In this document: in pieces, positions 1-64,000 of the stretch
How positions within the stretch are numbered: position 1 is the stretch's first letter
Layout of the letters: the number at the start of each line of letters is the position of its first letter
Assembly: GCA_022843165.1 (NCBI GenBank)
Contig: JALHOD010000011.1
Span: 1-64,000, forward strand
DNA length: 64,000 bases
From: Pseudorhodoplanes sp.
GTDB taxonomy: Bacteria > Pseudomonadota > Alphaproteobacteria > Rhizobiales > Xanthobacteraceae
Direction: 5' to 3'
Notes under the pieces: generated by a model
What the model was told of the DNA's origin: nothing
Seen by the model: the letters and a program-made list of their open reading frames with translations, nothing else
Database searches by the model: none
Program-made: the position numbers and the translations under genes

Positions 1-74
1 TGGCTGGGGAACTAGGATTCGAACCTAGATTAACGGAGTCAGAGTCCGCTGTTCTACCGTTGAACTATTCCCCA
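1..74 (-). tRNA. tRNA-Gln (anticodon CTG), CCA encoded
   Basis: Reverse complement TGGGGAATAGTTCAACGGTAGAACAGCGGACTCTGACTCCGTTAATCTAGGTTCGAATCCTAGTTCCCCAGCCA; 7-bp acceptor stem, anticodon loop CTCTGAC, TTCGAATC T-loop. Confidence 0.95.
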
Positions 75-185
75 CCAGGGCCGGGGCACTGCATACACGC
101 GTCGTTTTGAAACTTCAAATCGCCGGTCGCGGGCGATCGGCAGCAGCCGGCGGGGCGTCAATGCCGCCGGGGGCGGCCGGTTCCC

Positions 186-1367
186 TTACGCCGTCTCCAG
201 CGCCGCCAGCAAATCCTCCACGATGTCGTCGGGATGCTCCAGCCCGCAGGACAGCCGCACCAGCCCGTCGCTGATGCCGAGTTCGGCCCGCTGTTCCGGC
301 TTCAGCCGCTGATGCGTGGTGGTGGCGGGATGCGTGATCAGGCTCTTGGCGTCGCCGAGATTGTTGGAAATCCGCACCAGCTTGAGCGCGTCCAGGAAGC
401 GGAACGCCGCCGCCTTGCCGCCCTTGATCTCGAACGAGACGAGAGTCGACCCGCCGCGCATCTGTTTGCGAATGATCGCGGCCTGCGGATGATCCGGGCG
501 GCCGCAGAAGATCAGTCGGGAAATCTTGGGCTGCTCGGCCAGCGCGACCGAGACCGCGGCGGCGGTGTCGGTCTGGCGGCGCACCCGCACGGCGAGAGTT
601 TCCAGCCCTTTCAGCAGCACCCAGGCGTTGAACGGCGACATCGACGGCCCGGTCTGCCGCAGCAGGGTATGGATATTGTCCATGATGAATTTTTCCGATC
701 CTAGGATCACACCGCCGAGGCAGCGGCCCTGGCCGTCGATATGCTTGGTGGCGGAATAGACCACGCAATCGGCGCCGAGCGCGAGCGGGCTCTGCCAGAG
801 CGGGGTGGAGAACACATTGTCCACCGTCACGGTCGCGCCGGCGTCATGCGCGATCTTCGACACCGCCTCGATGTCGATCACTTCCAGCGTGGGATTGGCC
901 GGCGTCTCCATGAAGAAGGTTTTCGTGTTCGGGCGTACCGCCTTGCGCCACTGATCGAGATCGGTGCCGTCGACCAGCGTCGACGTCACGCCGAAGCGCG
1001 GCAGCAATTCCTCGACGATGTAGAGGCACGAGCCGAACAGGGCTTTCGACGACACGACGTGATCGCCGGCCTTCACCTGTCCCATCAGGGCGAGGGTGAC
1101 TGCGGCCATGCCGGTTGCGGTCGCGCGCGCGGCCTCGGCGCCTTCGAATTCCGCCATGCGGCGCTCGAACATCGTCACCGTCGGATTGGAGAAGCGCGAA
1201 TACTGATACCCGGGCTCTTCGCCGGTGAATCGCTTCTCGGCCTGCAGGGCGCTGTCATAGACATAGCCCTGCGTGAGAAACAAAGCTTCCGAGGTTTCGC
1301 CGAATTGCGAGCGGAGCGTGCCGCTATGCACCAGACGGGTTTCGGGACGGTAGCGGGACGCAGGCAT
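186..1367 (-). CDS. metZ: O-succinylhomoserine sulfhydrylase (PLP-dependent trans-sulfuration enzyme)
   Basis: Protein MPASRYRPETRLVHSGTLRSQFGETSEALFLTQGYVYDSA... with the PLP-lysine region YSATKHIDGQGR; start trimmed to the ATG at 1367 after AAGGAGG. Confidence 0.92.
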   Translation of the reverse strand: MPASRYRPETRLVHSGTLRSQFGETSEALFLTQGYVYDSALQAEKRFTGEEPGYQYSRFSNPTVTMFERRMAEFEGAEAARATATGMAAVTLALMGQVKAGDHVVSSKALFGSCLYIVEELLPRFGVTSTLVDGTDLDQWRKAVRPNTKTFFMETPANPTLEVIDIEAVSKIAHDAGATVTVDNVFSTPLWQSPLALGADCVVYSATKHIDGQGRCLGGVILGSEKFIMDNIHTLLRQTGPSMSPFNAWVLLKGLETLAVRVRRQTDTAAAVSVALAEQPKISRLIFCGRPDHPQAAIIRKQMRGGSTLVSFEIKGGKAAAFRFLDALKLVRISNNLGDAKSLITHPATTTHQRLKPEQRAELGISDGLVRLSCGLEHPDDIVEDLLAALETA

Positions 1368-1387
1368 CGCGGCCTCCTTCGGCCAAT

Positions 1388-1421
1388 AAAAAACCCGGCC
1401 GGGGGAAATCCTCGGGCCGGG
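1388..1421 (-). terminator. Intrinsic terminator-like hairpin between the SAM-II aptamer and metZ start
   Basis: Minus strand CCCGGCC-N14-GGCCGGG followed directly by TTTTTT. Confidence 0.75.
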
Positions 1422-1436
1422 CACATGCGTCCCCGA

Positions 1437-1495
1437 CCTTTTAGCGCCTTGTTTAACGTGGCGGCAAGCCGGCCGGCTCAAATGACCACGGATCA
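1437..1495 (-). promoter_or_regulatory. SAM-II (metA motif) riboswitch upstream of metZ
   Basis: Minus strand CGTGGTCATTTGAGCCGGCCGGCTTGCCGCCACGTTAAACAAGGCGCTAAAAGG matches the recalled SAM-II consensus (CGTGGT.ATTTG..CCG...GGCTTGC.GCCACGTTAAA.AA..GCTAAA). Confidence 0.93.
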
Positions 1496-1556
1496 GGATT
1501 TTTGAATACGACGGGGAATGAGGGCCGTCAAGCCGCGACGCAGGGCCTTTGTTAAT

Positions 1557-1688
1557 GCGCCCTTTCCCCTTGTGGGAGAGGGCCGCGTCAGCGGTTCAAC
1601 AACCGCTGACGGGTGAGGGGGCAGACTCCTCACCCAACCTTGCGCGTTGAACTTCAGAGGAACCGTCTCCCACAAGGGGAGAGGGCGC
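1557..1688. repeat. Intergenic inverted-repeat element (REP/MITE-like)
   Basis: Left arm GCGCCCTTTCCCCTTGTGGGAGA (1557-1579), right arm TCTCCCACAAGGGGAGAGGGCGC (1666-1688), with internal hairpins AGCGGTT..AACCGCT and GGGTGAGG..CCTCACCC. Confidence 0.8.
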
Positions 1689-1717
1689 AAATGCGGGCGC
1701 TGTCATTGCTGCGACCC

Positions 1718-4096
1718 TTATGCTGCGCCTTGCTTCGCCGCCTGGATCGCGGTCCAGACCCGCGCCGGGGAAGCCGGCATGTCGATGTGCCGGATGCCGT
1801 AGACCGACAGCGCATCCACGATCGCGTTCATCACCGAAGTGAGGGCGCCGGCGCAGCCGGCCTCGCCGCAGCCCTTGGTGCCGAGCGGATTGGTTTTTGC
1901 CGGCACCGGATGGCTGACAAAGCCGATCGGCGGCGCGTGATGCGCGCGCGGCATCGCGTAATCCATGAACGAGCCGGACAGGATCTGTCCGTCGCTGTCG
2001 TAGCACACGTTTTCCATCAGCGCCTGGCCGATGCCCTGCAGCACGCCGCCGTGCACTTGCCCCTCGACCAGCAGCGGATTGATCAGGTTGCCGAAATCGT
2101 TGACCGAGGAATATGTCACGACCTCCACCACGCCGGTATCGGGATCGATCTCGACTTCCGCGACATGGCAACCGTTCGGGAAGGCGGAGGGAACGGACTC
2201 GCTCGCATGTTTCACGTCGAGCGATTGCGGCTCGCCGGCGGGCAATTGCAGGCCGCCACGGATTTTCTCCGCCAGCTCCATGATGCCGATGGCGCGGTCG
2301 GTGCCCGCGATCACGAAGCGGCCTTTGTCGAACTCGATGTCGGAGGCGGAGGCTTCCAGCACATGCGAGGCGATCGCCTTGCCTTGTTCGATCACCTTCG
2401 CAGACGCCTCCACGATTGCCGCGCCGCTGGCGGTGATGGAGCGCGAGCCGCCGGTGCCGCCGCCCGCGATCAGTTCGTCGCTGTCGCCCTGCAACAGCCG
2501 GATGCGGTGGAAGGGGATGCCCAGTTGCGCCGACAGCACCTGCGCGAACGGCGCGGCATGGCCCTGTCCGTAATCCAGCGTGCCGGTGATGATGGTAACG
2601 TCGCCGTTCGGCTCGAAACGGATGCCGCCCATTTCCTTGTTCGGCGGCGCGGTGACTTCGAGATAGCAGCCGATGCCGAGCCCGCGCAATTTGCCGCGTT
2701 TCCTGCTGTCGCGCTTGCGGGCGGCAAATCCCTTGATGTCGGCCTTGTCGATCGCTTCCTTGAAGATCGCGGGGAAATCGCCGCTGTCATATGTCATGCC
2801 GGACGAGGCGGAATAGGGAATCTGCGAGGGCCGGATGTGGTTCTTCCGGCGCAGCGCGAGGCGGTCGAGGCCCATCTCGGTCGCCGCGGCGTCGATCAGC
2901 CGCTCCATGTAGTAATTGCCTTCCGGGCGGCCGGCGCCGCGATAGGCCGACACATGCGTGGTGTTGGTGAACATGCACTTCGCCGAGACTTCGAGCAGCG
3001 GCGTCCGGTAGACGCTGGCGACATTCTTCACCGCGTTCAGCGTGCCGGCGAGCGGACCGACGGTCGCCAGGAACGCGCCCATATTGGCAAAACTGGTCAG
3101 CCGCACCGCCAGGAAATGGCCGTCCTTGTCGAGTGCGAGTTCGCCGGTGACCTCGTGGTCGCGGCCGTGATGATCGGAGACGAAGCTTCCCGACCGGTCG
3201 TCGGTCCATTTCACCGGACGGCCGAGCATGCGCGAGGCATGCAGGATGCCGACATATTCCGGATAGACCGTCGCCTTCATGCCGAACGAACCGCCGACAT
3301 GGCCGGTGAGAATGCGCACCTTCTCGGGCGGCGCTTTCAGGATGTCGACGAGCTGGCCCTTGAGGCCGAACACGCCCTGGCTGGCGGAATGCAGAGTCCA
3401 GTGCTCGCGCGCCTTGTCGTAGACGCCCACCGCCGAGCGCGGCTCCATCGCCGCCACGATCAGGCGCGTGTTGCGCATCGAGAGTTTTGTCACATGCGCG
3501 GCCTGCGCGAAGGCGGCGGCGACTTTCTCGCTGTCGCCGTAATGGTAGTCGAGGGCGACATTGCCCGGCACGTCCTCGAACAATTGCGGGGCGCCGGGCT
3601 TGGCCGCCGCGCTCGCCAGCGTGACGGCGGGCAGGGGATCGATGGTGACGCCGACCGCTTCGGCGGCGTCCTTCGCCTGCAGCAAGGTCTCCGCCACCAC
3701 GATCGCGACCGGATCGCCGACAAAACGCACCTTGTCGCCGGCCAAGGCCGGGCGCAGCGGCTTTTTCATCTCGGAGCCGTCGCGGTTCTTGAGCGGCACG
3801 CCGCATTTCAGCGTGCCGTAAGCGGCGAGATCGGCGGCGGTATAGATGCCCAGCACGCCCGGCATCGCCCTGGCGGCTGCGGTGTCGATGCCCCTGATCA
3901 CGCCATGCGCGTGGGTCGAGCGCACGACCACGGCATGGGCCTGACCGGGCAATTGCAGATCGTCGGTATAGCGGCCCTGGCCCTGAACCAGGACCGGGTC
4001 CTCGGTCCGGGGGACGGGCTGGCCGATGCCGAATTTGGCGAAGGCCCAGTCGTCGGTTGCGGACGCCGGAGCGGGGGGCTTGGTCTGCACGGTCAT
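1718..4096 (-). CDS. Xanthine dehydrogenase/CO dehydrogenase family, molybdopterin-binding (large) subunit
   Basis: 792 aa; GYGQGH-like and GRPEGNYYMERLID, AYRGAGRPE motifs typical of CoxL/XdhB-type proteins. Confidence 0.88.
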   Translation of the reverse strand: MTVQTKPPAPASATDDWAFAKFGIGQPVPRTEDPVLVQGQGRYTDDLQLPGQAHAVVVRSTHAHGVIRGIDTAAARAMPGVLGIYTAADLAAYGTLKCGVPLKNRDGSEMKKPLRPALAGDKVRFVGDPVAIVVAETLLQAKDAAEAVGVTIDPLPAVTLASAAAKPGAPQLFEDVPGNVALDYHYGDSEKVAAAFAQAAHVTKLSMRNTRLIVAAMEPRSAVGVYDKAREHWTLHSASQGVFGLKGQLVDILKAPPEKVRILTGHVGGSFGMKATVYPEYVGILHASRMLGRPVKWTDDRSGSFVSDHHGRDHEVTGELALDKDGHFLAVRLTSFANMGAFLATVGPLAGTLNAVKNVASVYRTPLLEVSAKCMFTNTTHVSAYRGAGRPEGNYYMERLIDAAATEMGLDRLALRRKNHIRPSQIPYSASSGMTYDSGDFPAIFKEAIDKADIKGFAARKRDSRKRGKLRGLGIGCYLEVTAPPNKEMGGIRFEPNGDVTIITGTLDYGQGHAAPFAQVLSAQLGIPFHRIRLLQGDSDELIAGGGTGGSRSITASGAAIVEASAKVIEQGKAIASHVLEASASDIEFDKGRFVIAGTDRAIGIMELAEKIRGGLQLPAGEPQSLDVKHASESVPSAFPNGCHVAEVEIDPDTGVVEVVTYSSVNDFGNLINPLLVEGQVHGGVLQGIGQALMENVCYDSDGQILSGSFMDYAMPRAHHAPPIGFVSHPVPAKTNPLGTKGCGEAGCAGALTSVMNAIVDALSVYGIRHIDMPASPARVWTAIQAAKQGAA

Positions 4097-4281
4097 GGGG
4101 GAGTCGGTTTCCGGGGCGGGCCACCTGAATTAGCCATCAAACCGGCTTCCGGCAAGAAAGCCCGGCCGAATGCCAGCATCCCGTCGCTTGCAAGACGGCG
4201 CTCCGCTGCTAGACTCTGCCTGAACTTTAGACATCAGCGCCGCCTCCGAAGGCAGGATTTCGGCGCGGCAGGACGTAATTT

Positions 4282-5442
4282 ATGACTGACGAGGTCCGGG
4301 CGTCCGGCCTCGATCCCGTGCGCAAAGACCCGCCGCGCGACCCCTCGTCGCCGGCCTGTGCGAACGACATGCGATCCCCGCGGGATCGGGACACGCCCTC
4401 ACATCCGCACCCGGACGGACACCGGGAGGCGGGCCATGCCGGCGCGGCTGCCGGAACGGATCTCTGTGGCCCGACCTACGCCGCGCTCGATCTGGGCACC
4501 AACAATTGCCGGCTGCTGGTGGCGCGTGCGACCCATGACGGCTTCCGGGTCATCGACGCATTTTCCCGCATCATCCGGCTGGGCGAGGGCATCACCGCGT
4601 CCCGCCGGCTGAGCGAGGCCGCGATCCTGCGCGCGCTCGACGCGCTCGCGGTCTGCCGCGACAAGATGCGCAACCGCGGCGTCACCCGCGCCCGCCTGAT
4701 CGCGACCGAAGCCTGCCGGCTGGCCGAGAACGGCGAGGATTTTCTGCTCCGCGTGCGCGAGAAGGTCGGCATCGACCTCGAGATCGTGGACCGCGAGACC
4801 GAGGCGCTGCTGGCCGCCACCGGCTGCACGCCGCTGATCGATCCCGATGCGCGCGGCGTCGTGCTGTTCGATATCGGCGGCGGCTCGTCCGAACTCGTCA
4901 AGCTCACCAGCACGATGGATTCGCGGCGCGGCCCGCCGCCGCCGGACTTGCGCAGCTGGATCTCGCTGCCGGTCGGTGTGGTCACGCTCGCCGAACGCCA
5001 CGGCGGCATCGACGTCACGCGCGAGATGTTCGAGGCGATGATCGCGGAAGTCGCCTTGCAGCTCGCCCCATTCGCCGCGCAGAATAACGGTCACAATCCG
5101 CAGGAGATCCATCTGCTCGGCACCTCGGGCACGGTGACCACGATTGCCGGCGTGCATCTCGGCCTGCGCCGCTATGACCGCCGCCGCGTCGACGGCTGCT
5201 GGATGAGCGAGGGCGAAGTCACCGGCGTGATCGAAAACCTGCTGGCGATGTCCTATCAGGACCGCGTCGCCAATGCCTGTATCGGGTCCGAGCGCGCCGA
5301 CCTTGTGCTTGCGGGTTGCGCCATACTGGAAGCGATCCGCCGCGCGTTTCCCTGCACACGGCTGCGCGTCGCCGATCGCGGCCTGCGCGAGGGCATGCTG
5401 GTGCAGATGATGCGCGCCGATGGCGTGTGGGGCGCACATTGA
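4282..5442 (+). CDS. Ppx/GppA phosphatase family protein
   Basis: [15 protein letters not shown], IDREtEA and DIGGGSSEL motifs of exopolyphosphatase/GppA. Confidence 0.9.
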
Positions 5443-6137
5443 CCACGCGCGCAAAAGATCGTCTCAAAACCCGCGTCAAGACCGGCAAGCGGCGCTCGCT
5501 GTCCTCGAAGCTCTGGCTGGAGCGCCAGCTCAACGATCCTTATGTCGCGCAGGCCAAGCGCGAGGGTTATCGCTCGCGCGCCGCCTACAAGCTGATCGAG
5601 ATCGACGACAAGTTCCATTTCCTCAAGCCCGGCGGCCGCGTGGTCGATCTCGGCGCTGCGCCCGGCGGCTGGAGCCAGATCGCGGCCAGGCGCGTCGGCG
5701 CCGCCGACGGCAAGGGCCGGGTCATCGCCATCGACATTCTCGAAATGGAAGCCATTCCCGGCGTCGATTTCATGCGGATCGACTTTCTCGACCCGGCCGC
5801 GCCTGACATCCTGAAAGAGAAACTCGGCGGGCTCGCCAATGTGGTGTTCTCCGACATGGCCGCCAACACCACCGGCCACCGCAAGACCGACCATCTGCGC
5901 ATCGTGGCGCTGGTCGAGGCGGCGGCGGAATTCGCCGCCGAGGTGCTGGCGCCGGGCGGGGTGTTTCTCGCGAAGGTGATCCAGGGCGGCACCGAGGGCG
6001 AATTGCTCACGATGCTCAAGCGCTCTTTCACGAGCGTGAAACACGTGAAGCCGCAGGCCTCGCGCGCCGATTCCGCCGAGCTTTACGTGCTCGCCACCGG
6101 CTTCCGCGGCGCTAGACCCACAGAAAAATCCGGTTAA
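5427..6137 (+). CDS. rlmE: 23S rRNA (uridine-2'-O)-methyltransferase RlmE (FtsJ/RrmJ)
   Basis: [41 protein letters not shown]...[13 protein letters not shown]; start uncertain (GTG 5427 or TTG 5439), overlaps the upstream gene. Confidence 0.9.
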
Positions 6138-6188
6138 TCTCCGAACCGGACGGACGTCCGCCGCGACCATCCCTCAGGAGGGGCGCAC

Positions 6189-7481
6189 ATGCTTGGGTTC
6201 AGACTGGCAGCAATGATGACGCTGATTGCGCCGCTGCTGCTCGCAGCCCCGCAACGGGCGGACGCCTTCGGCGCGCTGGCGATCGATTCCCATCACGGCT
6301 CCTCCTACGGTTTTTCGTTCCAGCAGCCGAGCGCTGAGGCCGCGCGCAATCTCGCGGTCTCCAAATGCGGCGCGAACTGCAAGGCCGTCGTCTATTTCCG
6401 CAACACCTGCGCCGCCTATGCCGCCGACCAGGCCGAAGGCTCCACCGTGTATGGCTGGGGTTACGCGCCCAACAAGGAGAAGGCGCAATCGCTCGCCATG
6501 GGCTATTGCAAAAAGACCGGCTCGGCCTGCCAGATCCGGGTCTGGGCCTGCGAAGGGCCGACCCGCAACGACGGCACCGCGCGATCCGACGATGCCGTGA
6601 TCGCGTCATTGCCGTCGTCGGCCACCCGCAATACCACGCCGCAGGCGTCGATCCAGTTGCCGCAACAGCCCGCGCCGGTTCCTGCGCCCGTGCCGCAGCA
6701 GGCCGCGCCGCTGCCGGCGGTTGCTCCGCCTGCGCTTCCGCAATTCAGCAATGACGGCGCGCGCCGCGTCGCGCTGGTGATCGGCAACGACCGCTACGAC
6801 AATCTCGATCCGCTGCAAAAGGCGGTAAACGACGCGCGTGCGGTCGGCGACACGCTGGCGCGGCTCGGTTTTGAGGTGATCCGCATCGAGAATGCGCCGC
6901 GCCGCGCGATGAACCAGAAGCTGGTCGAATTCACCGGCAAGATCGGCCGTGGCGACACCGCCTTCTTCTTCTATGCCGGCCACGGCGTGGAGGTAAAAGG
7001 CATCAACTATCTGCTGCCGGTCGACACGCCGCAGGCGCGTGACGGCGAGGAGGGACTGGTCACCGGCGAAGGCATTCCCGCCGACAGCATCATCGAACGC
7101 ATGCAGGAGCGCGGCGCCAAGGTGTCCTTGCTGGTGCTGGATGCCTGCCGCGACAATCCTTTCAAGAAGCCGGGCACGCGCGGCATCGGCGGCACGCGCG
7201 GATTGGGGTTGATGACCGCGCCGGAAGGCGTGTTTGTTCTCTACTCGGCTGGACTCGGTCAGACCGCGCTCGACCGGCTGTCGGACAAGGACTCCAACCC
7301 GAATTCGGTGTTCACCCGCACCTTCGTCTCGCAACTGGCGAAACCCGGCGTCAGCCTGCAGCAGGTGGCAAAAGACACCCAGCTTGAGGTGCGCCGCCTG
7401 GCCGGCAGCATCAATCATCCGCAGATGCCGGCCTATTACGACCAGATCCTCGGCCAGTTCACGCTGGCGCCGGCGCGCTGA
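6189..7481 (+). CDS. DUF4189 + caspase-like (C14) domain secreted protein
   Basis: Signal peptide, Cys-rich DUF4189-like N-terminus, then ALVIGNDRYDN, FFFYAGHGVEVKGINYLLPVD, LLVLDACRDNPF (His/Cys dyad present). Confidence 0.85.
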   Translation: MLGFRLAAMMTLIAPLLLAAPQRADAFGALAIDSHHGSSYGFSFQQPSAEAARNLAVSKCGANCKAVVYFRNTCAAYAADQAEGSTVYGWGYAPNKEKAQSLAMGYCKKTGSACQIRVWACEGPTRNDGTARSDDAVIASLPSSATRNTTPQASIQLPQQPAPVPAPVPQQAAPLPAVAPPALPQFSNDGARRVALVIGNDRYDNLDPLQKAVNDARAVGDTLARLGFEVIRIENAPRRAMNQKLVEFTGKIGRGDTAFFFYAGHGVEVKGINYLLPVDTPQARDGEEGLVTGEGIPADSIIERMQERGAKVSLLVLDACRDNPFKKPGTRGIGGTRGLGLMTAPEGVFVLYSAGLGQTALDRLSDKDSNPNSVFTRTFVSQLAKPGVSLQQVAKDTQLEVRRLAGSINHPQMPAYYDQILGQFTLAPAR

Positions 7482-7547
7482 GGCCTCTGGCGCTGCGGCC
7501 GGCACTCTCTATATGAGCGAACGGTTCTGATCGGGAGGCCGAAGGGC

Positions 7548-7796
7548 ATGATCTACATCCTCGCCGTTTTCCTGCCGCCGCTGGCGCTGCTGCTGAACGG
7601 CCAGATTTTCTCGGCGATCCTCAATTTCGTGCTGATCGTGCCGTGCTTCATCTTCGGCCTGGTGTTTCCGCTGCTCTGGGCGGTGCCGTCGGCGCATGCC
7701 GTGATCGCGGTCTATATGAACCGCGAGGACCGCAAGCACCGCGAGGTGGTCGACGCGATCCGCAAGCACGGCCCGCCGCCCGGCTACAAGCCGTAA
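7548..7796 (+). CDS. YqaE/Pmp3-like small membrane protein
   Basis: 82 aa, two hydrophobic segments, MIYILAVFLPPLALLLNG... resembles the UPF0057 family. Confidence 0.6.
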   Translation: MIYILAVFLPPLALLLNGQIFSAILNFVLIVPCFIFGLVFPLLWAVPSAHAVIAVYMNREDRKHREVVDAIRKHGPPPGYKP

Positions 7797-7812
7797 TCCG
7801 CGCGCATTCGGC

Positions 7813-8955
7813 TCAGCGCGGGAACGCGCCGGTCCTGCTGTCGACGATGCAGCAGCTCGAGGTCCAGCCGGAAAAATTCTGCCACTTCACCTCGCACCAG
7901 GGATGCCGGCTGTTGCGGTCCTCAGCCGGGCGGCAGCGCCCCACCGTGATCCCGGTCGCGCCCGCGGGCATCGCGGTCACCAGCGGATAATTCGTGCCGG
8001 GGCCTGCGCGCATGTTCTGGATGCCCTGCGAGACATTCGGCAGCACGCGATAGGTCGCCTGCGGCGGCAATGCCGCGACCGGCGGAACCGGTTGCGGCGC
8101 CGGTGGTACGGCCGGCGCGATGATCGCGGGCGCGGCGAGCGGCCGTGCCGGCGCCGGCTCGCCGCCGGTGCGCGCCAGAAAGATGCGGCCGGGGATCTGG
8201 TCGTAATAGGCCGGCAACTGATTGTGCCCGATGCGGGAGGCGAGCTTCGGCACCTCGATCTGCAATTCCTTCGCAACGTCGATCAGGCTGAGATCGGGCC
8301 GCTTCACCAGATCGACAAAGAGGCGCGTGAACACCGAATTGGGATGGCTGTCGTCCGGTCCGAGCCGGTCGAGCGCTTCCTGTCCGGCGCCGGCGGAGAA
8401 CATCACGAACATGCCTTGCCGGGCGTCCATGCGCGACAGCCCGCGCGTCTGTCCGATCGAGCGTCCGCCCGAGGTCTTGAACGGGTTGTTGCGGCAGGCA
8501 TCCAGCACCATGATGGTGGTGGCGGCGCCGCGCTCCCGCAGCCGCTCGGAAATGTCGTCGGCGAGAAAGCCTTCCGACTTGAGCAGGTTCTTCTGCGCGT
8601 CGTTGACGCTCGGCACGTCGGTCGGCAGCAGGTAATTCGCGCCGTCCAGCGCCACGCCGTGACCGGCGAAGAAGAACAGGGCGGTGTCGCCCGGCGCCAC
8701 GCGGGTCTCGAAATCGACCAATGCGCGCGACAGGCGCGACCGGTCGGCATCCAGCACGGTGATGACGTCGAAGCCGAGGCCCTGCAGCGTGGCCGCGATG
8801 GCGCGGGCGTCGCCCTGCGCCTTTTCCAGCGCCGGCACCTCGCGATAGCCGTTGTTGCCGACGACCAGCGCCACGCGCTTCTCCGCGCGGGCCTCCGGCG
8901 CGGGCATCAGGCTCATGGCCAGCAGCAGGAGCGTCATCCAGCGGCAGAATTGCAC
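7813..8955 (-). CDS. Caspase-like (C14) protein with C-terminal SH3b domain
   Basis: KRVALVVGNNGY, FFFAGHGVALDGANYLLPTD, MVLDACRNNPF; C-terminus NMRAGPGTNYPLV...GRC..CEVKW..FSGWTSS. GTG start after AGGAGAAGG. Confidence 0.83.
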   Translation of the reverse strand: MQFCRWMTLLLLAMSLMPAPEARAEKRVALVVGNNGYREVPALEKAQGDARAIAATLQGLGFDVITVLDADRSRLSRALVDFETRVAPGDTALFFFAGHGVALDGANYLLPTDVPSVNDAQKNLLKSEGFLADDISERLRERGAATTIMVLDACRNNPFKTSGGRSIGQTRGLSRMDARQGMFVMFSAGAGQEALDRLGPDDSHPNSVFTRLFVDLVKRPDLSLIDVAKELQIEVPKLASRIGHNQLPAYYDQIPGRIFLARTGGEPAPARPLAAPAIIAPAVPPAPQPVPPVAALPPQATYRVLPNVSQGIQNMRAGPGTNYPLVTAMPAGATGITVGRCRPAEDRNSRHPWCEVKWQNFSGWTSSCCIVDSRTGAFPR

Positions 8956-9130
8956 GGCCTTCTCCTGTATCCGTTCCGGGCGGGGACAATAGAGCATGTG
9001 AACAAGCGCGCCAAAGGCCGGCGGGAGCCGCGGGGAGGGCTGTTCTTGCCTTTTGTCCCATGCTAACGACCCACGCCAACCCCGATTCCACCGCGCTTGA
9101 GCGGCCGGGAATCCCCAGATAGAGTTGGCG

Positions 9131-10636
<1,506 letters not shown>

Positions 10637-10642
10637 CGCCGC

Positions 10643-11518
10643 TCAGGTGACGCGATAGCGGAAGCTCAGTCCGTCAGCCGCCGGCAGGGGCGCGCTGTAG
10701 TTGTGCATCGGCTTCGGATTGCGCGCGAACGGCATTTTCAGCACGATCGGATCGCGGCCGGGGAGGGTCACGATCACCGTGCGATCGGGCGTCAGCTCGG
10801 AAAAATCGACGCGCAGCGGCAGCACGGCGCGGCCATTTTCGCTCTCCCAGGCCACCGCAAAACCCTTCACCGTGTCGGTTGCGGTCTGCATCTCGACGGC
10901 GATGCTTTCCGGATCGGGGCGTGCATCCGGGTTTTCCGGAAACGTGATCTTCACCCAGACAAACCGTTGCTCGCCGAGCCGCTCGTAAGGTTGCGATCCC
11001 CACCTGTCGAAGGCGACGGACACCCAGAGCAGCGCGAAGCCGCCGCCCGTGGCGATTGCGAGCAAAGCCGTCCATCGCCTGACGCTCGATGCGCCATAGA
11101 AAAAGGCTGCGAACAGGCAGCCGGCGGCAAACGAGCAGAAGATGGCCAGCAGCATCGTCTCGACTGTGGCGCCCTGGATCAGGACATAGCCGAGATGCGT
11201 GGCGCCGGCGACGATGATCGCAATCGACAACCAGCGTCGCGACGCCGTTTGAAAGGATGTCGCCGACAGACGGGGATCGTTTCTGTGCCAGCGCCAGAAC
11301 ACGACCGCGCCGCCGATGACGCCGATCCACCACGCGGCGAGGCGGCTGCGCTCTAGCAGCGCCTTGCTGTCCAGTGCGCCTTCCAGGGCCTGCGCGCGCA
11401 GGATCTCGAACAGCGCCGAGAATAGTCCGACGCTGTAAGTCCATGCGAGGTACCCGCATCCGAGCGAAAAGAACAGACCCGCCACGACGGCGATGAAAAC
11501 TGCCGGTGCGGGTCGCAT
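10643..11518 (-). CDS. Membrane protein of unknown function
   Basis: ORF with multiple hydrophobic segments and a C-terminal beta-rich region sharing motifs with the next gene. Confidence 0.7.
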   Translation of the reverse strand: MRPAPAVFIAVVAGLFFSLGCGYLAWTYSVGLFSALFEILRAQALEGALDSKALLERSRLAAWWIGVIGGAVVFWRWHRNDPRLSATSFQTASRRWLSIAIIVAGATHLGYVLIQGATVETMLLAIFCSFAAGCLFAAFFYGASSVRRWTALLAIATGGGFALLWVSVAFDRWGSQPYERLGEQRFVWVKITFPENPDARPDPESIAVEMQTATDTVKGFAVAWESENGRAVLPLRVDFSELTPDRTVIVTLPGRDPIVLKMPFARNPKPMHNYSAPLPAADGLSFRYRVT

Positions 11519-11521
11519 GGT

Positions 11522-12265
11522 TCAATTCACCGGCGCTGGCGGCCGGGTCCAGTCCGGCACATGCACGCGGATCTCGAAATTCTCCGCATCGCTCGGGCGG
11601 CGCGGCTGGCTGTCGGCTTTTCCGTCATCGACGAAAGTCACGCGCTGCCACGCTCCGAACCGGTCCGAGGCTTTCGGCGTGGCGGCGAGGCCGACGCTGA
11701 ACAGCAGTTTCGGCTGCCCGGGCAATGTCGTCACCAGAATGCGCTGCGAGGTGCGGGTGTAGAGCGGCACCGATCCGCTCAGCACCAGGCGTTCGCCGTC
11801 GCGCCGCAGCCAGTCGTCCTTGAGCAGGCCGCTCGAGCGTTGCGAGCCGGCCTGCATCTCGAAATCGATCGCCTTGCGTTGCGGCTCCGCCAGGCCGGCG
11901 GGCAGCCTGATCTCGAAATGCATCTGCGGGTTGATGTTGCCGCCGGAAAAGCTTTCCTGCGTGGCGAGCCGCACCTGGATTGCGGCAAACACCAGAGCCG
12001 CAATCGCGGCCAGGACCGCGGCGCTGCGCCCGGCAATCGCGCCGAAGCCGCGCTGCCCGCCCTTGTAGCGCAGCACCAGCACGATGCCCGCGATCAGACC
12101 GAGCAGTCCGATGAGGAGGCCGATGGCGCCGGCGAAATAGCCGGAGCCGCCCTCGAAGCTGGAAATGCCGAACACCGGCACCAGCAGGCTGCCGAGACCG
12201 ATGCCGAGGAAAAAGCCGGCCACCGCGCCGAAGATTCCAGCAAGAAGTGCGAGGATGTAGATCAT
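11522..12265 (-). CDS. Membrane protein of unknown function, probable paralog of neighbour
   Basis: N-terminal TM segments; C-terminal FEIRLPAGLAEPQRKAIDFEMQ and VTLPGQPKLLF similar to the neighbour's VWVKITFPENPDARPDPESIAVEMQ and VTLPGRDPIVL. Confidence 0.7.
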   Translation of the reverse strand: MIYILALLAGIFGAVAGFFLGIGLGSLLVPVFGISSFEGGSGYFAGAIGLLIGLLGLIAGIVLVLRYKGGQRGFGAIAGRSAAVLAAIAALVFAAIQVRLATQESFSGGNINPQMHFEIRLPAGLAEPQRKAIDFEMQAGSQRSSGLLKDDWLRRDGERLVLSGSVPLYTRTSQRILVTTLPGQPKLLFSVGLAATPKASDRFGAWQRVTFVDDGKADSQPRRPSDAENFEIRVHVPDWTRPPAPVN

Positions 12266-12391
12266 GGAGCAGGGCCGGGAAGGATGACGCCTTCCTTAGT
12301 AGGCTTGGCGGGCGTGCCGGTTCAAGGGCACAGCCATTGCACATCTCCCCGTGAGCGACTAATCCGGTCCTCCCGCCGCCAGGAGCCTGTC

Positions 12392-12820
12392 ATGTCCGTC
12401 CAGATGATCCTGTTGCCGTTGTTTGTGCAGGTTTTGCTCACATTCCTTGTCGGGTTCTATCTGGCGATCCTGCGGCGCAAGGCGCTGATGGGCCGGCAGA
12501 CCCGCTGGCAGGACATCGCGCTGCGCGAGCCGAACTGGCCGAAAGAGGCCATGCAGGCCGCCAATTCCTTTGCCAACCAGTTCGAATTGCCGGTTCTGTT
12601 CTATGTGCTCACCATTCTGGCGCTGATCACCAAGCAGGCCGATCTGATCTTTGTGGTGATGGCGTGGATTTTCGTGATCTCGCGGGTGTTGCAGGCCTAT
12701 GTCCACGTCACCAGCAATTACGTCCCCTGGCGCGGAATCTGGTTCGCGGTGGGCTGCGCCGTGCTCTTCATCATGTGGGTGATCTATATCGTCCGCATTC
12801 TCACTCTGCCCTGGGCCTGA
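12392..12820 (+). CDS. MAPEG family membrane protein
   Basis: 142 aa, four hydrophobic segments, NSFANQFELPVLFYVL, RVLQAYVHVTSNYVPWR. Confidence 0.8.
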   Translation: MSVQMILLPLFVQVLLTFLVGFYLAILRRKALMGRQTRWQDIALREPNWPKEAMQAANSFANQFELPVLFYVLTILALITKQADLIFVVMAWIFVISRVLQAYVHVTSNYVPWRGIWFAVGCAVLFIMWVIYIVRILTLPWA

Positions 12821-12830
12821 TCGGAGATTC

Positions 12831-14132
12831 ATGACTCCCGCCGCGCGTATTTCTGCTGCCATCGAGATTCTGGCCTCGATCGAATCCCTGCGGCGTCCGG
12901 CCTCCGACGCGTTGAAGGAATGGGGTCTCAAGCACCGTTTTGCCGGCTCGTCCGACCGCTCCGCCATCGCCAGCCTGGTCTACGACGTGTTGCGGCGGCG
13001 GGCGTCCAGCGCCTTCGTCATGGGCGAGGAGACGCCGCGCGCGGTCATGCTCGGCATGCTGCGGCTGGAGCGCAAGCTCGAACCGGACGCGATTGCGAAA
13101 CTGTTCGACGGCTCGCGCTTCGCGCCCGCGTCCCTGAGCGAGGACGAGCGGGCGCGGCTGGCGTCGCCCGATCTGTCGCAGGCGCCCGCGCATGTCGTCG
13201 GCGACTATCCGGACTGGCTCGATCCGCATTTCGCGCGCGTGTTCGGCGAGGACCGGGCGGAGGAGGTGGCGGCGCTGGGAAATCGCGCGCCGCTCGATCT
13301 GCGCGTCAACACGCTGAAGGGCGATCGCGACGAGGCGCTGGCGGCGCTGTCGGAATACGGCGCCACGCCGACACGCTGGTCGCCGGTCGGCCTGCGCATT
13401 GCGATGTCACCCGACAGGAAAAGCCCCGCGATGCATGTCGATCCGGCTTTCATCAAGGGCCTGATCGAGATCCAGGACGAGGGCTCGCAGCTCGCCGCTT
13501 TGCTGACGGCGGCGAAACCGGGCGAGCAGGTGATCGACCTGTGCGCCGGGGCGGGGGGCAAGACGCTGGCGCTCGCCGCCATGATGGAGAATACCGGTCA
13601 GATTTTCGCCACCGACAACGACAAGCACCGGCTGGCGCCGATCCATGCGCGGCTGGAACGCGCGGGTGTGCGCAACGTTCAGGTTCTGACGCCGCGCAAG
13701 GAGACCGATGTGCTCGCCGGTCTCGACGGCAGCGCCGATCTGGTGCTGATCGACGCGCCTTGCACCGGCACCGGGTCGTGGCGGCGCAATCCTGATGCCA
13801 AGTGGCGGCTGCGTCCCGGCGCGCTGGAAATCCGCAACCGCGAGCAGACGGCGGTGCTCGACCGCGCGGTGTCGCTGCTGAAGCCGGGCGGCCGCATTGT
13901 CTATGTGACGTGTTCGGTGCTGGACGAGGAAAACGGCGCGCAGGTGCGGGATTTTCTGGCGCGTCATTCCAGGATGGCGGCGGTGGCGCCGAGCGCGATG
14001 GCCAGCCAGGCGATCGGCGAGCGCGCGATGATGTTCAATCGTGCCGTCAGGCTGTCAGACGAAGGTTTGCTGATGACGCCGCGCGGCACCGACACGGACG
14101 GGTTTTTTGTCTCGATGCTGAAAATGTCCTGA
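12831..14132 (+). CDS. RsmB/NOP family rRNA (cytosine-5) methyltransferase
   Basis: LCAGAGGKTLALAA, DAPCTGTGSWRRNPD, VTCSVL motifs. Confidence 0.92.
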   Translation: MTPAARISAAIEILASIESLRRPASDALKEWGLKHRFAGSSDRSAIASLVYDVLRRRASSAFVMGEETPRAVMLGMLRLERKLEPDAIAKLFDGSRFAPASLSEDERARLASPDLSQAPAHVVGDYPDWLDPHFARVFGEDRAEEVAALGNRAPLDLRVNTLKGDRDEALAALSEYGATPTRWSPVGLRIAMSPDRKSPAMHVDPAFIKGLIEIQDEGSQLAALLTAAKPGEQVIDLCAGAGGKTLALAAMMENTGQIFATDNDKHRLAPIHARLERAGVRNVQVLTPRKETDVLAGLDGSADLVLIDAPCTGTGSWRRNPDAKWRLRPGALEIRNREQTAVLDRAVSLLKPGGRIVYVTCSVLDEENGAQVRDFLARHSRMAAVAPSAMASQAIGERAMMFNRAVRLSDEGLLMTPRGTDTDGFFVSMLKMS

Positions 14133-15016
14133 CGGAATGCGGGCGCGCCGCCTTCGTGCGGCAGATCGGTCTGGGGATTCCAGGCTGCAATGTCCGCGGT
14201 GCCGGCCTCGGCCGACCAGCGGCCCGGCTTGCCGTCGTGATGCGCGCCTTGTGCGAGATATTCCCTGAAGGTTTCCCGCGAGATGATGCGGAATCCGAGG
14301 TCGCGCATCGCCGACGCCGTGCTCTTGGCGTCCGCCAGTGCAAAACCCCAGCGCGAGAGATGCCACATCAGCGCGGTGGTGCCGACCTTGGACGCGTTGC
14401 GCTCGCGGAAGAACTGCGACTCGCCGAAGAAGATGTTGCCGATCGCGACGCCATATCCGCCGCCCACCAGCTCTCCCTCGGCATTCCAGACCTCGTAGGA
14501 ATGCGCATGGCCGGCGTCGTGCAGGGCCGCATAGGCGTGCATGATGCGCGGCGTGATCCAGGTGACGTGCCAGACCGCGCGGCGCGGATTGGCGCAGTTC
14601 TTGATCACGCGATCGAAGGCCTGGTCGAATGTGACGCGGTAGCGGCCCTGTCGCATCAGGCGGCGCACGTCCTTGCCGATGTGAAAATCGCGGAACGACA
14701 GGACGCAGCGCTCGGCCGGCGATACCCATTTCAGCGGGCCGATATGTCCGCTGGTGAAGAATCCGCGCCGGTACGCCGCGACCAGGGTCGGCACCGACAG
14801 GTCGCGCACCATGCCGACAAATCCGCCGGCGGTCGGCTGAGCGGATGGCGAGGGCAGGCCCGACGGGCGGCGGACGATGTCGTGCGCCCAGACCCGCAGC
14901 ATCGGCCCGAGCAGGCCGATGCGGTCAGGCTTCAGCGCCCAGATCGCGCCGCAGACAACGCGGCGGATACGCTCCACCGGCGTCTCACGGAACAGCATCT
15001 GGCGCGGATCGGTCAC
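13964..15016 (-). CDS. Aat-like (leucyl/phenylalanyl-tRNA-protein transferase family) protein, paralog A
   Basis: WITPRIMHAYAALHDAGHAHSYEVWNAEGELVGGGYGVAIGNIFFGESQF aligns with the Aat core. Confidence 0.8.
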   Translation of the reverse strand: MTDPRQMLFRETPVERIRRVVCGAIWALKPDRIGLLGPMLRVWAHDIVRRPSGLPSPSAQPTAGGFVGMVRDLSVPTLVAAYRRGFFTSGHIGPLKWVSPAERCVLSFRDFHIGKDVRRLMRQGRYRVTFDQAFDRVIKNCANPRRAVWHVTWITPRIMHAYAALHDAGHAHSYEVWNAEGELVGGGYGVAIGNIFFGESQFFRERNASKVGTTALMWHLSRWGFALADAKSTASAMRDLGFRIISRETFREYLAQGAHHDGKPGRWSAEAGTADIAAWNPQTDLPHEGGAPAFRQDIFSIETKNPSVSVPRGVISKPSSDSLTARLNIIARSPIAWLAIALGATAAILE

Positions 15017-15174
15017 CGGCGAGCCCCCTTGCGGCCGAAGTCAGACCGCGGATATTCGCGCGATTGTTTGCACAAATATTCCCCGCCGCGGAACGGATTG
15101 CCGTCATGGTAAATCGCCGTTAACGGCCGGCGTTCGGCGATGAGGAAGAAAGACAGGAATAACGGGCGGAAACG

Positions 15175-16077
15175 TCAGGGCGCGTTGTGCGCCGGTTCCC
15201 AGGCCGCGACGGTGGCGGCGTCTGCGTCAATTTGCCATCGGTCGGATTTTCCGCCCGCGCCGGCGCCCTCGGCGAGCAGGCGCAGGAATTCGGCGCGCGG
15301 GATCGACCGGAAGCCCATGTCGAGAATGGTGGGCGTCGGATTTTTTCCGTCGTTGAGAATGTAACCCCATTGGTTCAGGTGCCAGTTCAGCACGGTGAAG
15401 CCGATCTTCGAGGTGTTGGGCTCGAGCGAGAATTGCGACTCGGTAAAGAAGATTTTTCCGAGCGCGACGCCGTAGCCGCCGCCGACAAGCTGGCCGGCGT
15501 CGTTCCACACCTCGAAGGAATGCACGAGGCCGGCGTCGAACAAGGCCGCATAGGCCTTCATGATGCGCGGGGTGATCCAGGTGACGTGCCAGCGGCCCTC
15601 GCGCCGTCCGGCGCAGGCCTTGATCACGCCCTCGAAATCGCGGTCGAAGGTGACGGTGTATTTGCCCTGCCGCATGGTGCGGCGCAGGCGCTTGGAAATA
15701 TGGATCTCGTCGAAGAACAGCACGCAGCGCTGCGCCGGTGAGGTCCAGGCCAGCGCGCCGAAATGCCCGGAGGTGAACAGCCCGCGCTTGTAGGCCTCGA
15801 TCAGGGTCGGCACCGACAGGTCGTTGACGATGCCGACGGTGCCGTCGGCTGCGACCTTCCGGTCCGGCGCGGGCAGGGTGGCGTCGCGGGAAAACAGGTT
15901 TTTGATCCAGAGCCGGGTGAAGGGCAGCAGACCGGCGGCGCGGTCGGGCTTCAGCGCCCAGGCCATGCCGAGCGCCACCCGCTCCAGCGTCGCCAGCGGC
16001 GATTCGCGGAACGCATTGGCGCGCAAGGCCAGGATTTCCTCGGCCGCCAGCATCAGGAGTTCGGGTTGAATCGGCAT
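15175..16077 (-). CDS. Aat-like (leucyl/phenylalanyl-tRNA-protein transferase family) protein, paralog B
   Basis: WITPRIMKAYAALFDAGLVHSFEVWNDAGQLVGGGYGVALGKIFFTESQF; same architecture as paralog A. Confidence 0.8.
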   Translation of the reverse strand: MPIQPELLMLAAEEILALRANAFRESPLATLERVALGMAWALKPDRAAGLLPFTRLWIKNLFSRDATLPAPDRKVAADGTVGIVNDLSVPTLIEAYKRGLFTSGHFGALAWTSPAQRCVLFFDEIHISKRLRRTMRQGKYTVTFDRDFEGVIKACAGRREGRWHVTWITPRIMKAYAALFDAGLVHSFEVWNDAGQLVGGGYGVALGKIFFTESQFSLEPNTSKIGFTVLNWHLNQWGYILNDGKNPTPTILDMGFRSIPRAEFLRLLAEGAGAGGKSDRWQIDADAATVAAWEPAHNAP

Positions 16078-16262
16078 TTTCGGGATTTGGCGCTTTACTG
16101 GTTGATGTACACCTCACATTTGCGTGGATATCGGCAGAAACAGTTCAAAACCGGCAACTTTAGGCATTAACCCTAATGTCCGCCGTCTTCGTGCCGGAAA
16201 ACGGCGGCCGATCCTCATCCGCTCCGTCTCGACAGGCCCGGAATCCGGGTCTAGAAGCCGCC

Positions 16263-17828
16263 ATGACAACTCCCCCCCAGTCCCACGACAAGATTCTCAT
16301 CATAGATTTCGGCTCGCAGGTCACGCAGCTGATCGCCCGGCGCGTGCGCGAAGAGGGTGTCTATTCCGAGATCGTGCCGTTCCAGAAGGCCGAAGAGGCC
16401 TTCAGGGCGATGAACCCCAAGGCCGTGATCCTCTCCGGCGGGCCGGCCTCGGTGCTGGACGCCAACGCTCCGCTGGCGCCGGCCTCCATCTACACGGCCG
16501 GCGTCCCGGTGCTCGGCATCTGCTACGGCGAGCAGGCGATGGCGCACCAGCTCGGCGGCAAGGTCGAGGGCGGCCATCACCGCGAATTCGGCCGCGCAGA
16601 AGTCACCGTCACCGAGGACACGCCGCTGTTCGAGGGCGTGTGGGAGAAGGGCCAGAAATATCCGGTCTGGATGAGCCACGGCGACCGGGTGACGAAACTG
16701 CCGGACGGTTTTCGCGCGGTCGGCACCTCGCCGAATGCGCCGATCGCCATGATCGCCGACGAGAAGCGGAAATTCTACGCCACGCAATTCCATCTTGAGG
16801 TCGTGCACACCCCGCATGGCGCGGCGCTTCTGCGCAATTTCGTGCGCAAGATCGTGGGCCTGAAGGGTGACTGGACGATGCGCGCCTTCCGGCAGGAGGC
16901 GATCGAGAAAATCCGCAAGCAGGTCGGCAAGGGCAAGGTGATCTGCGGATTGTCGGGCGGGGTGGATTCCGCGGTCGCCGCGGTGCTCATTCACGAAGCC
17001 ATCGGCGAGCAGCTCACCTGCGTATTCGTGGATCACGGCCTGCTGCGGATGGGCGAGGCGGAAAAGGTCGTGGCTTTGTTCCGCGGCCATTACAACATCC
17101 CGCTGGTGCATGTCGAAGCCGGGGACATCTTCCTCAAGGAGCTTCACGGCGTCGACGACCCCGAACAGAAGCGCAAGATCATCGGCCGGCTGTTCATCGA
17201 GGTGTTCGAGCGCGAGGCCAAGAAGATCGGCGGCGCGGATTTCCTGGCGCAGGGCACGCTCTATCCCGACGTGATCGAAAGCGTGTCCTTCACCGGCGGC
17301 CCCTCGGTCACCATCAAGTCGCATCACAATGTCGGCGGCCTGCCCGAGCGCATGAACATGCAGCTCGTGGAGCCGCTGCGCGAATTGTTCAAGGACGAGG
17401 TGCGGGCGCTTGGCCGCGAGCTCGGCCTGCCGGACGTGTTTGTCGGCCGCCATCCCTTTCCCGGTCCCGGCCTTGCGATCCGCTGCCCCGGCGCCATCAC
17501 CCGCGAGAAGCTCGACATCCTGCGGCTGGCCGACGAGATCTATATCGAGGAAATCCGCCGCGCCGGCCTTTACGACGACATCTGGCAGGCCTTTGCGGTG
17601 ATCCTGCCGGTCAAGACCGTGGGCGTGATGGGCGACGGGCGCACCTACGAATTCGTGGTCGGCCTGCGCGCCGTAAATTCGACCGACGGCATGACGGCGG
17701 ATTTCTATCCCTTCGAGATGAAATTCATCGGCCATGTCGCCACCCGCATCATCAACGAGGTCAAGGGCGTCAACCGCGTGGTCTATGACGTGACCAGCAA
17801 GCCGCCCGGCACGATCGAGTGGGAGTAG
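16263..17828 (+). CDS. guaA: GMP synthase (glutamine-hydrolysing)
   Basis: [40 protein letters not shown]-terminal PPGTIEWE. Confidence 0.97.
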
Positions 17829-17832
17829 CAGC

Positions 17833-19038
17833 TCAAATGCCCAGCCTCTTCTGAATTTCCTTCCGTGCCCGGAAGAAATATATCAGGTTGCCGGCAGCCT
17901 CCGTTGTAAACCCCCGTTCCCTGAAAAGGAGAATAAGCTCCTTTTCGCTGCCAATTGTTGCCGGATAGCGAAACAGCGGGAAGTCATTCACCTCGACAAT
18001 CTCATGCTGCTTCTTTGCTTTGTGGCGGGCGGCCTCATATCTGGCCTTGACGTCATCGGGAGCGAGATCGGTTCTACCGACAAAAAAGAGCTGAGGCTTT
18101 CCGGCTCGCGTCAATTCGCGAGCCAGCGCGAGCGGAACTATGTCTTTGATGTCAGCTTTTCCGAGTCCGACTTCCTCCTCTAGTTCTTTCAGAATTTCCG
18201 ACGTGAATATGTCTTCAAAAGAACTTGCGGCGTCATAAGGCCACTCGACGGCGCCTGACGCCGTGCAATGCCATCCGCCTTGGTTGAATATAGCGGTTTT
18301 CATTGATCTTGGAACCAGTAGTGGTGTCCATTGTCCGGCATCCATGTAGAAAATAATTGCGGCCACGCCGATGGTGTTGGCCAGTCTTGGATCCGAGATC
18401 GGAGGTAGGCTTTTTCCGAACTGACCCTTGAGCAATCCTCGCAGTGTGATCACATCCCCAGTTTCATCTTCTGTGTGCTGGTAGTCCAAGATCAGTTGCG
18501 ATCTCACCTGATGAGAGTATTTCGCTCGTTGAATTATCATCTCCGAGTATCCGCCGAAGTCGGAGAAGTTGTGAAGGCGGATGACTGTCTCATCCCTGTT
18601 CATCTTGCCTGAGTCTTTGAATTCGCTAAACGCAGCGTCGCGAAGCGCATTGGCGCGTCCGTCTTCCCAGTTTGCGAGTTTGAAAGGTTTTGAATGTTTC
18701 TTGATTCGGATTTCGGGAGATTTGCCCAGTTCGATTCCTTCGCTCCACTCCTTGATGGTGCAATAGGGAATTCCCTTTGCGACAAGCCCCTCATCTGAAT
18801 AGAGGGCGATAATTTCTTTAGGGTCCTGATTTAAGAACTTGTTCTTGATGCGCTGCGTGATCAAAGTGGGAGGAAGTTCGGAACTGCCAAGGACGAAATA
18901 GTGGAGCGCCTCGAAGATTTGCCCTCCAAGAGGGATGCCACTTGCTTGTTCCACTGACTTCACAGCGAACAATCTAAAGATGTTGCTGATAGCGCGTTGC
19001 ATCGACTGTGCTCGCTTGTCATTCCCGATACTTGCCAT
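17833..19038 (-). CDS. Nudix-like C-terminal domain protein with uncharacterised N-terminus, low-GC gene
   Basis: 401 aa; near-Nudix box ending EILKELEEEVGLG; clearly AT-richer than both neighbours. Confidence 0.7.
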   Translation of the reverse strand: MASIGNDKRAQSMQRAISNIFRLFAVKSVEQASGIPLGGQIFEALHYFVLGSSELPPTLITQRIKNKFLNQDPKEIIALYSDEGLVAKGIPYCTIKEWSEGIELGKSPEIRIKKHSKPFKLANWEDGRANALRDAAFSEFKDSGKMNRDETVIRLHNFSDFGGYSEMIIQRAKYSHQVRSQLILDYQHTEDETGDVITLRGLLKGQFGKSLPPISDPRLANTIGVAAIIFYMDAGQWTPLLVPRSMKTAIFNQGGWHCTASGAVEWPYDAASSFEDIFTSEILKELEEEVGLGKADIKDIVPLALARELTRAGKPQLFFVGRTDLAPDDVKARYEAARHKAKKQHEIVEVNDFPLFRYPATIGSEKELILLFRERGFTTEAAGNLIYFFRARKEIQKRLGI

Positions 19039-19120
19039 TTCAGTATATATCTCGCTGGCGAGCCGTGCAGTTGGATTTGTGCGGTTTTATGCGTTCGTAA
19101 CGTGTAAAGTGGGGTGTGAT

Positions 19121-19474
19121 GTGATCACCATCTACGGCATCAAGAACTGCGACACGATGAAGAAGGCGTTTGCCTGGCTGGACAAGGCCGGCGTCGACTA
19201 CGCCTTCCACGATTACAAGAAGGAGGGTGTCGACAGGAAGCAGCTCGACGCCTGGAGCCAGCAGGTCGGCTGGGAGACGCTGCTCAATCGCGCCGGCACC
19301 ACGTTTCGCAAATTGCCGGAGAAGGACAAGGAAGGTCTCACCGCCGCCAGGGCGCTCAAGCTGATGCTGGAGCAGCCCTCGATGATCAGGCGCCCGGTGC
19401 TCGACCTCGGCAAGCGGGTGCTGGTAGGCTTCAAGCCGGACGAGTATCGGGCTGCCGTGAAAGCGCCGACATGA
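19121..19474 (+). CDS. ArsC/Spx (YffB-like) family protein
   Basis: MITIYGIKNCDTMKKAFAWLDKAGVDYAFHDYKKEG...MIRRPVLDLGKRVLVGF. Confidence 0.88.
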   Translation: MITIYGIKNCDTMKKAFAWLDKAGVDYAFHDYKKEGVDRKQLDAWSQQVGWETLLNRAGTTFRKLPEKDKEGLTAARALKLMLEQPSMIRRPVLDLGKRVLVGFKPDEYRAAVKAPT

Positions 19475-19513
19475 TCGTCCGACAAGACGCCAGGACGTGA
19501 CGGAGAGTGTGGC

Positions 19514-19768
19514 ATGACGGGTGCGCGGATTGCGGCAATTCTGATATTGCTTCTGGCCCAGCCGGCCGCTGCGCAGACGAATCTTCTGGGCGGTGGCGTC
19601 GACAAGCCGGTCACAAGGGATGACGTCGAAAAGAAAGAGGCCCGGGAGAAAGCCTACAGGGACAGCCTGAAGAAGATTCCGGAGCAGAAGGCGCCGAACG
19701 ATCCCTGGGGCGATGTGCGCAATGCCGGCGCGCCGGCCTCCGGCAAGCCTCAGCAAAAGACAAGATAA
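19514..19768 (+). CDS. Small secreted hypothetical protein
   Basis: 84 aa with signal peptide ILILLLAQPAAAQ; charged tail. Confidence 0.55.
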   Translation: MTGARIAAILILLLAQPAAAQTNLLGGGVDKPVTRDDVEKKEAREKAYRDSLKKIPEQKAPNDPWGDVRNAGAPASGKPQQKTR

Positions 19769-19775
19769 TCCGGTC

Positions 19776-20783
19776 TCATCGCGGCGGCGGCAACGGCTCG
19801 CCCAGCGCGCGCCGCCAGATCCAGTTCAGTCCGCGGCCGAGGTCATGCATCTCGCGAAACGATCGCGGCGTGACGATTGCGAAGGTCGGGCTCTGCCGCT
19901 GCGCCACCACGAAGTTGAAACTGTAATAAGGCTCCTGGCCCATGCGCAGGTCGGTGATGACCGCGCGGCCGTCGCGCTCGCTCATCTTGAAAAAGCCGCG
20001 GCTGAACCAGGCGATGCGGTCGACGGACCAGTTTCCGCGCAGGGCGTCGTAAAGTTTTTCGCCGCGCGGAAATGACTCGAAGGTCATCTTGCGCTCGCGA
20101 TCCAGCACCGAATGGAAGCCTTCGAGATAGCCCTGCGGCGTGATCGCCACCACCCGCCACAGCACGGTGTTGAGCGCGGTCGGCGTCACCAGCAGGCGCT
20201 CGACCTGATGGCCCTGCGCGCGCAGGGACTCTTCCGCGACGCCTTTCACATGATGCTGCGCCACGATGCTCCAGCCGAGATAGGCCGTGCTCACGACGAG
20301 TCCCGCGACGTTCCAGCGCCAGCCGCGCATGTCGCGCAGGCTCAGCGCCACGACAATGCCGATCAGGAGCGGCAGCGTGTAGAGCGGATCGATGATGAAC
20401 ATGCTGCCGATGGCGAAGGGCGTGTCGGTGAAGGGCAAACCGAGTTGCGTGCCGTAGACCGTGGTCCAGTCGAGCAGGGCGTGGGTGATCAGCGTGAGCC
20501 ACACCGCGAGCCACCAGCGGCCGAACTGGTGCATCTCGCGCAAGCCCTTGGCGGCGACAAAGGCGATCGGCACCGAGGCGAGCGTCTGCCAGAACAGCGC
20601 GTGGCTGTTGGCGCGATGGTAGGTCATGTTGCTGATCGGATCGCCGTGATTATAGAAGGCGTCGAGATCGGGCAGGGTGCCGGCGAGCGCGCCGATGGCG
20701 GCGGCTTTCCAGGGCCTGGTGCGCCGGCCCATGACGGCGAGGCCGATGGCGGCGCCAAGGGCGGCTTGCGACAGCGAATCCAT
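19776..20783 (-). CDS. YdjM-like membrane-bound metal-dependent hydrolase
   Basis: MDSLSQAALGAAIGLAVMGRR...HRANSHALFWQ...LITHALLDWTTVYGTQ histidine motifs. Confidence 0.85.
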   Translation of the reverse strand: MDSLSQAALGAAIGLAVMGRRTRPWKAAAIGALAGTLPDLDAFYNHGDPISNMTYHRANSHALFWQTLASVPIAFVAAKGLREMHQFGRWWLAVWLTLITHALLDWTTVYGTQLGLPFTDTPFAIGSMFIIDPLYTLPLLIGIVVALSLRDMRGWRWNVAGLVVSTAYLGWSIVAQHHVKGVAEESLRAQGHQVERLLVTPTALNTVLWRVVAITPQGYLEGFHSVLDRERKMTFESFPRGEKLYDALRGNWSVDRIAWFSRGFFKMSERDGRAVITDLRMGQEPYYSFNFVVAQRQSPTFAIVTPRSFREMHDLGRGLNWIWRRALGEPLPPPR

Positions 20784-20878
20784 GAGCGGAGTGTAGCCTT
20801 TCGCGCGAAAGCGGGATGACGGCGTGCGCGCCGATTCCGGCGTTAGATGGGCGGCGGTCGCCGCGTGCGAAAGGCCGC

Positions 20879-20907
20879 TTGACAGACTTGTGTGATAGGA
20901 TTATATT
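20879..20907 (+). promoter_or_regulatory. Sigma70-type promoter for repeat-element copy 1
   Basis: TTGACA - 17 bp - TATATT. Confidence 0.7.
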
Positions 20908-21350
20908 CCACATACCTCGTCCGCCGAGGGGCGCTGTCATGAGGCGTCGTGAGAGCGGGACGAAGGACGGGATGCCGTGGAGATACGCGGCGTCGCCGTC
21001 CTGGACGGCGGCGGGCAATTCCCGCCCTCGGCCGGTGCGGCGCCCGCGCGCGTGGTTCGCAGCCACGCTCCCGGGCGACGGCGGGGCTCCGCCCGGAGGC
21101 ACAACGGCCTTCTGCCAGGAGCTGGCTGATGACAGGCGGCCCCGGTCGGCCGCCGTCAAAAGCGCGGCCCGCCGTCGCAGTGAAAACGCCGCCGACGGTG
21201 CGCCGAGAGGCGGCTGCGTTGTTCGCGCAACGCGGCATTATCAGGAACGGCCCTGCGTCTTTCGGCGCGCCGTCCCCCCTCTTTTTGTTGAAGAGGGACA
21301 AAGCGAATGAAGGCGATCCCGGCGCCTCAAACAATACGGGCGATGGCGCG
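20908..21350 (+). repeat. Dispersed structured element copy 1 (candidate ncRNA/leader)
   Basis: Near-identical to the minus strand of 63058-63553 over ~230 bp from CCTCGTCCGCCGAGG, plus a shared tail GGCGATCCCGGCGCCTCAAACAATACGGGCGATGGCGC. Confidence 0.8.
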
Positions 21351-21433
21351 CGTCTGCGTCCGGGTTGCACCTTGCCACGCCGGATCATCTCCTCTACTGG
21401 AACTCGTCCAGTCTGGGCCAACCGGGTGATGTC

Positions 21434-22018
21434 ATGGGTCTTGCGATAATGATCCTCGGGCTTGCCGTGTTCATCGGCGGCCATCTGTTCACCACGCGGC
21501 GCGCGGCGCGGGCGGACCTGATCGCGAAGATCGGCGAGAATGCCTACAAGGGCGTCTATTCGCTGGTGGCCTTCCTCGGTCTGGCGCTGATCGTGTACGG
21601 CTTTGCGCAATATCGCGCGACCGGCTGGATCGAGGTCTGGTCGCCGCCGTCCTGGACGCGGCATCTGGCATCGCTGCTGGTGCTGCTGGCCATAATCTGC
21701 CTCGTCGCCGCCTACAGCCCCGGCCATATCAAGCGCGTGCTGAAGCATCCGATGCTGGTTGGCGTGAAGCTGTGGGCGCTGGCGCATCTGATCACCAACG
21801 GCGATCTCGGATCGATCATCCTGTTTGGATCCCTTCTCGGCTGGGCGGTGATCGACCGCATCTCGCTCAAGCGCCGCACCGATCCCGGCGCGCCGCTGAT
21901 TCCGGTCGGCGGCTGGCCGCGCGACGCGATTGCAATTGTCGGCGGTCTCGTCCTGTATCTCGTCTTGGGGCTCTGGTTCCATCCCTATGTGATCGGCGTT
22001 CCCGCGTTCGGCAGGTAA
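21434..22018 (+). CDS. NnrU family membrane protein
   Basis: GLAVFIGGHLFTTRRAAR..., KHPMLVGVKLWALAHLITNGDLGSIILFGSLLGWAV. Confidence 0.85.
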   Translation: MGLAIMILGLAVFIGGHLFTTRRAARADLIAKIGENAYKGVYSLVAFLGLALIVYGFAQYRATGWIEVWSPPSWTRHLASLLVLLAIICLVAAYSPGHIKRVLKHPMLVGVKLWALAHLITNGDLGSIILFGSLLGWAVIDRISLKRRTDPGAPLIPVGGWPRDAIAIVGGLVLYLVLGLWFHPYVIGVPAFGR

Positions 22019-22021
22019 GTG

Positions 22022-22849
22022 ATGTCCACACAGCAAGAGATCCGGCGCCTCACCGCGCCCGACATCCGCGCCCGCAAGAACGGCGATCCGATCGTCGCGC
22101 TCACCTCATATCACGCGCATACCGCGCGGCTGGTCGACAAATATTGCGACGTGATCCTGGTCGGCGATTCCCTCGGCATGGTCATGCACGGGCTCGAGAC
22201 CACGGTGCCGGTCACGCTCGAGATGATGATCCTGCAGGGGCATGCGGTGATGCGCGGTTCGCAGCATGCGCTGGTGGTCGTGGACATGCCGTTCGGCTCC
22301 TACGAGGCGTCGAAGGAGCAGGCCTTTGCGTCCGCGGCGCGCGTCCTGAAGGAAACCACCTGCGGCGCGATCAAGCTCGAAGGCGGCGCGCGCATGGCGG
22401 AGACCATCCGCTTCCTCGCCGAGCGCGGCGTGCCGGTGATGGCGCATGTCGGTCTCACGCCGCAGGCGATCAACACCATCGGCTCGTTCCGGGCGCAGGG
22501 CCGCGAGGAGGCCGACTGGGCGGCGATCGAAAACGATGCGAAAGCAGTGAGCGAGGCGGGCGCCTTCTCGGTGGTGATCGAGGCGGTGGCCGAGCCGCTG
22601 GCGCGCAAGATCACCGGGCAGATTCCGATCCCGACCATCGGCATCGGCGCCAGTTCGGCCTGCGACGGCCAGATCCTGGTGCTGGAGGACATGCTCGGCC
22701 TGTCGCCGCGGGTGCCGAAATTCGTCAAACGTTATGGCGATCTCGGACCCGGCATCGAGGCCGCTATCAAGGGCTATGCCGCCGAGGTGCGGTCCCGGGC
22801 CTTTCCAGGCCCCGACCATGTCTATGGCATGAAGGCGAAAAAGCCGTGA
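22022..22849 (+). CDS. panB: 3-methyl-2-oxobutanoate hydroxymethyltransferase
   Basis: [46 protein letters not shown]. Confidence 0.96.
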
Positions 22850-22984
22850 TTTCACGGCGTTAACGCTGCCGGGAGGAGGCTTTGCCTTGCCCGCGCCACA
22901 TGGCTATTTTACCCGCCATTCCGAGACATCGTTGCGTGGCCCTGCTATGGGGAGGGCCGTTTCACCATCCGCCGGGGACCGACA

Positions 22985-23638
22985 TTGGCCGACATCTTTC
23001 ATGAAGTAGACGAGGACATCCGGCGCGAGCGTCTGAACAAGCTGTGGAATCGCTTTGGTCCGTACCTGATCGGGCTGGCCTTGCTGATCGTGGTCGGGAT
23101 CGGCGGCTGGCGCGGTTACGAATACCTGCAATTGCAGAAGGCGGCCGAGGCCAGCACGCAATTCGAGGCGGCCGTGGCGCTGGCCGAGGCCGGCAAGCCG
23201 GCGGAGGCCGAGGCCGCTTTTGCGAAACTCGCCCAGGATGCCGGGACCGCGGCCTACCGCACGATGTCGCGTCTGCGCCAGGCCGCCGCCCTGAGCCAGA
23301 GCGATCCCAAAGCCGCCGTCGCCGCATTCGATGCGGTCGCGGCCGATGGCAGCGCCGGCCGGAACTTTCAGGATCTGGCGGCCCTGCGCGCCGGATTCAT
23401 TCTGGTGGACACCGCCTCGCTGGACGACATGAAGCAGCGGCTAGAGCCGCTTACCGGGGCGCAGCGCACCTTCCGCCATTCCGCGCGCGAACTCATGGCG
23501 CTGTCGGCCTGGCGCGCCGGAAACATGCCGGAAGCGAAGCGCTGGTCCGATCTGATCATTGGCGATGCCGAGAGTCCGGCCGGCATGCGTCAGCGCATGG
23601 AAGCCTTGCTGGCGCTGACCAGCGAAGCCAAGGGATAA
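22985..23638 (+). CDS. Tetratricopeptide/YfgM-like membrane-anchored protein
   Basis: MADIFHEVDEDIRRERLNKLWNRFGPYLIGLALLIVVGIGGWRGYEY then helical repeats; TTG start. Confidence 0.78.
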   Translation: MADIFHEVDEDIRRERLNKLWNRFGPYLIGLALLIVVGIGGWRGYEYLQLQKAAEASTQFEAAVALAEAGKPAEAEAAFAKLAQDAGTAAYRTMSRLRQAAALSQSDPKAAVAAFDAVAADGSAGRNFQDLAALRAGFILVDTASLDDMKQRLEPLTGAQRTFRHSARELMALSAWRAGNMPEAKRWSDLIIGDAESPAGMRQRMEALLALTSEAKG

Positions 23639-24105
23639 TGCCGATGCGCCGCGCCCGTTCGCTCCATCGGCTGGTGACCGCGGCGTTTCTCATAACGTCA
23701 GGGCTTGGACTCGGTGCCTGCGAGCAGATGGCGGACCTGATTCCGGATTCCAAGAAGCCGCTGCCCGGGGAACGCAAGCCGCTGTTTCCCGAAGGCGTGC
23801 CGGGCGTGACGCAGGGCGTGCCGCCCGAACTCGTGCGCGGCCAGCAGGCGCAGGGACAGCCCGGTGCTCCGATCGAGCCGCCGCCGGTTCAGCAGCAGGC
23901 CGAAGAGAAACCGAAACCCAAGCCGAAGCCGAAAGTGCAACGGACCGTGCGCCAGCCTGCGGCAACCCAGCAGGAGCCGCAGCCTCAGCAACAGGCCGCG
24001 CCGGCGCAGCAGCAGACCTCGCCCTGGCCATCGCAGCCACAGCAGCAGCCTGCGCAAGCCTCGCCATGGCCCTCCGCTCCGTCTCCGGGTACGTTCACGC
24101 GCTGA
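23638..24105 (+). CDS. Pro/Gln-rich putative lipoprotein
   Basis: Lipobox LGLGAC followed by low-complexity KPKPKPK and QQQ/P-rich tail. Confidence 0.6.
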
Positions 24106-24163
24106 CCCCTTTCATTCCGCGCGAAGCGTTCTCACGGCTTCCCGCTGCAAAGTCTCGCGCTTC

Positions 24164-25531
24164 ATGAGCTTCACAGTCGCAATCATCGGCCGGCCGAATG
24201 TCGGCAAATCGACGCTGTTCAACCGACTGGTGGGACGGCGGCTGGCGATTGTCGACGATATGCCGGGCGTGACCCGCGACCGTCGCGCCGGCGAGGCGCG
24301 GCTCGGCGATCTGGCCTTCACCGTATTCGACACGCCGGGCTTGGAGGAGGCGAGCGCGGCCTCGCTCGCCGGCCGCATGGTGGAGCAAACCAAGGCTGCG
24401 ATCGCCGATGCCGACGCCGTGTTCTTCCTGGTGGATGCACGGGCAGGCCTGCTGCCGGCCGATCGCATCTTTGCGGACCTGATCCGCAAGTCGGGCAAGC
24501 CTGCCGTTCTGGTCGCCAACAAGAGCGAGGGCAAAGCCGGTGCGAGCGGCGCGCTGGAAGCCTATGCGCTCGGATTTGGCGAACCGGTCGCGGTTTCCGC
24601 CGAACACGGCGAGGGCATGTCCGATCTCTATGACGCGTTGCGCGCGGCTTTGCCGGAGCACACCGCTGCCGCCGAGGACGGCGGGGAAGACGAGGAGTCG
24701 GACGAGGCCCGCCCCATCCGGGTCGCCGTGGTGGGACGGCCGAATGCCGGCAAGTCCACGCTGGTCAACCGCCTGCTCGGCGAAGAGCGGCTGCTCACCG
24801 GGCCGGAAGCCGGCATCACGCGCGATTCCATCGCCGTCGATCTCGAATGGCATGGCCGCAAGTTCAAGTTTCACGACACCGCCGGCATGCGGCGCAAGTC
24901 GCGCATCGACGAGAAGCTTGAAAAGCTGTCGGTCGCCGATGCGCTCAACGCCATCCGCTTCGCCGACGTGGTGGTGCTGCTGATGGATTGCGCGCAGGAT
25001 TTCGAGGAACAGGATTTGCGGATCGCCGATCTGGTGGAGCGCGAGGGCCGCGCCCTGGTCATCGGCATGAACAAATGGGACCTGAAGGAGAGCGGCCGTC
25101 ACGCCATCGACAAGCTGCGCACCGAGACCGATCACTGGCTGCCGCAGGTCAAGGGCGTGCCGGTGATCGCCGTGTCGGGCCTGACGGGCGAGGGGCTCGA
25201 CCGCCTGATGCAGGCGGTGATCGACGCCCACACGGTCTGGAACAAGCGCGTGCCGACCGCCGCGCTCAATCGCTGGTTCGAGGACGCGACCTCGGCCAAT
25301 CCGCCGCCGGCGGTGTCGGGCCGGCGCCTGCGGCTGAACTACATCACGCAGGCGAAAGCGCGGCCGCCGAGCTTCATCGTTTTTTGCACCCGCGCCGATG
25401 CCGTTCCTGACTCGTACACGCGTTATCTCGTTAACGGATTGCGCGAGACGTTCGATTTGCCGGGGACGCCGATCCGCCTGACCTTGCGCGAAAAGGCGAA
25501 TCCGTATGCAAGTAAGAAACGGAAAACCTGA
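24164..25531 (+). CDS. der: Ribosome biogenesis GTPase Der (EngA)
   Basis: Two G domains ([18 protein letters not shown]), NKSEG/NKWD, C-terminal KH-like domain. Confidence 0.96.
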
Positions 25532-25537
25532 CGCGGT

Positions 25538-26293
25538 TCAGATATCCGAGGGTTCGCCGAGCTTCAGGAAACGTTTGGCGGCATAGGAATAGATGAGGCC
25601 GCTTTGCTGCAGGCTTGGCAGGCACAGCTCGACGATTTTCTGAGCGACTTCATCCGGCGATTCAAGTTCGTCGGGATTTTTTCCGGGATAGGCCTGCGCA
25701 TGAAGCTTGGTGCGGACGGGGCCGGGCGAGATCAGATTAACCTTTAACGAGGTCGACGCCGTCTCAGCCGCCCAAGCTTGCACCATGGCATTCAACGCAG
25801 ATTTCGAAACGGAATAGGGCGCCCAATAGGCGCGTCCGAGCCAGGCGGTCGCCGAAGTAACGAATAAGGCACGGCCGGCGTCGGATTGCCTCAGCAGCGG
25901 CTCCATCCAGCGGATCAGGTGCCAGTTGGCGGTGACATTCACCGCCATCACGTCATCCCACACTTTCGGCTCGACATGCGAAAGCGGCGACAGCACGCCG
26001 AGAATGCCGGCATTGCCGACCAGAATATCGAGCTTGCCATAGCGCTCGGAGAGCGCGGCGCTCAGGCGTGCGATGCCGTCGGTATCCTTGATATCAAGCG
26101 GGACAAGCGTCGCCGTCCCGCCGGTCTTGGAGATCTCGTCGTCGAGCTCTTCCAGGCCGCCGACAGTGCGGGCCACCGCGACCACATGTGCGCCGGCCTT
26201 GGCGAGGGCGAGCGCGGTGGCGCGTCCGATGCCGCGCGAGGCGCCGGTGACAAGTGCGATACGGCCGGAAAGGGGTTTACTCAAATTGATCAC
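25538..26293 (-). CDS. SDR family oxidoreductase
   Basis: ALVTGASRGIGRATA, NAG, YSVSKSA; GTG start chosen at 26293. Confidence 0.88.
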   Translation of the reverse strand: MINLSKPLSGRIALVTGASRGIGRATALALAKAGAHVVAVARTVGGLEELDDEISKTGGTATLVPLDIKDTDGIARLSAALSERYGKLDILVGNAGILGVLSPLSHVEPKVWDDVMAVNVTANWHLIRWMEPLLRQSDAGRALFVTSATAWLGRAYWAPYSVSKSALNAMVQAWAAETASTSLKVNLISPGPVRTKLHAQAYPGKNPDELESPDEVAQKIVELCLPSLQQSGLIYSYAAKRFLKLGEPSDI

Positions 26294-26428
26294 GCCGGAT
26301 GAAGGGCTGGGGAGGCGCAATCCATAATTGACGCCCTCCGGAAACACAAATCCGCACGGATAGACTGCTGCGGAGATGAGGGCATGACGGCAAAGGCCGG
26401 GCAACCTGCCGGCGCAGGCTCGCGCCGA

Positions 26429-27928
26429 TCAGCTCGCTTCCGCCAGCAACGATAATTGCCGCGGCATCTGCGCCGTGACGCTCTGGTCGGTGAGCGGGGT
26501 GGGGTAATCGCCGGTGAAACAGTGATCGGTGAATTGCGGGCGCGCCGGATCGCGCGGGCCGACACCCATCGCCTTGTAGATGCCCTCGACCGACAGGAAG
26601 GCGAGCGAATCCGCGCCGATGAACTGGCGCATGCTTTCCAGATCGTGGGTGGCCGCCAGCAACTTGTCCTGTTCGGGCGTGTCGATGCCGTAATAATCGG
26701 GATGCGTGATCGGCGGGGACGCGATGCGGAAATGCACCTCCTTGGCGCCGGCATCGCGCATCATCTGCACGATCTTGGTCGAGGTCGTGCCGCGCACGAT
26801 CGAGTCGTCGATCAGCACGATGCGCTTGCCTTGCACCACGGCGCGGTTGGCGCTGTGTTTCAGCCGCACGCCGAGCGCGCGGATCTGCTGGGTCGGCTCG
26901 ATGAAGGTGCGGCCGACATAGTGATTGCGGATGATGCCGAGATCGAAGGGAATGCCGGACGCCTGCGAATAGCCCAGCGCGGCCGGCACGCCGGAATCCG
27001 GCACCGGCACGATGACATCGGCATCGGCCGGTGATTCAGCGGCGAGCTGCGCGCCCATGGTCTTGCGCACCTCGTAAACCGAACGCCCGCCGACGATCGA
27101 ATCCGGACGGGCGAAGTAGATATATTCGAAAATGCAGGGCCGCGGCGTCATCGGCGGGAACGGCTTGTGGGTTTGCGCGCCCTTTTCGTCGAAGATGATC
27201 ACTTCGCCATTCTCGATATCGCGCACATATTTTGCGCCGATGATGTCGAGCGCGCAGGTCTCCGACGCCAGGATCGGGCAGCCGTCGAGCTGGCCCAGCA
27301 CAAGCGGGCGGATGCCGAGCGGATCGCGCGCGCCCACCAGCTTCTTGTTGGTCAGGCCGACGAACGAATATGCGCCTTCCAGCGCGCGCAGGCCGTCGAT
27401 GAAGCGGTCGACAAAGCGCGGTTTGTGCGAGCGGGCGACCAGATGCAGCATCACCTCGGTATCGGTGGTGGACTGCATGATCGCGCCTTCATGCACCAGC
27501 TCGCGGCGCAGCGTCAGGCCGTTGGTCAGATTGCCGTTATGTCCGATGGCGAAACCGAAGGGATCGAGTTCGGCGAAGAGCGGCTGCACGTTGCGTAGCA
27601 GCGTCTCGCCGGTGGTCGAATAGCGCACATGGCCGACGGCCGACATGCCGGGCAGGCGGTCGATCACCGCGCGGTCGGAGAAGGTGTCGCCGACCAAGCC
27701 GAGCCGGCGCTCGGAATGGAAGCGCTTGCCGTCGAAGGACACGATGCCGGCGGCTTCCTGGCCGCGATGCTGGAGCGCGTGCAGGCCGAGCGCGGTGATG
27801 GCGGCGGCGTCGGGATGGCCGAAGATGCCGAAGACCCCGCATTCCTCGCGCAGGCGATCGGCATTGAGGTCGAGGTCGTGCTGGCGGGACGGAGAATCGT
27901 TATTGGCTGCGGTCATCGCCTCGTCCAA
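26429..27928 (-). CDS. purF: Amidophosphoribosyltransferase
   Basis: ECGVFGIFGH N-terminal Cys, GLHALQHRGQEAAGI, VLIDDSIVRGTT PRPP loop. Confidence 0.97.
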   Translation of the reverse strand: MDEAMTAANNDSPSRQHDLDLNADRLREECGVFGIFGHPDAAAITALGLHALQHRGQEAAGIVSFDGKRFHSERRLGLVGDTFSDRAVIDRLPGMSAVGHVRYSTTGETLLRNVQPLFAELDPFGFAIGHNGNLTNGLTLRRELVHEGAIMQSTTDTEVMLHLVARSHKPRFVDRFIDGLRALEGAYSFVGLTNKKLVGARDPLGIRPLVLGQLDGCPILASETCALDIIGAKYVRDIENGEVIIFDEKGAQTHKPFPPMTPRPCIFEYIYFARPDSIVGGRSVYEVRKTMGAQLAAESPADADVIVPVPDSGVPAALGYSQASGIPFDLGIIRNHYVGRTFIEPTQQIRALGVRLKHSANRAVVQGKRIVLIDDSIVRGTTSTKIVQMMRDAGAKEVHFRIASPPITHPDYYGIDTPEQDKLLAATHDLESMRQFIGADSLAFLSVEGIYKAMGVGPRDPARPQFTDHCFTGDYPTPLTDQSVTAQMPRQLSLLAEAS

Positions 27929-27946
27929 CTCTCCTGCGGCTGCCCG

Positions 27947-28618
27947 TTAACGCGCCGGGGCTGCTCGTGTCTCGATCAATTGCTGCATTCCGGCACGGTC
28001 GGAACGCTCATAGCCCTCGCCGGTGGTCCGGGCCGGATTAAGTGCCGGTCCGGTCTCGGAGCGCTGGCCCGGTGTCGCGGCCGGCGTTTCGGGCTCGTCG
28101 GCGCCGGGTTTCTTCAACCGCTTCAAGATGGTGCTTTCGGGGTCGTCCGGCAACATCGACTTAAGCCAATCCCCTGTGCCTGCAAGGACCACCCGCGATT
28201 TTGCGCCGGTAACCCAGCCTGGCTGGGATTTTTGCGGCACCAGCCAGTCGAAAAACAGGAAAGCGACCACCACGATGATGAGGCCCCGGCCAAGCCCGAA
28301 CAGAAATCCGAGGGTGCGGTCGAGCGCACCGATTCGGCTGTCGAGAATCATGTCCGAAATGCGCACGGTAATGACCGACACGATCAGCAGGGTGCCGAGA
28401 AAGACCCCGCCGATCACCGCCGCCTTCGCCACAATATCGTTATTGAAATATTGCTGGGCGTAGGGAACGAGGCGGTTGAACAGATAAAGGGTCGCCAAGG
28501 CGGCTGCGATCCAGGCTGCGATGGACAGGATTTCGCGCATGAACCCGCGGATCATGGCGAGCAGCCCCGAAATCAGCATGACGGCCAGAAGAATGATGTC
28601 GAGCAGAGTGATCGGCAT
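27947..28618 (-). CDS. CvpA family protein
   Basis: Multi-TM protein LLDIILLAVMLISGLLAMIRGFMREILSIAAWIAA upstream of purF. Confidence 0.88.
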   Translation of the reverse strand: MPITLLDIILLAVMLISGLLAMIRGFMREILSIAAWIAAALATLYLFNRLVPYAQQYFNNDIVAKAAVIGGVFLGTLLIVSVITVRISDMILDSRIGALDRTLGFLFGLGRGLIIVVVAFLFFDWLVPQKSQPGWVTGAKSRVVLAGTGDWLKSMLPDDPESTILKRLKKPGADEPETPAATPGQRSETGPALNPARTTGEGYERSDRAGMQQLIETRAAPAR

Positions 28619-28799
28619 TGCAACTCTTTTGGCCCCCGCTGTGAACGGGTGCCCCTGAAATCGCCGGCCTGGGCCGGACGGGCGGGCCTGTATAACCGCC
28701 TAAAAACGCCCCGTCATCCGTCTTGTCGCATGGTTCCCATAAGGCTGGCACTGGACCAAGGCGAATGGGTGGTTTGGGCCACAGGTCCGCTTTGAGGCC

Positions 28800-30221
28800 T
28801 CACTCCTCGTCCTTCGGCGCGGCCGAGGGACGCTTGCGCCCGGTCCCGCGCGCGGCGATATCGGAGACCAGATTCACCAGATTGGTATTGGTATTCAGCG
28901 CCAGCCGGCTTTCCGAGAGAGCCTCGGCGCCGGCTGATTCCGGGATATAGGCGCGGTTGAAGCCGAGTTTCGCCGCTTCCTTCAGGCGGGCGGCCGCCTG
29001 CGCCACCGGTCGCAGCGCCCCCGAGAGCGACACCTCGCCAAAGAACACGGCATCCGAAGGCAGCGGCGCATTCACCAGCGACGACACCAGTGCGGCCGCC
29101 ACCGCGAGATCGGCGGCCGGCTCCTGCACCCGCAATCCGCCCGCGACATTGAGATACACATCGTAACTCGCCAGCTTCACCCCGCAATGCGCCTCCAGCA
29201 CCGCGATCACCATCGCGAGCCGGCTCTGGTCCCAGCCAACCACGGCGCGGCGCGGGGTGCCGAGCGCGGTTGGCGCCACCAGCGCCTGGATTTCGACCAG
29301 CACGGGGCGGGTGCCCTCGATTCCCGCGAACACCGCCGTACCCGGACTGCCGAGGTCGCGCTCCGACAGGAACAGTTCAGACGGATTCAGCACCTCGCGC
29401 AGACCGAGCCCGGTCATCTCGAACACGCCGATCTCGTCGGTTGCGCCGAAACGGTTCTTCACCGCGCGCATGATGCGGAACTGATGCGAGCCTTCGCCTT
29501 CAAACGAGAGTACGGCGTCAACCATGTGCTCGACCACGCGCGGGCCGGCGATCTGGCCGTCCTTGGTGACATGCCCGACCAGAATGACGGCCGCGCCGCT
29601 CTTCTTCGCAAAGCGGATCAGCGACTGCGCGGAGGCGCGCACCTGCGTCACGGTGCCGGGCGCGGATTCGACGGTGTCGGTCCACATGGTCTGAATGGAG
29701 TCGATCACCACCAGACGCGGCAGCGCGCCGGTCGACAGCGTGGCGATGATATCTTCCACCGAGGTTTCCGAGGCGAGTTCGACCCTGGCGTCTGCGAGAT
29801 CGAGTCGCTCGGCGCGCAGGCGCACCTGCGCCACCGCCTCTTCGCCGGAAATGTAAACGGTGCGATGGCCGAGCCGGGCGAGGGCGGCGGCGACCTGGAC
29901 GAGCAGGGTGGATTTTCCGATGCCGGGATCGCCACCCACCAGCAGCACCGAGCCGCGCACCAGTCCGCCGCCGGTCACGCGGTCGAACTCACTCAGGCCC
30001 GTGGCCAGCCGCGGCGCATCCTGGGTGTCGCCGGCCAGCGACTGCAATTGGAACGGCCGGCCCTTGCCGGGCGCCTTGCCGGGACCGCGCGGTTGGGCCG
30101 CGGTGCCCGACTGCTCCTCGGCCAGGGTGTTCCATTCGCCGCAGGAGTCGCATTTCCCCTGCCAGCGGCTATAGGCCGCTCCGCAATTCTGGCAGATGAA
30201 GCTCAGGGTCCTGCGACTCAT
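28800..30221 (-). CDS. radA: DNA repair protein RadA
   Basis: CQNCGAAYSRWQGKCDSCGEWNT zinc finger, GGDPGIGKSTL, KNRFG motif. Confidence 0.96.
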   Translation of the reverse strand: MSRRTLSFICQNCGAAYSRWQGKCDSCGEWNTLAEEQSGTAAQPRGPGKAPGKGRPFQLQSLAGDTQDAPRLATGLSEFDRVTGGGLVRGSVLLVGGDPGIGKSTLLVQVAAALARLGHRTVYISGEEAVAQVRLRAERLDLADARVELASETSVEDIIATLSTGALPRLVVIDSIQTMWTDTVESAPGTVTQVRASAQSLIRFAKKSGAAVILVGHVTKDGQIAGPRVVEHMVDAVLSFEGEGSHQFRIMRAVKNRFGATDEIGVFEMTGLGLREVLNPSELFLSERDLGSPGTAVFAGIEGTRPVLVEIQALVAPTALGTPRRAVVGWDQSRLAMVIAVLEAHCGVKLASYDVYLNVAGGLRVQEPAADLAVAAALVSSLVNAPLPSDAVFFGEVSLSGALRPVAQAAARLKEAAKLGFNRAYIPESAGAEALSESRLALNTNTNLVNLVSDIAARGTGRKRPSAAPKDEE

Positions 30222-30265
30222 GTTGCTATCGAGGCCGTCCCCACCCCCGAAGTCAACGGCGATGC

Positions 30266-31432
30266 TCAGCCGGCGGAAGAACCGCGGTAAATGCGGGCGT
30301 AGCGGCGGCCCAGACTGGTCAGAACTTCATAGCCGTTGGTGTCGAATTGCTCCGCCAGCGCATCGACGTCGAGGCCCTCGCCGATCAGGCTCACGTAATC
30401 GCCGCGCCGTACCGCGCTGCCCGGCAGGTCGGTGACATCGACCGCGATCAGATCCATCGAGATGCGGCCGACGATCGGACAACGCCTGCCCGCCACCAGG
30501 ATGGCGCCGCCCGGCTTGTTGTCGGTGCCGCTGGCCATGCGGAAATATCCGTCGGCATAGCCGACGGCGATGATCGCGATGCGTGAGGGGCGGCGCGCGG
30601 TCCAGTTAGCGTCGTAGCCGACCGTGTCGCCGAAGGCGACTTCGCGCGTCAGAATGATACGCGCCTCCAGTTGCACAACAGGCCGCATCGGATTGGGCTT
30701 GCCGGGCGTCGGATTGACGCCGTAGAGCGCAACACCGGGCCGCACCAGGTCGAGATGGGCGGACGAGCCGAGGAAAATGCCGGAAGAATTCGAAATGGAT
30801 GCCGGAACGCCGCGATAGAGACTGCGGACGTCGCGGAAGGCGAGCATCTGTTCGTTGTTGCGCGGGTGCTCATGAATTTCCGACGCGACGAAATGGCTCA
30901 TCAGCAGCATGATGCCGTGGTTCTCGGACTGGATGCGCGGCGCGAGCGCGGTCGCTTCCTCGATCGTGACGCCAAGCCGGTTCATGCCGGTGTCGACATG
31001 CAGCGCGATGCCGCCCCGCCAGTTGCTGGCGGAGACGAAGCTGTCCCACTCGGCGAGTTCGGCGGAAGATCCGATCACCGGCCGCAGAACATGCTCGGCA
31101 AAAACCGGCGCGGTGCCGGGCGGCAGGCCGCCGAGAATATAGACGACGGCTTCGGGCGCGATGCGGCGGACGCGCTTGCCTTCGGCCAAATCGGCGACAA
31201 AGAAGGTGGTGCAGCCGGCGTGATAGAGCAGGGCGGTGACAGGCTCCAGCCCGCAGCCATAGGCGTCGGCCTTGACGACGGCGGCGCATTCAGTGGGGAT
31301 CGCCATCGTACGCAGCTTGCGCCAATTGGCTTCGATCGCGCCAAGATCGATGGTCAGCACGCCGCCAGCCTCGGCCGCGGGGGGGCCGAAGGCAAACGTG
31401 GTCTGTTCGGAGGCTGCTTGCTGGGCTGACAT
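30266..31432 (-). CDS. alr: Alanine racemase
   Basis: AAVVKADAYGCGLEPV PLP-Lys motif; MRPVVQLEARI; start approximate. Confidence 0.93.
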   Translation of the reverse strand: MSAQQAASEQTTFAFGPPAAEAGGVLTIDLGAIEANWRKLRTMAIPTECAAVVKADAYGCGLEPVTALLYHAGCTTFFVADLAEGKRVRRIAPEAVVYILGGLPPGTAPVFAEHVLRPVIGSSAELAEWDSFVSASNWRGGIALHVDTGMNRLGVTIEEATALAPRIQSENHGIMLLMSHFVASEIHEHPRNNEQMLAFRDVRSLYRGVPASISNSSGIFLGSSAHLDLVRPGVALYGVNPTPGKPNPMRPVVQLEARIILTREVAFGDTVGYDANWTARRPSRIAIIAVGYADGYFRMASGTDNKPGGAILVAGRRCPIVGRISMDLIAVDVTDLPGSAVRRGDYVSLIGEGLDVDALAEQFDTNGYEVLTSLGRRYARIYRGSSAG

Positions 31433-31516
31433 GATCGGGGCCAATGTTCGGCCGTCATGTAGCCGGTCCGGCCGGGCTTCAGCAATGGGAAGTCGCGGTC
31501 AGGAGGACGAAAATTC

Positions 31517-33013
31517 TCAATATCGCTCAGGCAGATGGCTTTCCTGCGCGAGATCGCCGAAGCGGGTGACGCTGGCTTCGAAATGAACCTGCACGGTGCC
31601 GGTCGGACCGTGACGCTGCTTGCCGATGATGATCTCCGCCTTGCCGTGCGCGGCGTCCATCTCGACCATCCATTTCGTGTGCTCTTCGGTGCCGGGACGC
31701 GGCTCCTTGTTGTTCAGGTAATATTCCTCGCGATACACGAACATGACGACGTCGGCGTCCTGTTCGATCGAGCCGGATTCGCGCAGATCGGAGAGCTGCG
31801 GGCGCTTGTCGTCGCGGTTTTCGACCTGACGCGACAGTTGCGAGAGCGCAATGATCGGGACGTTGAGCTCCTTGGCCAGCGCCTTCAGGTTGGTCGTGAT
31901 TTCGGTGACTTCCTGCACCCGGTTTTCGGACGAGCGTTTGCTGGATCCCTGCAGGAGCTGAATATAGTCGACCACGACCAGATCCAGCCCGCGCTGGCGC
32001 TTCAGACGGCGCGCACGGGCTGCCAATTGCGCGATCGACAGGCCGCCGGTCTCGTCGACATAAAAGGGCAGCGACTGCAATTCGATCGAGACATCCTTGA
32101 TCTTCTCGAAATCGCTTTCTGTAATCCCGCCGCGTCGGATCGTGCTGGACGGAATGCCGGTCTGTTCCGCGATGATACGGGTGGCGAGTTGTTCCGCCGA
32201 CATTTCGAGCGAGAAGAACCCGACTATGCCACCATTCACCGTGCTCATATGTCCGTCGGGGCGCACCTCGCCCTGCCAGGCGCGCGCGACATTGTAGGCG
32301 AGGTTGGTGGCGAGCGCGGTTTTGCCCATGCCCGGGCGGCCGGCGACGATGATCAGATCGGACGATTGCAGGCCGCCCATCTTGCTGTCGAGGTCTTTCA
32401 GACCGGTCGCAAGGCCGGACAGGCCACCATCGCGCGCATAGGCGTTGGCGGCCATGTCGACGGCGGTGGTCAGCGCCTGCGCAAAGCGCTGGAAGCCGCC
32501 TTCGTAGCGGCCGCTTTCGGCGACTTCGTAGAGTTTCTTTTCCGCTTCCTCGATCTGCTTGGCGGGCACGGAATCGACCGGCGCGTCATAGGCCTCGTTG
32601 ACCATGTCCTCGCCGATGACGATCAGCGCCCGGCGGGTCGACAGGTCGTAGATGGTGCGCCCGTAATCGGCGGCGTTGATGACGGTGGTGGCTTCGGCCG
32701 CCAGCCGCGCCAGATACTGGCTGACCGTCAGGCCGCCGATATCGACGTCGGCCGGAAGGAATGTTTTGAGGGTCACCGGGCTTGAAACCTTGCCGGCGCG
32801 GATCAGGCTCGACGCGATCTCGAAGATTTTCTGATGGACGGGCTCGAAAAAATGCCGCGCTTCCAGAAAATCCGACACGCGATAGAACGCCTCGTTGTTG
32901 ACGAGGATCGCACCCAGGAGCGCCTGTTCCGCCTCGATATTGTGCGGCGCAGTGCGATAGGTGGCTGCAGGCTCGGGCGTGAGCTTGCGGACGGTCGAAT
33001 CTTGAGGGGCCAT
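31517..33013 (-). CDS. dnaB: Replicative DNA helicase
   Basis: PHNIEAEQALLGAILVNNEAF, GRPGMGKTALATN, VVDYIQLLQG; ATG start at 33013. Confidence 0.96.
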   Translation of the reverse strand: MAPQDSTVRKLTPEPAATYRTAPHNIEAEQALLGAILVNNEAFYRVSDFLEARHFFEPVHQKIFEIASSLIRAGKVSSPVTLKTFLPADVDIGGLTVSQYLARLAAEATTVINAADYGRTIYDLSTRRALIVIGEDMVNEAYDAPVDSVPAKQIEEAEKKLYEVAESGRYEGGFQRFAQALTTAVDMAANAYARDGGLSGLATGLKDLDSKMGGLQSSDLIIVAGRPGMGKTALATNLAYNVARAWQGEVRPDGHMSTVNGGIVGFFSLEMSAEQLATRIIAEQTGIPSSTIRRGGITESDFEKIKDVSIELQSLPFYVDETGGLSIAQLAARARRLKRQRGLDLVVVDYIQLLQGSSKRSSENRVQEVTEITTNLKALAKELNVPIIALSQLSRQVENRDDKRPQLSDLRESGSIEQDADVVMFVYREEYYLNNKEPRPGTEEHTKWMVEMDAAHGKAEIIIGKQRHGPTGTVQVHFEASVTRFGDLAQESHLPERY

Positions 33014-33261
33014 GGATCGAATAGCTTCTTTAGTCTTTGCAGTTTTTGTCTTTTGGCATGAGTCGAAATGACGACGCGTAACGGTACATCGCACGCAACT
33101 CAAAGCTTTCGACCTAGGATCGCAGCTTTACCACCGATGTCGGAATGGCGTGGATTTATTTGAAATTCTTGCCGCGATTCACAACACGAGAAAAGCTTTT
33201 GATAGCCACGCAGAAAATCCTTGACGTCGGTTAGCGGCGATGAGTGGCAGCAATATGGCCG

Positions 33262-34518
33262 CTATTCGCCCGCCATCCGCAGTGGGGGCCAGTTGCGGCC
33301 TTCCAGTGCATGCAGGCGCTGTTCCTCGCGCGCAATATAGTCACGCGTGACCGGCACGACCCCCAGCCGCTTCGCCAACTGGATCTGGAAGACCATCATG
33401 CCCTGTTCGCGGAACGTGATTTCGGATGCCGCCAGATAAAATTCCCACATCCGCAAAAATCGTTCGTCATAAATGCGCTTGATATCATCCGCATGGGCAA
33501 GGAAGCGCTCACGCCATGCCCTCAATGTCTCGGCATAATGCAGGTGCAGGATTTCAATATCTGTGACGAGCAGGCCGGCGCGCTCGATCGCCGGCAACAC
33601 TTCGGACAATGCCGGGATATAGCCGCCTGGGAAGATGTATTTCGCAATCCAGGGATTGGTGACATTCGGCCCTTCCGAACGGCCGATGGAATGCAGGACC
33701 ATCACGCCATCGTCGGACAGCAGCTGTGCGGATTTCCGGAAGAATGTGTCGAAATGGACGACCCCGACATGTTCGAACATGCCGACCGAGACGATCCGGT
33801 CGAATGATCCTTCGACGTCGCGATAATCCTGCAGCCGGAATTCTGTCGCGCCGGACAACTGCTTCTCGTGAGCGCGTTCGGCTGCACGCTTGAGCTGTTC
33901 CTGCGACAGCGTGATGCCCGTGACATTGGCACGGTTGTACTCGGCAAGGTAGAGCGACAGCCCGCCCCATCCACACCCGATTTCAAGAATGTTCTGTCCA
34001 GGTTTGACCAGCAGTTTGGCGGCGAGGTGCCGCTTCTTGGCAAGCTGCGCGTCGTCTAGCGACTGGTCCGGCGTTTCGAAATAGGCGCAACTGTATTGCT
34101 GGTCGGCGTCCAGAAAGAGCGAATAGAGGCGTGCGTCCAGATCGTAATGATGCGCGACATTGTTGCGCGACCGCTTGCGCCAGTTGAACTGCGACAGCCG
34201 GCGCTTCAGGTAGCGCAGGATCCATTGCGGGCGGGCGAAAAGCGGCGGTTTGCGGCCGCGGTTCTGAGTCAGGAGGATGACCAGCAGATCGACGATTGAT
34301 CCCTGCTCGAGGACCAGGCCGCCATCCATGTAGGTCTCGCCCAGTCGCAATTCGGGATCGAGCATGAGCCCGTACATGGCCGATTGCGACCTGAACCGCA
34401 CCGCGACCGGGGTTCCGATTCCGTCGCCGAACTGGAAGGTTTTTCCACGTGCCGTGGTGATCCGCAGGTTGCCGCTGCGGATAAAGCGTGTCAGTGCTGC
34501 CCGAAGCAACCGTTCCAT
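33262..34518 (-). CDS. Cyclopropane-fatty-acyl-phospholipid synthase family protein
   Basis: NILEIGCGWGGLSLYLAE, SYDRIVSVGMFEHVG-like, FPGGYIP motifs. Confidence 0.92.
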   Translation of the reverse strand: MERLLRAALTRFIRSGNLRITTARGKTFQFGDGIGTPVAVRFRSQSAMYGLMLDPELRLGETYMDGGLVLEQGSIVDLLVILLTQNRGRKPPLFARPQWILRYLKRRLSQFNWRKRSRNNVAHHYDLDARLYSLFLDADQQYSCAYFETPDQSLDDAQLAKKRHLAAKLLVKPGQNILEIGCGWGGLSLYLAEYNRANVTGITLSQEQLKRAAERAHEKQLSGATEFRLQDYRDVEGSFDRIVSVGMFEHVGVVHFDTFFRKSAQLLSDDGVMVLHSIGRSEGPNVTNPWIAKYIFPGGYIPALSEVLPAIERAGLLVTDIEILHLHYAETLRAWRERFLAHADDIKRIYDERFLRMWEFYLAASEITFREQGMMVFQIQLAKRLGVVPVTRDYIAREEQRLHALEGRNWPPLRMAGE

Positions 34519-34742
34519 GGCCGCCTCCCTTGACGCATTGCCGTCCTTGCGGACAGCCTCACACCGAATGCATATGGTTTCATGCCTATGGTTTCATGCG
34601 AACCTTGTTGCTTCGGACCGGTGTCGCCGCATTGAGATAGGTCAGGGTTTTGGCTGGTCTAGGTCGGCCGCCAGAGTCACGGCTTGCCGGGGCCAGCAGG
34701 GTCTCCAGAGATCAATTTAAACAAAGTGCGTCGGAACCGGCA

Positions 34743-35642
34743 ATGAGGCAAACACAGTTCGAAATGGAGCCACATTCGTTGGTTAGGCCCCAGCCAGTGC
34801 GCGCTCTTGCCCCTGTCGTGGGCAAGGCGGGCAGGACAGACGGTCGCCAGAGAGGTCGGGGGAGTTTTCCGGTGCGGTGTTTTCGGCCGATTCAGATCAT
34901 CCTTATTGTCGCGGGTCTGGTCGGGCTCGCCGTTCCGGCGGATGCGCAGCCAAGGTCCGGGGCCCCGTCGTCGCGACAGGCGCCCGCCTTGCCGCAATCC
35001 GGACACCAGACCGAGGCCATCGATCTCAACGAGGGCAAGACGCCGACCCAGATGTTCTCGTCCGATTGCGCGGTCTGCCACCAGCGCCCCAACGGCCTGG
35101 CCAAGGGCCGCAGCGTGGGTCAACTCGCAGGCTTTTTGCGGCAGCATTACACCACCGGTACCCAGCAGGCCGGGATGCTGGCGGCCTTCCTGACGTCCAG
35201 CGGCCTTGATCGGGGTGGGCCGGCGCCCTCCATGGCGCGCGATGCGCCGATCGAGCGCCCGGATGCCAGAGATCGCGGACCGGTGGAGCGCCCGCCGGCG
35301 GCTATCGGGGCGCGCCGTCCTGCGTCCGGACCGGATTCAGACGATCCGGCCCATGACGGCGTGCCGAATGAAGGCCGCCGCAAGCCGTCCGCCACCGAGG
35401 CCAGCCGTCCGCCTGATCGCGATCCGCCTGCCGGCCGCAAACCCACGCGCGAGGACGCTCGGAAGCCGCCGGCGTCGAGCGCGCGCGCGTCCAAGCCGGG
35501 CGCTGCCGAAACCAAGCAGAGCGAGACTCCGGCCGACGCGTCGGCTCCGGAAACAGCGGCGGCTCCGGCGCCGGCGGCTGCTCCTGCCGAGGAGAAGCCC
35601 GCCACACCCCCGCCGCCGCCGGTTCCCGAAATCCGGATCTGA
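34743..35642 (+). CDS. Secreted/anchored protein with one CxxCH motif and a Pro/Ala-rich tail
   Basis: Hydrophobic segment IQIILIVAGLVGLAVPADAQ, FSSDCAVCHQRPNGLAKG, then long P/A/R/E low-complexity region. Confidence 0.65.
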   Translation: MRQTQFEMEPHSLVRPQPVRALAPVVGKAGRTDGRQRGRGSFPVRCFRPIQIILIVAGLVGLAVPADAQPRSGAPSSRQAPALPQSGHQTEAIDLNEGKTPTQMFSSDCAVCHQRPNGLAKGRSVGQLAGFLRQHYTTGTQQAGMLAAFLTSSGLDRGGPAPSMARDAPIERPDARDRGPVERPPAAIGARRPASGPDSDDPAHDGVPNEGRRKPSATEASRPPDRDPPAGRKPTREDARKPPASSARASKPGAAETKQSETPADASAPETAAAPAPAAAPAEEKPATPPPPPVPEIRI

Positions 35643-35650
35643 TCCGCGCG

Positions 35651-36247
35651 TTACTTCGTCTCGTCCGCGTCTGCTTCGGCTTCCGGAGCGGGGGCGGCTT
35701 CCGGCTCGAAGAAGGCTTCCGTCGACACCTCTTCTGGTTCGGCGGCGCCTTCCTGACGACGTACTGTCACGTCTTCGCCGCGGGCGAGGCGTTCCGCTTC
35801 GTCGGCGTTGCGGGCGACGGCGATGATCACCGTGACATCGACTTCCGGATGCAAGGCGACCGGCACCTTGTGCTGACCGATGGTCTTGATCGGCGCGTTG
35901 AGGGCGATCTGGTTGCGATTCACGTTGAAGCCGCCATCGGTGATCAGGGTCGCGAGATCGCGGCCGGACACCGAGCCATAGAGCTGGCCCGTCTCGGAGG
36001 CCTGACGCAACACAGTGAAGCTCTTGCCATTGAGCTTGTCGGCGATCTTCTGCGCTTCGGACTTCTCGGACAGATTACGCGCTTCGAGTTCCTGGCGCAT
36101 GCCTTCATAGCGCGCCTTGTTTTCCTTCGTTGCGCGCAGGGCCTTGCCCTTGGGCAGCAGGAAGTTGCGCGCGAACCCGTCCTTCACGCGCACCGTCTCG
36201 CCCATTTGGCCGAGCTTGGCGACGCGTTCGAGCAGAATGACTTCCAT
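35651..36247 (-). CDS. rplI: 50S ribosomal protein L9
   Basis: [37 protein letters not shown], acidic C-terminal extension. Confidence 0.96.
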
Positions 36248-36281
36248 GACATGGTCTCCTTCGTAAGATGAGAAACAGGTT

Positions 36282-37250
36282 TCAATCGGTTGGGGCAGCA
36301 GGCGGCCCGCTTTTCCGGGCCAGGCGTCCGCGAATATCGAAGGCGGTGTCGGCGAGACCGGCGAGCATCATCAGCAGGATCGGCCAGAACAGCAGAATGG
36401 CGGCGGCATAGCTGCCGGCGAGAATGAAACCGCGCGCGGCGGCGTTGCGGGTGACGGCATGCAGGACGGCGAAGCCGAGAATCGCATAGGCCATCAGCAG
36501 AGCCGCCGACAGGATGCCGCCCATCGTACCGATCAGATTGGGCAGGAACGACACTGCCATGGCGCCGGCGAGCAGGGCCGGCGCAAAAGGCGGGAACCGC
36601 ATCTGCGGCAAATCCGGCCAGGGCCGGCGCAGATGCCCGGACACCTTGACGATGCGTCCCGCGAGCCAGAGATTCACGGTATTCGTCACGGTGGCGATGA
36701 TTGCGGCGGCGGGCGGGATCACCGTGGTCAGCAGATCGATGATCTTGTTCGCATCGACGGTACGAAGCTCGGCCGGCTTGTTGGCGGAAGCTTGAGCGTT
36801 CAGCACACGCTCGAACGATTTGCGAAGTCCCGAGCGAAAAGATTCTTCATCGAGCCCGAAATTCGGAATCGCCGCCATCACGATCAGGGCGCTGATGATT
36901 GCCGCCCAGATCACCAGCCGGCCGGCGGGATACCATTCGACATTGTCCGGATTGTCGGGAGAGGGGCGCGCCAGCAGCGCGAGATAGCCGAGCCACCAGG
37001 CCGGTAAGCCGACGCCAACCAGAAATGCAACGATAAAGAATGATCCGAGGACGAATGACAGTCCGAGTGCGGCCACGAAGGCCGCGACCAGCGCGGACCA
37101 ATGGCTCCATCCCACCGCCGCGATCATGATCGGCAGCGGCGCGAGATAGAACAGCAGGATCGAGAGCATCGACCCGGACGCAACGGAAGCGAACAGCAGG
37201 GCTGACGCCACGCCGGCTCCGAATCCGATCAGAAGAATCTGCATCATCAC
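36282..37250 (-). CDS. DUF2232-type multi-pass membrane protein
   Basis: Multi-TM protein located between rplI and rpsR. Confidence 0.7.
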
Positions 37251-37340
37251 GAGCTGTCCCGCTTCTCAGCGGTTAGAGACGGAGCATGTCCGTCCCAACC
37301 ATCGGCGCCCGGCTCATCCGGGCGCCTCGTTACGCGTTGG

Positions 37341-37607
37341 TCAGCGGATCACGTAGGGCAGCAGACCCAGAAAGCGGGAACGCTTGATCGCCTGGGCGAG
37401 TTCGCGCTGCTTCTTGGTCGAGACCGCTGTGATCCGGCTGGGCACGATCTTGCCGCGCTCGGAAACGTAGCGCTGCAGCAGTTTGACATCCTTGTAATCG
37501 ATCTTCGGCGCATTCTCGCCGGAGAACGGACAGGTCTTGCGTCGACGAAAGAACGGACGACGTCCACCGCCGCCGCCTGCGCCACCACCACTACCACCAA
37601 AGGCCAT
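37341..37607 (-). CDS. rpsR: 30S ribosomal protein S18
   Basis: [65 protein letters not shown]. Confidence 0.97.
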
Positions 37608-37610
37608 GGC

Positions 37611-38090
37611 TTAATCCTCCGTCGTTTCAATGGCGACATCGTCGCCGGCCTCGGCGCGCGGTCCGCGATCGTCGCGATCCCGGCGCGGTCCGCGGTCGCC
37701 GCGGTCGAAGCGGCCACCGCCGCCAAATCCGCGATCGCCAAATCCGCGCTCGCCGCGGTCATCGCGATCGACCTTGCGCATCATGATGGACGGGCCTTCT
37801 TCGAGCTCGTCCACCCGCACGGTCATGAAGCGCAGAACGTCTTCGTTCAGACGCTCCTGGCGCTCGACCTCGGTAATCGCGGGCGGCGGTGCGTCGATAT
37901 TCAGAAGCGTGAAATGCGCCTTGCGGTTCTTGCGGATGCGGAACGACAGGGACTTCACGCCCCAATATTCGTTCTTGGTCACCTTGCCGCCCAGACCTTC
38001 GACGATGGTCTGGAACTGCTTGGTCAGGTCTTCGACCTGCTGCGCGCTGGTATCCTGGCGCGCAAGAAATACGTGCTCGTATAGCGGCAT
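37611..38090 (-). CDS. rpsF: 30S ribosomal protein S6
   Basis: [22 protein letters not shown]..., long R/D/G-rich C-terminal tail. Confidence 0.96.
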
Positions 38091-38389
38091 GAATGCCTTT
38101 CCTTTGTTCGCGTCACTCTCCCGGCGCAAAGCCCTACGAGACCTCTGGAAAGGCTCGATGCTCTGAAGGCGGGGACACGGGACGACGGGCCGATTGGCCC
38201 TGCTGCCTGGTCCCTTGCGGGCACGACAGCCGTCCGTTCAGCCCCCGGCCGGGACGAGCGGAAGCGGGGTTTATAGGGGTTTTGGCCCGGAAGGCAAGCG
38301 GCCAAAGGGCGGCCCCCCGTGCTTGACACATGCCATAGCCCGGTGTCTCTCCGCCCGGGTTTTAGGCATTCCAGACAGGGCCGGGGCAC

Positions 38390-39334
38390 ATGACGGCAGC
38401 GTTCGTATTTCCGGGGCAGGGCAGCCAGGCCTTGGGCATGGGCAAGGCGCTGGCCGACATGTTTCCGTCCGCCAGGGCCGTATTCGAGGAGGTCGATGCC
38501 GCCCTGGAAGAGAAGCTGTCCAGCGTTATTTGGGACGGACCGGCCGACAAGCTGACCCTGACCGAGAATGCGCAGCCGGCCCTCATGGCCGTGTCGGTCG
38601 CTGTCCTGCGGGTGCTGGAGGCCGAGGCCGGGGTCGATCTCAAGCGCGACGTGCAGTTCGTCGCCGGACATTCGCTGGGGGAATATTCCGCTTTGGCCGC
38701 GGCCGGCGCGTTCAGCGTCAGCGATGCAGCTCGGCTGCTGCGCATTCGCGGCAACGCCATGCAGAAGGCGGTGCCGGTCGGCGAGGGCGCCATGGCCGCC
38801 CTGATCGGCCTGTCCTTCGCGGATGCCGCGGCGTCCGCCTATGAGGCGGCGCAGGGGCAGGTCTGCCAGGCCGCGAACGACAATGGCGGCGGCCAGGTGG
38901 TGGTTTCCGGACACAAGGCGGCGGTCGAACGCGCCTGCGAGATTGCGAAGGCAAAAGGCGCCAAGCGCGCGATGCTGCTGCCGGTCTCCGCACCGTTCCA
39001 TTGTGCGCTGATGCAGCCGGCCGCCGACGTGATGGCCGAGGCCCTGTCGAAGGTCACCGTGAACGCACCGGTGGTGCCGGTGGTTGCGAATGTCTTGGCC
39101 AAGCCGATCAGCGATCCGCAGGATATCCTGCAGGCCTTGGTCGCGCAGGTCACAGGCACCGTGCGCTGGCGCGAATGCGTGGAATACATGGCGCAGCAGG
39201 GCGTCACGGCGTTCTACGAAATCGGCGCCGGGAAGGTGCTGACGGGGCTGGTCAAACGCATCGCGGATGGTGCAACTGGCACAGCCATCGGAACACCCGA
39301 CGATATCGCAGCATTCAAGGCATCGCGCGGCTGA
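38390..39334 (+). CDS. fabD: Malonyl-CoA:ACP transacylase
   Basis: FVFPGQGSQALGMG, VAGHSLGEYSAL. Confidence 0.97.
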   Translation: MTAAFVFPGQGSQALGMGKALADMFPSARAVFEEVDAALEEKLSSVIWDGPADKLTLTENAQPALMAVSVAVLRVLEAEAGVDLKRDVQFVAGHSLGEYSALAAAGAFSVSDAARLLRIRGNAMQKAVPVGEGAMAALIGLSFADAAASAYEAAQGQVCQAANDNGGGQVVVSGHKAAVERACEIAKAKGAKRAMLLPVSAPFHCALMQPAADVMAEALSKVTVNAPVVPVVANVLAKPISDPQDILQALVAQVTGTVRWRECVEYMAQQGVTAFYEIGAGKVLTGLVKRIADGATGTAIGTPDDIAAFKASRG

Positions 39335-39352
39335 TCGCGCAGGAGGATTTCA

Positions 39353-40090
39353 ATGTTCGATCTCACCGGAAAAACCGCGCTCGTGACCGGCGCCACAGGC
39401 GGCATCGGCGGCGCCATCGCGCGCGCGCTGCACAGGCAAGGCGCGACGGTTGCGATCTCCGGTACGCGCCGCGAGGCGCTCGATCAACTGGCCGGTGAAC
39501 TGAAAGATCGTGTGCATGTGCTGCCCTGCAATCTCGCCGACAAGGATCAGGTCGAGGCGCTTGTGCCGCAGGCGGAGGAGACGATGCAGAAGCTCGACAT
39601 CCTTGTGGCCAATGCCGGCATCACCAAGGACAATCTGTTCGTGCAGTTGCGCGACGAAGATTGGGACAGCGTGATCGAGATCAATCTGACCTCGACCTTC
39701 CGGCTATCGCGCGCGGCCATGAAGACGATGATGCGCCGCCGCTTCGGCCGCATCATCGGCATCACGTCGGTGGTGGGCGTCACCGGCAATCCCGGGCAGG
39801 GCAATTACACGGCGGCCAAGGCCGGTATGATCGGCATGATGAAATCGGTTGCCAAGGAATATGCGCGGCGCGGCGTGACGGCGAATTGCGTCGCGCCCGG
39901 TTTCATCGCGACTCCGATGACCGACAAACTCAACGACAAGCAGCGCGAAGCCATCCTGCAGATGGTTCCGGCCAACCGCCTGGGAACGCCGGACGACGTG
40001 GCCGCAGCGGTGGTCTATCTGGCCTCGGACGAGGCCGGGTACATGACCGGCCAGACCCTCCATGTGAACGGCGGAATGGCGATGATCTGA
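39353..40090 (+). CDS. fabG: 3-oxoacyl-ACP reductase
   Basis: LVTGATGGIGGAIARAL, NAGITKDNLF, YTAAKAGMIG. Confidence 0.97.
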   Translation: MFDLTGKTALVTGATGGIGGAIARALHRQGATVAISGTRREALDQLAGELKDRVHVLPCNLADKDQVEALVPQAEETMQKLDILVANAGITKDNLFVQLRDEDWDSVIEINLTSTFRLSRAAMKTMMRRRFGRIIGITSVVGVTGNPGQGNYTAAKAGMIGMMKSVAKEYARRGVTANCVAPGFIATPMTDKLNDKQREAILQMVPANRLGTPDDVAAAVVYLASDEAGYMTGQTLHVNGGMAMI

Positions 40091-40350
40091 CCCTGGAAAA
40101 GCGAGTGGGTTGAAATGCTTAACGGCGAAATCCGCGTGCTGGTCAAGGGTTTTGAAGTATGGTACCGAACGTGCGGCCGGGCCGGGGACGCTCAGGAATG
40201 GCGGATGAGGCTCATCCGTGACCAGGACATGCCGCTGTCAACAGGGGCTTGTGCGACACAGCTTGCTTGTGCGAATGGGTTTGGCCGTGCCACGACGGTT
40301 TCGATCGCAGTGCCGATCGGACTCCATCACTAAAAGCAGAGGTTCGAACG

Positions 40351-40590
40351 ATGAGTGATATTGCCGAGCGGGTGAAGAAGATTGTCGTGGAGCATCTCGG
40401 AGTCGAGCCTGACAAGGTGACCGAGCAGGCCAGCTTTATCGACGATCTCGGAGCCGACTCCCTCGACACGGTCGAGCTGGTCATGGCTTTTGAAGAGGAA
40501 TTCGGCTGCGAGATTCCGGACGACGCGGCTGAGACCATTCTCACCGTCGGCGATGCCGTCAAGTTTCTCGAGAAGAACGCGAAAAGCTGA
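40351..40590 (+). CDS. acpP: Acyl carrier protein
   Basis: [28 protein letters not shown]. Confidence 0.98.
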
Positions 40591-40690
40591 ACCGCCGTCA
40601 CGGCCCTTACAATCTGGTTTGAGCGCGCGGAGGCCGATGGTCTCCGCGTATCGCCGGGGGCGATAGTATCGCCTGGCCGGGGAGCTGAAT

Positions 40691-41950
40691 ATGAGACGTG
40701 TTGTCGTCACAGGCTTGGGAATGGTGACGCCGCTCGGCTGTGGCGTCGATACGACGTGGCAGCGTCTTCTCAACGGGCAGAGCGGTGCCCGCAAGATCGA
40801 GAAATTCGACGTCTCGGATCTGCCCTGCAAGATCGCCTGCCAGGTGCCGCGCGGCGACGGCAGCGACGGCACATTCAATCCCGATCAGTGGATGGAACCG
40901 AAAGAGCAGCGCAAGGTCGATGACTTCATTGTCTTTGCGATGAGCGCGGCCCGGCAGGCGCTCCAGGACGCCAACTGGAATCCGACAACCGACGAGGATC
41001 AGTTTACGACCGGCGTGATGATCGGCTCCGGCATTGGCGGCGTCGGCGGCATTGCCGAGGGTGCGATCCTGGTGAAGGAGCGCGGACCGCGCCGTCTGTC
41101 GCCGTTCTTCATTCCCGGACGCATCATCAATCTGGCGTCCGGATACGTCTCGATCGAGTTCGGGCTGAAGGGCCCCAACTCGGCGGTCGTCACCGCCTGT
41201 TCCACCGGCTCGCATGCGATCGGTGATGCCGGGCGGATGATTGCGCTCGGCGATGCCGACGTGATGGTGGCGGGCGGTGCGGAATCGCCGATCGACAAAC
41301 TGTCGCTCGCCGGGTTCGCGGCTTGCAAGGCGTTGTCCACATCCTTCAACGATGAACCGACGCGGGCGTCGCGTCCTTACGACAAAGACCGTGACGGGTT
41401 CGTGATGGGCGAGGGCGCCGGGGCAGTGGTTCTGGAAGAATACGAGCATGCCAAGAAACGCGGCGCCAGGATTTATGCCGAACTGATCGGCTACGGCATG
41501 TCGGGCGACGCCTTTCACATCACGGCGCCCACGCCTGACGGCAATGGAGCATTCCGTTGCATGAGCGCAGCCATCAAGCGCGCTGGAATCTCGGCCGGCG
41601 ATATCGACTACATCAACGCGCATGGCACCTCGACGATGGCCGATACGATTGAACTGGCCGCTGTGGAGCGGGTGGTCGGCAACGCCGCCGCCAAGATTTC
41701 GATGTCGTCGACCAAGTCGGAAATCGGGCATCTGCTCGGCGCCGCAGGGGCGGTGGAGGCAATCTTTTCGGTTCTGGCGATCCGCGACCAGATCGTTCCG
41801 CCCACCATCAATCTCGAAAATCCGTCGGTCGAAACCCCCATCGATCTGGTTCCGCACCAGGCGCGCAAGCGCGACGTGGAAGTCGTGCTGTCCAACTCGT
41901 TCGGGTTTGGCGGCACAAATGCGTCGCTGATCTTCCGCGCGGCGGATTGA
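40691..41950 (+). CDS. fabF: Beta-ketoacyl-ACP synthase II
   Basis: MRRVVVTGLGMVTPLG, VVTACSTGSHAIGDA, NAHGTSTMADT, SNSFGFGGTNASL. Confidence 0.97.
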   Translation: MRRVVVTGLGMVTPLGCGVDTTWQRLLNGQSGARKIEKFDVSDLPCKIACQVPRGDGSDGTFNPDQWMEPKEQRKVDDFIVFAMSAARQALQDANWNPTTDEDQFTTGVMIGSGIGGVGGIAEGAILVKERGPRRLSPFFIPGRIINLASGYVSIEFGLKGPNSAVVTACSTGSHAIGDAGRMIALGDADVMVAGGAESPIDKLSLAGFAACKALSTSFNDEPTRASRPYDKDRDGFVMGEGAGAVVLEEYEHAKKRGARIYAELIGYGMSGDAFHITAPTPDGNGAFRCMSAAIKRAGISAGDIDYINAHGTSTMADTIELAAVERVVGNAAAKISMSSTKSEIGHLLGAAGAVEAIFSVLAIRDQIVPPTINLENPSVETPIDLVPHQARKRDVEVVLSNSFGFGGTNASLIFRAAD

Positions 41951-42209
41951 GCCCTTGCCCGCGCAGGTTGCGGGCGTCGGGCGGGACCTCCGTCGCGGTT
42001 CCGCCATAACCGTGCCCTATCAGGCGTTTACAGAATCGCCCGGCGTAGCCGTCGGTCCGGAAGTCTGGACTTCGGCCACCGGAGCGGCTTATTGACGAAC
42101 CAGGGGAAACGCTTCACTTGCTGGCGGGCTGTTGCGCTGACACCGACGCTCCGGCTTCTCCACGAGACATCTCATTGCATTCGCCCGTAATCGATCGGCT
42201 TGACACCTG

Positions 42210-43442
42210 ATGGACCAAAACAGGATCACTCCTCCGCGCTCTCCGCGCGCCGCGCTGGAACCCGAACGGGTTTCGCTGCCGCCGCTGCGGTCCCGCCGGG
42301 CGCGCCATCCGATCGTCATTATCGGCAATGCGATCTTCACGCTCATTCTGCTGCTGGCTGTTGTGCTGGGCGGGACTGTCTTCTGGGGGAAACAGCGTTT
42401 TGATGCGCCGGGTCCGCTGGCACAGGACAAGATCGTCAACATCCCGCGCGGCGGCGTGCGCGATATCGCCGAATTGTTGCAGCGGGAAGGCGTTATCGAT
42501 CAGCCCTGGGTCTTCATCGGCGGCGCCTTGGCGCTGAAGGCGCGTGGCGAGGACCTGAAATTCGGCGAATACCTGTTCACGAAACAGGCCAGCCTGCGCG
42601 ATGTGGCGGAGACCATCATCGAGGGCAAGGTGGTCCAGCATCTGTTCACGATTCCAGAGGGGCTCACCTCCGAACAGATCGTCGCCCGGTTGCTCGAGCA
42701 CGACGCGATGAGCGGCAACATTCGTGAAATGCCGCGCGAGGGGACATTGCTCCCGGAAGGCTATCGGTTCACGCGCGGGACCTCGCGCGAGGAAATGATC
42801 AAGCGCATGCAGCAGGCGCAGCGCAAGGTGGTGCAGGAAGCGTTCGAGCGTCGCATGCCCGATCTCCCGATACGGACGCCGGAGCAACTGGTCACGCTCG
42901 CCTCGATCATTGAAAAGGAAACCGGCAAGCCTGAGGAACGCACGCGCGTCGCCGCCGTGTTTGTGAACCGGCTCAAGCAGAAGATGCGTCTGCAATCCGA
43001 CCCGACCATCATTTACGGTCTGGTGGGCGGGAAGGGTGCGCTGGGCCGCCCGATCATGAAGAGCGAGATCGAGCAGCCCACCCCCTACAACACCTATGTG
43101 ATCGACGGTCTGCCGCCCGGGCCGATTGCCAATCCAGGCCGGCTCTCGATCGAGGCCGCCGCCAATCCGGCGCGTACCAAGGAACTGTTCTTCGTTGCAG
43201 ACGGCACTGGCGGGCATGCCTTCTCGGAGAATTACGAGCAGCATCAGAAGCACGTCGCGCGGCTGCGCGCGATCGAGCGCGGCGAGGCAGTGGCGGCACC
43301 GGCACCGGCGCCGACAGCCCCGGCACCCGCGACGGCGGCACCTGCCGGATCGGCGGCTCCGGCCCGGCCCGCACGGCCGGCGCCCAATAGCGGCTCGGCC
43401 CGGTCATCGGCGCCGGCGCCAAGCGCTCCAAAACCACAATAA
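42210..43442 (+). CDS. mltG: Endolytic transglycosylase MltG (YceG-like) with Ala/Pro-rich tail
   Basis: LASIIEKETGKPEERTRVAAVFVNRLKQKMRLQSDPTIIYGL; PAPAPTAPAPATAAPAG tail. Confidence 0.93.
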   Translation: MDQNRITPPRSPRAALEPERVSLPPLRSRRARHPIVIIGNAIFTLILLLAVVLGGTVFWGKQRFDAPGPLAQDKIVNIPRGGVRDIAELLQREGVIDQPWVFIGGALALKARGEDLKFGEYLFTKQASLRDVAETIIEGKVVQHLFTIPEGLTSEQIVARLLEHDAMSGNIREMPREGTLLPEGYRFTRGTSREEMIKRMQQAQRKVVQEAFERRMPDLPIRTPEQLVTLASIIEKETGKPEERTRVAAVFVNRLKQKMRLQSDPTIIYGLVGGKGALGRPIMKSEIEQPTPYNTYVIDGLPPGPIANPGRLSIEAAANPARTKELFFVADGTGGHAFSENYEQHQKHVARLRAIERGEAVAAPAPAPTAPAPATAAPAGSAAPARPARPAPNSGSARSSAPAPSAPKPQ

Positions 43443-43535
43443 TCACCTGTCCGCGCCGTCTTGTGAGCGCGGATGGCGGCGATTAAGGTCGGCGCGCGTT
43501 TCGATTCCCATCCTGTCCACGCGAGAAACCAGCCG

Positions 43536-44423
43536 ATGGCGCTGTCGAGCATGACCGGCTTCGCCCGCAGCCATGGCGCCAGCGGCACCTATGTCTGGTC
43601 ATGGGAAATCAAATCGGTCAATTCCAAGGGTCTCGATCTGCGCTTTCGTCTGCCCTCCGGATTCGATGCCGTCGAGGTCGCGGCGCGCGCCCGTGCCGCC
43701 GAACGCCTCTCGCGCGGCAATGTCTACGCCAACCTTACGGTGACACGCGAAGGCGTGACGCCGGTGGTGAAGGTCAACGAGCCGGTTCTGTCGGCCTTGC
43801 TGGCGGCGCTGAAGACGCTGTCCACTCATGTCGACGCCGAAAAACCGCGCCTCGACGGTGTGCTAGGCCTAAAGGGCGTGATCGAGGTGATCGAGCAGGA
43901 GGACAGCGAAGAGGTTCGCGCCGCGGCCGAAGCCGCGATCATCGATACCTTCACGCAGGCGTTGTCAGGACTCGCCGAGATGCGCCGCCACGAGGGCGCT
44001 GCGCTCGGCAAGTTGCTTACCGCGCGGCTGGATGAGGTCGCGGTGCTGTCGTCGCGCGCCGAGGCATTGCCGGGGCGGCAGGCCGACGCGATCAAGAAGC
44101 GGCTGGCCGAACAGGTCGCGCTCTTGCTGGAACAGTCGGGCCGTTTCGACGCCGATCGTCTGCATCAGGAGGCGATCCTGCTTGCGACCAAGGCGGATAT
44201 CCGCGAGGAACTGGACCGGCTCGCCGCCCATATCGCGCAGGCGCGCAAGCTGATCGCCGGCGGCGGGGCGATCGGGCGCAAACTCGACTTCCTGTCACAA
44301 GAGCTCAATCGTGAGACCAACACGCTGTGCGCGAAATCGAACGACGTGGAACTGACCAATATCGGGCTTGAGCTAAAGAGCGTAGTCGAGCAGTTCCGCG
44401 AGCAAGTACAGAATCTCGAATGA
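43536..44423 (+). CDS. YicC family protein
   Basis: [14 protein letters not shown]...[18 protein letters not shown]...REANTLCAKS-like C-terminus. Confidence 0.93.
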
Positions 44424-45076
44424 TCGAAACAATCGATATCGCCCGTCGCGGCATCATGCTGATCGTGTCGTCGCCCTCGGGCGCCGGCAAGACCACTTTG
44501 ACGCGGAATCTGCTCGATCAGGAAGAGAATGTCTCGCTGTCGATATCAGTGACTACGCGCGAACGACGCGCGAGCGAGATCGACAAGGTGCATTACCATT
44601 TCATCTCCCGGCGCCAATTCGAGATTATGCGCGACGGCGGCGAGTTGCTGGAATGGGCCGAGGTCCACGGCAACTATTACGGCACCCCGCGCGAGCCGGT
44701 CGAGCGGGCGCTGGAAGAGGGCCGCGACATCCTGTTCGACATCGACTGGCAGGGAACTCAGCAGCTTTATGAGAAAATGCGCAGCGACGTGGTCAGCGTC
44801 TTCGTGCTGCCGCCGACCGCCGAAGAGTTGAAAGCGCGGCTGGAACGGCGTGCGGAAGACAGTCCCGAGATCATTGCCCGCCGTCTCAAGAACGCGGCGG
44901 AAGAGATTCCGCATTGGGAAGAATACGACTATGTCCTGGTCAATCGCGATCTCGACAAGAGTTTCGCCCGCCTGCGGGGCATCCTCACCGCCGAACGGCT
45001 GAAACGGGTGCAGAAGCCCGACATCCAGGATTTTGTCGATAAGCTATTGATAGACTTGAAGAAAATGACGCCTTAA
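44420..45076 (+). CDS. gmk: Guanylate kinase
   Basis: [36 protein letters not shown]. Confidence 0.96.
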
Positions 45077-45124
45077 TCCGCTGCCACAACGGCATCACTC
45101 CGCGTGCGAACCGCATCATCCATT

Positions 45125-46201
45125 TTATGAATCGCTTCGGGCGGCGTCTTGAGGATTGAGCGCAATCCGGCCTAGCACCTGACCTTTGCGCAAGTCGTCA
45201 AGCGATCTCTGGGCATCGCGCAACGGCCGCTCCGTGATCGGAGGAGACTGGATTCGCTGCGTTCTGGCAAGCGCGAGCAGGTCGCGCGCCTCCGCAAGCG
45301 TGCCGGTGATGATGCCTTCGATGCCAATGCCTTTTAGCGCGAACATCGCGGCCGGCATGGAGAAGTTTCCTCCCAGCAATCCGGTCACGACGACCTTGCC
45401 GCCGCGCGCCAGGACGCCGGTGGCGAAGGACAAGGATTGCTCGGCGCCGACAAAATCGATGACGGCGAGGACACCGCCGGTTTGCTTGAGAATCGATTTG
45501 CGTGCCGCCGGATCCGCCGGATCGAAGCCGGCCTGTGCGCCGGCCTTGAGGGCTGCGTCGCGTTTGGCTGGATCGATGTCGGCGACGATCGGCGCATTGT
45601 CGAATATCGCGCGCGCCAGCGCCAGGCCCATCATGCCGACACCGCCCATTCCGACCAGCAGCAGAGGTCCCCGTTTTGCGCGGTCCGCAACACGCTTGAG
45701 CGCGGCGTATGCGGTCAGACCGGAGCACATCAGCGCACCGGCAAAAGACGGAGACAGCGGGGCGTAATCCAGCAGGTAGCGCGGATGCGGCACCAGCACA
45801 TGCGTGGCGTAACCGCCGTCGACGTAGATGCCGAGATGCCGCGGCGCAGCGCAGAGATTTTCCTCGCCAGCCTGACAGGCCCCGCAGGCGCCACAGCCGA
45901 TCCAGGGATAGATCGCGATTTCGCCTCCCGAGGCGATGTTGGCGTCCGGACCGGCCGACTCGACAATGCCTGCAATTTCGTGCCCAAGTGTGAAGGGCAA
46001 CGTGCGACCGCCGGTGACGTCGAGTTTTTTGTCGCCGCCCAATACGAAATATCCATCCTGCATGTGGATGTCGGAGTGGCAGACGCCGCAGCGGCTCACC
46101 CGCACCAGCACTTCGGTGCCGCGCGGCGCCGGGCAATCCACCACGGTTTCACACAGCGGTTTGCCATAGGCGGTGAGCGACTGGCGGATCAACTTGATCA
46201 T
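45125..46201 (-). CDS. Zinc-dependent alcohol dehydrogenase
   Basis: [42 protein letters not shown]. Confidence 0.92.
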
Positions 46202-47049
46202 GCTGACATTCTAGCGGACAACGCGTTCGCCAGCCGCACAAATCCCGCGATATCGACATTCTCGGCCCGCTCGGTATCCGCAATGCCGGCTTCGGCCAGC
46301 AGAACCAGGGGATCGACACCGAGCGATTTCAGACTTTGCCGCAGCATCTTGCGGCGTTGTCCGAAGGCCGCCTCCGTGACCCGCTCCAGCGCACGGCGGT
46401 CGCAAGGTAACGGTGCCTGGCGCGGGATCAGTTCCACAACCGACGACGTGACCTTGGGCGGCGGCACGAAGGCGCTTGGCGCAATATCGAACAGGATCGT
46501 TGGCTCCGTCCGCCATTGCGAAAGCACAGAGAGGCGGCCGTAGCTTTTGGAGCCCGGTTTTGCGACCAGGCGCTCCGCCACCTCGCGCTGGAACATCAAG
46601 ACCATGCGGTCATAGAAAGGCGGCCAAGGCTCGGACGTCAGCCAGCCGACCAGCAGTATGGTTCCGATGTTGTAGGGCAGGTTGGCCACGATGCGCGCGG
46701 GCCCGCCGCCAAGATGGGGCCGAGGATCGAAGGCGAGCGCGTCGGCTTCAATGACGTCGAGGCGTTTGGGATAGCGATCCGCGATCTCCTGCAAAGCGGC
46801 GATGGCGCGGCGATCGCGCTCGATGGCGATCACGCGTTGGGCGCCCAAAGCGAGCAGGGAACGGGTCAGTCCGCCGGGACCGGGGCCGACCTCGATCACT
46901 GTTATGTCTTCCAGGGGACCCGCCGCCCGTGCAACGCGGGAGGTCAGGTTTAGGTCGAGCAGGAAATTCTGGCCGAGCGATTTCTTGGCGACGAGATCGT
47001 GTTTGCGGATCACATCCCGCAAGGGCGGCAGATCATCGATCGCGCTCAC
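46198..47049 (-). CDS. rsmA: 16S rRNA (adenine1518/1519-N6) dimethyltransferase
   Basis: [40 protein letters not shown] start overlapping pdxA stop. Confidence 0.95.
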
Positions 47050-48107
47050 GTCGTGGCCGTCATGTGCGTACCGGCATTGGCGGCGAGGCGAGCAGCGAGC
47101 CGCAAGGCCGCAGCGAGACTGTCCGGCTTGGCCTTGCCGGTGCCGGCAATATCGAACGCGGTGCCGTGATCGGGCGAGGTGCGGATGAACGGCAAGCCCA
47201 GCGTGACATTCACGCCGTGATCGAAGGCCAGTGTCTTGCTCGGGATCAGGGCCTGATCGTGATACATGCACAAAGCGACGTCGTAGGTTGCGCGTGCGGC
47301 AGGATGAAACATCGTGTCAGCGGAGAGCGGCCCGCGTGCGTCAATGCCTTCGGCCTTGAGCCGTTCGACCGCAGGTTTGACGACCAGCAAGTCCTCCTGG
47401 CCAAGCGTCCCGTCTTCGCCGGCATGCGGATTGAGGCCGGCAACCGCGATTCGTGGACGCTCAATCCCGAAACGCGTTGCAAAATCCCTCGCCACAATAC
47501 GGCCGGTCTCGACAATCAAATCTTCGGTCAAGAGCGCGGGGATATCCTTGAGCGGGATATGGATCGTCACCGGGACGACCGCAAGCTCCTCGCTCCACAG
47601 CAGCATCACGGGACGCGGGCTTTCACCTTTCATCTCATGGATCAGCCGCGCCAGATATTCGGTATGGCCGGGCTCGCTGAAACCCGCGGAATACAGAACC
47701 GACTTTGCGATTGGATTGGTGACCACGGCCGCTGCACGGCCCTGCGTCACATCCGCGACCGCACGCCGGATGGCGCCGATCGCGGTCGGCGCGCTGGAGG
47801 CGTCGGGTTTGCCGGGCCCTGCCGTCACCGGATGGCCGAGTCCGACGACGGGCAGGGCTGTTTCAAACCCTGCGAAAGCCTGCTCCGGTTCCGCGAGCAT
47901 TAATGGAATATCCAGACCAAGCAGGCGCGCACGCTCTGCAAGGAAGGGGATGTCGCCGATGATGTAAAAAGAAGGGAGGCCGAGATCCTTGCGGCGGCGC
48001 CAGCATGCAAGCGCAATGTCCGGGCCGATGCCGGCTGGCTCGCCGAGGGTCAGCGCAAGGGGAAGCCGCAGACTGGGCAAGGAGGAATCCGCAAAAGGCT
48101 GGCGCAT
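47046..48107 (-). CDS. pdxA: 4-hydroxythreonine-4-phosphate dehydrogenase
   Basis: [40 protein letters not shown]. Confidence 0.96.
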
Positions 48108-48116
48108 CCCGATCCT

Positions 48117-49043
48117 TCACCGGTATTCGATCATGGCGCCCGCGCGCAATTCCTTGAGATAGTTATTTCCCTGCGCCTGGAAACGCTCCGAAAACATCTC
48201 ATCCCGCACCTGACGCTTGCCCGGAGTCTCGGAGGCGGTCTCCTTGCGTTCGCAGACGGCGAACATTTCCACGCCGGAGTCCGTCGCCTCGGGAGGCGTG
48301 AGTTTGCCGATCTCGATCTTGCTCAGGATCTCACGCAACTGGGCGGAAAGGTCGGCGGAATTGCGCCGGATCGGCTCGCGCACGGCGACGTCGCGCAGGG
48401 CGCGCGCGAAGGGAACACCGCTGGTGCAATCCTGGAAGCGCGCGCGCAGGGCGTCGGCTTCGCGCCGCCGTGCTTCGACGAGGGCTGCGGGAGAGCCGCG
48501 GGGGATGACAAAGACGATTGGGCGCAAAAGATACTCGTGTCCGACATCCTTGCCGTCCGCCTTCTTTTCCAGCGCGTCGAAGATGTCCTTCTCTCCGACC
48601 TGGAGCCGGGTGGCGAATTTGCCGCGAACGATCTGCGCCCATGCGATGTCGGAACGCAATTTTGACTTCAGCGTGTTGGGGTTCAAGCCGTTCGATTCGA
48701 GGGACTTCAGAAAATTCTCCGGCGTCGTGCGCGAACCGCGCGCGATGTTCGCTACCGCGGTGTTGACATCGCTGTCCGACACATTCACGCCAAATCGCTT
48801 TCCAACCTGAATCTTCAGCTTGTCCGCGATCAGTTCCTCGATCACCTCCTGACGCGACGGCTGCTTGCGCGAGGAGAGCTGCATCAGCCGGCTGCGCTGT
48901 TCGATGTCATAGGCCGTGACCGGATCGCCGTTCACCAGCAGCGCGATTTGTGCGCACGCATGATCGGGGGCGAACAGAAACGCGGCGGTCATCGCAACCG
49001 CCGTCGCACCGCATTTCAGGAAACGGGCTAACCGAAAAACCAT
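48117..49043 (-). CDS. SurA-like periplasmic chaperone/peptidyl-prolyl isomerase N-terminal protein
   Basis: Signal peptide, ALLVNGDPVTAYDIEQRSRLMQL, between pdxA and lptD. Confidence 0.85.
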   Translation of the reverse strand: MVFRLARFLKCGATAVAMTAAFLFAPDHACAQIALLVNGDPVTAYDIEQRSRLMQLSSRKQPSRQEVIEELIADKLKIQVGKRFGVNVSDSDVNTAVANIARGSRTTPENFLKSLESNGLNPNTLKSKLRSDIAWAQIVRGKFATRLQVGEKDIFDALEKKADGKDVGHEYLLRPIVFVIPRGSPAALVEARRREADALRARFQDCTSGVPFARALRDVAVREPIRRNSADLSAQLREILSKIEIGKLTPPEATDSGVEMFAVCERKETASETPGKRQVRDEMFSERFQAQGNNYLKELRAGAMIEYR

Positions 49044-49114
49044 CGCATCATCCAGTCTGTAGTCTTTCGACGTCTGGCTTGAACAGCCGGGAACCGGGAT
49101 GCCCGGCCGCAGCC

Positions 49115-51628
49115 TTATAGCCCGCCGGGTATGCCGCTCACGCCGGTCGAGACGGCCGTATCGCCCAAGGTGCGCAGGCTCAATTGCAGCATGACCCGGT
49201 GATCGGCCGTCGGATTGCCGCTGTAAGTATAGCTCGTGATATAGTTCAGACCCAAGATCAAGCAATCGTCCACATAGCCGACACCGATGCGGGTCTGGTC
49301 GAATTTGTCTGCGTCGATGTCATAGCGGGCGGCGGTCTGCAGCACCCAGTTCTGCGATAATTTGAGATTGACGCCACCGAGGATGCCTTCCCGGCGGGTG
49401 AGGAATCCGAGTTCCGGCTGGGCATCATAATTGCCGTAAAGGGCCGAGACCGACCAGCGATCGTAGTTGGCGCGGCCTTCGACTTCGAAACGGCGCATCT
49501 GGAAGGTGTCCTCGTCGAAGCGGTATCGCGTGCTCAACGAATAGATCTTGTCCGGCTGATAGGAGAGGCGGGCGACATAATCGGAGCGCCGTGTTTCGAG
49601 GCCGCTGTCGAGCCCGGTGTTGGTCGTATCGCCGATCGCGAAGGAGTTCGTGCCGAACAGTTGATAGGATTGACCGAACAGGGCATTGATGAACCCGCCC
49701 TGATTGAACTGCATCGTGTATTGCATGCCGTAATTGGCGCGTCCGCCGCCTTCGACGCGGTCCCAGCCCGAGAACTTGTCGACACGGAACAGGTTGCTGT
49801 CGTCGAAGATCAGGCTTTGCGCGTCTTCGTTCGGCAGCCGCCGGTTCAGCGGCTCGTTGGGACGAACGATCACCTGACCAATCGGTTCGATCGTGTGCGA
49901 ACCCCATGACTGAACGCTGATGAAAGGATAGCGGTATTCGATTCCGGCGGTTGGCATCGCGCGGACCAGATTGGACTCGCCGGTGTCGATGAAGTTGGAC
50001 ACGCCTGCTTCCGACTGGATGTTCATCGAGGCGGCGTCCGCGCGCACCGACGCAAAAGGCGTGAACACCTGGCCGAATTGATCGGTGATGGTGCGTTTCC
50101 AGTTCGCCTCCGCCGAGAAACGGCTATAGGTGCCTGCAATGCCGCGCAGAAGGCAGTTGTTCAAATTCTTGTTGGTCGCCGGGTCCGCCGAGGTCGGGTT
50201 GCACAGACCGTTGTTGACGGCTGTCAGCGAAATGGGATCGAACGAGGCGCTTTCGCGCGTCAGACTGGTGAAGTTGGTCTTGAAACTCAGTTCGCCGCCA
50301 AGGATCGGCTGTCCAACCGTATAGAAATAATCCATGACCGGATGGACGACGGGCAATTCCTTTTGCCGGTCGGCTTCGGAAAAGCCGTAATAGTGGATCG
50401 CGCGCGCGTCGAAATAGGAACGGTTGCCGGCGCCGCTGAGATAAAGCTGCGACACACCGGCATCGGTGCCGGTCTTGAACGGATCGCGGTTGGACCCGCG
50501 CATCGTTTGCAGGTTGTAGTCCTGATAGAAGGTCTTGTCCGAAATCAGCAATGCATCCCAGCCCCAGACCCAACGCTGGTTGAGTGCAAACTGTCCGCTC
50601 GATTCAACCGCGCCACGCCAGTCGCGATAGCCGGGAGTCGGTGTCCCTTTCAGCGCCCCGTCGTCGTAAATGAAATAATCCTTGTCCAGCTGACGAATGC
50701 CGGCGGCGCGGATGGCATAGGCGCCGTTCATCACACGATGCCGGAATTCTGCCTGCATCAGCGGACCTTGGCGGGTGGTGATGGTCGGGGTCAGGGTGAC
50801 ATCGTAATTTGGTGCCAGCGCCCAGAAATAGGGCGCCTGAACCGAAAAGCCGGTTTTGGAATCGGTGCCGAAAGTGGGCATCAGCCAGCCGCTCTTGCGC
50901 TTCACGGTCGGATCGGGAGCGGAAAAGAACGGGAAATAAGCGAGGGGCTTTCCGAAGAATTCGAGCTGAGCCTGCTCGAAATAGATCATCTTCTCGCCTT
51001 CGTCGTGCACGATGCGCGCGGCCTTCACCTGCCAAAGGGGAGGCTTTTTGGGGTCCTCCTTGCAGGCCTCGCAGGCGGTATAAACGCCGCTCTGCAGCAC
51101 CGTGTAATTTCCGCTTGAGCGGTCGGCGCGGGCGGCTGCGAAGCGGGTCGCGTCCGGCGTTTCCAGCCGCAGCGAATCCACGAACCCGTCTCGGTAATCG
51201 TCGTTGAGTTCCAGGATGTCGCCATAGGTAATGTTGCCACCGGCTTCGGTCAGGCGGACATTGCCTTCGGCGCGCAGGCGTTTGGTTTTCTGGTTGTAGA
51301 TGACCTTGTCGGCTTCGACGGTGGAGCCGCCGTAGTAAATTTGGACATTGCCGACGGCGGAGACGCGCTCGTTGACATGGTCGTAATTGACCTCGCGCGC
51401 CTGCACGAGCATCTGTTTGTCGCCTTGGCCGGCCGTCGGTTTGGCCAGCGCCTGGGGCTTCGGTTTGGCAGTTTTGGGGCGCTGCTCAAAGGTGAAGTAG
51501 TTTGTCTGAGCCACAGCAGACTCGGCCGCCAGCCAGAAGGCCGCAGCGAAGGTCGCCAGACAGACAATGCGCCGGACGCGCCGGTGGTTCGGACGCGTCG
51601 GCGGACGAGCGGTGGTCGATGCGGCCAT
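49115..51628 (-). CDS. lptD: LPS-assembly protein LptD
   Basis: OstA-like N-terminus (AREVNYDHVNERVSAVGNVQIYYGGSTVEADKVIYN...) and a large beta-barrel. Confidence 0.93.
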   Translation of the reverse strand: MAASTTARPPTRPNHRRVRRIVCLATFAAAFWLAAESAVAQTNYFTFEQRPKTAKPKPQALAKPTAGQGDKQMLVQAREVNYDHVNERVSAVGNVQIYYGGSTVEADKVIYNQKTKRLRAEGNVRLTEAGGNITYGDILELNDDYRDGFVDSLRLETPDATRFAAARADRSSGNYTVLQSGVYTACEACKEDPKKPPLWQVKAARIVHDEGEKMIYFEQAQLEFFGKPLAYFPFFSAPDPTVKRKSGWLMPTFGTDSKTGFSVQAPYFWALAPNYDVTLTPTITTRQGPLMQAEFRHRVMNGAYAIRAAGIRQLDKDYFIYDDGALKGTPTPGYRDWRGAVESSGQFALNQRWVWGWDALLISDKTFYQDYNLQTMRGSNRDPFKTGTDAGVSQLYLSGAGNRSYFDARAIHYYGFSEADRQKELPVVHPVMDYFYTVGQPILGGELSFKTNFTSLTRESASFDPISLTAVNNGLCNPTSADPATNKNLNNCLLRGIAGTYSRFSAEANWKRTITDQFGQVFTPFASVRADAASMNIQSEAGVSNFIDTGESNLVRAMPTAGIEYRYPFISVQSWGSHTIEPIGQVIVRPNEPLNRRLPNEDAQSLIFDDSNLFRVDKFSGWDRVEGGGRANYGMQYTMQFNQGGFINALFGQSYQLFGTNSFAIGDTTNTGLDSGLETRRSDYVARLSYQPDKIYSLSTRYRFDEDTFQMRRFEVEGRANYDRWSVSALYGNYDAQPELGFLTRREGILGGVNLKLSQNWVLQTAARYDIDADKFDQTRIGVGYVDDCLILGLNYITSYTYSGNPTADHRVMLQLSLRTLGDTAVSTGVSGIPGGL

Positions 51629-52716
51629 CACCCGTCCTCCTGATACAACAACACCAAGAACCCCGTTAGTCCGCCAATGAAGACGGGTGCCCAAGCTGCC
51701 ACCACTGGGGACAGCAACTCAGCCTTGCTCATGTCCTCGGTGACTTTCGACAGCACATAAAGCAGAAAGCCCGATAAAATGCCACCCAAGACCATGGTTT
51801 GGACCCCGCCGAAGCGGAAGAAGCGAAGGCTGAACGAGGCCGCCAGCATTACCATCGATGCCAACAAAAACGGCCGTGACAGCAGCTTCTGATATTGCAG
51901 CCGGTAAGCGGCGGAACTCAGGCCGGCATTCTCCGCCGTGGCGATGTAATCCGGCAACTCCCAGAACGGCAGGGTTTCGGGGGTAGCGAAGCTCTCGCGG
52001 ACCTGTTCGGGGGACAGATTCGTCTTCAGGGTGTAGCTCTGAAAGTCGCTCGGGGCGGCGTTCGACGGATAGACTTTGGCGTCCGTCAGAAGCCAGGAGC
52101 CTTCCCGAAGCGTCGCGCCTTTGGCCTCGATCCGGTCCTGGAACCGCCCGTCATGGTCGAACGTGAAAACCGTTACGCCCGTGAGTTGAATTCCCTGTTC
52201 CAGGGTCGACCGGGCATTGATGATCGATTGGCCGTCGGGGCTGCGCTGGCGGACCCAGAAGCCCGTTTCCTGCACACCGAATTCGCGCTTTCCGAAGATT
52301 TCGGCCTCATACGTTTTCGACTGTTCCAGCAGATAGGCCGCAATCGGATTGTAGACGGTGGTCGCCACCGCGCCGAGGACAAGCGCCACCACCACGGCGG
52401 GAGCGACAAATTGCCAGGCCGATATCCCGGCCGCACGCGCAATCACCAGTTCATTGCGGCGGGAGAGGTTCAGGTAACAGGACATCGCGCCGATCAGGAC
52501 GCAAAAAGGCATGATGCGTTCGGTCACCATCGGGACGCGAAACAGCGACGTCTTGAACACCAGCAGCGCTGTGACATGCGCATGGCCCGATGTGCGCCGC
52601 ATCAACTCAACCGAATCGAGCAGCGCCACCAGGCCGAGCACGCCGGCGAACACCGCAATCGCCGAGAGCAGGAAGCGCATTCCGAAATAACGCCAGAGTG
52701 TGAGCGACAAGCGCAC
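51628..52716 (-). CDS. lptG: LPS export permease LptG
   Basis: YjgP/YjgQ-type permease LTLWRYFGMRFLLSAIAVFAGVLGLVALLDSVELMRR. Confidence 0.92.
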   Translation of the reverse strand: MRLSLTLWRYFGMRFLLSAIAVFAGVLGLVALLDSVELMRRTSGHAHVTALLVFKTSLFRVPMVTERIMPFCVLIGAMSCYLNLSRRNELVIARAAGISAWQFVAPAVVVALVLGAVATTVYNPIAAYLLEQSKTYEAEIFGKREFGVQETGFWVRQRSPDGQSIINARSTLEQGIQLTGVTVFTFDHDGRFQDRIEAKGATLREGSWLLTDAKVYPSNAAPSDFQSYTLKTNLSPEQVRESFATPETLPFWELPDYIATAENAGLSSAAYRLQYQKLLSRPFLLASMVMLAASFSLRFFRFGGVQTMVLGGILSGFLLYVLSKVTEDMSKAELLSPVVAAWAPVFIGGLTGFLVLLYQEDG

Positions 52717-52726
52717 CGATGTTCCC

Positions 52727-53905
52727 TCAGGTCACTGCTGCGCGGCGCGTGAAGCGTTGGCCGATGGCCGTCATGGCATTGGTCATGAAGGCCGGAGGTT
52801 CGATGATCAGGCCGCGATCGATGGCGTAGAGGCCGAAGGCCATGGCAGCGGCGAGCGCGGCATACTGGAAATAGGGCGCGAGCGGGTAATTCATGCTCAA
52901 CACGAGCGCAACGAAGCCCATCAGCCGCAAGCCTGCGACCACTGAAATGGCGCCGATCAGTGACATGGCGCGGCTCTGCCGGGTGGTCCGCGGTGCACCA
53001 AGATAGGCATAGGTCAGGGTGACAAAGACAATCGGGTAGAGCGGCGCCAGCAAACGGTCGTGCAATTCCGAATGAATCTGCCCGGCCGGAAGCTTTTTGC
53101 GATCGTCTTCGGAAGGCCAGAGCAATTCCCAGATGTAACGGTCGCGGCTGGAATTGCGGCCGCCGGCTTGCGAACTGTTGGGTGCCTGCGACAGGTCGAG
53201 CGCGTAGCGGTCGTACAGCACGATGGCGGGATCGCGCTCCTTGCCCGGTTCGCGTTCGGCCAGATCCATCCGCTGCACGCTGCCATTTTCCAGCAGAAGG
53301 AATGTGCCGCGTTCGTCTTTCAGGATCGTTCCCTGTTCGGCAAGAAAGGTCGAGCGCTCCTTCGGATTGCGCCGGTCATCGACCAGGATGCCGAGCAGCA
53401 CCCCGTTCGCCTGGCGTTCGCGGATATGGAAAGTGAGGCCCCGTTCAAAGGCATTGAAGCGGCCCGGTTGCACGATGTTGGTGACAAGATCGGCGCGCAC
53501 TTCATTGGCCCAGGCGTGCAGGGTCTTCAGGCCGAACGGTCCGAGCCATGCGCCGATGACGGTCACCATCGCCGACACCATGACGGCCATAATGAAAAAG
53601 GAACGAAATACCACCCACGGCGACATGCCGGCGGCGTTCATCACGATCAATTCGGAATCGTTCGACAACTTGCCGAGCACATGCACGATCGCGATCATCA
53701 GCGCGATCGGCGCAATGACGAGGATCAGCATCGGTATGATAAGGCCGGTGATGCCGAGAAAGACCAGAATGGTCTGGCCACGTCCCGTCATCAGGTCGAT
53801 GTCGCGCAACGCCTGCGTGATCCAGATGACGGATGTCAGACTGAACAACACGACCAGGAACGCACCAAAAGTGGTGCGAAAGATGTAAAGGCCTATCGAC
53901 CCCAT
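52727..53905 (-). CDS. lptF: LPS export permease LptF
   Basis: MGSIGLYIFRTTFGAFLVVLFSLTSVIWITQALRDIDLM; adjacent to lptG. Confidence 0.92.
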   Translation of the reverse strand: MGSIGLYIFRTTFGAFLVVLFSLTSVIWITQALRDIDLMTGRGQTILVFLGITGLIIPMLILVIAPIALMIAIVHVLGKLSNDSELIVMNAAGMSPWVVFRSFFIMAVMVSAMVTVIGAWLGPFGLKTLHAWANEVRADLVTNIVQPGRFNAFERGLTFHIRERQANGVLLGILVDDRRNPKERSTFLAEQGTILKDERGTFLLLENGSVQRMDLAEREPGKERDPAIVLYDRYALDLSQAPNSSQAGGRNSSRDRYIWELLWPSEDDRKKLPAGQIHSELHDRLLAPLYPIVFVTLTYAYLGAPRTTRQSRAMSLIGAISVVAGLRLMGFVALVLSMNYPLAPYFQYAALAAAMAFGLYAIDRGLIIEPPAFMTNAMTAIGQRFTRRAAVT

Positions 53906-54292
53906 CGTCTTGCGACGTCCCCCGTTGGCGTCCGAGCGCGGCCACCCATCTCCACGCGCGAACCCTCCCGCATATACCATCAGGCCCGGGCCTCCCGCCC
54001 GGAACCACACCCCTTTGATCGAGTCACAAAGTGGCCGGGCAATGGCAAAGTGTTGAAAATGCACCGAAAAAAGTTAAGCTCTTGGCAAGATTTTAATCCC
54101 TGTGGCCGTCCTGCACGCCCGCGTTAACAGACTTCGTTCCTGTGGTTAATGCTCGCGGCTCCGGCCCGCGCCTGAGGGGCCGCGTCAGCCGAGAATTTGA
54201 CTTTGCGGCCACGCGAACCCGCCATAAGGATGCGTGTGGCCGCCTGTGGCAGCCAATCCGTCGATTTCCGAGAGACACCCAGGAAAGCCAAA

Positions 54293-55786
54293 ATGTCGGA
54301 CGCCCTGAAGATCGGATTTTCCGCTCCCGCTGCCCCGGTCAAGGGCGTTCTGGTTTTGTTCTGCGAATCCGGTTTGAAGCTCGGAGCGGCGGCCAAGAAG
54401 GCTCTGGCACCGGCGGGCGATCTGCTCACCCGTGCCGCCGCCGCCGACCGTTTCACCGGCAAGAGCGGAAGCGCGATCGACATCGTGGCTCCGGCCGGCC
54501 TGAAGGTGTCCCGTCTCATCGTGATTGGCACTGGCAAGTCCGATTCCAAGCCGGAAGACATCGTGAAACTGGGTGGTCAGGCGATCGGCCGCGTGCCGTC
54601 CAGCGCCACTGACATTACCGTTCTCGCCGAGTGGGCGGATGGCAGCATGAAGCCGGACCAGGCCGCTGATATCGCGCTTGGCATGACGCTGCGCGCCTAT
54701 TCCTTCAAGCGTTACAAGACCAAGCTCAAGGAAGGCGAGGAGGAGGCCAAGACGCGCAAGGTGACCATCGGCGTTAGCGATCCAGAGAAGACGCGCAGGG
54801 CTTGGATGGCGCGCGAGGCAATCGCTGGCGGGGTTGTGATGGCGCGTGATCTGGTCAATGAACCGGCGAACATTCTTTATCCGGAGGAATTTGCGCGCCG
54901 TGCCGCAACACTGAAGAAAGTCGGCGTCGGCATCGAGATTCTCGATGAGCGCGCCATGACCAAACTTGGCATGCGCGCCTTGCTCGGCGTCGGGCAGGGG
55001 TCTGACCATGACAGCCGCATGGTCATCATGCGCTGGAATGGCGGCAAGAAAGGCGAAGCGCCGGTCGCATTCATTGGCAAGGGCGTGTGTTTCGACACCG
55101 GCGGGATTTCGATCAAGCCCGCCGGCAGCATGGAGGATATGAAAGGCGACATGGGCGGTGCGGCCTGCGTCGTCGGGTTGATGCATGCGCTGGCGTCGCG
55201 CAAGGCGAAGGTCAACGTCATCGGTGTGATCGGCATCGTCGAAAACATGCCCGATGGAAAGGCCCAGCGGCCCGGCGACATCGTCACGTCGATGTCGGGC
55301 CAGACCATCGAGATCATCAACACCGACGCCGAAGGCCGGCTCGTACTCGCCGATGTGCTCTGGTACACGGCAAAACGCTTCAAGCCGAAATTCATGATCG
55401 ACCTCGCGACGCTGACCGGCGCGATCATCGTTTCGCTCGGGCACGAATATGCCGGCCTGTTCTCCAACGACGACAAGCTCGCGGAGCGGCTGTCGAAAGC
55501 AGGCCAGGCGACCGGCGAGAAGGTCTGGCGCATGCCGCTCGGACCGGAATACGACAAGCAGATCGATTCCAAATTCGCCGACGTGAAAAATACAGGCGGC
55601 CGCATGGGCGGAGCGATCACCGCCGCGCAATTCCTGCAGCGCTTTGTCGACAAGACGCCCTGGGCGCATCTCGATGTCGCCGGCACCGCGATGGGGTCGC
55701 CGCAGACCGACATCAACAAGAGCTGGGGGTCGGGCTATGGGGTCCGGCTGCTGAACGAGCTGGTGGCGGAATATTGCGAGGGATAA
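54293..55786 (+). CDS. pepA: Leucyl aminopeptidase
   Basis: [30 protein letters not shown]. Confidence 0.96.
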
Positions 55787-55801
55787 TTTCTGTTGTTTAA
55801 A

Positions 55802-55857
55802 TACCAATATTTGGTACTGTAACGAATAAGTTTTGCCTCTGTATCCAATATTGGGAT
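55802..55857. promoter_or_regulatory. Pair of operator-like palindromes
   Basis: TACCAA-TAT-TTGGTA (55802-55816) and CCAATATTGG (55845-55854), centres ~40 bp apart, just upstream of the VOC gene. Confidence 0.55.
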
Positions 55858-55862
55858 TTTTA

Positions 55863-56699
55863 ATGTCATCTTCAGTCGTGCGCGCCGGCGCTTTTCTGCA
55901 CCATCTGCAACTGGAAAGCGCGGATCCGGAACGTCTTTCCCGGTTCTATGCCGAGGCCTTGAACATGCGGCGCGAGACCGCGGGCGCAGGGTTCCTCTGC
56001 AGCGGACCGGGCCGCAAGCTGTTGGTGACGCGCGGGCAAAGCCAGAAACTCGGCTATGCCGGATTTGCCTGCCGCGACGCCGAGGGCCTTGCGGATATCC
56101 GCGAGAACGCCCGGAAATCCGGTATCGAGATTCTGCCGTCCCCATCGCCGTTGTTCGCGGAAGGCGCCTTCGCGGTGAGCGATCCCGACGGCAACCGGAT
56201 CGTGTTCGGTCTGGCGCGGCACGACAACGACGAGACGAACGGCCTGCACGCGCCGCTGCAACATCTGACGCTGGCGACGTTCGACGTCGCGGCGATCGAA
56301 AATTTCTATGCCGACAAGCTCGGCTTTCTGGTGTCCGACCGCGTGATCAACGACAAGGGCGAAGCCGCGACCTGCTTCATGCGCTCCAATCACGAGCATC
56401 ACACGCTCGCTTGCTTCAAGTCCGACCGCCAGGGTGTCGATCATCACAGTTACGAGGCGGGGGAGTGGATCCGTATCCGCGACTGGGCCGACCGCTTCGG
56501 CGCGATGGAAATTCCGCTGATGTGGGGTCCGGGCCGGCATGGACCGGGCAACAACCTTTTCATTTTCATTGTCGATCCCGACGGCAACTGGATCGAAGTC
56601 TCCGCCGAACTGGAAGTGATCTACGATCGCCCGGTGAAGCACTGGCCGCATGGCGAGCGCACGCTCAATCTGTGGGGCCGCGCGATCCTGCGCAGCTAG
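55863..56699 (+). CDS. VOC family protein, extradiol dioxygenase-like
   Basis: Two VOC modules; LQHLTLATFD, GVDHHSYEA, NWIEVSAELE supply a possible His-His-Glu metal site. Confidence 0.82.
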   Translation: MSSSVVRAGAFLHHLQLESADPERLSRFYAEALNMRRETAGAGFLCSGPGRKLLVTRGQSQKLGYAGFACRDAEGLADIRENARKSGIEILPSPSPLFAEGAFAVSDPDGNRIVFGLARHDNDETNGLHAPLQHLTLATFDVAAIENFYADKLGFLVSDRVINDKGEAATCFMRSNHEHHTLACFKSDRQGVDHHSYEAGEWIRIRDWADRFGAMEIPLMWGPGRHGPGNNLFIFIVDPDGNWIEVSAELEVIYDRPVKHWPHGERTLNLWGRAILRS

Positions 56700-56713
56700 T
56701 CAGGGAGGCGACC

Positions 56714-57523
56714 GTGGCCGGCAGCCAGTCGATCGAGCAGCTCTCTGCCGTGCTCGAGTTGTTCACCGAACAGCACGGTCTTGTGACGGTGGATGACATC
56801 ATGGCCGCGCTCGGTCTCACGCGCAGCACCGGTTATCGTACCGTGCGGGCGCTGGCCGAAACCGGACTGATCGATCGCGTGTCCGACGAAGGCTATGTGC
56901 TCGGTCCGCGCATTCTCGAATTGTATCGCCAGTTGCAGACCGGCAATCCGTTGCTGGCAGTCGCGCGGCCCCTGATGATGGCGCTCGCCGCCGAATCCGC
57001 GAAGGGCACCGCCGTGCTGCTCTGCCGGTCCTACCGCGACCAGGTGATGTGCCTGCACCAGGAAATGACCTATGGCCCGCAGGAGCCTGTGAGCTACCAG
57101 GTCGGAAAGCCGATGCCGCTTTATGCCGGGTCGTCCTCGCTGGTTGTGCTGGCGGCGCTGCCGCGGCCGCGGCTTCAGCGTCTTTACGAACGCGATGCCG
57201 CGCTGATCGCGAAAGCCGGGCTCGCCAAATCGAGCGAGGAGTTCTTCCGGGCGCTGAAGGAGATCCGCAAGGCCGGATCGCGTGTCAGCCGCGGTGAGGT
57301 CGACAAGGGTCGTATCGGCATTTCCGCGCCCTTCGTACAGGGCGACCTCGGCATCATCGGCTGCCTCAGTATCGTTCTGTCGGAAGCGCATGCCAGCGAC
57401 ATGGACATCAGTCGCGCCCGGCTGCAGGTCGTGGCGGCGGCGGACGACATCACGCGGCAGTTGGCGGGCGGCGAAAGACAGAAAGCTGCCGGCGTGGCGG
57501 TCAAGCGCAAAGCGCAGAAATGA
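56714..57523 (+). CDS. IclR family transcriptional regulator
   Basis: IEQLSAVLELFTEQHGLVTVDDIMAALGLTRSTGYRTVRALAETG wHTH; IclR effector domain; GTG start. Confidence 0.87.
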   Translation: MAGSQSIEQLSAVLELFTEQHGLVTVDDIMAALGLTRSTGYRTVRALAETGLIDRVSDEGYVLGPRILELYRQLQTGNPLLAVARPLMMALAAESAKGTAVLLCRSYRDQVMCLHQEMTYGPQEPVSYQVGKPMPLYAGSSSLVVLAALPRPRLQRLYERDAALIAKAGLAKSSEEFFRALKEIRKAGSRVSRGEVDKGRIGISAPFVQGDLGIIGCLSIVLSEAHASDMDISRARLQVVAAADDITRQLAGGERQKAAGVAVKRKAQK

Positions 57524-59133
57524 CCGCCGCGATCGAGCATTGCGATGTGGTCGTGGTCGGAGCCGGACCGACCGGGCTTGTGCTTGCGCATCTGCTGTCG
57601 CGGTACGGCCTGTCGGTGGTGCTGGCGGAGCAGAACGATTCGACCGTAGGCGAGGCGCGGGCGGTATCGATCGACGACGAATCGCTGCGCATCATTCAGT
57701 TTTTGGGACTGTCCGACGCGGTGACACAGGACATCGCGTCCGGTTACGGTTCCGAATATCTCGGTCCGGATCGCACGCGGTTCGCCACCGTGCGCCCGTC
57801 GCGCAGCGAATATGGCTGGCCAAAGCGCTCGGCCTTTCGCCAGCCTGTTCTGGAACGCACATTGGCGCGCGCGCTGGCGGAGCGGGAGAATGTGTCGGTG
57901 CGTTTCAACACGCGTTATGTCGCTCACGAGGATGACGGAGAGGGCGTCAAGGTTTCACTGCAGACCGTGCACGGCGTCACCGACATTCGATGTTATTTTC
58001 TGGTCGGCGCCGATGGTGGGCGCAGCGCCATCCGCAAATCGATCGGCGCCGAGCTGGCGGGATCGAGTTTCGAGGAGCGCTGGCTGATCGTCGATATCGA
58101 CGACACGCGCGATCCGTTCCGCGACACACGCGTGTTCTGCGACCCGCAGCGCCCCTGCGTGAACCTGCCGGGGCCGAATCGCACGCGGCGCTATGAAATG
58201 CGGATGTTGCCGCACGAGAGCGTCGCCGAGATGGAAAACGAAATGCGCGCGCGGGAACTGCTCGCGCAATTCGGTCCGGATGCCGATGCGCCGATCAACC
58301 GGATTTGCGCTTATACCTTCCACGCCCGTATGGCGGATATCTGGCGCAAGGGCCGCGTTTTCATCGCCGGAGACGCCGCGCATCTCACGCCGCCTTTTGC
58401 CGGGCAGGGCATGAATACCGGTTTGCGTGACGCCGGCAATCTGGCCTGGAAACTCGCCGCAGTCATCGACGGACGTCTCGGTGCGGGCGTGCTCGACAGC
58501 TATCAGAAGGAGCGACGGGACCATGCCTGGGCGATGGTGCGGCTGGCCTTGACCATGGGATTTGTCATGGCGCCGCGTGGGCGGATGCAGGCCCGGCTCA
58601 CGCGCGCGGCGTTTCGTCTGGCCTCCGTCATTCCGCCATTGCGCGACTGGCTCTCGCAGATGCGCTTCAAGCCGCGCCCGCGTTTCACGTCCGGATTCTT
58701 CGTCGCCGACAATCTGTTGTCGCAAAAGATTTGCGGCACGATGATTCCGCAGCCGGTTGTGGAGCACGAGGGACAGCCGGTGCGGATGGACGATGTGCTG
58801 GGAGGCGGTTTCGCCCTTCTCTGTTACGGGCCGGAACCGGCTGCGCTCGCGGCGCGGCTGGGGGACTTGCCGGAGCGATTGCAGGCGTGCGTGATCGGAT
58901 GCCTGCCGCGCACTCTGGCATTTGCCGCGGAAGGTCCGGACGTGATCGTGCGCGACCAGAGCGGGGAGATCGGCGCGCTGCTGGGAGAGCGGCCGGCGGT
59001 GATTCTGCTGCGGCCGGATCGCTACGTGGCGGCGGTTTTCACCGATGACGACATCGCGGGCGGTGTGGTGGCTGTGGAACGGATGATCGCCGCGACCTTT
59101 GCAGCGCAAGAGTCCCTCGCATCCCGCGCCTGA
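57520..59133 (+). CDS. FAD-dependent aromatic hydroxylase (MhpA-like)
   Basis: VVVVGAGPTGLVLAHLLSRYGLSVVLAE, GADGGRSAIRKSIG, GRVFIAGDAAHLTPPFAGQGMNTGLRDAGNLAWKL. Confidence 0.88.
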   Translation: MTAAIEHCDVVVVGAGPTGLVLAHLLSRYGLSVVLAEQNDSTVGEARAVSIDDESLRIIQFLGLSDAVTQDIASGYGSEYLGPDRTRFATVRPSRSEYGWPKRSAFRQPVLERTLARALAERENVSVRFNTRYVAHEDDGEGVKVSLQTVHGVTDIRCYFLVGADGGRSAIRKSIGAELAGSSFEERWLIVDIDDTRDPFRDTRVFCDPQRPCVNLPGPNRTRRYEMRMLPHESVAEMENEMRARELLAQFGPDADAPINRICAYTFHARMADIWRKGRVFIAGDAAHLTPPFAGQGMNTGLRDAGNLAWKLAAVIDGRLGAGVLDSYQKERRDHAWAMVRLALTMGFVMAPRGRMQARLTRAAFRLASVIPPLRDWLSQMRFKPRPRFTSGFFVADNLLSQKICGTMIPQPVVEHEGQPVRMDDVLGGGFALLCYGPEPAALAARLGDLPERLQACVIGCLPRTLAFAAEGPDVIVRDQSGEIGALLGERPAVILLRPDRYVAAVFTDDDIAGGVVAVERMIAATFAAQESLASRA

Positions 59134-59151
59134 GCGCTTTATGATCGCGCC

Positions 59152-59604
59152 GTGACCGAGATCCTTTTTTATCATTTGCTGCGCCAGCCGGTTGAGCGCG
59201 TGCTGCCGATGCTGCTCGAGAAATCGCTGGAGCGTGGCTGGCGCGTGGTCGTGCAGGCGGCGTCGGACGAGCGCGTCGAGGCGCTCGACGCGCATCTGTG
59301 GACCTACAGCGATTCCAGTTTCCTGCCGCATGGAACGGTGAAGGGCGGAGATGCGGCCGAGCAGCCGATCCTGCTGACCACGGACGCGGACAATCCCAAC
59401 GCCGCCAATGTGCGGTTTCTGATCGACGGCGCGCCGCTGCCTGACAACGCGGCCGATTATGACCGCATCGTGCTGATGTTCGACGGCGAGGACGATGACG
59501 CGGTGGCGGCCGCGCGGGCGCGCTGGGCCGACGCCAGGGAGATGGGACTCGCCGCCACCTACTGGCAGCCGGACGAGCAGGGGCGCTGGGTCAAGAAGGC
59601 CTGA
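59152..59604 (+). CDS. holC: DNA polymerase III chi subunit
   Basis: TEILFYHLLRQPVERVLPMLLEKSLERGWRVVV...DAHLWTYSDSSFLPHG. Confidence 0.92.
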   Translation: MTEILFYHLLRQPVERVLPMLLEKSLERGWRVVVQAASDERVEALDAHLWTYSDSSFLPHGTVKGGDAAEQPILLTTDADNPNAANVRFLIDGAPLPDNAADYDRIVLMFDGEDDDAVAAARARWADAREMGLAATYWQPDEQGRWVKKA

Positions 59605-59610
59605 GCCCGC

Positions 59611-59799
59611 TCAGGCTGTTGCGCGGCCGCGGGTCAGCCGGACCGCGATCACCCAGGCCACCCACAGCATGACCATGAACAAGGCCATGAAGGCGATCAG
59701 GCTGAGGCTCGGATAATAGAGCTCCACGATCTGGCCGAGGCCGACGGCGACGCCTTCGGCGGCGATCAGAACGGCGATATAGACGAACATGAGTTGCAT
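59611..59799 (-). CDS. Small two-TM membrane protein
   Basis: MQLMFVYIAVLIAAEGVAVGLGQIVELYYPSLSLIAFMALFMVMLWVAWVIAVRLTRG. Confidence 0.65.
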   Translation of the reverse strand: MQLMFVYIAVLIAAEGVAVGLGQIVELYYPSLSLIAFMALFMVMLWVAWVIAVRLTRGRATA

Positions 59800-60059
59800 G
59801 GTGCGGGTCCCCGGGGGGCAATCTGGCACCGGGGCGGCAAAGCCCGCAATGGCGATCGCGCGCCGCGGGGCCGGCGGCGGAGCGGCCCGTGCAGGGTTTC
59901 CCTCATGATTTCAGCTCTCTCGCGACCCCTTGCTAGCTGTTCGGACGGCGGCCGTTAACGAAGGCCGGCTAATGCCGGGCGGCTTCATTGCCCGCCGCCA
60001 CGATGATGTCTAAGAATTCGGGTCAATGGCGGGATCGACCAGCCAGCCGGGGATGTGGC

Positions 60060-60680
60060 GTGTTTGTTCTGAAGGCGGGGATCATCAGAGGCCTGGGCGG
60101 GGGGCTGTGCGCAGCCGCCGCGCTGATGCTTGCGGCCTGTGCCGCCACCCCGACCGACGGTCCCGCGCCCGCCGTCACGTCCACCGCCAAGCTGTCCGAC
60201 GTCTTCGCGACGCCCGACTGGGCAAAATTCACCGGCGCCAGCAACAGGCCGCTGGTGCAGCGCACGGTCACGCCCGACGATCTGATCAGCGCCGAGGGCC
60301 GCTGCGCCGGCGCGCCGGAGCAGGCCAGCGCCATGGCGGCGACCGACGGCAATGCGCCCGGCACGACGGCGGAAGCCTTGCAGGGGCAGGGCGCGCTGCC
60401 GACGGTGAGCGGCGGCATCGCGCTCGCCATGACCGAATGCCAGGTGGCGCAACGCGCCGGCACGCCCGAGCGGGTGGAGATCGGCAGCGAGGGCACCGAG
60501 CGCACCGTGGTGCTCACCTACATGCAGGGCCAGTGGCCCGGCATCTACCGATTCCGCAGCGGACGGCTGGCCTCGATCGAGCGGGTGGAAGCGCCGCCGC
60601 CGGTCAAGCCAAAGCCCGCCGCCAGAAAACCCGCCGCGAAGTCCGCGCCGGCGCCGGTGCGGATCACGCCGCGCGGCTGA
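60060..60680 (+). CDS. Putative lipoprotein
   Basis: GTG start; lipobox MLAAC, conserved-looking globular region ending in KPKPAARKPAAK tail. Confidence 0.65.
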   Translation: MFVLKAGIIRGLGGGLCAAAALMLAACAATPTDGPAPAVTSTAKLSDVFATPDWAKFTGASNRPLVQRTVTPDDLISAEGRCAGAPEQASAMAATDGNAPGTTAEALQGQGALPTVSGGIALAMTECQVAQRAGTPERVEIGSEGTERTVVLTYMQGQWPGIYRFRSGRLASIERVEAPPPVKPKPAARKPAAKSAPAPVRITPRG

Positions 60681-60687
60681 TCCGCGC

Positions 60688-62577
60688 TCAGGCCGTCGCT
60701 GCTTCCAGCGCACTCGACGCCTCCAGCCAGTCCTGCTCGACCTGCGCGAGCTTTGCGCCGGCCTCCGCGCGCGCTTTCGACAAGGTGGCGCCTTTCGCCG
60801 GATCGGAGGAAAACAGGTTGGGATCGGCGAGCGCTAAGTCGAGCTTCTCGATCTCGCTGCTGAGTTTTCTGGTTGCGGCGTCGGCCTCGGCGATGCGCTT
60901 GCGCAAGGCCGCGAGTTCCGAACGCTTTTGCGCGGAAGCCTTGCGGGCGTCGCCCTTGTTGACGCCGCCATTGCCGTTCGCGGTCTTGTCGCCGCTCTTC
61001 GCATTGCCGCGGCGGTCCGACAGCACGCGGCGCTGGTAATCGTTGAGGTCGCCGTCGAACGGCGCGACGCCGCCGTTCGCCACCAGCCACAGCCGTTCCA
61101 CGCAGGCTTCCAGCAGATAGCGGTCATGCGAGACCAGCATCACCGCGCCCTGATAATCGTTGATCGCTTCAATGAGCGCGGCGCGGCTGTCGATGTCGAG
61201 ATGGTTGGTCGGCTCGTCGAGGATGACCATGTTCGGCCCGCCGAAGGTGGCGAGCCCGAGCATCAGCCGCGCCTTCTCGCCGCCGGACAATTTCTCCACC
61301 AATGTATTGGCGCGGTCGCCGGAAAAGCCGATCTGGCCGGCGCGGGCGCGCACCTTCATCTCCGGCGCGTCCGGCATCAGCGTGCGAACGTGATCGTAGA
61401 CGCTCTCCTGCGGGCGCAACTCGTCGAGCTGATGCTGCGCGAAATAGGCGATCTTCAGCTTGTCGGCGCGGGTGATCTGGCCCTTCATCGGCTTCAGGCG
61501 GCCGGCCAGAAGCTTCACCAGCGTGGACTTGCCGTTGCCGTTGGAGCCCAAGAGCGCGATGCGGTCGTCGTTGTCGATGCGCAGCGAGAGATCGCGCAAA
61601 ACCGGCCTGCCGGTCTCGTAGCCGACATCGACGCCGTCGAGCGCGACGATCGGCGGCGACAAAAGTTTGTCCGGCTTCGGAATCACGATCGGCAGCACGT
61701 CGTCGGCGATCGAGGCGGAGGTCGGCTCCATCTTCTCCAGCATCTTCAGGCGCGACTGCGCCTGGCTCGCCTTGCTGGCCTTGGCGCGGAAGCGGTCGAC
61801 GAAGGCCTGCAGGTGCTTGCGCTGGGCTTCCTGCTTGCGGGCGAATTTCTGGTCGAGGATCTGCCGCTCGCGGCGCTGCTTCTCGAACGAGGAATAGCCG
61901 CCGCGATAGAAAGTGAGCTTTGAGTTCTCCAAGTGCAAAATCGAATCCACCGCGTTGTCCAGCAGGTCGCGATCATGGCTGATCACGATCACGGTGCGCG
62001 GATAGCGCGCCAGATGATCCTCCAGCCACAGCGTGCCTTCGAGATCGAGATAGTTGGTCGGCTCGTCCAGCAGCAGCAGGTCGGGCTCGGCGAACAACAC
62101 GGCGGCGAGCGCGACGCGCATGCGCCAGCCGCCGGAAAATTCCGTGCAGGGGCGCTGCTGGTCCTGCGCGGAAAAACCCAGGCCCGACAGGATGGCGGCG
62201 GCGCGGGCGGGGGCGGAATGCGCGCCGATATCGGCGAGCCTTGTGTGGATCTCGGCGATGCGGTCGGGGTCGGTCGCGGTGTCGGCCTCGCTGAGCAGGG
62301 CGGCGCGCTCCCGGTCGGCCATCAGCACGACGTCCACCAGCGGCTCCGGCCCGTTCGGCGCTTCCTGCGCCAGCCGGCCGAGCGTGGCGCGCGGGCGGAT
62401 GGTGATGCTGCCATGCTCGGCGCCGAGATCGCCGGTGATGACATTGAACAAAGTGGACTTGCCGGTGCCGTTGCGGCCCACGAGGCCGACGCGCGAGCCG
62501 GCCGGCACCCGCACCGAGGCGTTTTCAAGCAGCAGGCGCCCGGCGATCCGGACGGACAGGTCTTCGATGATCAGCAT
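60688..62577 (-). CDS. ABC-F family ATP-binding protein
   Basis: Two Walker A (GRNGTGKST, GSNGNGKST) and LSGGEKARL/FSGGWRMRV signatures, no TM segments. Confidence 0.94.
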   Translation of the reverse strand: MLIIEDLSVRIAGRLLLENASVRVPAGSRVGLVGRNGTGKSTLFNVITGDLGAEHGSITIRPRATLGRLAQEAPNGPEPLVDVVLMADRERAALLSEADTATDPDRIAEIHTRLADIGAHSAPARAAAILSGLGFSAQDQQRPCTEFSGGWRMRVALAAVLFAEPDLLLLDEPTNYLDLEGTLWLEDHLARYPRTVIVISHDRDLLDNAVDSILHLENSKLTFYRGGYSSFEKQRRERQILDQKFARKQEAQRKHLQAFVDRFRAKASKASQAQSRLKMLEKMEPTSASIADDVLPIVIPKPDKLLSPPIVALDGVDVGYETGRPVLRDLSLRIDNDDRIALLGSNGNGKSTLVKLLAGRLKPMKGQITRADKLKIAYFAQHQLDELRPQESVYDHVRTLMPDAPEMKVRARAGQIGFSGDRANTLVEKLSGGEKARLMLGLATFGGPNMVILDEPTNHLDIDSRAALIEAINDYQGAVMLVSHDRYLLEACVERLWLVANGGVAPFDGDLNDYQRRVLSDRRGNAKSGDKTANGNGGVNKGDARKASAQKRSELAALRKRIAEADAATRKLSSEIEKLDLALADPNLFSSDPAKGATLSKARAEAGAKLAQVEQDWLEASSALEAATA

Positions 62578-62623
62578 GGGCGGCTTATGGCTGGAGCTTT
62601 TGTGCGGCGCAACCCTTCTCTGG

Positions 62624-63001
62624 TCAGCCGGGTTTGTGCCGCTCGGCTTCCGGGCGTGCCGGATACAGGGCGCCGGTCTCCGCCAACCAGTCTGCATAAG
62701 CCTGGGGCATCGGCGTCTTGTCGAGCGCGGCCATGGCCTCCTCGAACGTCATCCCGCGCTCCCGGGCGTCGAACAGGCAGAAGGTCCAGCATTGGACAAG
62801 CTCCGGCAGCAGCTGGAAATTGCTGCGCCAGCAGCTCTTGACGTCGCCGCGGCAGGCCCGGGCTTGCGTGCAGGCTGTGTGCTCGCACACCCGCCACAGG
62901 CGGATGGTGTTGCCCCAGCCGCGCATGTTCGTGTCGCTTTTCTGCTCGCGAACCGATCGCGCATGGTCGTGCCGGGACGTGCTTGCGGGATGTGTGGTCA
63001 T
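62624..63001 (-). CDS. Cys-rich small hypothetical protein
   Basis: RVCEHTACTQARACRGDVKSCWRSNFQLLPELVQCWTFCLFDARERGMTFEEAMAALD; ATG at 63001. Confidence 0.6.
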   Translation of the reverse strand: MTTHPASTSRHDHARSVREQKSDTNMRGWGNTIRLWRVCEHTACTQARACRGDVKSCWRSNFQLLPELVQCWTFCLFDARERGMTFEEAMAALDKTPMPQAYADWLAETGALYPARPEAERHKPG

Positions 63002-63057
63002 CTGTGTCTCGCTGGATGAACGAATGGGGAAAATGCGGCGGCATCGCCCGCAGGCAT

Positions 63058-63553
63058 GCGCCATCGCCCGTATTGTTTGAGGCGCCGGGATCGCCCTTAG
63101 TTTCTGCTGGCGCGCGTCGGGTGTTCCCGATTTCGCGCCACGCAGCGCGCGTCGGGTGTTCCCGATTTCGCGCCACGTAAAAAGTGAGGGGGATGGCGCG
63201 CCGGGCGGCGCAACCTTCCTTTCAAGTCTGCGATCCTTGCGGACCGCCACGCCTTCCGGCGCGCCATCGCGGCGAACTCCTTGCGGCGCCGGGCCGCGCT
63301 TTTGACGGAGGCCGACCGGGGCCTCCCGCCATCAGCCAGCTCCTGGCAGAGGCCCGTATTGGCCTCGGGCGGAGCCCCGACGCCGCCCGGGTGCGTGGCT
63401 GCGAACCACGCCCGCGGGCGCCGCACCGGCCGAGGGCGGGAATTGCCCGCCGCCGTCCAGGACGGCGATGCGGCGAATCTCCACCGCATCCCGTCCTTCG
63501 TCCCGCTCTCACGACGCCTCATGACAGCGCCCCTCGGCGGACGAGGCGATAGG
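63058..63553 (-). repeat. Dispersed structured element copy 2 (candidate ncRNA/leader)
   Basis: Homologous to 20908-21350 in opposite orientation; compensatory stem changes. Confidence 0.8.
63110..63178. repeat. Tandem duplication, 2 x 35 bp
   Basis: GCGCGCGTCGGGTGTTCCCGATTTCGCGCCACGCA repeated with period 35; contains TCGGG-TGTT-CCCGA hairpin. Confidence 0.85.
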
Positions 63554-63583
63554 ACTATAATCTAAGTATAGGAATATTGTCAA
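63554..63583 (-). promoter_or_regulatory. Sigma70-type promoter for repeat-element copy 2
   Basis: Minus strand TTGACA - 18 bp - TATAGT (17 bp if TTATAG). Confidence 0.65.
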
Positions 63584-63700
63584 GACGGTCGTTGGTTGGA
63601 AACGCAACCATTGCGCGCAATTTTGTCGCATGTCATGTCCGCGAGTGGCCGGATACCATTCAGCTGCGGTCGAACATTTTAGGGTCCCGTGGAGGGAAAG

Positions 63701-64000
63701 ATGGTCGCGCAAATCAAACACCAAATTCTTTTGGCGGCGGTGACGATGGCTCACCTCTTTGTTGCGCCGGCGGCTTTCGCAGGAACTGTCGTCCTTATTT
63801 CCGATACATGGGACAATATCTGCAGGGTCGAGGTCACAACCGGGATTAATGCGCCCAATACATCCGTTCAGCCGTTCTCCGGAGTCCGACCTGGGCGCGT
63901 AACCAGTGGGACAGACCGGCTCTGTTATCGCCGGTCCAACGATCCGCGGAATTGCAGTTCCGGTCTGACTGAGTGGCGCTGTAGCGCGAAGCTGACGTCA
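63701..64000 (+). CDS. Secreted hypothetical protein, truncated by window end
   Basis: ATGGTCGCGCAAATC... after GGAGGG; open to base 64000: MVAQIKHQILLAAVTMAHLFVAPAAFAGTVVLISDTWDNICRVEV.... Confidence 0.6.
   Translation, partial: MVAQIKHQILLAAVTMAHLFVAPAAFAGTVVLISDTWDNICRVEVTTGINAPNTSVQPFSGVRPGRVTSGTDRLCYRRSNDPRNCSSGLTEWRCSAKLTS

Follow-up and report, generated by a model that had tools for sequence, protein, structure and literature searches.

A dispersed, multi-copy family of promoter-bearing structured elements, probably noncoding RNA genes, in Pseudorhodoplanes and related bacteria

A structured element that occurs twice in the analysed window (the whole stretch of 64,000 nt of Pseudorhodoplanes sp. 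DNA) is best explained as one of a family of noncoding RNA genes that is dispersed in multiple copies and whose product would be a structured RNA acting in trans; we consider this reading probable. It fits better than a leader or a MITE because the -35 box persists while the promoter spacer drifts, neighbourhoods are common to different species, copies evolve in concert, their orientation is mixed and there is no signal of target-site duplication. In the proposed mechanism, each unit would carry its own vegetative-type promoter and produce an RNA of ~430-450 nt, with a fold made up of P1, domain B, domain C and a 3' hairpin, D. The RNA would act in trans, most likely by providing the scaffold for an RNA-protein particle, and the copies would spread slowly, remain in place over long times and be homogenised by gene conversion. 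If this is true, a large structured RNA that is multi-copy in at least 32 genera of a single family and shows rRNA-like concerted evolution represents a substantial blind spot of RNA catalogues. Should the unit turn out to be mobile, it would still differ from the short REP elements known in the lineage, as a repeat with several domains and a promoter of its own.

Anatomy, promoter and copies of the unit

The TTGACA-N17-TATATT promoter named in a preliminary description of this DNA is present at the 5' boundary of the unit (Table 1), and the other stems listed there are likewise found in the sequence. At the 3' side the unit extends ~60 nt farther, as far as the conserved hairpin D. At least five of the six TTGACA positions, at a distance of 16-18 nt from the -10 box, occur in 21 of 47 units compared with 0.8 in shuffled upstream sequence. 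Copies W1 and L002 are 97% identical and differ in their spacers, while TTGACA stays; a conserved ATTCCTA..TAGGA pattern is found in the spacer often but not always, and these two copies differ in it. Promoter conservation thus suggests that the unit is transcribed, and the predicted transcription start would be expected at ~20913-20916. In four loci from other genera (L298, L293, L294 and L299), TTGACA is replaced by a conserved upstream block, CTTATCCCCGC, possibly another type of promoter.

Table 1. Features of the unit at 20879 and of the second copy (window positions)
Feature	Position	Strand	Remarks
Whole unit	-35 box at 20879 to ~21356	+	limits set by comparing copies
-35 box TTGACA	20879..20884	+	5' boundary of conserved unit; kept elsewhere despite differing spacer
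-10 box TATATT	20902..20907	+	17-nt spacer to -35 box
P1 domain	20917..20963	+	TCGTCC (20917-20922) pairs with GGACGA (20958-20963)
Hairpin TCATGA-GGCG-TCGTGA	20937-20952	+	enclosed by P1
Variable hairpins P3 (GGACGG/CCGTCC) and P4 (around GCAATTCC)	20965..21033	+	missing from compact variants
Domain B	21034..21192	+	best-conserved core and basis of model R1; multi-branch, with hairpins and covariation
Domain C	21194..21274	+	long stem GACGGTGCGCCG/CGGCGCGCCGTC around a variable hairpin
Hairpin CCCTCTT/AAGAGGG	21277..21298	+	contains the T-run of the preliminary description
3' hairpin D, CCCGGCGCCTCAAACAATACGGGCG	21318..21342	+	common to class 1 and class 3 units
3' tail ATGGCGCGCGTCTG	21343..21356	+	homology ends here
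Second copy	63049..63583	-	TTGACA 63583-63578, domain B 63427-63269, D hairpin 63089-63065

Two of the structural details first proposed had to be revised. The hairpin CCTCG-TCCGC-CGAGG behind the promoter is indeed present at 20915-20929, but its fully paired form is possible in only 24 of 77 anchored sequences (a set that includes a few off-target matches); its 5' arm instead tracks the distal partner with which it forms P1. The T-run CCCCCCTCTTTTT is not a terminator but the 5' arm and loop of the CCCTCTT/AAGAGGG hairpin, and the 3' end of the unit showed no identifiable terminator. Compact variants lack both P3 and P4, with domain B joined directly to P1. In other copies the boxA-like motif described below lies within the 3' tail or stands in its place.

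The second copy, placed by the preliminary description at 63.5 kb on the other strand, was recovered by the repeat finder as 294 nt at 89% identity together with a 47-nt block at 94%. A tandem GTGGCGCGAAATCGGGAACACCCGACGCGCGC repeat is inserted before its hairpin D (63180-63100, minus strand); the same sequence occurs once each in L090 and L010. The source assembly (G000; 3.87 Mb, 37 contigs) contains nine long matches to the unit, corresponding to about nine copies, several of them at contig ends, as well as at least four second-class units and ~5 third-class units. Ten class 1 copies were found in the complete 4.97-Mb genome of a genus-mate (G007). Class 3 units (L101, L102, L103 and related loci), of which genome G005 holds many partial copies, have the D end and the promoter style in common with class 1 but a different body. 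This body also covaries, with 93% of cells paired and 33 compensatory cells versus 11 in shuffled alignments (maximum 22), the structure having been predicted by RNAalifold from the same rows as were counted, without a hold-out.

Covariation, coding tests and distribution

The sense strand of the element folds 6.5 sd below dinucleotide shuffles and the antisense strand 3.3. For domain B, an alignment of 42 distinct sequences had 98.1% of cells paired, and both-side changes numbered 190 against a shuffled mean of 53 (0 of 500 shuffles) and at most 16 when the structure was slid along the alignment. When the structure was derived from seven own-genome rows only, the 35 other rows were 87.5% paired with 254 compensatory cells, compared with at most 60 for the slid versions. 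Shuffles leave the relatedness among copies in place and are weaker controls than the slid versions and the hold-out. Domain B includes a hairpin with a conserved UCGCA-type loop. Of 94 sequences, 83% form P1 in register with 6 bp or more, versus 47% with swapped arms; the swap was restricted by register, free arm swapping being too weak a null, and the pattern-selected set includes a few off-target matches that are expected to weaken the contrast rather than strengthen it. A single-sequence minimum-energy fold of the whole element was also evaluated on the other copies (79.2% paired versus 77.4% shuffled; 129 compensatory cells versus a maximum of 123). It barely beats the shuffles and was therefore not taken as the structure.

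The unit is noncoding. W1 and the other copies show 3-8 frame switches per pair, substitutions are spread evenly across codon positions (881/868/854) and the overlapping ORFs match nothing in Pfam. The check put forward in the preliminary description, for homologs that keep a reading frame and lose the stems, gave the opposite picture: no frame is kept and the stems are preserved. A second check from that description, for a known Rfam family, likewise did not refute the structured-RNA reading: neither the element nor 20 related loci match any family of Rfam 15, the best sub-threshold match reaching 24.6 bits versus a gathering threshold of 60. ARAGORN detected no tRNA or tmRNA in the element, a distant blastn search of the plasmid collection yielded no match, and no description of the RNA family was found in the open-access papers searched.

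Within the window, the covariance model R1, built on domain B, is significant for the two copies only. Counting matches at E-values up to 1e-5, which are rough owing to a short calibration, R1 matched 102 of the 200 genomes from its own bacterial family, and 32 of 47 genera were represented. In an order-level sample, 6 of 298 genomes had R1 matches; two of these belong to the same family and the strongest outsider to a sister family. The core pattern also occurs in named records, among them those of Pseudorhodoplanes, Pseudolabrys, Tardiphaga and Variibacter. The element is thus dispersed across the lineage, as had been guessed, and on a larger scale than was supposed.

Neighbourhoods, concerted evolution and mobility

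The genes on either side of the copy at 20879 are divergent, and the copy precedes an NnrU gene that has the same direction. This arrangement suits the explanation that the units regulate the genes beside them in cis, as 5' leaders or 3' elements, and a long 5' leader had been offered as an alternative from the start. The genes neighbouring the copies are, however, unrelated to each other, and among the 15-16 copies in G000 and G007, judged by eye, ~8-9 share the orientation of the downstream gene and 7 have the opposite one; these copies therefore have neither the consistent orientation nor the downstream gene class of a cis-regulatory leader or riboswitch. Because copies face either way relative to the next gene, the leader reading is left unsupported, and we regard cis control as highly improbable.

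G000 and G007 have flanks in common at no fewer than five loci, namely that of the window's second copy and four others, and flank comparison revealed further same-locus pairs in other species. Identity between same-locus copies of different species is 0.72-0.83, against a mean of 0.735 for other cross-species pairs, and copies within a genome are 0.82-0.83 identical with segments of 100%. Same-locus pairs are hardly closer than others and identical segments occur within genomes; the copies therefore appear to evolve in concert.

A second alternative is a non-autonomous mobile element, MITE-like or IS200/IS605-like, which would be moved by an unlinked enzyme, with the folded DNA or RNA serving mobilisation and transcription being incidental. 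The copy number, the mixed orientation of many copies and the D hairpin common to otherwise different bodies all speak for it. So do copies that are not shared, such as the 20879 copy, which is missing upstream of the NnrU gene in G007, although that site is not a clean empty site because the neighbour on its other side differs. Multi-copy structured motifs are also often classed as mobile or repeat candidates (PMC11109978), a practice that adds to the case. Against it, target-site duplication gave no signal in 27 units (mean 3.74 versus 4.04 permuted, the units being taken to run from TTGAC to the vicinity of the D tail). Inspection of the unit ends showed no terminal inverted repeats. The kept -35 box beside a drifting spacer, the positions common to different species and the better folding of the sense strand are further points against mobility. 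Movement of the IS200/IS605 type leaves no target-site duplication, so that this route stays compatible with the data. Taken as a whole, the mobile-element explanation is in our judgement rather unlikely; it is possible that a mobile origin coexists with a function.

A motif common to the rRNA operon leader, and related systems

A 16S search of the source assembly found no rRNA, and the rRNA operon (rrn) leader was therefore read from G007, where it contains GGCTGTTTGACAGGTGAATC and is followed by 16S. The motif GGCTGTTTGACA..TGAATC is present in the leaders of two rrn operons and in element tails. With up to one mismatch, GCTGTTTGA occurs no more than 70 nt from D in 21 of the 83 distinct copies, compared with 1% of background windows. 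The longer motif has six sites in G007, which are the rrn leader and five element tails, and eight in G225, one of them in the rrn leader and most of the remainder in element tails. Its matches in G005 are four tails, one degenerate copy and one further site. The reversed-motif control gave 0 sites. The last G005 match, in L326 near position 1500, has no recognised element beside it.

We call the motif boxA-like because of its location in the rrn leader and from general knowledge of antitermination. About a quarter of the copies carry this rRNA-leader motif at their 3' end, and their transcripts would probably engage NusB/S10, the Nus-factor machinery used for rRNA. For the RNA gene family, the anatomy, the fold, the lack of coding, the conserved promoter, the common neighbourhoods, the concerted evolution and the common rrn motif are observed; production of the RNA, action in trans, protein binding and Nus-factor binding through the motif are what we infer. 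Besides the lack of a terminator and the different upstream block of some copies, it counts against this explanation that the motif sits 3' of the RNA in the element, unlike in rrn, where it is upstream of the RNA, and that it is found in only a quarter of the copies. The motif, at the rrn leader and the element tails alike, together with the conserved loop of the domain B hairpin, could also indicate that the RNA serves as a decoy, either for Nus factors or for some other abundant protein that binds RNA, and so would regulate rRNA synthesis; with the motif missing in three quarters of the copies and the binding itself putative, such a decoy seems improbable. A more elaborate form of the RNA gene family reading is a lineage-specific RNA-protein particle, widespread and homogenised like rRNA genes and handled by Nus factors via its boxA-like tail, which may feed back on rRNA synthesis; we offer this as a doubtful, speculative extension. 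Through the common motif, a connection with the transcription of ribosomal RNA can be tested directly.

Among known systems, OLE, GOLLD and ROOL are likewise hundreds of nucleotides long, with an ornate covarying fold and without a known protein product; the family here differs in its ~10 or more dispersed copies per genome and its concerted evolution. None of the three was matched when all Rfam families were searched (their presence in release 15 being assumed). The Cuckoo/alpha-r sRNA families of Rhizobiales have CCUCCUCCC loops and a length of ~100 nt, a size that does not fit the unit. Br-REP1 and Br-REP2 of Bradyrhizobium, a related lineage, are also intergenic repeats containing stem-loops but are short palindromes in 3' UTRs (PMC5082802); by that description, a 450-nt promoter-bearing unit is set apart from them. 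MRSC-65-2 is similarly a multi-copy structured motif of inconsistent orientation; it is a single long stem, whereas the unit here is multi-domain and keeps a promoter (PMC11109978). The Rhizobiales-1 candidate motif (Weinberg 2010, PMC2864571) is another noncoding candidate from Rhizobiales, without an Rfam accession in the table of that study, and, compared by description only, is possibly identical with the present family.

The window has three further features. An alphaproteobacterial SAM riboswitch (RF00521; 74.7 bits) is located at 1421-1499 on the minus strand, and a tRNA gene at the window edge (4-74, minus strand). Two direct copies of a 300-nt repeat, 76% identical, lie 1019 nt apart at 14344-14643 and 15363-15662.
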